NCBI GenBank assembly: GCA_947034895.1
Contig: OX344764.1
Location: 72,707,348 to 72,771,347 of the forward strand
Source: Rhytidiadelphus loreus
Lineage: Eukaryota; Streptophyta; Bryopsida; Hypnales; Hylocomiaceae
Direction of reading: 5' to 3'
DNA: 64,000 bases
A model generated the notes under the pieces. The model was given only the letters and a program-made list of their open reading frames with translations. It searched no databases and was not told the origin of the DNA. The position numbers and the translations under genes were made by a program. Of the stretch, positions 1 to 64,000 are shown piece by piece. Numbering within the stretch: the stretch's first letter is position 1; every line of letters begins with the position of its first letter.

Positions 1-71
1 ATGAAATGACAAGAAAACACCCAAAATCTTTTGAAGTAGGATAAATTATGTTTCATCCAAAATCTACTTAT

Positions 72-1215
72 TTAACCCCTAACTATGTTTCATTAGATGG
101 GATTTGGCCCATCGGGAAGGCGATGAGTTCCCGACTGCAAGGAACGCAATGCGTTGCGCCAGCGCAACAGTCTAACGTGGTCGAGAGACGGCCACGTCAT
201 TGGGAGGGGGGGGAATTACTTTCAGTTCCTCATTTCAGAAGCAAAAACTTTATTTTCTTCTTTTTTATGGTAATACAACACCTAACGCACCCTCGCTACA
301 TTGGGAACAGATTTGAGAACGGCCTTGAAACGGCCCTCCAATGCGACTGAAACACATCTAATGTCACTAAAATTGCTCCAAAACTGCCCTTGTATTTACA
401 AACACCAAATTTTAGATGAAAAACATTTTTAAACATATGTAACTGTAGGGTCTTGTAGTAAAATAGTTTGAAAAGATGTGAAAAAAATTTCAGAATTTTC
501 CACTGTGTAGATTGCAAGATATTAACGTTTGAAGTGACAAAAATCCTTCTTTTGGCCCTTTGAAAATACAGGCAGCTACACTTCACAAGGTCACATTAAT
601 ATGAAAAAATATCCAAGATGGTGGTTACTCTTTGGATTCATTCCTCAAGTCAAGTTGGCTACATGCTTGAAAATTTTTAGATCATTTGGAATTGTACAAC
701 ATATAGGAAAAAAATAGTAAGTATAAAGAAATACAAAATGATTAAAAATACTAAATTGTTATCAATTTATTTATAGAATTGAAAAATACCAATTCCAATG
801 GTTGTAATTTTGTAATAAACAATATACACCTAATGTTTTTATTTTTTTTCCAAAAATATTTAAAATTGAGTAAGTTAAATAAAGGACTTCAAAGTTTATT
901 TTAAAGTAGAGATTCCATAACTACCCACAAACTAACCCAATCTAAAATTCCTCATAACTTTCATCTCATTAATCAAAATGGAATGATTCAAAGCTTGCCA
1001 CATATATAAAAATCTAGATAATTAATTTCAAATTTCTATTTTTTTTAAAAGTGATTTTCAAAGAAGTTTTTTTTTTGCCTGACGAACACTAAAAATTACA
1101 TATCATGCAATAACTTTTGAACCATGTAGTGAAAGTTATAAAAACTGTTGGGCCTTAAAGCTACTCCTCAAGCACACATCATGTGAAATTTTTAAAGAAA
1201 AAAAAATCCGTTTGT
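72..1215 (-). mobile_element. TTAA-flanked element, copy 1 (one end lost)
   Basis: The copy begins right after TTAA (72-75) with CCCCTAA, as do the right end of the copy at 11207-12434 and the copy at 51833. About 1 kb of its body (364-1215) is recognisable in reverse complement at 11270-12020; for example 1110-1170 pairs with 11300-11360. It is interrupted at 91-363 by a separate TIR element. Its far end is not found: similarity stops near 1215, where an unrelated AT-rich block begins. It has no coding capacity. The short open frames on both strands are copies of the repeat, not genes. Confidence 0.6.
91..363. mobile_element. CATTAG...CTAATG TIR element nested in copy 1
   Basis: The element runs exactly from CATTAGATGGGATTTGG to ACATCTAATG. 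Deleting it joins GTTT to TCAC, which restores the sequence seen at the matching point of two uninterrupted relatives (reverse of 12385-12400, and 51850-51870). No base is duplicated at the junction. The interior has the family's GC-rich ends (CGGCCTTGAAACGGCCCTCC type). It is non-coding. Confidence 0.65.
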
Positions 1216-2439
1216 AGTGAGTCATATTTTGCAGTCATAAAACATTGCTTTTGATGTAGTGTCATAAATGAAGAATTCAATCACCTTATAAATTATGTTC
1301 CCCATAAATTCACTTGTTCTTGGATTTTGTTCATAGATAGGAGTGACTAGGTAGGGCCCCGGAATTTACTGTAGCATAGGAGTCAAAATTGGCTTGGTAC
1401 AAACCATATGGCATGCCTAATATACTGAGCACCACTAGAAATGCTCTTAGAATTGCTAATGATGAGTTGCTATTCCAATCGTGATTGATGATGCAATTAG
1501 GGACATAATTGTTTTCAATTTTCAAAAGCAGTGCAATTTACAACCTTAACTGGGATTATAATTTTTTTGGCAACATAGCGATTGGGCAGCTATAGTGAGT
1601 GTGATTGTGATGAGTCATTTTTTTTTGTTAATGTGGAATATCACTCTTATAAGTCATATTTTTTGCTATGTGGAAAATAACTCTCATGAGTCATATTTTT
1701 GAATGATGTGGAATGTGATTATGACTCTTGTGAGTCATATTTTTGATTGACATGGTAGTTAATGTAAATGTCATTAGTAATTTTATGACTGGTTGTAGTC
1801 ATATTTTTGGATGTATAAGGTTACATTTTGACACATATAAATATGAGCATTATATGACTATAACTAATTATATATTGTGAAATGTAACTCAAGCAAGTGA
1901 TATTTTAAATAATTGAGAGTCATATTAAAATTTGTGATATTTTTAAAATTTGTGTGTAGTTTGTAATTGAGGTGATTGAGGTCCAAAATAGCTTTAATTA
2001 CAGACTACAATTACATTTTTCATGCATTTTAAATAGACATGACACATTGCAATTATACATCAAAATGATTTAACAATTGAAAAAATACTTTGTGTAAAAA
2101 ACACATATACATGATTTTAGAGATATACATGAGACAATCTTATTAGAGAGGGAGAATGCAAGAAGGATTGCAACTCTCTTCATTGACATTTATTAGTCAA
2201 CAATATAAAACATATCACAATGAATCATTCACAAAATCCAATAGGGTTATATTCCTTACAATAATGTGAAGATGGCTCTATTGGGTTGCAAGTAGCCTCC
2301 AACAACTTTGTTTCAACTTTTGGTGCCTAGATATACTATTAAAGAAATGAGAGGTCAATTTTTGGTGAATGAACAATAAAGCTCAATCTTCTAAGGTTTA
2401 CAACAACAAAAAATATGTAGCACAAGTCTAGAGTAGGAA

Positions 2440-2830
2440 GAATAAAAATGGTGATAAAAGAAAAAAAAAGAAAATTGTGGCAAATACTAAAAGATAACAA
2501 CAAACAAAAGTTAAGATGTAACAAGAAATAACAACTAAGAGGCAATAAGAAATAAGTGTTAAGAGGCAACAAAAAGAAACAAGAAGTAAGAACTAAAAAG
2601 CAATAAGAGGAAACAAAAAACAAATACTAAGAAGAAGAAAGAATTAAAATGCAAGAAGAAGAAACAAGATTTATAAACTAAAAAGCAACAAGAGGCAAAA
2701 GCTAAGATGCAACAAGAACTAAAATGCAATAAAAACCAACAACTAAGAAGCAAAAAACAACAAGTAACAACAAATAAGAGCTAAGAGACAACAAGAAGCA
2801 ACGACTAAGAAGTAACAACAAAAGACAAGG
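2440..2830. repeat. Degenerate AAC/AAG-rich simple repeat
   Basis: About 390 bp are built from variants of AACAAGAAGCAACAACTAAG, with almost no T on the plus strand. The long minus-strand frames here (rich in Phe, Leu, Cys, Ser) are products of this composition. Confidence 0.75.
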
Positions 2831-2847
2831 AAGAAGAGCCAAGAGAA

Positions 2848-3030
2848 GTGGCGGCTAGGGTTTCAAAATCCTAAAAAAGTGGCAACTAGGGTTTCTACAC
2901 CCTAAAGAAGTGATAGCTAGGATTTCAAAACCTTAAAGAAATGACGGCTACGGTTTCAAAACCCTAAAGAAATGATACAAGGGTTTCAAAATTCTAAAAA
3001 AGTGTTGATTAGGTTTGAAAATGCAAAAAA
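2848..3030. repeat. 31-bp tandem repeat with telobox cores
   Basis: There are six copies, starting at about 2849, 2879, 2910, 2941, 2972 and 3002, so the period is 30-31 bp. Each has a near-palindromic core TAGGGTTTCAAAACCCTA. AAACCCTA is the plant telobox, though no tandem TTTAGGG is present. Copies diverge at both ends of the array. Confidence 0.75.
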
Positions 3031-3372
3031 AATTTGGCAAGGATTTCAAAATTTTAACAATGACTTGTCCATATATTTTTTGGATTGCCCATATTTTTCT
3101 TAGGCTACCCCAAAACAAAAAAATGACACTCCCATGAAAATATAACTAGAAATATGACTCAACGTTCCCCAAACATGTTCCCTTCGTTTTCTATGAAATA
3201 CTTTGGTGTTCCCAATGGGCTTATTGTATACGCTTGTGAAGTACAAGGCCCAAAAATGACTAGCAATCATATTTCTTTCCAAGGTCTTGACAATCAAGAA
3301 TATGACTACGAGTAGTTGCTAGTCATCCCAAGTCATATTTTTGCAATCATAAAACATTGCTTTTGTTGTAAT

Positions 3373-4513
3373 GTGAATTCCAATTAGTAGCTTCACATTG
3401 GCTGATCCTTACACAATCTAGTAGCCATGGGAGCGTTTTGGATGGGTAGAAGCTTTTGCATTCAAGTTGGACACTACCCAATGACTCTTACACCTCAAAA
3501 ACATCATTCTACCTAGTAGTGTGGTCCTAAGTCAAATGAGTCCGGCATTGGAACTTGGCGAGTGGTGATCAAATTTTCCCATGACTTGTATTGACAAAAT
3601 GAAAATTTTGCAACTGGTGGGGCAAAAAAACCGAACAAGGGCCAACAAACCACTTACAAAGGCACTATGGCATGCCCCAGTGGAGATGCTCAAAGGCCCT
3701 TGTGAAGAGGTGGATAGAGTACTCATGGCCCTTTTGTCTATTGTAAGTCATGGCCTAAGACTCAATGCATTGCCCCGCCAATTAGTTCATTATTAGCTAG
3801 TGTCTTTGGAAAAATAATTGATTGGAATGTGGAAAACGGAGGATTCAAAACCAATCAAAAAAATGGTAGGACTAGCAACCAACCGGTGTGCAAAAATAAA
3901 AGGTGGATATGTAGCCGTCACTACTATGAAATTGTTAAATTTCAACTACTTGCAATTTAGAATCACAGGCTAATATCCAAGGTGTTGGAGAGAAATATAT
4001 TATTAGACAAGGCGGGTATCGCTTAAGGATTGGCCATTGAAGGGCTTGAATTTCCTTGAAGGGCTCGGGTAGGGCATATGAAAACTTACTCTTCCTCACT
4101 CCTTCACTACTCTCATGTTCCTATTCAAGCTCGTCCCTCACTACTATAGTGTCACCCCTCCTCGTTGTACTTTGCCACCTCCTTCTCAATCACCATGTTG
4201 CCACATCCTTCGTGTCTTTGTTGAATTTGCTCTCCGCACTATATCTTTATTGCCATGCCGCTCATGCCCTGTTGTCTAGCACTCTATCTCCTTGTCGTTT
4301 ATCTTGCCTACTCCTTCTAAGTTATTCAACTTGCTCCTTATTGCATCCACTTGCTTCTACTAATTTGTTTAATATCATTTGTTGTTTGGGGGACATGCAC
4401 CTCTCTTCTAAGCTCACAGAGAAAACCTTCTTCTTGTCCTTGTCATTTTTCATTTAGTTCTTGTGTATATTTTTAATAGAAAAACATCATAAACCTATAC
4501 ATATATACTCTTC
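3373..4513. other. Intergenic, no feature recognised
   Basis: This is mixed-composition DNA. A 133-codon plus-strand frame at 4056-4457 is C/T-rich (Leu/Ser/Cys protein) and has no recognisable motif. I see no gene, TIR or tandem array. Confidence 0.5.
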
Positions 4514-4632
4514 AAGGTTGAGGTTAGTAGAGAGATTGTGGTCTTAGAAGTTGTTACCCCTTGTACTTCTTCTACACCCTCTCCATCTCCTTCCACTTCA
4601 TTTAATGACATTCAAAAAGCCAATTTGGAATG

Positions 4633-4882
4633 ATGGGCAATTTTATTAAAATGGCTATATTCCATTGGCATTTGTACATGAAGGAACAAAGACTGACAAA
4701 GGTGTACTGAGGCACCTATTCATCTCATATCAAGCATCAATTGTGTCCCATGTGTGCCCAAATCACCACTCGTTTACGTATGGCATTGCCCCCACCATTT
4801 TCTTCCGCAAGATCTCATGCCCTAAGTGGTCCCCCAAACCGCCATTTTAATGGAATACTGCCATTTTAACGAAATTGCCCAT
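4633..4882. mobile_element. 250-bp MITE with 4-bp duplication AATG, inside the hAT gene
   Basis: The terminal inverted repeats are about 36 bp (ATGGGCAATTTTATTAAAAT against ATGGGCAATTTCGTTAAAAT, then TATTCCATT in both). It is flanked by AATG at 4629-4632 and 4883-4886. Removing the element plus one AATG rejoins the transposase frame (codons for NLEWKNVW), so the junction is supported by coding continuity. It has no coding capacity. Confidence 0.75.
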
Positions 4883-5616
4883 AATGGAAGAATGTTTGGT
4901 TTGATTGGATTGAATTTAATAGGAAATTGGAGAGTTTTTTTGTAAGATTTGCAAAGAGGGAGGTGATAAATACGCTTATTCTAATGAGGGGTCAATAAAC
5001 ATTAAAGTTTTAGCCTTGCAAGACTATGCAAAAACAACAAAACATAGGAAACTTTCATGGGCAAGATATGGTGGTCAAACAATTTTCCAACGGATAGTTG
5101 CAATTACAAATCACAGTTGTGATGAAGTTATCATGTCTCTTTTTAGGGTTGCCTATTTCATGGGCAAAGAATATGTGCCTTTCCATAAATTTTTAAGCTT
5201 GTGCAATCTTCTTCTACCTTATAATGCATTGATGACTTCAACATTGTATCATAATGAGGAAGTATGTACAGACGTAGTCTTAAGTATTCCTAATGTAATT
5301 CAAAGGCAATTATTGGAAAGGACGAGGGAATCCAAAAAGTTTGGACTAATGATTGATGGATCCACAAACATTTTAATTAGAAGAGATCTTGATGTCTTTG
5401 TTACATTTTTAGAGGCATGTTTGCCCATAATTGGATGTCTTGGGTTTATTGTTGATAGTGGATGAGAAGAAAAATTCAACAATCATTTTTTATTGTTGTG
5501 AAGACGTGGAAGCTAGATATGTCAAAATGTCTTGGATTTGGATCCTTGGACAAAGGATCTACAATGCTAAGAAAGCATATGGGAGTGGCTACCCAACTCA
5601 AAAAGGTAAACCTTTT

Positions 5617-6210
5617 CATTAGGTGAGATTTGGGATGCCCGGAAGACAGCGAGTTATCATGTAGTGATAACCAGTGAACGTGACTACTGTAGTGACACCA
5701 CAACAATCCTACGTGGCCAAGAGGCTACCACCTCATTTCTCAATTTTTATTTTTATTTTTAAACTTTTTTTTGCATTTGAAGAATTTAAAAATTCTTTTT
5801 TTGAAAAAAAAATTGACTGTTGTCCCATTAGATGCGATTTCCTTCATGGGAAGGGCCGCGAGTTTCCAAGTGGGAAACTGGACGAAATTGAACGAAACTG
5901 GCCATTCGCAAGGCCTGCTGACCTGGTTGAGCGACTGCCATGTCAATTTTAAAAAATAAATAAAACAAATAAAAATTAACTTTGTTTTTCATTTTAAGAA
6001 CTTTAAAAAAAATTATTTTTATTTTTATTTTTTTGAAGAAAACAACAACTATTATCCGTGTTCGATGGGTCCCAGGGGAACGAAGTTGGGAACAGCCTGA
6101 AACAACCCTCCAGCCCCCCCGAATCTCATTTAACGATTCCTTCGTTGCGTGGAACAGTGAAGGGAACATGTCTGAAACAATCTTCTGAAGGCCCCAAATC
6201 TCATCTAATG
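5617..6210. mobile_element. CATTAG...CTAATG TIR element (594 bp), inside the hAT gene
   Basis: The ends are CATTAGGTGAGATTTGGG and CCCCAAATCTCATCTAATG. Deleting exactly this interval joins CCTTTT to CATGGATTC and restores the transposase frame (codons for VNLFMDSIHC), with no duplicated bases. A second, more diverged pair of family ends inside it (about 5826 and 6134) suggests an element within an element. The T-rich and A-rich interior gives spurious frames on both strands. Confidence 0.75.
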
Positions 6211-7250
6211 CATGGATTCTATCCATTGTATAGCTCATCAAATTAATTTGATTGCTCTTGAGGCTTCAAAGAGTGTTTCTTGTAAAACATGTCTAATTAG
6301 TCATATTGATTCCATATTGAATACTTTGTTTGATTTGTTTAAAAAATCCTCCAAACAAAGGCCCTTCAAGCCCTTCAGAATGATTTGAATTATGCTTAGA
6401 AATCTTAAAAAAGATATTATAAAACTCATTGGCTCTCTAGGTGGCAAGTTGTGACTACATTAAATGTGACTTTTTGGAGTGAGTATCAATCTTTTAACGT
6501 GATACTCTTCCCTCTTGAGATGATAGATCTACCCCTTTGTTATTTAGTAAATTGGGTAACTTCAAAGTCATATGTGTTTTGTACTTCTTGGCTAATATTT
6601 TGAACATATTGTCTAAATTGTCCAAAATCATCCAAAGTAAACTTGTTGACATTTTGTCTATAGGACCTATTGTGAAGATAAAAAAATTGCTTGAATTAGG
6701 TGGTATTTTTTTTGTCAATTCTTGTCATTTGAATCAAAACACATCCAATTCAAATATGGATTTTCATGTGAGACCTAAATTTGGCCCCTATGTAGTTACC
6801 TTTGTTGTTTATATAGAGAAATTCAAAGGTCCAAATTTCACAATGTTCAAACAACTAGGGTCCCTCAAAGGCTAATTTAGAGGTTGTTCTATCATTTCAA
6901 AAGTTGTATATTGAAGCTATGTGTGATGCTTTGTATGCAAGACTTGATGATGGCGATGTGATTAATGCATTTAAAATTCTTAATCCAATTCACATGCCTC
7001 AAAGGCAAATAGGGTTGAGTTTTTAGAGAGTTGTGCAATTGGATTTCTTTTGTTATAATATGCACAAGGAAAATGGATAAGAAGAAATTCTTACCTCTAT
7101 TGGTAGATTCTACAACTTGTAAATAAGAATTATTTGCTTTCAATCTAAAAGGGTCCATTGAATGGATGGAAAGGACACTCATTATAAGATTTTTGAGGCC
7201 TTTCAAAGATTGTGAGTTCTTATATTGTAGAGAACATGGGAATAGAGCCA

Positions 7251-7452
7251 CATTAGTAGTCCGACGTGGTCGGGAGACAACCATGTCAGATAATACTATT
7301 TAATTAATTAATTGATATTTTTAAATTAAAATTTATTTTTAAATATTTGTTTAATTTATTAATTATTTAATAGTCTTATAGTGTTGTAATGGTTCACAAT
7401 CAGGTGAACAACCCTGAAACAATCTTCCAAAGGCCTCAAATCTCCCCTAATG
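7251..7452. mobile_element. CATTAG...CTAATG TIR element (202 bp), inside the hAT gene
   Basis: The ends are CATTAGTAGTCCGACG and GGCCTCAAATCTCCCCTAATG. It lies between the transposase segment ending near 7230 and the C-terminal segment at about 7540-7700. The flanks GCCA and TTTG are not duplicated. The centre is almost pure A/T. Confidence 0.6.
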
Positions 7453-7730
7453 TTTGGGGAGTTGTAGACTTCCATTAGCTAAAGCCTATCACTAAAATTG
7501 AAGTACTTTAACCTACTAACCCTTGCAGAGATAGTAAAGTGCCATGTTGTGAGTGTGCTACTTGTGAACATAGATTTTTTGTGCATGATTCCTTAAAGAT
7601 AAAAAAAATCAAAATTGCATGACAACTTTGATTTTGGAAGTGTCATATGAATCTCTATAGAAGGGCTAGAGAAAGAGTTTGACTCTACACTTGGGATGCC
7701 ATTTTATTGTAGATGAATGGCATCAAGTTT

Positions 7731-8580
7731 TGATACTTGTTTACAAATCTAGAGAAGTACCTAAAGAAGGTGAAAAGCTTAAACTTTGAACTCTTCTAAT
7801 GTTTTTCAACCTTCTCTAAACCACTCTCAACTCATTCTTAGATGATTGGGTTGGATCCTTGGCCTTCAATTGGTGAAGGGCCATGCCAAGTTCAAATCTT
7901 GACAAAGATGTAATGAAATGTGGAGTTTAGATTCAAACTGACATGTCTTTGAAAGAGGAGGATTGTAGCCTTTCCAAATTTGAAGTTGAAGGAAAGTGGC
8001 TAGTGAGAATTTGCCTTGATACTAAAGGAAATGAACCTTGAGATAATTTTGAAATTAAGGAGAGGATGCAACCGGTGCCCTTGGAAAAAAATCCATCTCC
8101 TTCTACATTGGATAGGGATATTAAGGGGACCAAAAAATTAAAGGGATTTATTGTGAAAAACTATAGATGTTTGAAACATGATGTATAACCCTCAAACACT
8201 TCAGTAATTATTTATATAGTGTGTAATGTCGATTAATTAGTATGGGTCTCCTTAAAACCTATATTCAATGTACAAAGAGGGGGGGCAAATTACTGAGGCT
8301 AGTGGCTTTGAAAACTTCCCGATCGCAGCGATCCACACCGTTGATGATGGTTTTTGTGAATTTATGATTAAGCACTGAAAGAAATTTATAGTTTCCACAG
8401 AAAGGGAAGGTTGAACAGGCTGAGATTCCCGGAAGACTGAAATGATGCATTGATTTGATTTCTCAATTTTGTAATTTAGAGTCTTAAATTGATCTTTTGG
8501 CAATGGATTTTCTTTAAACATTTGTTATGGATTTATGATTAGATAAATGTCAAGGAATTTATAATTTCCACTGAAATGAC
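7731..8580. other. Intergenic, no feature recognised
   Basis: I see no gene, tandem array or paired terminal repeats. Short frames on the minus strand (7933-8133, 8252-8521) overlap each other in different frames and match nothing I know. Confidence 0.45.
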
Positions 8581-8745
8581 CTTAGGCTCATAAGTCATAA
8601 TTATGTGATTATCAATCAAGAAATCAATAGGTCATTTTCAATCGCAGGGGGAAGTTTAATTACCATTGAAATTGACCCATTGATTTCTTGATTAATAATC
8701 ACATAATTATGATAATCACATAATTATGACTTGTAAGCCTTTATT
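8581..8745. mobile_element. Foldback MITE with an internally duplicated arm
   Basis: The left arm (GGCTCATAAGTCATAATTAT onward, including GATTATCAATCAAGAAATCAA) pairs with the right arm ending TTATGACTTGTAAGCC. The right arm carries a direct 17-bp duplication of TAATCACATAATTATGA at about 8695-8728. The loop is about 25 bp. Confidence 0.6.
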
Positions 8746-9019
8746 GATGCTTCAGTTTTGATTGTTTGATGAATTTCCTTGTGTTTCTCGTTAGTTGATG
8801 ATGAAGAAATTAAAGGTGAAGCAGCATATTACCACCCAAATCGAAATTCTGTCCTTATGTATCCATGGGGTATATTTCAGAACGAAAATGTACACCTCGT
8901 GTACATGAGGGCGGAATTGTAATTTGGGTAGTAACAGGCCGGTCCACCCGTTATTAGTAGTTTGTTGTTGATGAAGAATTTCACATGGGTTCATACTTGA
9001 TCAATTGCAGACTCCAAAT
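8746..9019. other. Spacer with a small inverted repeat
   Basis: TTACCACCCAAAT (about 8829) pairs with ATTTGGGTAGTAA (about 8920), about 106 bp overall, perhaps a very small MITE. Nothing else is seen. Confidence 0.3.
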
Positions 9020-9258
9020 TATTCCCTCTGTTCCACTAAAAATTTCCAAATCAGAAATAGTGCATGTACAACTAAAACTTGTTTTATTGTTAATTTTGAT
9101 TGTTGAAAAAGGGATGTGGAATTTTTGGACTTGATTTCAGAGTAGGAATTGATTTCAATTCCACATTGCTTACTCAACAATCAAAATCAATAAATTGAGT
9201 GTTTTAGTGATACATGTACTATGTCTAATTTCGAGTTTTCAATAGGAAGGAGGGAATA
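9020..9258. mobile_element. Stowaway-like MITE (Tc1/mariner type)
   Basis: The ends TATTCCCTCTGTTCC and (reverse complement) TATTCCCTCCTTCC resemble the Stowaway consensus, with TA on both sides as the expected target duplication. The arms pair along most of the 239 bp (for example GTGCATGTACAACTAAAAC with its partner near 9210), so the element can fold into one hairpin. Confidence 0.75.
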
Positions 9259-10088
9259 CATAATATTGTTATCAGGGAATTATTTTACAATTATATTTTC
9301 AACATGAATGAAATAGTCTTAAATTTTTTTAAAGTATAGTCTATGTTGGACTACTGTACTAGGTGGTCAAGTTTAGCAAAAACTATTTTGAAAATTAAGT
9401 TATAGAATTTTTGGAAAGCTCTTTATTCAAAAAATAGTTATGAAGGAATAAAAATCTTGTAAAATATTTCTATTTCTTGTATTTGTTGAACCTCATTTTT
9501 TTAGTGCTAATTAAATATTAGGGAAGAAATGCTGATTCTTACCAACTAATATGGTACTAACTAAAGGGGATTGTACTTTAGGAAGATCAAGCAATAAATA
9601 ATTCAACATATATGTAGGAATACTAGAAAAGTGCGAAAATTCCTAAGAAAATAGGTACTTCTAAGTTTTGATTTATAAATTAAATATAAAGAATACAAAA
9701 TTAAACTTATAACATCAATATTTTTCTAAGAAAATTCTTCTGTGTAAAAAATAAATAAATTTTAAATCATATTTCTTTTTGTCCCATAATACTAGCACCT
9801 TTTGTTTGAGGTTCATTTGCACTAATTTACTTGTCCCCTCCAATAATGCACTTTTAAACTTGATTTAAGGGTTGAAGATGATTTTTTTTGTTTTTGACTT
9901 AGCTAATGAAATGAAGCACAAAAATCTACTTTATTATCCATCTTACTAGCCAAAAAAATTCTAAAAATTGAATTATGATAGCAATTTGAAGTTGACCTTG
10001 TCAAAGACCAAAAGACATTGAACTTTTCATAGAATCTATTGAATTATGAGTCATTATTGTGCAAATTTAAATACATGAAGAAGGAAGG
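9259..10088. other. AT-rich spacer, no feature recognised
   Basis: This is 830 bp of AT-rich sequence without a usable open frame, tandem array or obvious inverted repeat. Confidence 0.5.
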
Positions 10089-10556
10089 TACACTAAAGAT
10101 GATATTTAGTGTTGAGTGACATTTAGTGTTTTTACCCCTCTACTAGCTACAACACTAAATCTGAACTTGTCCACAATTAGTGTTAGACTTGAATGTGCCG
10201 GCTGCAAACTTCAGAGCCTTGTAACTTTTGCAAAAATTCTTCAAATAAGGAAAATGAGATGTTTTTCGGCATCTACAATTTTCGGCATCTACAATTTTTG
10301 TAGATGCCGAAAAACATCTCATTTTCCTTATTTGAAGAATTTTTGCAAAAGTTACAAGGCTCTGAAGTTTGCAGCCGGCTAGCCCTAATCGGTCCGATTC
10401 TGTCGGTGAACAGTGATATTCCGTCTGATATGACAACTCTGGTTCACATTTAGTGTTTGAATTGACATTTAATGTTACTTACTTTCATAGGGTAATTGGT
10501 TTTTAGTGTATGCCTTCGTATTTAGTGTACAAGACACTGAATATCATCTTTAGTGT
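10089..10556. mobile_element. MITE (468 bp) with 28-bp TIRs around a long hairpin
   Basis: The left end TACACTAAAGATGATATTTA is mirrored by the right end (reverse complement TACACTAAAGATGATATTCA). The motif ATTTAGTGT recurs as sub-terminal repeats in both halves. The centre is a perfect inverted repeat, listed separately. No clear target duplication is seen. Confidence 0.65.
10197..10379. repeat. Perfect 82-bp inverted repeat with a 19-nt loop
   Basis: Arms 10197-10278 and 10298-10379 are identical in reverse complement over all 82 positions. The loop (10279-10297) repeats the last 16 bases of the left arm (TTTTCGGCATCTACAA). A transcript from either strand would fold into a long perfect duplex, a good Dicer substrate. 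The two open frames that cover it on opposite strands encode the same peptide and are shadows. Confidence 0.9.
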
Positions 10557-11206
10557 AGTTCAGAGGAAGTCTTCTTTCTCTATAAAGCCTATTTTTACTT
10601 AATTTTTAATTGTGACACTTTGCATCTATTACAACCTCCTACTTTTTAATTTTTCCATGGTTGCAATTAAAAGCCATGTCGACTTGTCTTTCACTTGAGA
10701 AGACACATTGCACATTACTATAAAATCATTTAATCGTACCATACATTGTAAAATTGTTGCCAAATCCTTAATATTTTCATTACTACAAAAAAGACTAATA
10801 TTATAAAATGGATGAAGTAGAGGAGAGCACTTGTAATAGGAAGCTTACTTTGTAGATGTCTTGGTAGCATATGTAAAATTACTAGACTATTTGAAAAAGC
10901 CCTTAGTACAAGAGCTCCAATTCAATCAAATAGATAAACATTGCCTCTAAATTCCAACTCCATATTCCTAACCCTTAAAAACACTAATAGGACACATTTT
11001 TCAAAATTAATATTCTCTTTATAAAGAATTTCATTGGTATAAATTATAAAATTGTCTCATCTATCTTTACAATGAATTTTAGCTATAGTAAACCATTATT
11101 TTCAAATTTGTGCTTGAGAAATGTTATTGCAAGAAATGTGCAATGAAAAATAATATTTTCAAAAATCTATAAAAAAACAATGGTAGTTATGGTAATTATG
11201 AATTAA

Positions 11207-12434
11207 CACCTAAAGGATCAAGTTGTGTTTTCTTTGGCAACATAGCAATTTTGGGCACCTCACTATAAATGAATTTTTTTTTCTTTGAAATTTTCACACC
11301 GAGGAGTAGCTTTAAGGCCCAACAATTTTCATAACTTTTGACTTCATGGTTCAAAAGCAATTGTATGATATGTAGTTTTCATTGCTTAATGGGCAACCCA
11401 AACACCTAAAAAAACTTCATTAAAAATTTGAAATTGGTTTTCCAAGATTTACATATACGTCAAAATCTCTTAATCATTCCATTTTGATTAACCACATGAA
11501 AGTCATGAGGAGTTTTAGTAGTGGGTAGTTTGTGGGTAGTTATGGAATCTCTACTCTAAAAAAACTTTGAAGCCCTTTATTTAACTCAATTTTCAATATT
11601 TAAAAAATAAAATAAAATCCTAGGATGTAGATTTTTTATTAAAACATTACATCCTTTAAGATTGGCATTTTTTTTGACACAAATGAAACGACAAATTGGC
11701 ATTTTTCAATTCTATAAATAAATGGCTATAAAACTAGTATTTCAAATCAATCTCTACTTCTTTCTACTTACTATTTTTTCCTATATGTTGTACAATTACA
11801 AATGATCTGAAAATTTTCAAGCATGTAGCCAACTTGCCTTGAAGAATGTATCCAAAGAATTATAACCATTTTGGACATTTTTTCATACAAATGTGACCTT
11901 TTGAAGTGCAGTTGCCCATTTTTTTAGGGCCCCCCAAAGGATTTTTGTTAATTCAAATACTAATATCTTGCAATCTACATGATGGAAATATCTGAAATTT
12001 TTTCTACATCTTCTCACATTAGATGAGATCTAGGGGTGCTGGAGGGCCGTTTCAGGCTTGTTCCCAGCTTCATTCCCCTGGTCTCATCAAACATTGATGT
12101 CAGATTTTATTTTTTTTCAAAAAAATGAAAAATGAAAAATCCTTAAAATGAAAAACAAAGTTAATTTTTTTTTCAAAAAAAGTAACCTGATAGTCGCTTG
12201 GCTAGGTCAACGCAACTTGCGAATGGCAGGTTTTGGCGTTTTTTGGCGTTTTTTGAGATGGGAATTCGTAGCCTTCTAGAGTAGCAAAAAAACATGTAAT
12301 GAACTAGCATATTACAAGATTCTATAGTTATATGTGTCCAATTTTTATTTTATTTTTCTAAAATTTGGTTTTTGTACTAGAAATGACAATTTTGGAGCGT
12401 TTTTGGTGAAAACATAGTCAAAAACCTATAGGGG
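11207..12434. mobile_element. TTAA-flanked element, copy 2
   Basis: TTAA stands at 11203-11206 and 12435-12438. The inner ends are CACCTAAAGGATC and (reverse complement) CCCCTATAGG. The body matches copy 1 in reverse orientation and copy 3 (33229-34142) around the CTAATATCTTGCAATCTAC stretch near 11950. A TIR element is inserted at 12017-12301. It is non-coding. Confidence 0.6.
12017..12301. mobile_element. CATTAG-family TIR element nested in copy 2
   Basis: It starts CATTAGATGAGATCTAGGGG and ends TGTAATG, a one-base variant of CTAATG. Deleting it joins TTCTCA to AACTAG, matching the uninterrupted relatives TTTCA-AACTA at about 470 and 51945 (reverse complement). Again no target duplication is seen. 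Confidence 0.6.
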
Positions 12435-12779
12435 TTAAGTATGAAGACAAATTAAAATACTTTGGAAGATTAACCATATGGTAATACATGAAAATATTAA
12501 GTGTAAAACGATATGGTGATACATGTCAAGACTTGAATAAATCTTAAACTATCATATAGGTGCATCTTTGAATCATCTTAAAAAAACATTCAAGACTATT
12601 TGATTAAGTGACACTTTTAGGCACTCAAGGTTTTTGGATGTCCATATTGAAATTGAATTACTTATAAGGTATTAATGTAATTTCACCTAAAGTCTTAAAA
12701 CTTTGAGGTAACTAGTGTACCATAGGACGTTTGTAGCTAAAGCACCATGAAATACATATATCTTGATGAATTTGAATAG

Positions 12780-13600
12780 TTACTGTTGTATTGTTGTATT
12801 CAAGTATCTAGTGCTAGTAGTCTACGAGTGGAATAATTATTGTTAGAAGAAGTTGCATTGTTGTATTTTGGGTTTGGATATTCATATATTAGAGGAATTG
12901 AAAGTTACGATTTGATGAAAAAGACTCGCCTGCATTATGGTTTCTATTGTAGTTAGCAATCAATTCATCATCATCATCATCTATATTCATTTGATTGTTG
13001 ACTTGTATCTCCTTAAGCTTGATCAAGATTTCTTCTAAATGCTAGGTCATAATAATTTTAATTTTAATGATTTGGTTGATTTGGATAACTTTGAACTTGG
13101 TTTTGATTTAATAGACATGATATTGCTTGGAGATCTTCTAGTGGAGCTTGAATTTCCTGGGAAGACACTTTTGTTTGAGGTAGAGTGGCAATTGATTTTT
13201 TAAGTGAATAATGATATCTACATACTTGGCATGAAAACCAAGGTGTCTTTGGATTGTTGTTATTGTTACCCATAGATCTCACATAATCTACCATTTTAGA
13301 TTGGGGGCAAACTTTGCAAACATTAATAAACTCTTCAGATAATTTAAGAGGAACTTTTGCATAACCCATTAGATCTCAAGCTCTAAATGCATTAGGACAA
13401 AAAATGAGAGATTTTGTACTCTGAGGATTTTTGCAATTGTAATGAGGTTGATGAAGTTTTTTGTTGTTGTAGTATTTGAATTTTACATTTGATTCATTAC
13501 ATCCAAGACATTTAATATCATATAAACATGTTTGTTGGATTCCATGACCACAAAGATTGATTGTTAGAATATGAAATTGAAGATGAATGTTGCATATCTA
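12780..13600 (-). pseudogene. Dof-type zinc-finger protein relic
   Basis: Read on the minus strand, residues encoded at 13424-13510 give C-x2-C-x21-C-x2-P with the conserved interior FKYYNNKKLHQPHYNC. This is the Dof DNA-binding signature (C-x2-C-x21-C-x2-C) with the fourth cysteine (13424-13426) changed to proline. A leader-like frame beginning MQHSSSISYSNNQSLWSW lies just upstream and is separated by a stop and frame change. The stretch after the finger, where the RRYWT..G block should be, does not match. A downstream 101-codon frame (13064-13369) and an Asp-rich stretch (about 12960-12985) may be remnants of the C-terminal region. No introns were recognised. It is a transcription-factor family member by descent and not functional as it stands. 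Confidence 0.6.
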
Positions 13601-13637
13601 ATTGATTTGCTACAAGAAACAATACATTAGAGAAAAA

Positions 13638-13993
13638 ATGAGGCCTCTGGAGGGCTGCTCCGGAGTGACCAAACAAGGCTATTGTTTTCAAAATAGTCCC
13701 TGGCTGGAATCTAGCTACAGAGGAGAGTCAACTTGGGTGAATATTGCCAAAGTATTCAACCTCGGCGACTAAATTTTTTTCTTTTTTCTTTTTGTGTGAC
13801 TAAATTTTTTTTCTTTTTTGAGAATTTTTTTTCTTTTTTGAGAATTTTTTTAAAAGCTGGTTCCTGTGCCATTGGCAGCATTGAAAACTGCAAGTTTGAG
13901 GTGGGAAATTTTAGGGGAATTTTTTTTTTGCCAAAAGAAAAGATGGGAAGGTAGTTTAGTTGCTCCTGGCGCAACCCTCCGGAGGCCTCATTT
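13638..13993. mobile_element. MITE with TGAGGCCTCyGGAGGGyTGC ends, copy 1
   Basis: The left end TGAGGCCTCTGGAGGGCTGC mirrors the right end GCAACCCTCCGGAGGCCTCA. The interior (GGAGTGACCAAACAAGGCTA and onward) is shared with 44730-45080 at the same length. Poly-T/C runs in the centre create false frames on both strands. Confidence 0.75.
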
Positions 13994-15573
13994 CTTTTTC
14001 TAATGTCAACTATTTACATGATCATATATTTCATTATCTAAAACCTTATTTATAATTAATTTTACTTACTTTTATTTTTTGTAAAATTTAAGATAAAAGT
14101 TGAAGAAGAAGAAACATTATATTTCTTCAACAAATTAACCTCTAAACACTCCAATGTCCACTTTATAGACAATGAATAGATTGAAACTCTTAGTTCTTTC
14201 TCATTCTACTTAGATGAAAGTCATCCTAATTTGTAGAGATACTTTATTAAATTGTCATCCTATCTATTGGTTGGATTTGGTATTACTAGAGTATATATTT
14301 TTCTAAAATTACAAATGTGGAAGAATGTCATGTGGTTGACCAAGCCAAAACTGCATTGACTCTAGTCCAAAACTAGATTTGCAAAAATGAGGTCATAGAT
14401 TTTAAGAACACAAAAATTTCAAAAAATCACCATGTCAAGAGAACCTCATTTCAAATGCATTCCAACAATTTGCACTCAAAAAATGATAATATTTTGCTTG
14501 TAACTGAATTTAGAAGGATTTTAAAATTTCCCCTTCAAAATTTATAAAAAAATATTGGTGATAGCATTGGTGAATCTAACCATACAAATAGGACCCAAAA
14601 CTCAAAATCTACAACTTTCATTTGTATATGAATTCCAAAATATTCTTCCAAATAGTACTTTATGACGATTTCTCCCAAATCTTCAATTAAGTATTGGAGA
14701 ATCTTCAATTGGAGAAGACTCTAGATGTTTAGGGATTAAAGCAATAACTATAACCAAGAAGCTATTTGTACTAGCTGAAAATTGCCCTATTTTTCCTTCA
14801 TTATTTCTTCATTATTTTATTTCAAAATAATCAAATCTAGATAAAATAGCTTTAAAATTAACTCAACAAGTGATGTAAAATTAACAAGGGGATTTCCTGT
14901 CCAAAATTTCTTGGGTCTTTCCGGGTTGAGACTCTGTTAATATCATGTACAATACATTCTTAAAGATCTTAGGGACACTTCAATGGCTACTGACGAGATG
15001 ATCATCACATTGCCAGTTTAGAAGCCTCTTTGGCTTCAATTGAATCAGAGTTAATACTAAGTAACCAGTTCAGCTCTTGAAAGAAAATTGTACAAAATGC
15101 ACCAGTGCACACGTCAAGTGAAAGATCAAAGGAACCCAAAGAAGCCTTTGCAATATAGGCCTGCACAGGTCAAAGCACAAAGCTTGAGAGAAAAAAAAAG
15201 CAATTTTTTGTACCCCATTTTTCAATGTTGGTAATACACTAGCAGTACTGTACCGTAATCCAATTAGCAAGAATGGGCATCTAGAAGTGAGTCCTAGAAA
15301 TATTTGAGATATCAAGGTTTTTGGCTACCTCTTTGAGGTGGATTTCGCACTTGTTACATCAAATGCGTCACTAGGAATTCTTCAGAGCATACAATGTCAT
15401 TATTTAGTTGCACATGATGTTGGTTAAAAATTTAAGCTTGTTGCTTTTACCTCTGCAATCTAATGAAGCCCAAAGCCAATTGAAACCCTTTCTGTGTACA
15501 GACTCCAAAGGTCTATTGAAGATTTGGATAGAAATGAACTCACAGAAAAATTAGCGTGATACTCCAAAACTGG
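13994..15573. other. Intergenic, no feature recognised
   Basis: This is AT-rich spacer followed, from about 14950, by less AT-rich sequence that may include the 3' untranslated region and downstream flank of the minus-strand gene ending at 15574. I see no other gene. Confidence 0.45.
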
Positions 15574-18292
15574 TCAGTGGGGCCGGAATGGAAACACGAA
15601 TGAAATACTTTTCCCTGGCTTGGTACCTTCCAAATAAGACATCACAGATTTAGAAAGTCAGCACACTGTTGTTTGCAAGGTGAGAACACCTAATTGCACC
15701 TCTTGTTCAAAACGTACACAGTCTGAACATGAAAACCTGAGGACAATTTTGAGTACACCTGCAAGCAACACTTAGAAAATTCTTACTTTTTAAAACGATG
15801 TCCCAAAATACGTGCTAACTTGTGTTGGGATCCTCTTTCCATTACCAACAAGATTCGACGAAATTGAAGTCAGAGTAATAATAGGAACTATGATCAGATC
15901 CTTATGGTTGTACATCTCTTAATGATGAGTACCATTTGCATATCAAATCAGAACTCAAGTTAATTCAAACAGTGCAAGACGCACTAATCACTTTCTACTG
16001 CATTTTTCTGTTTTATTTTTATCTGTTTAGTGGCTACTTGGATAAGAAGAAAGTATAGTCTATGCCCTTAAGTCATTGAGATTCTGGAAATAAATTTTTA
16101 GCAGAAACATGCGATATAAAACAATTAGAGCATCTGGCAGTCGAATTATCTTCAGTAGCCAGAATTATAAACACCAGAGCAAGATTGTTTCTGCTATGAG
16201 AAGTGGCAACATATTGTGTGTGTTTCCTGCGACTCAATAGCGTAGGCATACAAAGAGATGTTTGGAAGTGAACCAAGGGATGTAACTCACATTCATTGAA
16301 GCACTGCACGGAGCAAGTCTCAGTAACTTTTTTGATGTCAGACTGATCCAACACGTAGCCCGTCTCATCCTTCACTTCCGTCAAATGCTGAGAAACAGCA
16401 CCCTGACATGCCTTTCGACAAGGAGCAGTGCACGACTCCTCCCTTGTCTGGCCCTGTCCTTTGGAACACGATGGCTCTCCAATGATCGTTACCTACAAGT
16501 TGACCAGTTGCTTTCAATTCATTAGAAACCGTGTCAATGTTCATGAAGGGGCAAGAACAGTACATATTATTATAATGAAGACTGAAAATAATGAAGTTGA
16601 ATGCCGTATGTCAAACCACCACAAGTAATTGAACATCCCCAACAATGTACAAAAGTAGAGTGGAAGAGGGAGTAATCACTTTGAGACCAGGTGGTACCCC
16701 TTGCAATTCAGGAGTTTCTTTGCTTGCGTCCAGAGCATTCACACTGCAAACATGTAAATCACCATAGAATTCAAACGTAAGATTTGACACAGTGACCATA
16801 TATCTCATGTTGTGTGTTTCTTCAAGGATGGCTTGAACCCCTTGAACAATTGGGAAACTACATTTTTTTCAGTTATAATACATAGTACTTGAGTAACATG
16901 ATGATTACCAAGACCATATAAGCATGTAAAAACACGATACTCCATATCCAAACTACATTTTTTTTGCAATGAATCTCTCGTAAGTTTGATGCACACAAGT
17001 GAGTATTTAAACCTAAACAAGGCTTCCAGGTGTTTCTTAGGTTAAACTATAGCATGAATACTTGACTAGATGTTCCATCAATTCCATTTCTTTGTATTGT
17101 GTGAAAATTGGAAACTGAAAAGTGCATGTACCAGGCTGATGCAGTGAACCCTTTTTTCCTGCCTACGACCTTGTTTTCGACTACATCCTCGATCAAGTAC
17201 TTCTTCCTGCGGTCACAGCAGCACCAAAACCCTATCAGACTAGGGATGCGTTGCTAAACTTCCACTGTCCACATGCATTTCTATCACTACAACAGAAACA
17301 TAAAAAATTTCACAAGTACTAGATATTGCAAATTCAAGAGCAAGATACTCTTCTTCCTCCTGACCATCAACCGCCCTTTGTGCATACCACCTATGACACT
17401 TCGATTACACTTTCGAGACCATAAGCTATGCCAGATAATGTGAAGTCTCTATTCATCATACAGTGAGAGAGATTCCAACCACCATACGAGTGAATTTAGA
17501 ACCTGTTCCCACAACAATCTAGAAATTTTCACCATATTAAATTTTGCACATTTTATTTGTGTCAAGCTAAAAAATGAATTGCAAAAAACTAATGACAATA
17601 GGTTTTGTAATTTCACACTTGGCACAAATCAAAGCTCACATGTACGGTCAATGGAGCTTCTGATGTATCGTATGGTTAATGGAGTCTCTACCTTCCTACT
17701 GATCACTCAGTTTCTTGCAACAAATTGCACATGCGAGGCTCTCTACCTTCACTAAAACAAATATTCTCTAAAATGAAAACTTCATAAAATAGGATCTCAA
17801 AGAAGTGGGATACCAAAATTGCAAAATACAGCCAAGAATGCTGCAATTTGCGACTTTAGGCTTTCGGAAGGGCAGTGGGGTCACCTACAAGATGCTGCCA
17901 TACAGAGTGAAAGGCTCCACTGGATCTTTCTCAATTTGAGGTTGACCAAACCAACCAAACGCCATAGCCGGCTCGCCTGCTGCTCCACTCATCACCACGG
18001 CAGCCAAAGCAGCCACCATCCATTTCTTCACGGCGTCGTCACTCGAGAAAGAAAGCCCAGTAGTATTCACCTCCTTCTCTTTAGTAGTAGCAGGTTCTCT
18101 GTCTGACCTAATCGAGCAGCAAACTCTTCCACGAGTTGTGAATTTCAATAGCCCACCTCTCAAGCCAATTGCGTGACCACCTGTGCACATTGCCAGACCG
18201 AAACTGGAAGGACAAGAAACTGAAGAACTGGCACGGATTGCGAGAATTGGGTCAGCTTGGAATCCACGACATTGGGCCAGGTGAGTTGCCAT
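15574..18292 (-). CDS. Chloroplast/thylakoid-targeted protein with twin C-x3-C-x3-C motifs (5 exons, 265 aa)
   Basis: I spliced this by hand. The exons are 17889-18292, 17132-17206, 16680-16743, 16291-16492 and 15574-15626. All junctions are GT-AG and the sum is 798 nt with one frame. Residues 1-85 are Ser/Arg-rich like a chloroplast transit peptide. A hydrophobic stretch at about 91-111 ends PAMA-F, which looks like a thylakoid transfer/cleavage site, so the mature protein would start near 112 and face the lumen. The mature part opens with KDPVEPFTLYGS (122-133). The C-terminal half has C202-x3-C206-x3-C210 and C241-x3-C245-x3-C249 plus C160 and C190, and ends in FPFRPH. I believe it belongs to a conserved plant plastid family but cannot name it; no function is claimed. 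Its 5' side faces the duplicated MNS3 leader region. Confidence 0.8.
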
Positions 18293-18316
18293 TATGAAAC
18301 CCTAAACAGGATTGCT

Positions 18317-19040
18317 ACTACATCGGCCGAATTGGAATTAACGAACTTACTGAAACTGCTGCAAATTTAACGTTAGCATGGTACATTCAGTGCAATTAAC
18401 TCATACACTCATTGCCAGGTTTCAAAGTGACAATACGAGGTGATGAGGAAGATAAGAGGCTCGCGGTCGTCAAATCCGTAGCTCCGACTTTTGGCGGGAT
18501 GCACTAGCTGAATGCCACAACATCTGTGGGACCACGGTAATAGGGTTTACCCTAAGTTCACACTGTCTTGGCTGAGACTGATGTTTTTGTTTTTGTTTTT
18601 GTTTATGTTTCGTTTCGTTTTTGTTTGTTCTGTTTCGTTTTGTTTCGTAGAGAATTTGGTCCTGCGAAGGTTGTTGTTGAAGACTTAAGCTTGAAGATGA
18701 TCAGGATCTGAGTATTATTTTCATTGTGAGGAGTTTGCTGATGAGCAGAAATTGATGGTATGGAGCATTTGAAGAGGAAATCTGCAAGATTGTGCCAAGG
18801 ATATTTACGACTTGTTATAACTTGAAATCTGCATTTCTGTGTGTACGAGGTAAAGATTTGACAATGGTTCTACCTCCTCATTGTGCTGCAGATCGGAGCT
18901 TTGTTGTGAACTGAAGTTTTGATAGACTTTGCTAATTTGATTGGCGTTGCACTCCATGTAAGTAACCCTGGGCTTGTTCACATCACTGCAGAGAGGTGCA
19001 AGCTGTGTTCGTAACAGCAATGTCTGTACAACAGTATCCA
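18317..19040 (+). pseudogene. Duplicated 5' flank/leader of the MNS3-like gene
   Basis: Blocks here recur in the same order in 20096-21900: the segment around GAATTGGAATT (18328 and 20105), GTGGGACCACGGTAATAGGG (about 18530 and 20283), the TTTGTTTTTG tract, and the intron 1 end with GTTGTGAACTGAAGTTTTGA (18903 and 21792) through to CGTAACAGCAATGT of exon 2 (about 19010 and 21886). The start codon region of exon 1 is not present here. After 19040 similarity ends, so this is a truncated tandem duplication with no product. It sits between the divergent genes at 15574 and 20961. Confidence 0.75.
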
Positions 19041-20960
19041 CAATTATTTGGCTTTGACTTGAGTGGTGCAGTATACGGTTTCACCGACCCTGTGGAGGAG
19101 ACGAATACCTCTTTTTGTGGTAAAAATTATGCATTACATTTCTTTCCTCAGATATCTACTTTAGGGTATATGCACGGTGTCACAAAGTTCACGATTGTCA
19201 CCTGTATGGTCAAGTTTTCATCTATTCTTTTCATTCATGTTTTGGAGTACAAAGAAGGAGCCCGTTGCTGCAGATTTGATGCTGCAAATTTTGCAATAGG
19301 GTGTTCTAGTATGTGTATTTTCAATTGGTACTAACAATTCCTACAAATGTGTCATTTCATTAAGGTAGGGACTCCCCAAATCGCCAAGGACCCCAAAGCA
19401 CCATGTGATTCGATGTTAAGTTGGTGTTTGTCCTTGTGATCAATATGTACCAAAATTCCATCAGTAGCTTCTGAGAAATATTGACATATCCATATTGGTC
19501 TCCCAACATAGTCACACCTGTGAAGACTCTCCTTGACGGACTGAGGAAAACATGTGAACAACTAAGCATGTTACTTCCTTGTGGAATCCCAGAGAGAACT
19601 ACAATTTCAATTGCAAAAAAGTATAGCCAAGAGGCATTGTATCCATGGATTCCTTCTTAGCTCGACTACTCAACGCGTTCAAATCCTAACTAAATATAAA
19701 AACAGACTCCCAACCACTATCCGTTGAATTGAAACTATAAAGCTATGTATCATCTACACACATTATATTAGGTATACACAATCTATCATGCCATAATCTT
19801 GCAATAGTTATTATGAAATTGATTGAGCTCTTATACAATAAACACAAGAGCATCCTCTGGCTACCACACCTGTTGGCAAAACATCAAACATATTGGCAAA
19901 GGTGATAACAAAAGGATCCCCAATCAAAACCAGAACCTCTAACAAGGCATCCAGCATCCAGCGCACAAAAACATTGATACATGATCACGAAAATTCACAT
20001 GGCTTCTCAATCCACAATTACTGAAGGAAGGTTGTATGCAATAACCTCGACTGCTTCAAATCATTCACACAGTTTGAAGGATTGATTGCTCTTACATCAG
20101 CAGCCGAATTGGAATTCTAGATGTTACCGAAACTGCTGCAGATTCAGGGTACCACGGCATTTCCAACGCAGTGAAATCACACACTCATGTGAGAGAGTAT
20201 ACGAAACGAGGAAGAAAGGATCCACAGCTCGTTTGGTGGGATGAGCTTAAGTTGCTGCTGAAGTCACAATCATACCTGTCAGTGGGACCACGGTAATAGG
20301 GCTTACCCTAAGCTCCTCCCACCAACCAACCTTCGGGTAGCTTCTTGTCAGTGTCTTGGCTGGAGTGGGGATTGTTGTTTTTGTTTATGTATTTATGTTC
20401 TTTTGTTTTATTTTTTTGAGAATTTGGTCGAAATCCTGTGAAGCTTGGTATTGAAGATGTACGTTAAGCTAGGGTGATCAGGATCTGTTTTTGAGTGAGG
20501 AGTCTGCTGTCTTCAGCAGAATTTGATGACATGGAGCAGTTGAACAGGAAATCGCACTAAGTTAGTGGTTGAGTGGTCCACGTTCTGTTGCTTGTGCTAT
20601 TTTAAGAAGTGAGCTATGTCGGTATCCTGCGGGAAGACCGGAACTAGACTTGTGTAGGGTTGGCGCAGATCTAGGGTTTCGTGTGAATTTATTCTAATCG
20701 ACCGCGTCCTCGTTGTTGTGAACGAAACCATGCTACTAAGTCGAGGATGAATTATTGTTGAGCATTACTTCGTTGTCGGGTTTTCGACAATGAGCGCATC
20801 TGTGTGAGAGCGAAGGAGCTGGACCGTTCTCGCATTGTACGTTTGTGGTGGTAGTTCAGCCAAGCATTCTAAAATGCGTTTTGTTACAATTGTGTTCGTT
20901 TTGTTTTGAGATTCTAGTGTTGAAGGACATGAGGGTAATGCAACATTGGAGTGGACGATC
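19041..20960. promoter_or_regulatory. Upstream region of the MNS3-like gene
   Basis: About 1.9 kb lies before the start codon. The part from 20096 on is the source or sister of the duplicated block at 18317-19040, so it probably holds the promoter and 5' leader. No TATA box could be assigned with confidence. Overlapping minus-strand frames at 19352-19569 match nothing I know. Confidence 0.4.
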
Positions 20961-23900
20961 ATGGCGCCTGTGCTGCCCTACACAAGTAAAGATACCAAGT
21001 ATGACAATGCCAAGTTTCGAAAGCGCTCTACTCTGAGGGTAAGCCCTAGTCCTTGCTGGAGATCGCTTCTCTGGTGGTTACCTCGGAATTCAACCAGCGT
21101 TTGTGTTGTGATTTACGAATTCTGTACAGATCTAGATTTATTCTTCGTGCTCAAACCTATGGTCGTTACTTGTCAGAGGGATTGTAACCTGTTTCTGCAT
21201 TGAACCTCCAATTTTAGAAGTGTAAGGTCCGTCGCTTCCAGCACTTAACCAAGATGTAGTAGTATGATTTGTCACTCGATATAGCTCACTGGAGAGATCG
21301 ATTTGGGTATTACAAGAGCCAAATCTCTGTTGAGATCGAATTTTGAACACTACCGGTATGTAGACTCCTGTTGAAGGCAGAGTCGACAAGCCCATTTAAT
21401 GCAAAGATTAGTGGTCATAGACATGTAGCCAAGTCACGCAACGGTTGCTTGTTGAAGGTCAACCTGGTGCATTGGAAGAGATGAGTGGCTGTTGGTAATT
21501 GGGGTCAGTCAACACGAGACCGGATCAGGTCTCTAACGGGTTAGGATTTCGTCTAACTTACTTTGATATTTTTTGGCTACGAGTTGCATCAATAAATTAT
21601 GCCCCCTATTATCCAAAGTTGCTTGAAAAGTGGGGATGTTAATTGTATCTCGGAAATCTGCACGAAGGAGTCAGGATATTTACGTTTGGTATTACTTGAA
21701 ATCTGCATCTCTGTGTGGTCGAGTTAAAATTTGACTATGGTGCTACCTCATTGTGCTGGAGATTGGTGGTTTCACGTGCAAGTGCTTTTGTTGTGAACTG
21801 AAGTTTTGATAGACTTTGCTAATTTGACTCCGTATAAGTAACCCTGGGCTTGTTCACCTCACTGCAGAGAGTGGTGCAAACTGTTCGTAACAGCAATGTG
21901 AGAAGGCAATGTGGATCCTGTGGGATGGGCCAGATTTTGTTACTACTTTTGATTGGGGGCCTGATGATCCTTGCTTGGACTCATCCCAATCACCCAGCTG
22001 CAAATCATGTCAAGAAAGTAAGGAAAAACATCGCCGAAGGCAAAATTGGAACGGAAACATTGTCTCAGCTCTGGAAGAAACGGCTACCACCGACGCTGAA
22101 GACCCCAGGAGTACAGCTCAATAATGACAGCAGTATCAATGTAAGATACTTTTCTGCATTTATATAGGTTGTTCGTATTTCTGAGGTTGTTGTCCTGGAT
22201 GTTTTTAGGTGAGGTAGAGGGTCCTATTTGCATCGGTTTTAAGCAATTTAACATGTGTAGGGTGTGATTTTTGGGAGATCAGAATTGAGCTGTGACCAGT
22301 TTCTTCTGGATTAAAGAGCCAAATTTTATTACTATGTATGAATATCTTATGCAATTACATAGTGGGAGGGTGGAGACCTCTAGAATTGACCATAGACAAC
22401 CCCATTTCCATCCAAAGATCAGTGATCATTGACATTTAGCCAAGTCATTCTTTCTCGCAACTTGCTAACTGAAGGCAAACCGCGTGTATGAATATATGAG
22501 TTGTTGCTGGTAACAGGGTTCAGTGTAGGAGACGTTTGAGTTTCAGGATTAGGTTTGAGTATCCTCTACATTGATGTGCGAAACCGCTCACATTTGGATG
22601 CTGTCGTCTTCTCATCTTGCCTCAGACTACGGAGGACAGTGCCCTGTGGGAGAAACGACAATCCAAAGTCTCGGGCGCTTTCATGCATGCTTGGAAGGGT
22701 TACAGGAGCTTTGCATTGGGCTTTGATGAATTGCATCCGGTCACCAAATCAGGGGCTGATGGCTTAGGTGGACTTGGGGCCACTGTCATTGATGCGCTTG
22801 ACACTGCTATGATTATGGGATTGGATGATGTGGTGCAAGAGGCTGGGTCCTGGATTCAAAAAGAATTACTGGACAGAATCGCAGCCAAAGGACAGGTGAA
22901 TGGTTCTTTAATCTCCATCTTGCTGTTTTTAGGCCATTGGCGTGTATTCGTATCCACTGAAGGATTTATTGTGATTTTGTCGTGTGTTTTAATTTATCTG
23001 GAAAATGGTTAAATGTCTATGCAGGTGAATCTATTCGAGACAACGATTCGTGTTTTAGGTGGTCTTTTGAGTGCTTACCATCTCAGGGGAGGCGGTGACA
23101 GTTCTAATTCTTGGGGAGCTCACACTGTGGGGCCGGATCCTGAGGTCTACCTTCACTGTGCAAGAGACTTGGGTGATCGCTTGCTTTCTGCCTTCACCTT
23201 CAGCAAGTCTCCTGTTCCTTACTCTGACGTTTTTCTGAGAGAAAGGACGGCACACCCTGCAGGCAGTTTTGGTGGGGATGCCAGCACAGCTGAAGCTACC
23301 TCAGTTCAGTTGGAGTTTTCTTATCTTAGCCATGTGACAGGAGATCCTAAGTATGAGAAAGCGGCTATGGCTGTTTATGAACACTTCAAGGGACTTCCAA
23401 AGACAGAAGGTTTGGTGCCTATTTTCATAGAGTGAGTTCCTAATGGCCCGCTCCTGTGACAGCATTTTTATGCGCAAATTGTAGATCTTATGTCTCACCT
23501 TCGGATGCAAGACACTGTTGACCGATTGTTCTTAGACTGAATGATGCTTTAGAAAGACTTCAAGGCCATGAATGCAATGATTGTGCAAACGTTTAGATTG
23601 GTTGTCTCTGCTTTTGGTCATGTCGAGTAACCCTTTGAGGTTTTGATGTTATAGTGCAGATACAGGACAATTTCGAGGAAACAACATAAGACTGGGATCT
23701 CGGGGGGACAGCTATTACGAGTATCTACTTAAAGTTTGGATACAACATGGTGGTGCTGCTTACAATGAATCGACTGTAGCATATCTGAGAGATATGTACG
23801 ACGAGGCAATGAATGGTGTGAAGCACAGGCTTGTCTCTCAGTCTCAGCCAAATGGCTTGGTTTTTGTAGGAGAGCGGCCAGATGGGCCTGACGATGAACT

Positions 23901-25474
23901 AGACCCCAAAATGGACCATTTGGTATGTGTCAACACCTCTTGCTCAATTAATTCTGTATAGAATCCTACGGGTTCCTCTATGTCTGTTATTCTTGGAAGT
24001 TCCATCCTTTGCTTCAGTTGGCCTTTTAACGTCATAACACGAATTCAAAAGAAGATTCAGACACAAAGATACAACACCTCCTCTGAATGGTTTGATCCAA
24101 AGCACTGCGGAAAGTTCACAGTTTTTGGAATACTCATTCTTTGCGCTGTGGTGAATATGTTTCAAGGTTTGTTTCCTAGCAGGGAACCTCGCATTAGGTG
24201 CAACCAGAGGTCTTACCATAAAGGAGGCAATGGAAAAAGGTAGCTTACGCATCTATAGGAAGCAGAATGGCTTTTTGTACGGGCTTTCCCAGATCAGAGG
24301 AATTAACATGACCACTCCTTTGTTACTTTTTAGAGACTCTCTATCGCTCTTTGCATGCATTTTTGGACGTTCACAAATTTATTGATACGTTGGTATCTTG
24401 TGCTTCTTTCTAACCCTGAAACGTGTCCTTGCTCAGATCTTTTGAGTGTGAGCGATCTGGAAGACTTGAAGCTGGCAGAGGAATTAGGAAGGACTTGCTA
24501 TGAAATGTATAACGTTACTGCCACAGGACTTGCACCAGAGATAGCTTACTTCAACACAGATGTAAGTCCATCCTGAAAAGTCTTATCATACAGAATCCAT
24601 GCAGTATTTCCACCATACCGCCATCCATGTTTCTAGCAAAGGGAGCATCTGAATCTGTGGGGGATTTTTTCTGCAGAATGGAAATGTGGACGTAGAAGGT
24701 GGGAGGGCAGATTCAGTTTACAAGCATGATATTCGCATCAAACCTGCAGATCGTCACAACCTCCTCCGGCCCGAAACAGTGGAGTCACTGTTCCTGCTTT
24801 ACCGAATCACTGAAGATTCCAAGTACGGATACATGAGATAGCATCGTCAATTATTGTCTGAAGATGAAACTTGTCTGAATCTTTTCTTTCAGGATGCATG
24901 TACTGTACTTGCATTTTGTGTTCAACTGCAGAAATGTGTAGATGTGCACTTTTACTTTCACACTTGTTTAGGTTATTGAGGAACTCATTGCTCAGTAACC
25001 TAACACTTTTCTGTTCCCTGCTGCAGGTACCGGGAATGGGGCTGGAAAATATTTCAGTCCTTTGAGGTTCACACGAAGGTGAAATCAGGGGGGTATTCAT
25101 CTCTTGACGACGTAACGTCAGTCCCAGCTCCAATGAGAGACAAGATGGAGACTTTTTTCCTCGGAGAGACTCTCAAGTATTTGTACCTGCTCTTTGGCGA
25201 CGCTAATGTACTACCATTGACCGAATTCGTGTTTAATACTGAGGCTCATCCACTACCTATCCGAAGTAAAAAAGTGGAACATGAATCCGAGAGAGCTGTG
25301 GATGCTTCTGCAAACAAAATGACAGATGATATTCTTGCAAAGCCAGAGGGAGATGTTTCTACCGACAAAGAGAAAGTTGTGGCTAGTACCACCAAGCATA
25401 AATCCAAGAAGACGAAGAAGAAGGTCCCCAAGGTGGAGAGTGTAGCTTTGACAATGAGAGATCTCCTTGTGTAG
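20961..25474 (+). CDS. MNS3: Class I alpha-1,2-mannosidase, MNS3 type (GH47; 9 exons, 695 aa)
   Basis: The exons are 20961-21038, 21868-22140, 22626-22895, 23025-23431, 23655-23922, 24167-24239, 24437-24561, 24677-24822 and 25027-25474. All are GT-AG and total 2,088 nt in one frame. GH47 enzymes trim alpha-1,2-mannose from N-glycans in the early secretory pathway; the plant MNS3 clade acts on one Man9 branch. The start ATG gives [16 protein letters not shown], the clade's N terminus. A signal anchor lies at about 49-62, as in a type II membrane protein. The catalytic domain follows: [64 protein letters not shown] and the terminal Ca2+ motif FNTEAHPL (616-623). After residue 627 there is an unusual 69-residue tail rich in Lys, Glu and Asp. 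The assignment to MNS3 rather than MNS1/2 rests on the N terminus and the YHL..G / [10 protein letters not shown] segments. Confidence 0.93.
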
Positions 25475-28400
25475 TCTACACGGTCACAAATTTCGTAAGT
25501 TCATTATACAGCCCCAGATCAAGGTTGCAGTTTTGCACGTAGGTTAGAGCGTTACAGTCTTAATATCTTGATGCTCCAGGTTGAGTAGCTCATATTGAGC
25601 TGTGGCTTATATGACTAATGGAGGCGAGTTCCCTTGGTATACTTGTTCTTCCATTATTCATACAGTCCAATTATTCGTGCGAGAGACCCATCGGCATGCT
25701 TCTGTGATGTATGTGCAAGACGTGCAAGTGAAGGTAGTTTGGAAGAGTACGTGAGGAAGCTCTTCAAAATTGCTCAGGCTTGCTCAGCTTTTAGGATACC
25801 TCACCGAAGCATCTGGGCATGGTTCCTACGATTAAATTGACTTTTGTTTTTGTTGGCAATTGAAAGAGGATTTTGACACATCTTAGCATGTGTTTTTCAG
25901 ATACCATATGAATAAACAATGAATTTTCAAAGTGTTGATTATAGGTGTGTCCAAAAACTTCAAAAATTGTAGGCTCTTTTTGAGTTATTGAATGATTTTC
26001 GAAAGGTGAAAGTAGTGTGTTTTGGACTAAAGAATAATTGGAGATCAATGAGGAACTATGCCAAAATTAGAAGAACTAAGGTACTTGATGAAAATTTACA
26101 AGCATCTTTCATGAATAATTAGACATTCAATCTTTCCAAAATCTACTTGTTCTCTAATGAAACTTTTATGAAAATTACCAAGCCCACATTTGTTGTTACA
26201 AATAATCAATTGTTAGATTGATGGGGTGCTCACACTTCTTGTCTTGTACTTGTGGCATAACATTATGTAGTAGTGTTGAGGTCAATATAGGAATAAAGGA
26301 ACTGAAAGTGAATAGAATGAACTCCAAAATCATCACTTCGTGTACATCTCCAAAATCAATATGTATCTATGTGGACGAAATGATTTTAGAACATCTACCA
26401 AAAAGAACTTATGTTGTTAATAACTTTTGCATATAGTATCCAAATGTTGTAGTCTTTGGTGCATTAGAAACTCCTTTTGCTTGGCAACAAGAAAATATGA
26501 AATTTTGACCAGTCTAGTACTAGTAACTTTGTATAGTAGCAAAAAGTGATGTTTTAGGAGGTGCCCACCTTTTGTTACTTTATATTAGAGTCTTGGGACA
26601 CATTAATACTATTATATAATATTATGGACTTTTAAAGTATGTTAGCACTTGGTATTGGGAATGGTATTAGTGAAGTAAATTTAGTTCAAAAGGGTATCAA
26701 ATTTCATTCAAAAACCTTCGCCAATACCATTTTCAAGGTGAAAGACCCACCTATTAAACTAATGAAAAAAAAATGATGGACAAAAAATTATTAGACAAAA
26801 TGATTGAAAACTCAACATTTTTTGGAAAAAGGATTTTTTCCATTTCAAAATATCAAAATTAATCAATTAAACAAAGTCTAGTTTTAATTCTATTGAGGAT
26901 ATTTATATTAGATAAGGTTTACCTCAATTGAAATATGAAACTTTGATTAGCAAAAAAAAAAAAAATATTATTTTGCTTTGTTTTAATTTATGTGTAGAAT
27001 GTTCTTTAATTAGTGCAAATAAACATTTAATTGCATAACAAGGCTAGTGTGTGAGCCTAAATATGTGAGCATGTGAGCCTTATGCATATGTATAAGTAGA
27101 TATCCTACAACCATTGAAGGTGCTTGTAATATAAACACCTATAATATAGGTATCTATAACATAGTTACACTATAATCATGGAAGGTTCTATAATAAGACA
27201 TCTATAACATAGGTGTATAGTCTTTTAGGCTCTTGGGCTTATACTCCTAGGCTCACATAATAGCTACCCTTGCCTCCAAAGTTGGAGTATATTTGGTCTT
27301 TGTGAAACCATTATTATACTAAAACTCTAATTTTCTTAGGTTGTTGATAAATGTAAAAAATTAACCCTTATTTAGTAGTTGGTTAATTCTCTAATCTCTC
27401 AATTGTTTCTAACTAATTTGGAGGATCTTTAATTCACTAATATATATAAATTTGAATTTTTCAAATTTTATTATCCATGGAAAATAATAAGTTCTTGTGT
27501 TTTCCCAAGGAGATAAATTTTGGATTGGATTTATGACAATATAAGAGAACTAGCCTTAGCCAATGATAATTGACCTCCTATTGTCTTAGGTACTAATAAA
27601 TTTAGAAATGTGTCTCCTATTGGTTAATTTTGTATTTTTTGACCTCTCCTAGCTAACTATGAATTTCTTATTCCAAATATGAATTCACAATTACCAAGTA
27701 GTCATAGTGTCATTCTTGTTGAATCTTCATATATCAATATAGAAGCCAAAATGAACATTCTCTTGAATTAGCTCTACCTAGTCTAAAGGTTGGCATTAAT
27801 TTTTATATTTTTCAAATATGATCATCAATAGTAAATAATAAGTTTTTATATTTTCCTTTGAGTTGAAAGAGGGGCAATGAAGGGGTCCCTCATTCCTCCT
27901 TGCAACTGCTTGTGTCATTAGAGAAAATTTCAACTATTTGGAGGGCTATTTAATTGCATGTAAACGGAGAAAAAATTAGTCAAAATCTTGTTATAGAGAA
28001 TCTTTCTAGTTTGTGTTAGCTTGTGTATCATGTTGGATTGGCAATTAAAAAATTATTATTACTATTATTTTATTTAAAAATAAATTATTATTTTAAATAA
28101 ATATTTAAAAATTAAAAAAATTATTTCACTATATTTGTACATTGGTTGAAAGTTAAACGGCCTTCCACAAAAAAAAATTCATTTTTTATGAAGTGCCAAA
28201 GTGGTGACATTAAATGTTTTAGTTGTATTCTTAATTTCAACATTCATTCACATATTAGATAGAAAATATCACATCAGTACATATCACATATCCAAAATTC
28301 TATTTTTTCATCCACAATCTAGTGATTTCATCTAAGATTATTTTTTAAATTGAATTTTTTTAGCAATTTTCCACCCTTTTGTATCATTGTGTTCCAAAGG

Positions 28401-28760
28401 CATGGTGCTACGTCCATTACTTAGGTGCAAATTGCTCACCAAATTGCTTGGAAAAAAAACACTAGCTCTCCACAAGGCCCATATTTTCTCTACTATGCGC
28501 ACTCTTTTCAAGAAGATTTGTAGGGTTAAATTACACCATTTTAAAATCAACCTTTACCTTTCACTACACAAAACTAGTCTTTTTAGCCAAAATGTTTACA
28601 AATACGGATAAAATTGTATAATTTTGGATGAAAAGTGCATTTATAGAATAAGAAAATACTTTTTGGTCCAAAAGATGGACGAATGTAGAAATAGAGTGAT
28701 TCACCAAATTATAAGTGATGGCCATTGTAAGTCTCAGCACTATCTCAAAAAGTAATTATA
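25475..28760. other. Intergenic between MNS3 and PRMT1
   Basis: The first few hundred bases are probably the MNS3 3' untranslated region. A 68-codon frame at 25634-25840 follows a plausible splice acceptor but matches nothing I know. From about 26000 the DNA is AT-rich and holds short reiterations such as CTATAACATAGGTGT (27115-27230) and repeated GTGAGCCT (27050-27080). I see no gene or paired terminal repeats. Confidence 0.45.
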
Positions 28761-29337
28761 AAAAAAAAGGGCTGGTCTACAACCTTTTCAACTCCAGGCG
28801 TACATTTTAGTCCAGATTCAAAAGTGAAAAAGATTCGCAATATCAGTCATTGTAGGCGGAAGGCAACGAAACTTTCGGACGATAAAATTTCTGACGGCAC
28901 CGACCGCACCGACGACGGGAATAGGCGACGAGAAACCGGCTATAGGCCGTCCGCTCCCGAAAGAAACCGGAAATTCAAACTATGTTTCACCTCTAGTCAC
29001 CGCCAATATCCGGCCATCGTCTCTCTCAGCCCTAGTCAAGACCGAAAATCTCGTTTTAGGTCTTCCAGAGTGCAGCCGCGACTTGGAGAGTGGCAGCAAC
29101 GGCCCTCCTCCCTGCAGCAGCTGCTCTCCCGCACCGAGTCCCTAGGCCTTATAATGCCCTAATTTGCTTAAATTTTTCTTGGATTTGCTTTAACTTCCTT
29201 GCATTTCCTTGACAGTGCTTGGATTTTCTTAGATTGCCTCGAATTTTCTCGGATTGGCTTGGATTTGTTGTGTGAGTTCTGTTGCGTTAGAGAGTTGGAA
29301 GAGAACGAGAGGTGCGGAGAGCGTTTGTTTATTTGCT
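28761..29337 (+). promoter_or_regulatory. PRMT1 promoter and 5' leader
   Basis: Base composition changes sharply here from AT-rich to CpG-rich (28850-29130), then to a leader with repeated CTTGGATTTG-like units (29170-29275). It ends at the PRMT1 start codon. The 112-codon frame at 28824-29162 is Arg/Ser-rich, has no motif and is more likely composition than a gene, although an upstream open frame is possible. Confidence 0.5.
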
Positions 29338-32651
<3,314 letters not shown>

Positions 32652-33224
32652 GTTAGTGGAGTAGATGGTAAGTCTTGTATTCCAGAATTTTATACAAATC
32701 TCTAATCCTTTCCAACCTTACGTTGATGCAAGGTAAGTTAGATTTCATTTTCTTATCCCTGTTTTGCCAAGAAGGCAATATAATTTTTTAATGAAAGTGG
32801 AGAAATTAATTGGTGCGCAACGGTATCTCAGATTATTGCACCTGCAGGCTTTGATTTTGGAATTTTATCGCTGATATTGTGACTTTGTGCTAGTTTTTTG
32901 AAAAATGGATATCATTGATAAGAACGTACTCTGGATTATGGCTGCTCTTGTATGACCACATTTTTTCTCAATCATTCTTGGGGTCCTTGCAAGGTTACCA
33001 CACCTCAATTGAGTATTATTGAATTGAATAATTTTTTGTTTGAAGTCAAAATAATATATTCTAGATTCTATAAAGCATATTTATGAATAACTAAGCCAGC
33101 AAGACAACGCCAGTCAAACCAACTCAGGCATTCAAATCCAGACGAGTCAGAAGAAACTTGTATACGAATATGTACACCAAGTTCAATGCCATGTCCCCAA
33201 AATTAACTTCATCTATTCAATAAC
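32652..33224. other. PRMT1 3' flank
   Basis: This is probably the 3' untranslated region followed by spacer. No separate feature is recognised. Confidence 0.45.
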
Positions 33225-33228
33225 TTAA

Positions 33229-34142
33229 CACCTAAAGGACCATTGTCCCCTAGGGGGACAAAATGGATTTCGGGCAGGTTCCTATGATTTCAATTTTTAG
33301 TGAAACTTTTTGAAACTTTCTCATGAGATAGGAAAACTTATTAGCTTCGTGGAAATATAAATTTTATTTCAATTGGTGCCTGGGAACAAAAGTTATGGCA
33401 TCTTAAACATAATTTTTATGTCACCGGGCAGAAAAATAAATCTACAAAAATTTGAAATTATTTTTTTAATTTCTTTCTTCTTGAAGATCATATTTTTGTC
33501 TACATGTGAAGCTTTGATTCATTCCATTTGGATTAGTAATGTGAAAGTTATGAACAATCTTGTTTTTTGGGCAATTTGAGCATCTTCTTGAAAAAATAAC
33601 TTATAGAATGCAATTTTCAAAAAAATTCAGAATTTTTTTTTTGACAAGGTTAAGTTTTCTATTTAGAACAATCTCACCATTGAGATTATTGTGTTTCAAT
33701 ACCATTTTAGAGCTATTAGCGATTTAGTTTTTCTTTCAATCTTGGAACTACTTCTACTTAACAATTTTTTAAAGAATGAAAATCAAGCATGAGTGTTTTT
33801 TAAATTTTTTTCTAGACTTTCAACTCAATTCTTCAACACAAAATATTTGAAATTCAAGGTCCATGGTGCAAATTTTTTCCACAAATGGCATTCAAAGTCA
33901 TCTGAAATTGTAGGCCAGTGTTCAAAAAAACTTCCTTTTTCCAACTTTGAATGCTAATATCTTCCAATCTGTACGGTCAAACTCCATGAAATTTTTATCA
34001 CATGATCCTCAACTAGTAAAATACAAGATCTTACGGTTAGATTCTAAAAACAAGTGTTTTGTTTTGTTTTTTTGGATGAATGCAGCAGAATTGGCAGTTT
34101 TGAGTAGTTTTTGATAGAAGAATGGCCTTGGTCCTTTAGGAG
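33229..34142. mobile_element. TTAA-flanked element, copy 3 (914 bp)
   Basis: TTAA occurs at 33225-33228 and 34143-34146. The inverted ends are CACCTAAAGGACCATTGTCC and (reverse complement) CTCCTAAAGGACCAAGGCC. Inside, AATGCTAATATCTTCCAATC (about 33950) is shared with copies 1, 2 and 4. It is non-coding. Confidence 0.65.
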
Positions 34143-34249
34143 TTAATGTAATGCAATCAGTCACATTATCATCCATTAATAGCATTATTTCATCCCGAAA
34201 TCTAGAAATGCATCCTAAATAATTGATGTCATTATAATTGTTATCATTG

Positions 34250-34717
34250 ATATTATAATTAATAATAAAAAATCTACAATAAAAGGGGGTTGATTGAAAT
34301 TTTGCCATAAACTAGTAATGTACATATAAAAAAAATGTAAATGTAAATGTAAGACATTGACTACAAGTGGTAGGAATTGTCACATTGCACAAATAGGAAG
34401 GTTTACCTTAGTAGGTTAAATGCACAAGATGTTTTTTAATTACATTGGAGGGTCATTTCAAGCTAGTTCCTCATGTTGATAACCAATTGTCTAGACACTA
34501 CTTAGCAGAATTAAAAATTACTAAAAACTCACTAAGAAAAAATTATTAAATTATTACAATAAAAATGAAAAAAAATGAAAAAAATGAAAAAAAATAAAAT
34601 TTTACTATTATTATCTAACGTGGTAATCACATTAGCTTGCTGTTGTGGCCAGGTTTCCACAATCTAGAAACTTGGGGGAACTTGCAGCCTTATAGACTAT
34701 ATGTATTTCATCTAATG
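34250..34717. repeat. Segment repeated in reverse at 49790-49990, ending in a CATTAG-family element
   Basis: 34250-34442 (for example AGGAAGGTTTACCTTAGTAG) is the reverse complement of 49810-49990. It is followed by a probable CATTAG-family element, 34443 (CATTGGAGGG) to 34717 (ATCTAATG), whose interior is a run of A-rich triplets. Neither part codes for protein. Confidence 0.5.
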
Positions 34718-35870
34718 AATTGAAAGTTGTACAGTGCAAGGATAGAGTTTATAATCCATTTAATTCAATCTTTGAAGCTATCTATGTTGAAGACACTCAT
34801 ATTGAATGGAATGCTTATGGGATTGTTTCAATAGAGATTTTGAAGTGATCAATGGTAAACTTGTTATTAACCCTTAGAAGCTAGAGGAAAAGTCTAAAAT
34901 TGCTAATTATTGATGTATTGTCCACAATAAAAAAATTTATAAACCTTTCATAAGTACATGATGTTAGGTTCAATTATGAAAATTTTCAAAAGCAAATATG
35001 GACCCTAGCTTATTCTGAATCACCCTACAATGCAAGGAGGTTAAGTGTATTGGCAATACAATAGTCATTCTTTGGTGATTTTTTATGCAATGAGAATTTT
35101 TTTAATTTGAAATCCAAATGATAAGAAAATGATAAGATTGCAAGATAGTAAGTTTGAAGTTAGAAGAAAATATTTTTCTTGAAGCCAACCCAATATAGCT
35201 AATAAAGTTTGACTCTTCTTAGAAAATGATTTGAGAACTAAATTTTTATTTTAACAATTGTATGCCTTATTTTATTAGATACATACATGCCAAATTTCAA
35301 AAGTTGATGAACGTTTATGCAAAAGATGCCCAAATTGTCCTATCTACCAAGAAGTTAAAGGCAACATAACTTTTGATTCAAGCACCCAATCAAAAGAAAA
35401 TAATAATGACACTAAAGAAGTACATGTTCACACCTTGTGTCAAAACTTTGTGAACACCCAACCAAAATTGACTTCATAGGTTCCTACTTAGATTTTCAAT
35501 TGTCATTTCAACAAACAATTGACCTTTGGAGGTTAAAAACTATCAATTTGGTCAAAATGACACTTGAATTGATTGTTTTTGGTTTCATGGTATATCCCCT
35601 ATACATATATGTAGTAGAGGGAAGGGAGAATTTGTAAAGAAAATTGGGGTCGAGAAAAAATTGGACACTTAAATTTTATATGTAAGATAGGCCTACTTAA
35701 AAAAACCCATGAATGCTTTACAATAACCATAAGGTACTAGAAATATGCCCCTTGTAGCTTTTTATGTACGAATATGGTCATCTTAGATGCACTAATTAAG
35801 GTAAATAGCCCCACATTAAATTTCCTCTTAACTCAAGTGTATACTTTAAATCACAAAGAGTGATCTCCCC
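34718..35870. other. AT-rich spacer, no feature recognised
   Basis: I see no gene or repeat structure beyond short AT-rich tracts. Confidence 0.45.
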
Positions 35871-37140
35871 AAGCACAAGCTGAAACCATAAACAAAATGA
35901 CTTAAACCAACACCCTAACTTCTCCCCAACAATCTTGAAACACAACACACTCTAACCCCAATTCAACAATCCCATGAGAACCCCCAATTCTCATCTTCAT
36001 CCTAAAAGTCACTCCAGCTTTCCTAATCAACCCATCCTCAACTAAGGTTCTGGTTGCCCATTCAAAAATTCTCACATTCCATAAACAAAACAATTGAAAC
36101 CAACATCCTAACTTCTTTCAATCAATCTTGAAGCACAATGCACTCTAATCCCGACTCAACAATTCACTTCAACTTCTTTACTAAGCCCAAACTCAACCAA
36201 GGTTATGTTTGTCCATTCAAAAATTCTCAAATTCCCTCCTAATCTCCCAAAGTAGAAGAATTCAACCCTAATCAAGCCAATCCCAACACAAAGTGAAACC
36301 ATAAAACTATAAATAAAACAATTGAAACCGACACCAGACACCCTAACTTCTCTCCAATGATCTTGAAGCACACAATACTCTAACCCCTACTTAGCAATCC
36401 CATGAACACCCCCAATTCTCATCTCTACCCTAAAATTCACTTTAGCTTTCATAAATATCATCCCATCCTCAACAAAGGTTATGGTTGCTTATTCAAAATT
36501 CTCACATTCCCTCCTAATCTCCTAAGGCAACAAAATTTAACACTAATCAAGCTAGCTCCAACACAAGCTAAAACCATAAATATAAGGCCCGCAACGAACA
36601 CCCTAACTTCTTCCAATCAATCTTGAAGCACAATGCACTCTAACCCCCACTCAATAATCCCATGAACACCCCCAATTCTCATCTCCACCCTAAAATTCAC
36701 TCTAGCTTTCCTAAATAGCTCAAGCTTAGCCAAGGTTCTGGTTGTCCATTTAAAAATTCTCATATTCCCTCCTAATCTCCCAAAGTAGTAGAATTCAACC
36801 TTGATCAAGCCAACCCCAATACAAGCTAAAAGCATAAAACCACAAAACCTTAAACAAAACGACCACACTTGACACAACCTCAACACAAAGTGTATCCTTA
36901 AATTCTAAAATCCTAAACAAAACAATCACAACCACCACAATCCCGATGCGCGCAAGGTGAATCCATAAAGCCCTAAAATTGTAAACAAAATGATTGCAAC
37001 CAATGCAACTACAATATAGTCTAACTTCCCATACCAAAAGCACTAAAGGATAGTCAATGAAGAGATGAATTTCAATTAACTGACTTGATCAAGAACCACA
37101 AGCTTTGAAGAACTTCCAACCTCAAAAGTATCTATTTGAC
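35871..37140 (-). repeat. Reiterated ~273-bp unit, left (inverted) arm
   Basis: At least four degenerate units read on the minus strand, spaced about 270-275 bp (landmark CCTAATCAAGC at about 36268, 36543, 36798 and others). Translated, each gives a recurring peptide with RIFEWATRTLVE and RKARVNFRVEMRIGG. Frames break at indels, so it is a repeat family rather than a working gene. The arm faces a plus-strand copy at 37650-39660. Confidence 0.7.
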
Positions 37141-37649
37141 GGGCGCGAGCTTGGAAATACATGTACACTATGACAATTGAGAGAGAAGGGGGTTTGACGG
37201 GGAGAAGAATCTGAGAGGTGGTAAACCACCTTATTTGGCAACATCCACGTGAACAAGGCGTTGATATTTGAATGGCTTAGATGAGATTTTAAAAATTATA
37301 ACTATGTCCATTTTATCATTCACATGAAATTATCTACCAACACGAAGGTTCTTTTTTATCTTGATGTGACATTGACTTTTTCTATTTGAATGTCTGTCGA
37401 CTTGGATGGACATTTCATCAACAGGTTGTCCAAAAAATAATTATTTTTATTTTTTAGAATCTTGACGGTGAATCTTGATATTTTGTTGATCTGATGGACA
37501 TCTAGAGTTTTAGAGGTGATGTGACAATGAAAATTTTGGTCCACATCTATATTCATCATACTATAAATTTTTTGCATGGTCCCGATCTGTCAAAGCTAAC
37601 TTATTAATAAAAGATAGGGTTCATTTAATTTGAAATTTATAGCCTGCGG

Positions 37650-39660
37650 TTCCTGATTAGATCAATTAATTGAAATTCATCCCTTCTTCGGTTGTGCTTT
37701 AGTGCTTTTGGCATTAAATTAGACTGTGTCAAGGTTGTGTTGGTTGTGAAGAAGTTAGGGTGCTCATTGCAGGCATTATGTTTAAGGTTTTATGGTTTCA
37801 ACTTGTCTTAGAATTGGCTTGATTAAGATTGAATTCTGCTACCATGGGAGATACTTTCGAGTTTTGAGGATAGGAGTTCTTCTTAAGAGCCCATGGTTCC
37901 TAATCAGGTTAGTTGATTGAAATTCATCCATTCTTTGGTTGTGCTTTGTACTTTTGGCATGGAGAGTCAAGTTGTATTGGGGTTGTGCCGGTTGCAAAGA
38001 AGTTAGGGTGTTCATTGCGAGCCTTATGTTTATGGTTTTATGGTTTTAGCTTGTAGGGTAGTTGCAAGAAACACCTACCAATTTTCGTTCAAAACGGCCA
38101 TTTCACTCCAGTTCGTGGATTTTGAAATAATTTAAAAAAAAATAAAATATGGATAATGTGTAAAGCATTAAAAAAATGATATGTGCAAAAATTCAGACCT
38201 AAATTTTTTTATCTCTAAGAGTTATGCACGGTCAAAGAGGGTTGAAAAATAGAAGAAAATAGACAGTTTGAAATTTAATTCTTAAAAAATAGTAAAAAAA
38301 TTCTAAAAATTCTAAAAAAAAATTAATTTTTTCTAACTTATAGATACTCCTTTTCACCAATTTTCACTATTGGAAAAATAAAATTGTGTTCTCTACACTT
38401 GCGCAAAGGTAGTGCTCTTTGAGCACATGTGGAGGGTGGACAATTTACTATTTTTAGAAATCCTTTGGTGAGATTGTGTAACTTTAGTATAAGTCCTTGT
38501 ATACCAATTTTGAAATTCAAATTCTTATTTTTGGATCAAAAATAGTACTACAAACCCCCAAAATGGCCAAGGTAGACATCCAATCGGGGGCAGTTTAAAA
38601 ATAGTAAAATAATTTTAAAAAAACCCAAAAAATTATTCAACATCTGAAACTACCACATGTACCTTCATTTCAAGTTTCATAGAAGATGGACACACGATGC
38701 AAAAGTTATGAGCAAAAAAACACCTGTCTAAGGTCAAGGGGACAAAAAATAGGACAAGTGTTTCTTGCAATCACCCTGTATCATAACTAGCTTGATTGTG
38801 GTTAGCTTCTGCTACCTTGAAAAATTAGGAGGGAATGTGAGAATTTTTGAATGGGCAACTAGAACCTTGGTTGAGCTTGGGCTTATTAGGAAAGCTAGAG
38901 TGAATTTTAGGGTGGAGATGAAAAGTGGGGGTGCTCATGGGATTGTTGAGTCAGAGTTAGAATGGGTTGTGCTTCAAAATCGATTGAAAGAAGTTGGGGT
39001 GTCGGATTCAGTCATTTTGTTTAGGGTTGTGTGGTCTTAATATGGTTTCATCTTGTATTGGAGCTAGCATGATTAGGGTTAAATTCTTCTACCTTAGGAG
39101 ATTAGGAGGAAATGTGAGAATCTTTGAAATGGCAACAAGAACCTTGGATGAGTTTGGGCTATTTAGGAAAGCTAGAGTAATTTTTAGGGTGGAGATGAAA
39201 ATTTGGGGGCTCATGGGATTGCTAAGTATTGTAAGAAGGGATTAAAGTGCGTTGTGCCTAAGGATCAATTTGAAGAAGTGAGGGTGTTGATTTTGGTTAA
39301 TTTGTTTAGGATTTTATGGTTTTGGCTTGTGTTGGGGTTGACTTGATTAGGGTTGAATTCTACTACCTTGGGAGATTAGGAAAAAATGTGAGAACTTTTG
39401 AATGGGCAACCAGAACCTTGGTTGAGGATGGGATGATTAGGAAAGCTAGAGTGAATTTTAGGGTGGAGATGAGAATTGGAGGGGGGAGGGCTCATGGGAT
39501 TACTATGTTCGGATTATAGTGCATTGTGCTTCTAGATCGATTGGAGAGGTTAGGATGTGAGTTTCGGTCATTTTGTTTATGGTTTTATGGTTTCACTTTG
39601 TATTGAGGCTAGCTTGATTAGGGTTGAACTTTGCTTCTTTGGGCACAATTGTATTGAATT
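37650..39660 (+). repeat. Reiterated ~273-bp unit, right arm
   Basis: This is the same unit as the left arm but on the plus strand, with landmarks (CTTGATTAGGGTT variants) near 38790, 39068, 39341 and 39615. The first unit is split by the 721-bp element at 38056-38776. The outer border segment (TTAATTGAAATTCATCC with GTGCTTTTGGCAT) mirrors 37020-37075 in the left arm, so both arms share the same internal start. Confidence 0.7.
38056..38776. mobile_element. 4-bp-TSD TIR element, copy 1 (721 bp)
   Basis: The ends are GGGTAGTTGCAAGAAACAC and (reverse complement) GGGTGATTGCAAGAAACAC, flanked by TGTA at 38052-38055 and 38777-38780. Removing it leaves AGCTTGTATCATAACTAGC, matching the other 273-bp units, which independently confirms the borders. 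The interior is A/T-rich and non-coding. It contains CTTGCGCAAAGG.. and GAGCACATGTGGAGG segments shared with the other copies. Confidence 0.8.
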
Positions 39661-39922
39661 TTCTACAACTCATGGTTGAGTTTGAAAAGTAGATGAGCAA
39701 TAACTTTCCTTGAGTTTCCATTCCAGTTCATAGCCTAATTTATTAAATATGATTTCAGAAGTGTCAATTGAAAATCACATTGTAGTAGAATGTCCAATTT
39801 ATGCATGGGGCATATGTTAAACTCAAGTCAACCATATAGAATTAATCTTTTTGTGGAAAGGACAAATATCTACTTTGGACAACTACTAAACGTAATCCAT
39901 GAAGAGTGTAGCTCTCATACAA

Positions 39923-40654
39923 GGGTGTTTGGCAAGAAACCCTTGTCCTTCTTTTTGTCCCCTTGGCCCTAGACATGTGATTTTTTGCTCATAACTTCTG
40001 TATCATATGTTAATTTTATATGAAATTTGAAATGAAGCACATATAATAGTTGTAGCCATTGAGTAATTTTTACCATTTAAAAAATGAATAATTTATTATT
40101 TTTAAATAGACCTCAATTAGATGTCTACTTTTGCCATTTGGAGAGGAGTACTATTTTTGATCCAAAAAATGCAAAATTTTTGAAGGTCAAAATTGTAATA
40201 CAAAGACTTCTACTAAAATTGTACAAGCTTAAGAAGAGATTTTTTTAAAATAGTAAAGTGACCACCTTCCACATGTGTTCAAAATGCACTGCATTTGCGC
40301 AAGTGCAAAGAATGCAATTTTTTTTCCAAAGATGCAAATGGTTGAGAAGGAGCAACTTCAAGTTAGGAAAACATTTCAATTTTTATTTTATTTTTTGAAT
40401 ACTTTTATTTTTTTCTAAAAATCAAGCATCAAGGTATCCATTTTCTTGGTATTTTTCATCAATCTATCTTTTTGTACATAACTTTTAGAGATAAATTTTT
40501 CTAGTCCTCAATTTTTATAAATACTATTTTGAATGCTCTACATAGTATCCATATTTTATTTCATTTAAAAAATTATTATTCCAAATGTCATAGTAAAATT
40601 ATTTGAAATAGGCCATTTTGAGACAAAAATGGCAAGTGTTTCTTGCAATGACCC
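39923..40654. mobile_element. 4-bp-TSD TIR element, copy 2 (732 bp)
   Basis: The ends are GGGTGTTTGGCAAGAAAC and (reverse complement) GGGTCATTGCAAGAAACAC, with ACAA duplicated at 39919-39922 and 40655-40658. The body matches copy 1 in inverted orientation. It is non-coding. Confidence 0.75.
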
Positions 40655-41048
40655 ACAAGTATACATGTACATAATTTCTATGTATGCATGGGCTACATAT
40701 TATAAACTTACTTCTATTTTTTCTAGTGGGAGTATAAAATCACTACTTCCAAGGGAAAAAATATTTATCCAATAAACACACATTAAAAATTCAATTTCAG
40801 ATACTCCTAAGAAAGACAATCAAGTGTTAAATTAAAAATATCCAATGCTTACTTCATTGACTATATCCTACAAGGCAAACATTTACCCAACTATTTCAAT
40901 TTTGTGAGAATCCACTTTCTACAAAGACCTCATTCACATTGTAAGAAGACATATTATCACATTTATTTATTTCTATAAATTAGCTTCCAATGGAACAAAG
41001 TCTTGCAGTTCTAATTGTTGGTTTATTAATCCACAAAAGGAATAGAGC

Positions 41049-42130
41049 CAAGGTTGTATACTACAACACCGTGACAGACAAACGTCGCACCATGTCTAGT
41101 AGAGCCTACGCGACGTCACGAAAAGTCAAATATACCTCTGACTTTACATAAAATTACCCCCCTCCGACTAGACGCCACATGGTGTCTACATGGCAAACTC
41201 AAGGGGCGCGTACAAGTAGGAGACTATATGTAGGGGCAACCTCGCCACCTCGGGTGGGCGACTATAGGTAGAATAGTGGCGACAATAGGTAGGAGACTGT
41301 GGGTGAAGGAAGGAGAACACAAATTTAGGGAGTGGCCGTCATCTGGGCGACTGCAAGTAGACTACAAGTATATGATTTTGCGATATTTGAACCGGCTTGA
41401 GGCATGGTGGATCCACGGTCACCCCAGATGGACCCGCTATCGCCTACAAAAGAACTGGTGTCGCCTACTTTAGACCCGTTGTCGTCCCACTTGCACACAA
41501 GGTTGCTCTGTGCAACCTGTTGTTGTCCACAAAAGACTCGGTGTCGCCCACCCTAGACCTGTGGTTGCCCCATCTAGACACAACGTTGTCCCTCATGACC
41601 CATAGTCATCCCTTAAACATACGCATGCGCCTCCAACCCAACCCAAATTGGCTTTCCACGTCATTCTGTAAACTCCGCCATGTTACCACGTAGGCAAAAT
41701 TAATTTACCGGAGGGTAAATTTTTTTATTCCAACTATTAGAAAAAGTTTGAGGTCTGAAAGAAGCTGCCAGTTTTTTATTTTTGGCAGTGCTAGTACAGA
41801 AAAATAAAAATAATTTTTTTTAATTTTTTAAAAATATTAAAAAATAATTTTTTTTTATAAAATATTAAAAAAATAAAAAAATATTAAAAAAATTTGTCAG
41901 TCTAACGTGGCACTGATGTGGCACCAGTAGTGCCATGTTAGATCCTGAAAAGAAAAGAAAATCCCTAATTGCACCAGAGAGGAGAAACTCGTAGCCTTTT
42001 GTATACCTCAGATTTTTTATAATAGCGACACAATGTCAAGTAAACTTGAAACTTAGTGACATGCGACACACGACACACGACGTTAGACATCATATACAAC
42101 GCCCAAACCTAAAAATATGTCATGATTGAC
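41049..42130. mobile_element. MULE-like element, larger relative of 46639-46969
   Basis: The left end CAAGGTTGTATACTACAACA, followed by GACAGACAAACGTCGC, is shared with 46639. The right part (GACATGCGACACACGAC to about 42110) matches the right part of the small element. The interior adds about 700 bp, including a GC-rich stretch (41390-41640) of degenerate TGTCGCCCACCTAGACC-like units. No target duplication was found, so its borders are approximate. Confidence 0.5.
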
Positions 42131-42973
42131 AATATTCATTTTGAAAATTTTCACTTTGTTTCATGAAAATTGTTGTATTTTTAATTTTTGTGACTAGAAG
42201 TTAAAATAAATATGTAAATACAACAAACATAGACCAATTAATTTGAAATCATTTCAAGAAGTAGAAGTAGCAATGGAGATTAGTATGAAAATTTATCAAT
42301 TACTTGTTTTATTTTTTAAGCCCCAAACACTTCTAGCAATGATCTTTAAATCAAATTTTACTGTCAAACTAGATTTATCTTATTATAAATTGATTTATAG
42401 AATCTTGATATTTTTAAGTGTGAAAAGTAAATTTTCTATTGACATTGATTTTTTTTTATAAATTTTGATGGAAAAATAAAAAAATTGTAATTTTTTTAAG
42501 TAGAAGGTGGAAATAAAATTATATCAATTATAATATGTATTAGAATAATCTAGTATTTTTACATAAATGAAGGTTAGAATGAAAAATATAATAAATTCTA
42601 TAATTTAACTTTAAAAAAATATTTTAAAAGAAGAATTTTCAAATGAGAAACACACAATATCGTATAACATGGATTTTGACACTTAGAGCTTGTAATAGAA
42701 CTTGTAATTCTTTCAATTTTTCATTTTTTTCAAAATCTTTAAATGAGATTGAATTAAAACTTGTCAAGCTTCATTTTCTTAGTGTAAAACCTCATGTAAA
42801 GTACATATCAGTAATGGATATTTTGAAAGTTATAGTCAGGGTTGACGGCACATCTACTTTTTGGATGTGCATACCTTAAAGGGTTAACTAGGATAGAACA
42901 TGAATATTGTTAAATTGGTGGGAATCCACGACTTTGGTACCTTTTATGACTTGTAGTCTAAATGTCAATCTTT
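42131..42973. other. AT-rich spacer, no feature recognised
   Basis: Short frames at 42243-42461 and 42643-42879 are Ile/Leu/Phe/Lys-rich and match nothing I know. Confidence 0.4.
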
Positions 42974-43101
42974 CACTAGTAGAAAATTTAGTTTTTGTGT
43001 TGATTTGGATGCATTGATTTGGTTCACTTTTCTATTGGTTTGGATAGAAATCAACAAAAAAGTGAACCAAATCAACAAAAAAAATAAAAATTCTAGTAGC
43101 G
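42974..43101. mobile_element. 128-bp foldback MITE with CACTAGTAGAAAA end
   Basis: The left arm CACTAGTAGAAAATTTAG pairs imperfectly with the right arm (reverse complement CGCTACTAGAATTTTTAT). The inner GTTGATTTGG pairs perfectly with CCAAATCAAC. Its ends resemble small CACTA-derived elements common in plants. The loop also carries GGTTCACTTTT and its complement. Confidence 0.6.
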
Positions 43102-43747
43102 TATGTGAGTCTTATTTTTAAAAGATTTATGACAATGAATGACAAGATTTGATAGGCTCTCTAGAATTGGGCACCAATTTAAGACAATATAGTATAGTAA
43201 TAGATTTAACTTAAGTTTTGTACAATTGCTTTAAACTTTGCCATTTCAACCAGTGACAATCTTCAATTGAATGCAAATTCCTTCGACAATAGGAACACAA
43301 CACTTGGAAAGTTTTTGAGTTTTACAAGCTATTTTCTTTCAATTTCCAAATTATTGAACTAGTTCTCAAGTACAAAGCTTGGTTATTTTACTCAAAATTT
43401 AAATTTTATAGATTTTTTCAACGAGTTTTTGTACATATTTCCAAATTGTAACCAATTTTTTTCTTTACCAATTCCACTAGCTAACTTTGAACTAGTTGCT
43501 CGTTCTTCTTGAATATAGGGCGAAAGCCTCCTTGTAAATATTAGATCTAGTACTAAAGTAGGGTGCTCTAAAGGCACCCTTGCTCTAAAATGGACCTCTA
43601 ACATAGAGGTGCATTTTAATTTGCTTTCTTCAATTGTATTGATAATGTATATTTCAAGAGGGGGGTTGCTTTTAGTGACCACTATATTTGAACTTCAAGA
43701 ATTCTCAACTAATTCTACAAAGGTCCAAGCAATATGAAACGACTTAG

Positions 43748-44406
43748 GGGTAGTTGCAAGAAACACTTCACGTTTTTCGTTCAAAACTGCGTTTTTTGGC
43801 CATAGGACTGGTAGTACTATGCAATACTACTAATACTACGTTTTAGAAGCGTCTCGACAAATCTGCACCATTGATTGAAGGCGACTGCAAATCTACACCG
43901 TTGATTTAGTACTATGTTGTACTATGTAGTACTACGGACTACTACGAAGTACTGTAGAAGTCACTGGGAGCAGAAAATAACAGAAAAGGAGTCTGTAGAG
44001 ATTTTCATTTTTAGTAATTCAAAAAAAATTCAAAAAAAATTCCATAAAAAAGCCATTTTGCTAGTGAAGACTGCACTTGCATTGCACCAAAAAATTCATG
44101 AAGGAAAATGTTTCCCTCTTCATAGCTTTTGCACAAAGGAAGGTCACTTTGGCCCCATGTATGCAATTGACATGATGCTATTTCATAAAAACTCAACGTC
44201 AACCCTTTTAGTGTTAGTAGACCCAATTGGGGGCAGATTAAAAATAGTAAAAAATTTAAAAAATTATTCAAGGTCTGTAACTTTAGCATCTACCTTCATT
44301 CCAAATTTCATGCCAAATGGACAAACAACGCAAAAGTTATGAGCAAAAAGCCAATTTTTAAGGGCAAGGGGACAAGAAATAGGACAAGTGTTTCTTGCAA
44401 TCACCC
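43748..44406. mobile_element. 4-bp-TSD TIR element, copy 3 (659 bp)
   Basis: The ends are GGGTAGTTGCAAGAAACAC and (reverse complement) GGGTGATTGCAAGAAACAC, with TTAG duplicated at 43744-43747 and 44407-44410. The interior includes repeated CTACTACG-type units near 43810-43950. A 142-codon frame (43914-44342) overlaps family-shared repeat sequence and is not credible as a gene. Confidence 0.8.
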
Positions 44407-44729
44407 TTAGGTTACATGCCAATTCCCTTTTTCTTCCTACAAAAATCTATTGATCATGAAAATTATTTCAAGGAGTTTTAGCTTTCCCCCAAATGCAATC
44501 AGTTCTTAAAAGGTCACTTCAAGAGTAGACTACCTTCATACTCTCAATAAAATTCAACTGCACTTTCATGTGCTTGAGGAGACATCTATGGGATTCAGTT
44601 TCCTTTTAAACTACCAATGCACTATCCTCCATCCTGCAACATCAAAAATTCAAAACTCAGGAGTCTCAGCTGAAATAGAACGTAAGAGCTTACCTCTTGG
44701 TGTTAAGAGTGATGCATTACAGAAAATTT

Positions 44730-45080
44730 TAGGCCTCTGGAAGGTTGCTCTGGAGTGACCAAATAAGCTATTGTTTTCAAAATAGTCCTTGGACGGAATC
44801 TAGCTTTAGAGGAAAGTCACCTTGGGTGAATATCATTGGAGCAATCAATCCCGGCGACTAAAAACAAAATATTTTATTTTTATTTTTTATTTATTTTAGT
44901 TTTCTTTTTCTTCGACTAAATTTTCTTTTCTTTTGAAAAAAAGAAAAAGGAATGTAAAACGGGGTTCCTGTGCCACTAACAACATTGAAATTTACAAGTT
45001 TGAGGTGGGCGATTTTAGGGGAAAATAAAAGATGGGAAGATAGTTCAGCTACTACTGGAGTAGCCCTCTGGAGGCCTCAT
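44730..45080. mobile_element. MITE with AGGCCTC ends, copy 2
   Basis: It starts TAGGCCTCTGGAAGGTTGCT and ends GCCCTCTGGAGGCCTCA. It is collinear with 13638-13993, for example GGAGTGACCAAATAAGCTAT, GGAATCTAGCTT and TTTGAGGTGGG. The T-rich centre differs in length. Confidence 0.75.
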
Positions 45081-46638
45081 TTTTGCAATTTGAACCTAAT
45101 TTAGAAGTAGGTCTAAATTTGTTCCTGAGTAAGACCCTTGGTAACAACACTCTTTAACACCAAGTAAGAACAAACCTTTTATAAAGTGGAATTTTGCTGA
45201 CAATAGACAGATATATAGAGACAACGTAGTTTACACTATAAGAAAACTGTGTTTTTTTGGATGTCTGACCCAAAATGTAGCGTGCCTACAGTGCACATGC
45301 TATGTCCAAAAGAACATTGAGATGTTTACTAGACAGATGCAACAAAAGTGTATGTTTATGTGGATGTTGTAGAAAATAGAGGGAAATTATGGTCACAGCA
45401 TGTAGGTGCTAGCAAAAACAAATATGCTGTTAAAGACATGACTGCAGATATAATGATGTTTCAAAGATTGTCCGAGAAAACAATCATTGCCACGTCAGCA
45501 TCCCTAGTCCATTTTAATCGTGGGTAAATTAGTAGAAATTACTGTGGTCTAGGAGAAAATAATTGCCCAAGGTGAAAAAAAAAGATGATGGGCAGGTAGT
45601 TTGGCAAAAAAGCTAATGTGGCATCTGCCATGGTATATGACATGGAAATTCAATGATGTGGACATGAAAAATGCTAACGTGTCATTTGATGTCACATTGT
45701 TTGAGAAGATTAATATTGTTTTGAGCAACATCAACTTACACATCAACAAAAAATTTGATACTGTTTTTGGCGACATCTATTCAAATGTCTTTTGAGACAT
45801 TTTCTGAGATGTCAGCTTCGACATTCAAACATTTTGCAACATCAACTTTGACATACACCATAAAAATAGCCCATACATAGTATACCATACATTATATACA
45901 ATATGCCATACATGGTATTTGGTATTTATGTCACATGACTTAAAAGCCAATTATCGTGTGTAAATAGACATGAAAGACATACTATTTATACAAGTAGGGC
46001 AGTAGGAGGTATGACAAACTATATGGGATATGTAATTTTTCAAAATTATACAAAGTTTTTAAACTTGACATCTTAGTTGACGTCTTAGTTGATATCGCAA
46101 AAAACATCTAGATGTCTCAGTTGACATCTCAATTGACATCTCAATTGATGTCTCAATTGATGTCTCAATTGATGTCTAAAAAAACATTGTTGAACTTTTT
46201 GAATAGTTGTGTGTTGATGTGGCATGCCACCTCATCCTTGTTGGATGCCATGACAATCAAATGCCACATTAGTTGGCACTTTTTTAATATTTTAGTTTTT
46301 TCAATTTTTTTTTTCAATTTGTCTAATGGCTCCTCTTCCCCTGCATTTTACATTTGGTCAAGGTTTTACCTCAATCCATAGTAACTTTGTCTAATTTAAC
46401 CAAAGTTAAACCAAAAGCTCTTACCAACGTGGCATTTATATATTTTCTTAGACGTTGTATAAAACATAACTATGTTTTTCTTAATGTCTTTTAGAAGATT
46501 ACCATTGCATAGGACATCAACTTGTTCCACCTGTGACATGCAAACGTTTTTTGAAACATCCAACTCAATTCTGCTTCCTATGGGTAAAATTCCATCTTTG
46601 TGCTCATGTTTTGAAAAACATCCTTGTTTGTTGCTAAC

Positions 46639-46969
46639 CAAGGTTGTATACTACAACACCGCGATAGACAGACGTCGCGCAATGTCAAGTTGACCAAACA
46701 TCAAATTAACTTTAAAAAAAATCCTCCTTTGTTTATGATTTTGACATATTTAAGTCTTATTTTTATAAAGTGTCTCAATTTAATAAATACACATAACATT
46801 TTAAATTTAGATTCATAATTATAGTGAGATTTCAAAGTTTATTTGGCTATGAAAATGGCCCTACTCGACAACATGTCTAGTGAACTCGACACTTAGTGAC
46901 ACGCAACATGCGACGTCAGACGTCATACACGATGCCAAAACTCAAAAATATATTAGACAAGACAACCCT
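46639..46969. mobile_element. MULE-type MITE with 9-bp duplication, inside the CACTA element
   Basis: GTTGCTAAC is duplicated at 46630-46638 and 46970-46978. The inner ends are CAAGGTTGT and (reverse complement) AGGGTTGT. A 9-bp duplication is characteristic of Mutator-like elements. The interior is AT-rich with GACGTCGCGC-type motifs near both ends that are shared with 41049-42130. Confidence 0.75.
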
Positions 46970-47339
46970 GTTGCTAACGTCCAAAAAATCACGGGTTTCT
47001 CATAGTGAACCTTCCTTGTTCAGATGATGTCACATATACATTACATCCAGCATCCACAATCATTACTTTTGTCACTTGATGAATGTTTTCAAGACAATAG
47101 TTCCTTGTAGGAGACATAGAATTAGACAAGTTGCCCTATCCTTCAGATGTTCTACATGACATTTGCAAGCTATCACACATATATGCAAAGGATGTGGACG
47201 TATTAAGCTTCAACCTAAGGAATTGTGTTGTCGCCTACTATGACAATGTAGGTTCTTCTTTCATCTATGGGATGCTACATTGGGTCCTCAACTTCTTGCA
47301 TTGGTTGTAGTCCATCAAAGTCCCTATCATTTTGCAATT

Positions 47340-47640
47340 GAACCATGTTCAGGATGAATTGGATAGAGTATAGTACCTTCCATTATCCCTAACCTCTGTT
47401 CATCATACAACTTTCCAAAATGTTCAATTTCCTTTCTCACAAATGTCAACCACTCCGCAAAAGGTAAGAATCTTATTTAGGGTGGATAACAAACAACTCT
47501 TTGTGGTTGCAAGAGCCTTGACTGTAGACAAAAAACTCCACATCCCTTCCATCTTTAGGCCTTTGTTAAGATGTATTCCTTGCATGATACATTGTTTGGT
47601 ATCATTTAGAGCACTGGTCTAAACAATTGTATGCAATGCC
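47340..47640 (-). other. Decayed coding-like stretch inside the CACTA element
   Basis: Two minus-strand frames in succession read like protein: one containing GLKMEGMWSFLSTVKALATT, then, after a shift, AEWLTFVRKEIEHFGKLYD. I do not recognise the family. It could be a remnant of the element's own gene or a captured host fragment. Confidence 0.3.
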
Positions 47641-48807
47641 TTAACACCATATATGAGAACTACAAATGTCTACACTGATGCTTTTTGATCGGTGTCTAAA
47701 TTTGCAAAGACAACTACCTAAGACATCTACTTATATATTAGTGTTGATACCAACATCATAGGAGACATCAACATGTAGAATTTTAGACTACATTTAAACG
47801 TCTAAACATTTTTTGAGACGTCATGGAAAACATCAATTCTTGTGTTTTCCATATTTCATATGTTTGTCTAACTTTCCACCATCCTTCTTGTATAAAGAGG
47901 TCGTCTTCTCCTCTCTATATAATCACATTAAGTGGCTTTTGAAGCCATATGCTATAATATCCAAATATGGTGTATTTTGTGTTGTATATGGTGTACTATG
48001 TATGACATGTTGTAGTGGACATTTCTGAAATACATTTGGAGTCATATGGCATAATTTTTAGTACAATGTATTTTGTATGGCATATTATATATTGTATATG
48101 GTATATTATATATGGTATACTATATATGAAATGTTGTATTGTATATTATGAAATTTGGATGTGCATTATGTAAGACTTGTATAATTGTCCATATTGACAT
48201 CATGCCGAATAGTGCATTTAACCACATAAATATCAAAGGTGACATCATTTTGTTCTTGTAAATCATATTGGACGTTGCAAGAAATATTCATGGTGAAATG
48301 AGGACATCTACAATGACATCCCATAACATCTAGATGTTTAAGTTGACGTCTCAATAAATGTTTAGACATCTACAATGACGTCTCAAAAAACGTCTAAATG
48401 TCTAAGTTGATGTCTTCAAAAACAATATTAAATTTCTTAAACAATAGGAAAATGAGCTGACGTGGCAAAGAAATGCGCTAACGCGGCATGACACGTCATC
48501 CTTACTAGATGCCACGTCATATGCTACATCATGGACAATAATGGATGGAAAAAAATCCTACATGGTTTCACGCGCATGCGTAGCACTTAGGTGGCAGCCA
48601 CATGACGACCTTTCATGACCCCGTTGATCCATGTTTTTTGTGATGTCTAGTAGAAAATTTGTGATGTCCAGCTAGATTTTTGATGTTTTTGGCATGTCTG
48701 TGCGAGATGCGATTTTTTAGACGTCCTTATAGATGTAGAAAAACGTCAATAGAGATGTATGGATGTCTAAATCTCCAAATCTCCAAAAACATAGTTTTCT
48801 TATAGTG

Positions 48808-49789
48808 TCATCATGTTGCTTGGCTTTGCACACTTGTGTACAATTGTGCGTTTCTTGCTGTAAAATGTAAGGCTCTCCAAGGAGCTGATTGGGCAGCTTT
48901 CCATCAGACAAGGCTTTTCACAAAGGGTTGGGGGTGACTGATCGATCGAAGAAGCCAAACTGTGATTGAATGCTACTTGAACTTGCCACAACCTTCCACA
49001 ATTTCCATGAAAATAATCATCACTAGCTATTGAGTCAAACCAAGTCCAGGTTCATTGAACATAAAGTCTTAACCAAAAGATTTTTCAAGAATCTGCAATC
49101 CTTATTGGAACCCAAGAATTGGCGAGAAGAAACTGGAAGCCATGAAACCTGGAACAACTCAGCTAGTCAACTCTGTTGCAGCATTTTTGGTACCCTTCCT
49201 ATTGATGGGTCTTGATGAGAAATGGGTGTCTCGACGACAACATTAGTCAATAGAATCGCTAGTTGTTTGGCATTCTGTAGGTCAAGCGATCGAGCCGCCT
49301 GCAATTTTGGATGCAAGAATTGGGTGGCGCCTTGAATGTTCAGAATTTAATTGTCACTTATTAATTAATTGAAGTTTATTAGAAACAATTGATTGCTGGT
49401 TTGAGGAATTAGCTAGTGAGGTTCGATCAACTAAAACTGCATTTTGTCATGGGTTCATTGCATTTGGGCCAAGTAAAACTGCATTTTATTATGGGTGCTT
49501 AATCGTTTGGCTCGGATTTGTATTGTTTTGCCGCGATCAATAGTGCTAGGTGCTTTAATTTTTCCCTTGTTGTTGAGAATCAAGAATGGTGGACTGATTC
49601 AATCAATTTCCTTCAACATATTGCTTTAAATCTGCCTTTCGGAGCACAAGTCAGCAATAGAGAGTACGTGAGTAGTGCCTCTCATTGCTAGCTTTCGGGA
49701 GTTTCGGCCGGGCAAGGTGTGGAGTACATGAAGCTCAACATCGTCACCTTTGTATCCGTGAAGGCTAATGTAGAAAACTAGCCTGAAAT
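48808..49789. other. Intergenic, no feature recognised
   Basis: Composition is less AT-rich than the flanks, with several short overlapping frames (48717-49215). None shows a motif I recognise. Confidence 0.4.
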
Positions 49790-50354
49790 GGCCTTCCAAT
49801 GTAGGTAGAAAACATCTTATGCATTTGACCTACTAAGGTAAACCTTCCTATTTGTACAATGTGACAATTTCTACCAGTTGTTGTCAATGTCTTACATTTA
49901 CACTTAATTTTTTTAGATGTGTACACTAGTACACTACTAGTTTATGGCAAAATTTCATTCAACCACCCTTTATTGTAGATTTTCTTAATTATGTCCATTT
50001 TATCATTTACATGAAATTATCTATCAACATGAAGGTTTTCTATCTTGATGTGACATTGACTTTTCCCATTGGGATGTCTGTTAACATTGGTTGAGACATA
50101 TTCTAGCGCATTAGGATTTACATCAACAAAAATAAATAAAAATTTGATGGTTTAAACAACTTGTTTATCAACTTGGACAGATAGTTCGTCAACATGTTGT
50201 TTAGGTAGTCTAAAAAAAATTATTTTTATTTTTTAGAATCTTGACGGACATTGGGGTTGAATCTTGACATTTTCTTAATCTGAAGGACATCTAGATGTAT
50301 CAAGGCTAACTTATTAATAAAAAATCCTACTACATAATGTTTTTACACAACCTA

Positions 50355-50394
<40 letters not shown>

Positions 50395-51105
50395 TTTCAT
50401 AGACCTTATAGTATCCCTATACATTATATAAAATTTCCCTACTTCAAATTAAATGAACCCTATCTTTTAATTCATATAATTTTCTAAAAACTGATAGTGA
50501 TCTCCCCATAAGCTTGTGTCGGGGCTAGCTTGATTAGGAATGAATTTTGCTACCTTGGGAGATACTTTCGAGCACAAGAGTTCTTCTACTTTAGAGCCTG
50601 TGGTTCCCAATTAGGACAATTAATTGAAATTCATCCTTTCTTTGGTTGTTATATAGTGCTTTTGGCATGGGGAGTCAGGTTGTGTTGGAGTTGTATTGGT
50701 TGCAAAGAAGTAAAAGTGTCTTTTGCGGTTGTTTTGTTTATGGTATTATGGTCTTCTGGTTTCAGCTTGTGTTGGGGTTGGCTTGATTAGGGTTGAATTC
50801 TATTACCTTGGGAGATGGAGAGGGAATGTGAGAAAATTTGAATGCACACCTAGAACCTTGGTTGACTTTGGACTATTTAGAGAAACTAGAGTAAATTTTA
50901 GAGTGGAGATGAGAATTAGGAATACTCATGGGATTGTTGCGTTGGGGTTAGGGTGCTCTATGCTTCAAGATCAATTAGAAGAAGTTAGGGTGTTGGTTTC
51001 AGTTGTTTTGTTTATGGTTGAATGGTCTTATAGTTTCAGCTTGTATTGAGGCTAGCTTGATAAGGGTTCAATGTTGCTACTTTGAGAGATTATAGGATTG
51101 ACAAG
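49790..51105 (+). repeat. Segmental copy of the 34.3-39.6 kb repeat mosaic
   Basis: 49790-49990 is the reverse complement of 34250-34460. 49990-50330 matches 37290-37620 (for example TTATCATTTACATGAAATTA and the TCTTGACGG stretches). 50510-51105 carries about two plus-strand 273-bp units like 37650-39660, here without the 721-bp insertion. The frame at 50723-51049 is the open part of these units, not an independent gene. Confidence 0.7.
50358..50392. repeat. (TA)n microsatellite
   Basis: About 17 uninterrupted TA units lie inside the segmental repeat. The related copy near 37630 lacks them. Confidence 0.95.
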
Positions 51106-51828
51106 GCATCGGGATGTCAAGACTCATGTCTGGACGTCCCACATTTGCATCCCCCTAGATGTCCTGGGACATTCGTTGTACCAAAATATAAAAGGAGACA
51201 ATATATTGTACGCATCTCCAACGTCTGCCCAACCCGGTAGTTCCACTTGTTCATAGCATCTGATCGGACATGGCGTTTGATTCGACAAGGCGTACAATTC
51301 AACGGCCCATCCAATCAAACAAGGCGTTTGATTCCAACAACCCGTTTGATCCAATGGCCTGACAATCCTACTTGTCCGGAGTGTCGGATCCGATGGCCCA
51401 TTCGCATTGTCGTCCATTGGCGTCTGATGCCCCTATTCACTTTTATATGCCTCATAATATATCATTGGATAGATATTCTTGAGAGCTTTCCAACAGTATA
51501 TAATGCATCCGATTTGGATAAAAACTCCAACTATGGGACTTCTCCAAAGGTTGAAGTCCGCTTAGTCAGTTGATCAGGCGCCCCGTCAGAATTGGACACC
51601 CCGTCTAATCATTTTTGTGTGCCTTATAATATATCATTGGAAAGGTATTTTTGAGAGCTTTCCAACAGTATATTATGCATCCAATTTGAACAAAAACTCC
51701 AACTGTGGGACTTCTCCAAAAGATTGGGTGTTGGATATTAATTTAATTTTCATTGTAATCTTCAACACTCTTGGATCCCTTATCTTCACACAAAAAGATC
51801 AAGTTGGTCATTATTCAGTTAACCCCTA
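51106..51828. repeat. Direct repeat of about 100 bp at 172-bp spacing
   Basis: The stretch beginning ATAATATATCATTGGA at 51454 recurs at 51626 and stays similar for about 100 bp (GAGAGCTTTCCAACAGTATA and GGGACTTCTCCAAA are in both). Upstream is a region of repeated TTTGATYC / GGCGTTTGATT motifs (51240-51410). It may be a fragment of a larger retroelement, but no coding domain is visible. Confidence 0.5.
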
Positions 51829-51832
51829 AACA

Positions 51833-52115
51833 TCAGAGACTATATTTCAAAAACTGCTCCAAAACTACCTTTGCATTTACAAGCACCAAATTTTAGATGA
51901 AAAACATTTTTGGACATGTGTAACCATAGGATCTTGTAGTAAAATAGTTTGAAATAGTTGTGGAAATTTTTTAGAATTTTCCACCGTGTAGATTGCAAGA
52001 TATTAACGTTTGAAGTGACAAAACCCTTTTTTGGGCCCAGTGAAAATATGGGCAACTGCACTTCACAAGGTTACATTTGTATAAAAAATGTCCAAAATGG
52101 TGGTTTCCCCAAGGG
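51833..52115. mobile_element. TTAA-flanked element, copy 4 (truncated)
   Basis: It follows TTAA (51829-51832) with CCCCTAA and is collinear with 364-620 of copy 1. It lacks the insertion that copy 1 carries at 91-363, so it shows the empty site. Similarity stops near 52115, where a short GAGC-rich stretch (52120-52190) begins. Confidence 0.65.
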
Positions 52116-52379
52116 AGCTAGCATGCGAGCGCAGAGCGGGGAGTGGAGAGCGTGGAGCGGGAATTGGTGAGCAGGGAGCAGGGATTCTTTGATTTAAAAA
52201 AATAAACTAGCCAAAAAAGTATAAAATTTTAGATGACAATTTATAAAAAAGATTTGTATATCTATATATACGAGTCCTGCAACAACCTACGTAGCTATCT
52301 ATATTGATGCACTGTCATCGTTGATTTCCTGGTCATTGGTAGTTGCAGCGATACATGAGAATTCAAATAACTTAATTCA

Positions 52380-52870
52380 ATGCTCACCATGAAGTCGTAT
52401 ACGCGCGTGATTGTTTTCGTCGGTGAAATTGTTGCATTGGCTCCCACCAACAATGAAATCAAAGCCACGATACTTCTCTACAAGATTCATGAGGACATCT
52501 CTTCTGAGTTGTCTCACATCTTGATAGTCCAGGTCAAGATAGCCTTTCTAATTGGTTAAGGACCAACATGTCTACAAGCAATTGCCAGGCTCCTTCTTCG
52601 ATCTCCACGATAACCACTTGAACCTTCTGACGAGGTTCAAGAGCTCCTTCAATCATTGAAAACAACAATAGTACCTTGATTCCTTCATCTATTTGGTCTT
52701 CCAAATAGAAATGTGCTAAACCACTGTATACAGGAAAAAAGGGTTTCCAATATTTTCCAATGCTTTCTATTGTGTTGTATGGCTAAAGCAGTCCCTGAAG
52801 TGATCTCTATCCAAACCGCAACACTGCCTACATCATCCACACACAAAGTGAATGGATTGATATCCAATTT
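52380..52870 (-). pseudogene. DRM/DNMT3-type cytosine-5 methyltransferase fragment (copy B)
   Basis: On the minus strand this begins with an SIGKYW-type segment (about 52744-52767), which stands where DRM proteins have SLGNSF. It continues to GIKVLLLFSMIEGA (motif I: family pattern GIxVLSLFSGIGGA) and VQVVIVEIEE (motif II). A frameshift falls near 52555. It then runs through DYQDVRQL and GFDFIVGGSQCNN at 52429-52460 (motif IV; family pattern FDLVIGGSPCNN). The catalytic Cys is kept but the preceding Pro is Gln, and the glycines of motif I are lost. A stop follows about ten residues later. DRM enzymes carry out RNA-directed de novo DNA methylation in plants. This piece is a non-functional relic by sequence. 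Confidence 0.65.
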
Positions 52871-53239
52871 ACATACTATATTTCACGTAATCACGTCTCA
52901 CTATTATAAAAAAATCATCGAATCTGGATAAGTAAGCAGATTGAATTGGACACTACTTGATTTAGCACACGACTTGGGTTTAAGGTGGAGTCCGTTATAT
53001 TTTGATTACAACAATTTAGAAAGTAGTGGGAGCTACGATCATAATATTGATATACAACTACCATCAAGATATAAAGCAGGGTGTGATAATGATTACTTGA
53101 TTGGCAACCAAATTGTTAAGCCAAACAGTAGTCAACATGGACGTAAGCTATGGTAAGGAAAAATATGCTATGTACACCTAGGCCACTTAAATATAAGACC
53201 TTCTGATAATGAAACTGTTGAAACGAACATAGGGAGTAA

Positions 53240-53715
53240 CAAACAAGGGGACATATTACGGAAGCATTAGGGGACATATTACGCAACAGTGATAATTCAA
53301 TGTAGCCATGACAAAACCTCAGCGGAAGTAGAAGGTGCGGTACTTCTATCTCCACGCTCACCACTCCATTTAGGTTTGGTCCGCCCTGTAAAGAGGTACA
53401 CTAGCTTCTTTAAACGGGATTAAAAAAACAACAATATCTTTATGCCCATCAGACACATTGGCGTAAAAACAGAAAAGTAATAAGCCACTATGCCCGGTTT
53501 AGGGTAACTATTTCCCAGTGCTTTGTACCGTCATGTAAAGCTAAAGCAGTGCCTAGATTTTGGTTGAACCCCAGCATTGCTGACATCATCCGCACTACGT
53601 ATAGGCCAGATTCAAGTGGCAAGACCCCGCAAATCAAAATTAGACTAAGGGGACCTGAAAAGATAACCAGACACCATATTTCCATAGAAGCCTTGAATTT
53701 CAATTGCACATTCAA
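53240..53715 (-). pseudogene. DRM/DNMT3-type cytosine-5 methyltransferase fragment (copy A)
   Basis: This is a second relic, read on the minus strand. It has AMLGFNQNLG (family LGFPxNHTRG), then, after a frame change, RYKALGNSYPKPGIVAYYFSV (53460-53530; family RYKALGNSFQVDTVAYHFSV), then GIKILLFF (motif I start). GVVSVEIE (motif II) follows at about 53350-53370 after a possible splice acceptor. It covers the same part of the protein as the start of copy B, so the two are duplicate fragments, not exons of one gene. A stop directly precedes RYKALGNS. Confidence 0.65.
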
Positions 53716-53986
53716 TTGAACATTTAATTATTATCATTAATTCCTCCTTCTCCAAAATAACCATTTTCAGGGAGGCATGCATAAGCTTGTGCGCAATTGC
53801 CCTGAAATAGGTGCCCAAAACTGTTCGAGGAAGGAACTAATCCGCATACACAGTCTCCCAGAAATTTGCAATTAGGTTACAAATTATAGTCTCAGTAATA
53901 GGTCATTGGAGAGTACCAAGATAAAATAATAAGTCAAATCCACCAAAATAAGACGTCAGAAATCCAATGTAGACATTGCTCAATAG

Positions 53987-56900
53987 CTAAAGAGCTGACA
54001 TGGAACTACCCTCACTATCAGATGTTGCCACATCTGATTGTACTGCCTCTTCATCTACAAACTGCAGAATCCGGGGACTCACAAACCGGGCCCTAGAAGC
54101 TGCCCGAGGGTTTTGGTCAACATAATTTCGGGACAGAGCCTCCGCATACGGAGGTAGTTGAAACGATCTTGGAGGACTTGGGAAAAAACGTGGATTCACA
54201 AAAAATGGGACTGGCCTTGACGATGTCACTTTCTGCCCTTGCCTACATGAAAAAGTTAACCACATGTTAGAATATTGTAAATGAGCATGAATCAGTATCA
54301 CAAAATTCCAATGCTCCAAGGGTGACTTACTTACTGAATCGATTTGTTGTCTTGACCTTCTGGATGACGACTTCCTCCTCGTCCCCATCACCAAGGTCAA
54401 GCGACGAGGTGGCTGGAACCGCCTCAGGTACCACAGTTGCTCGAAGCACCGGAGCAATAAGGGCATTATAGATGTCCTTATGTTCTTCAAATGCAAGAAT
54501 ATGACGACGTGTTGCACGGCAGGCATGGATGCTAGAACCTGTGATATAACGAAGTGGACAATCGAGTTAATAATCAAAGGAAATTAATCAAATGAGCATA
54601 TTGTATTAAAGTGATAGTGAGAACCATACCTGTGGCTGCTGTGCAGTCAACAACTACGTCCCCTGGTGTAGTACATGCCTCAATGAACATCTGCATGAAC
54701 TCACAACCCTTTTCCTGAGGACCACGCCATGGCACGTCCCCATTCATTGTCACATCTTCATAGAAAACAAGGTTTCGAAGGATGTCGTCCTTCACTAGGT
54801 CTACACCGACCTTGGCTTGAGACGGGACAAGCTGGAACGGGAAGTCATGAAGTGTCTTCGGCCCACCATTTCGCACAAGTAAGGAAATGGAGAACCTTTG
54901 AGTCTGCATAACCAACAATATTAATATCGTAGACTGTATTGCAAAATTCAAACAAATGAATGCAACTAAAGTTATCGAGATGTACCGTTTTCTTTTTGTC
55001 TGCGGCTGATGTCAAATGGAGATGATTTGAGCCGAGATATGTCTCTAGAATGCGAAACTTGTAAGATTGACAGCATCCTAGAATGTGACTTCTGTGTAAA
55101 GGAGAGGACGCTGGGTAAATCAAAATGAGTGCACCACTATCTTGGAGGAATTCCTGAGCAAAGTCAAAAACAGGAAACAAGTAGTCGGTTTCGAAGTCGT
55201 TCCACTTTGGAACAGGAGCAGGTGCTGCTGAGATAGTAGGAATGTGGAGTCCTTCAGGTATATCAACAACCATGAAGTCCACACCTGGATTAGTTCCACT
55301 GACTCCGTCAATGGAGCGGGTCTTGTCACCAGAATGTTGCATGAATATGAAGACATCGTCAATACATTATTAGTTTGTAAAATTACATTGAATCTCGCAT
55401 TCGTTATAAAATAAAGGATGTAATATGTGAGATCATTATGCTATACTCAGATTCTATAACTGATTTGTGGAATGCAATAAATTGGAATAAGGAGGTGAAG
55501 AAATTACCATGGCTAAGAAGGCTTCAACGTCCTTGAAGGCCTGAGATTCCATGTCAAGATTCTTCAGGCCAACATTGAGTACGCACTCATCGATTCCCGG
55601 GGCGGGGATCACAGTCTTAGCCAAAGGGGTCTTGCCTTGCCCCAAGCGCTCCTGGGTGAGGGAGAAGCCAGACGATGAAGGATTCGCATCCGCTGCACTT
55701 GTAGCTGGTTCAAGCAAAGGGGTGTCATCCTTTGATACTCGCCGCTTCTTCTTCTCCTTCTCTTGCTCCTTCTCAAGTAGCCGCTTCTTCTTCTTCTCCT
55801 CGACCCGCTTCAGGTTTTCCTCGGTTTTCTTCTTGGCCTCCTCCAGTTTTTCCACCTTCTTCTTATCAGAAACCTCCCGCTTCTTGATGGCCTTATCCCG
55901 GGCCTCAGCATCCAGTCCCACGAACTCGTCAAACTCTACGTCAGTGACCACTGAATCCTTCAGTGTCTGAAATAGAGCCTCCTCTTCGGGTGGTGTAACT
56001 CCAAAGTTACACTCTAGATACCACGGGCAAGTCTGCAGATGTGGACTGGTCCACTTCTGCATTTGCGTCGAAGAGAACATACAGTCAGGGGATGATCGCT
56101 ATAGCCAGGTAGTCAAGAACGGGGGTAAGTCCTCCTTCTTGATGGCCTTCTTCCCGTACAACTCAAACTTAAAGTACCTGGGTACGGAAGATGAAAGGCC
56201 ATACTGCTCGTTAAAGTATATCAAATAAGTTATTATCAACTGTCAAATGGTAGTATGAAACTGATGAAAGAAAACTATCATAAAACTTGAATGACATGGC
56301 TGTCGTCGCCACCAGAGGATGATAATATGAAAATCTAATATTCAATAAGCTTGAATCCATATATAATTACTTTGTCCTACATAGAGCAAAGATGCAAAGT
56401 ATTTCAGAATGCATAACTATACCTGTAAATCAATCTCTTCACCGTGAGGTTGGTTCCCCTGTATGATGCAAAAGAGTCCGACTTCTTGAAGGCATCTGAT
56501 CCCTTGAACACTCCCGTGTAGGCTTGGTCCCAAAGTTTCATGCGCCATGTTTCAATATATTCCAAAAGTGACTGGGGCTCCTCTGGAACGTTCATGTCAA
56601 TAGGGAGGCTATCATTTTGAGTGATGTTCTCAAACATCTCCACAGCTGCCTCCTCCAGCTGCAAAATTTCAAGAATAATTAGAACTTAGAAAATATATAA
56701 GGCATCCAATCACATATTTCACACTCAAGAAAGCCCTCAAAGCGTGAATTGGTAAGAGAGACTACCCCTGCATAATAACAAGCCTTCGCCAAAAATATTG
56801 CCAACTTCTCTTCATTCACAGGGCGTGGTGGAAATCGACGAGCTTCTCTCGTGTGAGTGCTGGCGTTCATCCACTTTAGCCACTTGACCTTATGTCGAGG

Positions 56901-58967
56901 CTCTACTGCTGCAGTCGCCATAAGTTGAAGCTTTTCCAGTGTCAACTCAGGTACTGCATTATGACTCCAATGTCTCTCAATCTGCAGATGTCGAAGTATC
57001 AAAAAACAATGGAGCTTTATACATCATATAATGGATGGGAGAATAACGCAACGAAATTGTCGTACCTCCTTAAGCCAGTCCGGAGTGAGAGCGGGATTTG
57101 CTACCGCCACGATTTTCGAGAGTCTCTTGTAATGTCTATCCGTGGAGTCCTTTATAGCCGATTTCATGGTGGAAGCAACTGCCTCTCTGGCCACCTCAAT
57201 AACTGGATTCTCTTCTTTCAGTTTGCGAATTGCCGCATCAGCCGCTGCGGAAATTTCTTGCTGAATCACCACATTAGAGGTTATTTTCAAGTCATATTGA
57301 GTTGATAAAAAGGTCACAACTCAAACAATCAAATCATTGGATCAGAAGGACAGATATGATTTATGGCTTACCTTGAATATGAAACCAGTAAATATTTGAA
57401 GTGGCATAGTATACCAACTTGTCCGAGTGTACATCTTGCATGCATGCACCTCATCCTCCGTCAATAGCTCCTGGAACTTTTCAAGTTCCATAACTCCATA
57501 CTTCTGGACACGGTAAAGAGTGTGGACAAGGTTCGTTTTCACGTGGGAATTCTCGGTGTGCCTGTTGTAGGACAACCATGTTAGACTTGAATGCGAATGA
57601 CGTAAAATCAATGTATATCATCTAATATAGATAGAAGGGCTATTCAACCATGAATAGAAAATTTAAAGGGACGAATGACTTACATATTTATATCATGCAT
57701 TGCCTGCATCGCTACACCGATTCTCTGTCTGGTGTCCAAGACAATAGAATCCACACTCACATGCCAAGTGAGCTCTTGGCTGTGCAGCCTTTGGATATGA
57801 TTCATCCAAGATATTCGTCTGTGATTTCCATCGCAGACGAAAAACTTGTAATCCACAAGGTGCTTCAAGGACGGAATTGACTTCAAGTGTGCATTGAAGT
57901 TGTCATTCACGGAGTTCCAAATTGGACCCCCCACCCCATTCCTTCTTCTCTACTTCAGTGAACACCTCCGTGTTCCCCTTCTCGTCCGAAAAGGAAACGT
58001 AGAATACTCGTGCACCCTCATCATATCCTCTGGAGAACTGGTTGTCGAGCTGAGTCAAGTCGCACATCAAGGTTGGCCTCACCATTGGCATCGGCACCAA
58101 CCTGCAAAGCGGGATCTTCATGCGCGAGTGCCCGTCAGACGTCATCTTCAAGCTGTTGATGACTGTAACTGAGTCAAATGTTTGCACACGACGAATGTCC
58201 TCCTCCATGAAGCCAGGTCCCACTCCCGGGATATGATCTTGCTCAGAATCATCATCCTCCGTAGGGAACACAATGACATCGCGATCACCGCATTTGGCAG
58301 CCACGTCAGCAGATCCAATAGCACTTGGGCATTGTCCTTGATCCTACAAGTGAAGGTAAACATCAGATTCAAATGAAGATGACACCAAGACAGAGCCCAT
58401 ATTCCTCAATACGAGAATGAAAAATATCATATTAGTTTCCAACATCAGATTCATAAAACTAAAGTGGAGGTAATGTAATCAACCATTTTGGATGACAGGC
58501 TATATTGTGACCTACGAATCGGTACACGGACAAGCCTCTAATAGAAGCCTGAACATCCCGCAACACAATATTAGAATGTCGTTGTCTGACATCTGTCCAG
58601 AGTCAACATCATCGAGGTCTCTCGTGCAATAGTCATCCCTATTCTCAGACACTGTAATTTCCAGATCCCATGATCCTAATGACGTGCAGCAAGATGATTG
58701 CGGTGATAACGGTCTCTCCAAATTTCTGATTTCCACTAGTTCATCAAGCTCACGAATGAGGTCATCAAGGTCGCCTACCATCTGCGCTTGATCGTCATGT
58801 GGAGCATCAATAGCACCCTTGCCAGCGACCGGGAATGGTGCTGGGGCAACATCCGTCATAGGTACATCCATCCCTGTTTGTAGTAAATGGTCCTCTTGCG
58901 GAGGGTCGATGCGCTCAACTTCAGCCGATTCGGATTCAATTATCTGCACCGGAATTATTACAATCAT
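53987..58967 (-). pseudogene. ParB-like + beta-class N4/N6 amino-methyltransferase fusion gene, intron-rich, probably decayed
   Basis: Hand-spliced exons: 58512-58967 (acidic, disordered), 57684-58343, 57372-57561, 57066-57260, 56724-56981, 56423-56658, 55508-56177, 54986-55321, 54630-54903, 54331-54538 and 53987-54242. Introns are GT-AG, except the donor after 56724, which is not canonical. The C-terminal part is a beta-class methyltransferase: GVDFMVVDIPEG at the motif IV position (DIPE for DPPY, 55253-55264), then EFLQDSGALILIY, then KGCEFMQMFIEACTTPGD and VVVDCTAATGSSIHACRATR (motifs X and I), closing with FEEHKDIYNAL. The N-terminal part has FVCDGNHRRISW, then a block with HTENSHVKTNLV, resembling ParB. 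A Lys/Glu coiled-coil stretch (55700-55900) links them. Lesions: one extra G in 57927-57932, TAG at 56099-56101, and an unclear end of exon 1. The methyltransferase exons themselves are open. Function is unknown; it may modify or only bind DNA. Confidence 0.7.
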
Positions 58968-59099
58968 TAGTTATAGGAAGACCCGACTTCTATTTCGCCA
59001 TGACTCATTGAAGTTCACAAGTAAAGTGCATGACCTACAATAATCCAGCGCTATGAGAAAGTCCCAATACTTAAGAATAAATTTGATATTCACTAATTT

Positions 59100-61082
59100 C
59101 CGCGCTCAGACTGCCACCCCTGGGACCCCCTCTCGGTACCAAGAGGGCCCACTCGGGACTACATGCTATGCACAGAAACGGAACAGGCTACGGCGCTGGC
59201 CATCCTCAGGCAGATGCGAGCATGGCTCTCTCACGAAGGCCACGATGACGGAGACTGTATCGGTAAAAAAATACAATGGATTCCCTGCCTTCCGAGCTCA
59301 GCCAGCAGTGAAGCGGACACCCTCTCGGTACCGAGAGGGCCCCAAGACGAGACGAAGCTTTGCTCAGCAAAAAAAAACCTCGGTGATCACGCGAGCCATA
59401 TGCGGGTCGAAACTCATTCTCTTTCACAGCTCCAAAAAAGGTGGTGACCTAATTGAAAAATAAAACATTGGTGAACCAGAATCCCGAGCTCAGCCAACAG
59501 GGGTTCGGACCCCCTCTCGGAACCGAGAGGGCCCTGAGACGATACGAAGCTGTGTACAGAGAAGGGACACCTCGATGAGCACGCGACCCGCAGGCAGAGG
59601 GAGGCTCGCTGCACTCACCCGTGAGAACAAGGTGGCGACAGCAAAGGAAAAAAATGCAATGGTGAACCTCCCTTAGCGAGCTCAACCAGTTGGGTCAAGG
59701 ACCCTCCCTCGGTACCGAGAGGGCCCACGGGAAACGCCGAGCTATGCACACAGAAGGGTCAGCCCACGAAGCACGTGACCCGCAACTCACCCGAGAAAAT
59801 AAGGTGGCGACAGCAAAGGAAAAAAATGCAACGGTGAACCTGCCTTAGCGAGCTCAACCAGTTGGGTCAAGGACCCCCCCTCGGTACCGAGAGGGCCCAC
59901 GGGAAACGCCGAGCTATGCACACAGAAGGGTCAGCCCACAAAGCACGCGACCCGCAACTCACCCGAGAAAATAAGGTGGCGGCAGTGAAGGAAAAAAATG
60001 CAACGGTGAACCTGCCTTAGCGAGCTCAACCAGTTGGGTCAAGGACCCTCCCTCGGTACCGAGAGGGCCCACGGGAAACGCCGAGCTATGCACACAGAAG
60101 GGTCAGCCCACAAAGCACGCGACCCGCAACTCACCCGAGAAAATAAGGTGGCGGCAGTGAAGGAAAAAAATGCAACGGTGAACCTGCCTTAGCGAGCTCA
60201 ACCAGTTGGGTCAAGGACCCTCCCTCGGTACCGAGAGGGCCCACGGGAAACGCCGAGCTATGCACACAGAAGGGTCAGCCCACGAAGCACGTGACCCGCA
60301 ACTCACCCGAGAAAATAAGGTGGCGACAGCAAAGGAAAAAAATGCAACGGTGAACCTGCCTTAGCGAGCTCAACCAATTGGGTCAAGGACCCCCCCTCGG
60401 TACCGAGAGGGCCCACGGGCAATGCCGAGCTATGCACACAAAAGGGTCAGCCCACAAAGCACGTGACCCGCAACTCACCCGAGAAAATAAGGTGGCGACA
60501 GCAAAGGAAAAAAATGCAACGGTGAACCTGCCTTAGCGAGCTCAACCAGTTGGGTCAAGGACCCCCCCTCGGTACCGAGAGGGCCCACGGGAAACGCCGA
60601 GCTATGCACACAGAAGGGTCAGCCCACGAAGCACGTGACCCGCAACTCACCCGAGAAAATAAGGTGGCGACAGCAAAGGAAAAAAATGCAACGGTGAACC
60701 TGCCTTAGCGAGCTCAACCAGTTGGGTCAAGGACCCCCCCTCGGTACCGAGAGGGCCCACGGGCAACGCCGAGCTATGCACACAGAAGGGTCAGCCCACA
60801 AAGCACGCGACCCGCAACTCACCCGAGAAAATAAGGTGGCGGCAGTGAAGGAAAAAAATGCAACGGTGAACCTGCCTTAGCGAGCTCAACCAGTTGGGTC
60901 AAGGACCCCCCCTCGGTACCGAGAGGGCCCACGGGCAACGCCGAGCTATGCACACAGAAGGGTCAGCCCACGAAACACGCGACCCGCCACTCACCCGTGA
61001 GAACAAGATGGCGACAGCAGAGGAAAAAAATGCAACGGTGAACCTACCTTAGCGAGCTCAACCAGTTGGGTCAAGGACCCCC
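59100..61082. repeat. Tandem array of 12 copies, period 192 bp then 172 bp
   Basis: Using the TCGGTACC landmark, copies sit at 59133, 59325, 59517, 59709, 59881, 60053, 60225, 60397, 60569, 60741 and 60913, so three steps are 192 bp and then all are 172 bp. A twelfth copy is cut just before its landmark. The 172-bp form lacks 20 bp (GGCAGAGGGAGGCTCGCTGC, present at about 59591-59610) between short GCA repeats. Each unit has a palindrome, perfect over 20 bp (CCCTCTCGGTACCGAGAGGG) in the copy at about 59320. Inner copies are nearly identical and outer ones diverged. Open frames across it are not genes. Confidence 0.95.
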
Positions 61083-64000
61083 TGTGAGCCCTCAAGTTGG
61101 CACTTGGAACTCTGAACTTATTTTTCGCGATTTTTAGTTAATTTTTAAGTGGAAAATAGGAAAAAACATATAAAAATACAATTATTGTGGGTTTTGGTAG
61201 AAGTCCCTACCAAAGAGGTGTGTCATGGCCTTAAATGCGGGAAATACGTAAGACGTTACATTTTCACTAATTTTAGGTCTTATTAGTATAAATAAGTAGT
61301 TATGTTAGTAATTCCGAGCGATGTGAGAATTTGAGAGTTAACCAGTCCTAGTGTCTTGTTCATGTAATACAACAGCTATAAGTATACATGTAACAAACTG
61401 GTTAAAAGTTAGAGTCTAGTCAGAGTCAGTCCAAATCCAACTCGAAAGAGTTAGATTTATTGTTTGCAGGTAATTTTGAGAAATACATTCATTCGCAGAC
61501 CAAGATGGAGGAAATGATGATTGGAACATACAGAGAGGTGCTTTTCTAGGTCAAAGCATGCCAGGAGGTCAAATAGAAGCCCAATCATCCAAGATTCCCC
61601 CGGTATCAAGAATAATTTTCCCCCTGGGTGGAAATTATTAAAGAATTGCTAAAAATAGCATTCTTATTGGAGATTTGGTTTTGCCCTTAGTTGATGGACA
61701 TCTTGTAGAAGATTGCCCAAAAGTTTCGGGATTTTACAAAACTCCACGATGACTCCATGGGAAGTCAACCGCTTAAAACTGCATTCGTAAATTTCTAGAA
61801 ATTACCAATGTTGCGGTAAAATCGCACTAAAAATTAGGATAGTGTTTTGTGTGCCAATAAAGAGCCCTGTCAAGTTTGAAGACATTCCGACATTCCCAAG
61901 TACCAGAATTAGAACCGACAGCGAATTTTACAAGAATTTACAACTTGGCGGCGGGTTGACCGGCGAACCAAGAGCTAGCGGTGTCCGAACGGAGCGTTTC
62001 AAGGGTCAATTCTTACTCCCACGAATATTCTAAACCACCCAGGACCAACAGTTTCATCAAAAGACGCAAACTCCAAAAGTTAGCTTTTTAACTTTTGTTC
62101 TGAGTTACCGTGACTCAAATTTGCGCTTTAAAACGGCTGGAGAGGTAGGGGTAAGGGGTCCCTTAGGCTAATTGGGGTCTTCTGAACACGATGGCGCAGT
62201 TTGTTTTCAGTTTCGAGTTGTCCCTCAAAAGATAGAGAGGGTCAGCCCTTAGTTTGACTTTTAAAAGGTAATTTTTGATTAATCTGGGTTGATTTTGCAA
62301 ATATCTCTTGTAAAATCGAAGATTGGATTTGCCCAAGATACTTGTCTTGCGTAAGAAGCCATCTTTTGGACTAAAGAAAGCCAATTTAGAACTAACCCTA
62401 GATTAAAACACAAAATATCTTGGTTAATTAGGTAGGTTTTCAAAATATCTTTGGGAAAATCAAATATTTGATTTGGGAAAAGATTCTAAGGCCATTTAGG
62501 GCCTAGAAGGAACTCGCTTGAGAACCTTCCTTTCCATTAAACAAAGATTATTTTGAAAATACGTTTAGGTAGTTTAGCAAAATATCTAGATTGAAAGTAA
62601 AAGATAATTTACGAACAACTTACCGGGGAGGGGCCGGGAGCGAGTATATAAGGCCCTTCCTCGAGGTTGTTCGTGGCCCTCATTCTTTGTTTCATTCTTG
62701 TTGTTGCTCTTGTCGTGCTACCGACACTTGTCGGAGCACTTTTTAAAGCCAAATTTTGGCTATTTTCTTCTATTTTCTTCTATTTTCTTGTACTTTGAAG
62801 GTCCGGAGGGCCCCTTCAAAGCTTTGTTTCTTTTCTTGTTTGAATTTGGAGGCTTCAAGCCCCAAAACTTTGTTTTCCAAGAGTTTAGGTGGAGGAAATC
62901 CCCTAACTCTAGTGTTGTTTGTGTTAACTAACTTATTTCTTGAATTTGGAGGCTTCAAGCCCCAAAACTTTGACATTTTGGGAGTTGTGGGATTAGTTCC
63001 CAAACTCTACTTTGATTTTGTTGTTCTTTTGAATACTAACCAACCATTTGTGTGAATTGAGAATAGTCTGTGAACTTAAAACTTTAAAGCGGCGAAGCTA
63101 GACTTTGCCAAAAGGTTTTGAGCATCACCACGTGCCAAAACTCGTTGTATAACGGGTGTTTGGTTTGAATAGTTACTAATGTTCGGTTAAACACTGTCAT
63201 GTGTACCTCCTTTAGTGATTAAACTTAAAACTTTGCTTTGAATTTTGGAGATTAGTTTTTAATGTTCGGTTAAACACTGTCATGTGTACCTCCTTTAAGA
63301 ACTAAGTTTTCAAAATACTAGTTTGGGTCCTTGGATACTGGTTATTCCTGGGGTTGCTCCCGCACGGCGGAGCTTTGACTTTGAAACCTGGAAACGGGTA
63401 CTTGAAATTTTAAATTGTTCGGTTATACCTGGGGTTGCCCCCGCACGGCGAAGCTTTGACTTTTAAAAGTTAAAATTCACCATTGTGGGAAAAACTAATT
63501 TGTGGTTTGCACGGCGGAGCTTTGAACTTTTAAATTCGCATTTGTGAAAAATACTAATACCAGGGATTGTCCCTCAAGGCGAAGCTTTAACCTTAATAAT
63601 AAGAATCAGGGAAGTAAGATCCTTTGAAACTTATTTAAAGACTAAGAGCCTTGAATTGTTTCTCTTCCGATTGTGCAAGTTGTGGAGGTATTTGGCCTCC
63701 CAAGCTTGTTATTGTTTCTTTATTAGATTGCTAGTTTTATTTTCAATTTTCAATTTTACAATCAATTGAGTCAATATAGTTGTTGGTTGTGTCTTTTATT
63801 TCCATAGAAACTTATTCCCCCTGCTGTGGTTTTCTTTCTTTGCTAGTTATTAATTTTGAATTATGTGGGACTTTTAGAATGATTAAAATTAGCTCGTAAG
63901 TAGGATTCAGATTTTCTGAAGAGGACCGATCCAGCCCCAAAGAAATCAGTTCGAGAGGACCAGTACGGGGTCGGATTCAAGACTGACGGGGTCGGGCCAA
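61083..64000 (+). mobile_element. LTR-like sequence interrupting the array (runs off the window)
   Basis: It begins TGTGAGCC exactly where the twelfth array copy is broken, has no coding frame of note, and carries a TATATAAG box at 62645 followed by a T/C-rich leader. These are features of a long retrotransposon LTR and untranslated region. The second end, primer-binding site and target duplication are outside the window, so the class is not proven. Short internal repeats: GGCTTCAAGCCCCAAAACTT at about 62852 and 62951; TGTTCGGTTAAACACTGTCA at about 63180 and 63261; and CCCGCACGGCGGAGCTTTGA with variants at about 63359, 63440, 63507 and 63570. Confidence 0.5.
62645..62652 (+). promoter_or_regulatory. 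TATA box of the LTR-like sequence
   Basis: TATATAAG lies in a locally GC-rich stretch (GGGGCCGGGAGCGAG before, GGCCCTTCC after), about 30 bp ahead of a pyrimidine-rich candidate start region. This is a typical plant RNA polymerase II core promoter layout. Confidence 0.5.

What the first reader, a model, noticed from the sequence alone, without database searches (positions are those of the whole stretch)
53987..58967. A plant, intron-rich ParB-like/amino-methyltransferase fusion
Seen: eleven spliceable blocks give one protein with a DGNHRR-containing segment followed by a beta-class methyltransferase in the IV-then-X-I order. Known: ParB-N (PF02195) fused to N6_N4_Mtase (PF01555) is common in bacteria, phages and mobile elements. 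Inference: a captured prokaryote/phage-type DNA modification gene that has lived in a plant nucleus long enough to gain ten introns, or a domesticated transposon gene. I know of no described plant family with this layout.
Basis: partly seen in the sequence, partly recalled or inferred. Interest (0 to 1): 0.92.

Follow-up and report, generated by a model that had tools for sequence, protein, structure and literature searches.

The report
Plant transposon gene with methyltransferase fold
The gene is one decayed copy of an accessory gene carried by a large, high-copy DNA transposon of a plant that is probably a moss; it resembles a bacterial DNA methyltransferase with an altered active site and sits beside an array of conserved palindromes that a protein of the transposon probably recognises.

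Summary
It is not a lone captured or domesticated gene but belongs to a high-copy transposon: 150 of 150 scored places in this 407-Mb genome (window copy included; 1054 candidates) match its ParB-like exon at E <= 1.3e-38. The one copy with both ends fetched is 18,284 bp, with inverted ends and a 10-bp target duplication, and carries a divergent transposase-like gene. I take it for a Mutator-like element; Pfam does not confirm the transposase. The window copy is truncated and broken by a 7-bp insertion and a stop; 2 of 7 spliced copies are open over exons 2-11. The methyltransferase half is supported (PF01555; profile comparison E 1e-7), but motif IV reads D[I/M/V]PEG. The ParB half is motif-level only; every profile search failed. 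Between subfamilies dN/dS is 0.11. Upstream arrays keep the dyad CTCGGnnCCGAG in 4 of 5 copy groups while flanks do not align. Best reading: an accessory protein acting on its own element's dyads, by analogy with VANC anti-silencing proteins. Binding and function are inferred.

The parts
52110..61082 (.). Remnant of the transposon (right part, with the accessory gene and the dyad array); the transposase half is missing
   Evidence: Right end coincides with the right end of other copies; homology to copy k1 is 98.3% over 7354 bp
52110..52251 (.). Outer piece of the right inverted end
   Evidence: 90% identical to the right end of copies k1 and k3; ends with the same terminal bases
53987..54242 (-). 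Exon 11, with the stop codon
54331..54538 (-). Exon 10: end of motif I and following helix of the methyltransferase part
54630..54903 (-). Exon 9: motif X and start of motif I
54986..55321 (-). Exon 8: motif IV region, here VVDIPEG
55508..56177 (-). Exon 7: conserved stretch and charged coiled linker; contains an in-frame stop in this copy
56423..56658 (-). Exon 6, predicted helical
56766..56981 (-). Exon 5, predicted helical
57066..57260 (-). Exon 4, predicted helical
57372..57561 (-). Exon 3, end of the ParB-like region
57684..58343 (-). Exon 2, ParB-like region with IPLCRLVP and DGNHR; contains a 7-bp insertion in this copy
58516..58943 (-). Exon 1 (acidic; join to exon 2 unresolved; could be a separate small frame)
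59123..61082 (.). Upstream array, 11 near-perfect copies of CCCTCTCGGTACCGAGAGGG spaced 192 then 172 bp

Best explanation
The gene is the accessory gene of a high-copy, probably Mutator-like DNA transposon of a plant that is probably a moss. A complete element holds two divergent genes, a transposase-like gene and the methyltransferase-like gene, with an array of palindromic dyads (core CTCGGnnCCGAG) between them, inside long inverted ends. I propose that the accessory protein acts, probably as a dimer, on the dyads of its own element and keeps the shared promoter region active or unsilenced, as VANC proteins do for Arabidopsis VANDAL elements. The methyltransferase fold may serve mainly to read DNA, because its motif IV is changed. 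Shown: the element, its copy number, open copies, selection on the protein, conservation and place of the dyads. Inferred: Mutator-like class, which element protein binds the dyads, dimeric binding, anti-silencing, loss of catalysis.
For: High copy number: 150 of 150 scored places match, on C1 to C5. Complete copy with inverted ends and a 10-bp target duplication. Divergent ORF of 697 aa, open in k3, k9 and k10, with a weak SWIM match nearby. dN/dS 0.109, 0.107, 0.107 in three comparisons with k10, against 0.55 and 0.52 within one subfamily. Motif IV D[I/M/V]PEG in 8 of 8 copies read. 159 exact palindromes in the genome and none of the reversed control; of the 50 sites listed, 45 (in 14 places) lie within 10 kb of and upstream of a listed ParB-like exon, random placement 0.4 on average and 3 at most. 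Dyad core kept while flanks are near random. VANC proteins bind tandemly repeated short motifs in non-coding parts of their elements (PMC5735166, passages).
Against: No binding, expression or methylation data. One of five copy groups (L054) has a 12-copy array but no CTCGGnnCCGAG dyad even with one mismatch. Pfam finds no transposase domain in the divergent gene and SWIM is below its cut-off. The transposase could be the dyad binder; a lone dyad also lies in the transposase half of some copies. A genome search with PF01555 found 8 matches, all on small contigs and none in this family. ParB is unsupported by any profile search, so a ParB-like way of binding palindromes is not founded. The random control treats clustered sites as independent.
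Confidence: 0.42

Rival explanations
1. The transposase, not the accessory protein, binds the dyad array; the accessory protein has another task, for example in protecting or processing element DNA during transposition.
For: Transposases often bind repeated sites of their elements (recalled). The array lies between both genes and a lone dyad lies in the transposase half of k2, k3, k6, k7 and k9.
Against: The arrays are central and upstream of the accessory gene, and the scan of the copies listed no such sites in the inverted ends.
Confidence: 0.25
2. The methyltransferase is active and writes 4mC or 6mA on element DNA, either to counter or to mark it.
For: PF01555 match above cut-off in two members, motifs X-I-II recognisable, dN/dS 0.18-0.21 in this part. 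Bdelloid rotifers use a captured enzyme of this class on transposons (PMC8885841, passages).
Against: Motif IV is D[I/M/V]PEG in 8 of 8 copies read, without the aromatic residue of DPPY or SPPY; the first glycine of motif I is replaced in the window copy and in Ceratodon. Ceratodon keeps DTPF, so activity is more likely there.
Confidence: 0.15
3. The array is a neutral satellite or a plain host promoter array and the protein does not recognise it.
For: Tandem arrays expand by chance; GTGGGCCC next to many palindromes resembles host TCP-factor sites (sequence; TCP recalled). L054 has an array without the dyad.
Against: The dyad core persists between repeat units of 172/192, 160 and 118 bp that do not otherwise align; six control dyads of the same composition occur once in 72 counts.
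Confidence: 0.13
4. A lone captured or domesticated host gene with a conserved function.
For: Ceratodon showed a single annotated protein in the search.
Against: High-copy family with shared ends and a target duplication in this genome; copies decay within a subfamily.
Confidence: 0.03

Closest known systems
VANDAL elements and their VANC proteins (Arabidopsis, Mutator-like)
   Same: DNA transposon with an accessory gene and a short motif repeated in tandem in its non-coding DNA (PMC5735166, passages)
   Different: Accessory protein here has a methyltransferase fold; Pfam scans of its parts listed no VANC-type domain; the motif is a 12-bp dyad; binding and demethylation untested
ParB-N6_N4 methyltransferase fusions of phages
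   Same: Methyltransferase of the same Pfam class; possibly the same domain order (PMC12704722, passages)
   Different: ParB part not confirmed; a long helical and coiled part lies between; introns; motif IV changed; nuclear transposon
N4CMT of bdelloid rotifers
   Same: Prokaryote-type N6_N4 methyltransferase domain in a eukaryote, with introns, linked to transposons (PMC8885841, passages)
   Different: N4CMT is a host gene with a chromodomain and shown activity; here it is a gene of the transposon with an altered motif IV
Hypothetical proteins M758_1G295400 (Ceratodon) and R1sor_003727, R1sor_017749 (Riccia)
   Same: Same protein family: E 1.9e-115, 3.0e-13, 3.3e-10
   Different: Motif IV DTPF in Ceratodon and DMPT in R1sor_003727; whether they lie in transposons could not be tested

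Membership tests
Mutator-like DNA transposon | Target duplication of about 8-11 bp | tested here: met
   10 bp in copy k3, the one copy with both ends fetched; range from the table in PMC6446971
Mutator-like DNA transposon | Inverted ends | tested here: met
   k3: 246 of 344 aligned columns identical over 320 bp from each end
Mutator-like DNA transposon | MULE-type transposase domain | tested here: inconclusive
   Pfam: 0 families for the 697-aa ORF; SWIM E 0.06 at 13.4 bits, cut-off 19.6; DDE-like and HNHP motifs are my reading from recall
N6_N4_Mtase (PF01555) | Match over the curated cut-off of 26.7 bits | tested here: met
   Ceratodon 30.4, k10 30.0 met; window 26.6 and y2 26.3 just below
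N6_N4_Mtase (PF01555) | Catalytic motif IV (D/S/N)PP(Y/F/W) | tested here: not met
   D[I/M/V]PEG in 8 of 8 copies read; DTPF in Ceratodon, DMPT in R1sor_003727
ParB-N (PF02195) | Profile match | tested here: not met
   No ParB family listed by hmmscan at E up to 10; hhalign 0.2% with reversed controls alike; a genome search with PF02195 did not complete
ParB-N (PF02195) | ParB/Srx fold | tested here: inconclusive
   AlphaFold model mean pLDDT 36
VANC-like anti-silencing system | Motif repeated in tandem in non-coding DNA of the element | tested here: met
   but L054 lacks the dyad
VANC-like anti-silencing system | Protein binds the motif and lowers DNA methylation | not testable with these tools
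   needs binding and methylation data

The most novel reading that the evidence does not exclude
Plant transposons have recruited a protein with a ParB-like region and a methyltransferase fold that loads, like ParB at parS, on arrays of palindromes in its own element and acts from there to keep the element unsilenced: a self-recognising, centromere-like anti-silencing system, possibly older than the split of mosses and liverworts.
Probability: 0.15. Interest if true: 0.93.

Novelty: new variant of a known kind. Interest (0 to 1): 0.78.

Why it matters
How transposons escape host silencing is a central question, and few element-encoded escape proteins are known. An unrelated kind of accessory protein with its own conserved dyads would suggest that plant transposons solved this more than once. 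It also places a bacterial-type methyltransferase fold in plant transposons, where long-read methylation data could test it. For annotators it warns that 'hypothetical protein' genes such as the Ceratodon one may be transposon genes.

Tried and rejected
Rejected: lone captured or domesticated gene. Rejected: one intact protein in this copy. Not supported: ParB fold, after hmmscan, PHROGs and NCBIfam, a PDB sequence profile, hhalign against 8 ParB-methyltransferases, 7 of phages and 1 from a small contig of this assembly, tblastn in phages and plasmids, scans of viral and prokaryote contigs, and an AlphaFold model of mean pLDDT 36. Further protein searches with an alignment and with a region listed only the Ceratodon protein itself; the alignment search scored only the candidates sharing most words. 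A scan of viral contigs with a ParB-methyltransferase of this assembly found nothing. An alignment of short exon pieces was misaligned and dropped. Never answered: genome searches with the Ceratodon methyltransferase part, with PF02195 and with CTCGGNNCCGAG. A genome search with PF01555 gave 8 matches, all outside this family.
Full report
What was checked. A conceptual product, read through one frame shift and one stop, matches a hypothetical protein of Ceratodon purpureus over 85% of its length at 31% identity (E 1.9e-115) and two Riccia sorocarpa proteins more weakly, E 3.0e-13 and 3.3e-10. Ceratodon is a moss and Riccia a liverwort (recalled), so the family is old in plants or moves between them.

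This copy is broken. Exon 2 is 660 nt here and 653 nt in 6 of 6 aligned copies, a 7-bp insertion that shifts the frame. Exon 7 has a stop in a stretch that aligns with Ceratodon on both sides. Of 7 spliced copies (window included), 2 are open over exons 2-11, k3 and k10; k1 and k4 have one stop each, k7 and k8 have shifted frames. In exon 1, k1 and k3 share a stop, so only k10 of the seven is open throughout. Projected on 7 copies, GT stands at 68 of 70 donors and AG at 75 of 77 acceptors. The obvious exon 1/2 join is out of phase; an acceptor 20 bases into the block would restore it and fits k10, which lacks the outer AG (inference).

It is a transposon gene. The ParB-like exon gave 1054 candidate places in the genome; 150 were scored, and 150 of 150 match at E <= 1.3e-38 with 53-100% identity, the window copy being the one at 100%; all lie on C1 to C5. 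By my hand count about 110 of the 150 rows list no stop in that stretch. Ten copies with 10 kb on either side show that homology to the window ends at one right end and, in several, runs far upstream. Copy k3 (C2:78004569-78022852) is complete: 18,284 bp, inverted ends (246 of 344 aligned columns identical) and a 10-bp target duplication. It is the only copy of which both ends were fetched. Its left half holds, on the opposite strand, a 697-aa ORF, which is also open in k9 and k10, has one stop in k6 and three in k7, and is split by a frame shift in k2. Pfam lists no family for that ORF; a nearby ORF has a SWIM match of E 0.06, below the cut-off. From the ends, the duplication and motifs that I recall I take it for a Mutator-like element. 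The window copy runs from 52110 to 61082, then gives way to another repeat that also occurs in k9.

Selection. dN/dS between subfamilies is 0.109 (k3-k10), 0.107 (k4-k10) and 0.107 (k1-k10). For k3-k10 it is 0.05 in the ParB-like region, 0.08 in the helical part, 0.10 in the linker, 0.18 in the methyltransferase part, 0.17 in the tail and 0.22 in the first 52 residues. Within a subfamily it is 0.55 (k1-k3) and 0.52 (k3-k4). This is the usual pattern of a transposon gene that is kept by selection while it moves and decays after insertion. Synonymous divergence is lower in the methyltransferase part (0.32 against 0.86 in the ParB-like part), which I cannot explain; exchange between copies is possible.

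Methyltransferase half. PF01555 matches Ceratodon (30.4 bits) and k10 (30.0) over the cut-off of 26.7; the window copy (26.6) and y2 (26.3) fall just below. A comparison of profiles with eight ParB-methyltransferases gives 94% and E 1e-7 over 58 columns around motifs X-I-II; the reversed control gives nothing. A six-frame search of this genome with PF01555 found 8 matches, all on small contigs, none in this family. Motif IV reads D[I/M/V]PEG in 8 of 8 copies read (window, k1, k3, k4, k7, k8, k10, y2), DTPF in Ceratodon and DMPT in one Riccia protein; the other Riccia protein ends before it. Catalysis is therefore doubtful here and may persist in Ceratodon.

ParB half. DGNHR and neighbouring residues are the same in all four aligned proteins, and the order of motifs resembles ParB-N to my eye (recalled). 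Every search failed to support it: Pfam, PHROGs, NCBIfam, PDB profile, hhalign, phages, plasmids, viral and prokaryote contigs, and the structure model is unusable. A survey of the ParB-CTPase fold reports fusions to N6_N4 methyltransferase mainly in phages and names sulfiredoxin as the most common eukaryotic form (PMC12704722, passages).

Palindromes. Upstream of the gene lie 11 near-perfect copies of CCCTCTCGGTACCGAGAGGG, spaced 192 then 172 bp, the only places in the window within 5 mismatches. In 11 of 11 copies (window included) such sites occur at 4 mismatches or fewer, 2 to 35 in each 20- or 28-kb stretch. The genome has 159 exact sites and none of the reversed control. The tool listed 50 of them, on C1 and part of C2; 45, in 14 places, lie within 10 kb of and upstream of one of the 71 listed ParB-like exons of C1 and C2, while random placement gives 0.4 on average and at most 3, treating sites as independent. 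The other 5 are 15 to 64 kb from the nearest listed exon. In five comparisons between copies the palindrome is 93-96% identical on average and 60-bp flanks 49-55%, against 46% for random sequence. In k10 seven sites read CTCGGGGCCGAG at 160-bp spacing and two CTCGGTACCGAG. In y2 the unit is 118 bp, and of 18 dyads 15 read CTCGGCCCCGAG. L053 has three CTCGGGCCCGAG and two with one mismatch but no array that the repeat finder reports. The common core is CTCGGnnCCGAG. L054, the most distant copy fetched, has a 12-copy 150-bp array without this dyad, even at one mismatch; its units hold separate half-sites. So the dyad is found in 4 of 5 groups (k1-k9 with the window, k10, y2, L053; not L054), the last four groups being one copy each. 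Six control dyads of the same composition occur once in 72 counts.

Interpretation. The layout is a plant transposon with an accessory gene and a motif repeated in tandem in non-coding DNA, which is how VANC proteins and their targets are arranged in Arabidopsis VANDALs (PMC5735166, passages). I think it most likely that the accessory protein acts on the dyads of its own element to counter silencing or drive the shared promoter. Which protein binds the dyads is not shown. Rivals are that the transposase binds them, that the methyltransferase is active, and that the array is neutral.

Novelty. In a review of Mutator elements the words methyltransferase, methylase and moss do not occur in the main text (PMC6446971, passages and counts). 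No paper of the held open-licence library has ParB, bryophyte and transposable element together, or N6_N4_Mtase and bryophyte. I call it a new variant of a known kind: a transposon with an accessory gene of a type that I found described nowhere in these searches. The source plant is not named; its relatives and five large sequences of 51-94 Mb suggest a moss (inference).

Noticed in passing
L001-L008 (contigs C62, C174, C245, C295, C309, C318, C426): Small contigs of the assembly carry intact prokaryote-type methyltransferase genes, one of them (L006) a ParB-methyltransferase fusion; they look like bacterial contamination (inference).
   Followed up: partly
L024-L029 and L044: exon 1 of copies k1 and k3: Both share an in-frame stop in exon 1. 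In 7 of 7 copies the exon 1 block is followed by TAG at the same place, so it could be a separate small reading frame.
   Followed up: partly
window 4923-5465: A 180-aa open frame that looks like part of a hAT-type transposase (recalled; not searched).
   Followed up: no
window 61081-63480: Another repeat abuts the array; 93% identical to a stretch downstream in copy k9.
   Followed up: no
window 38793-39479 and 50511-51090: Tandem units of about 274 bp that look alike at the two places.
   Followed up: no
k3, inverted ends (C2:78004569-78022852): The inverted ends consist largely of a minisatellite of GGATGAAAAAAGT-like units.
   Followed up: no
copies k3 and k10, methyltransferase part: Synonymous divergence is much lower in this part than in the ParB-like part (0.32 against 0.86), as if exchanged between copies.
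   Followed up: no
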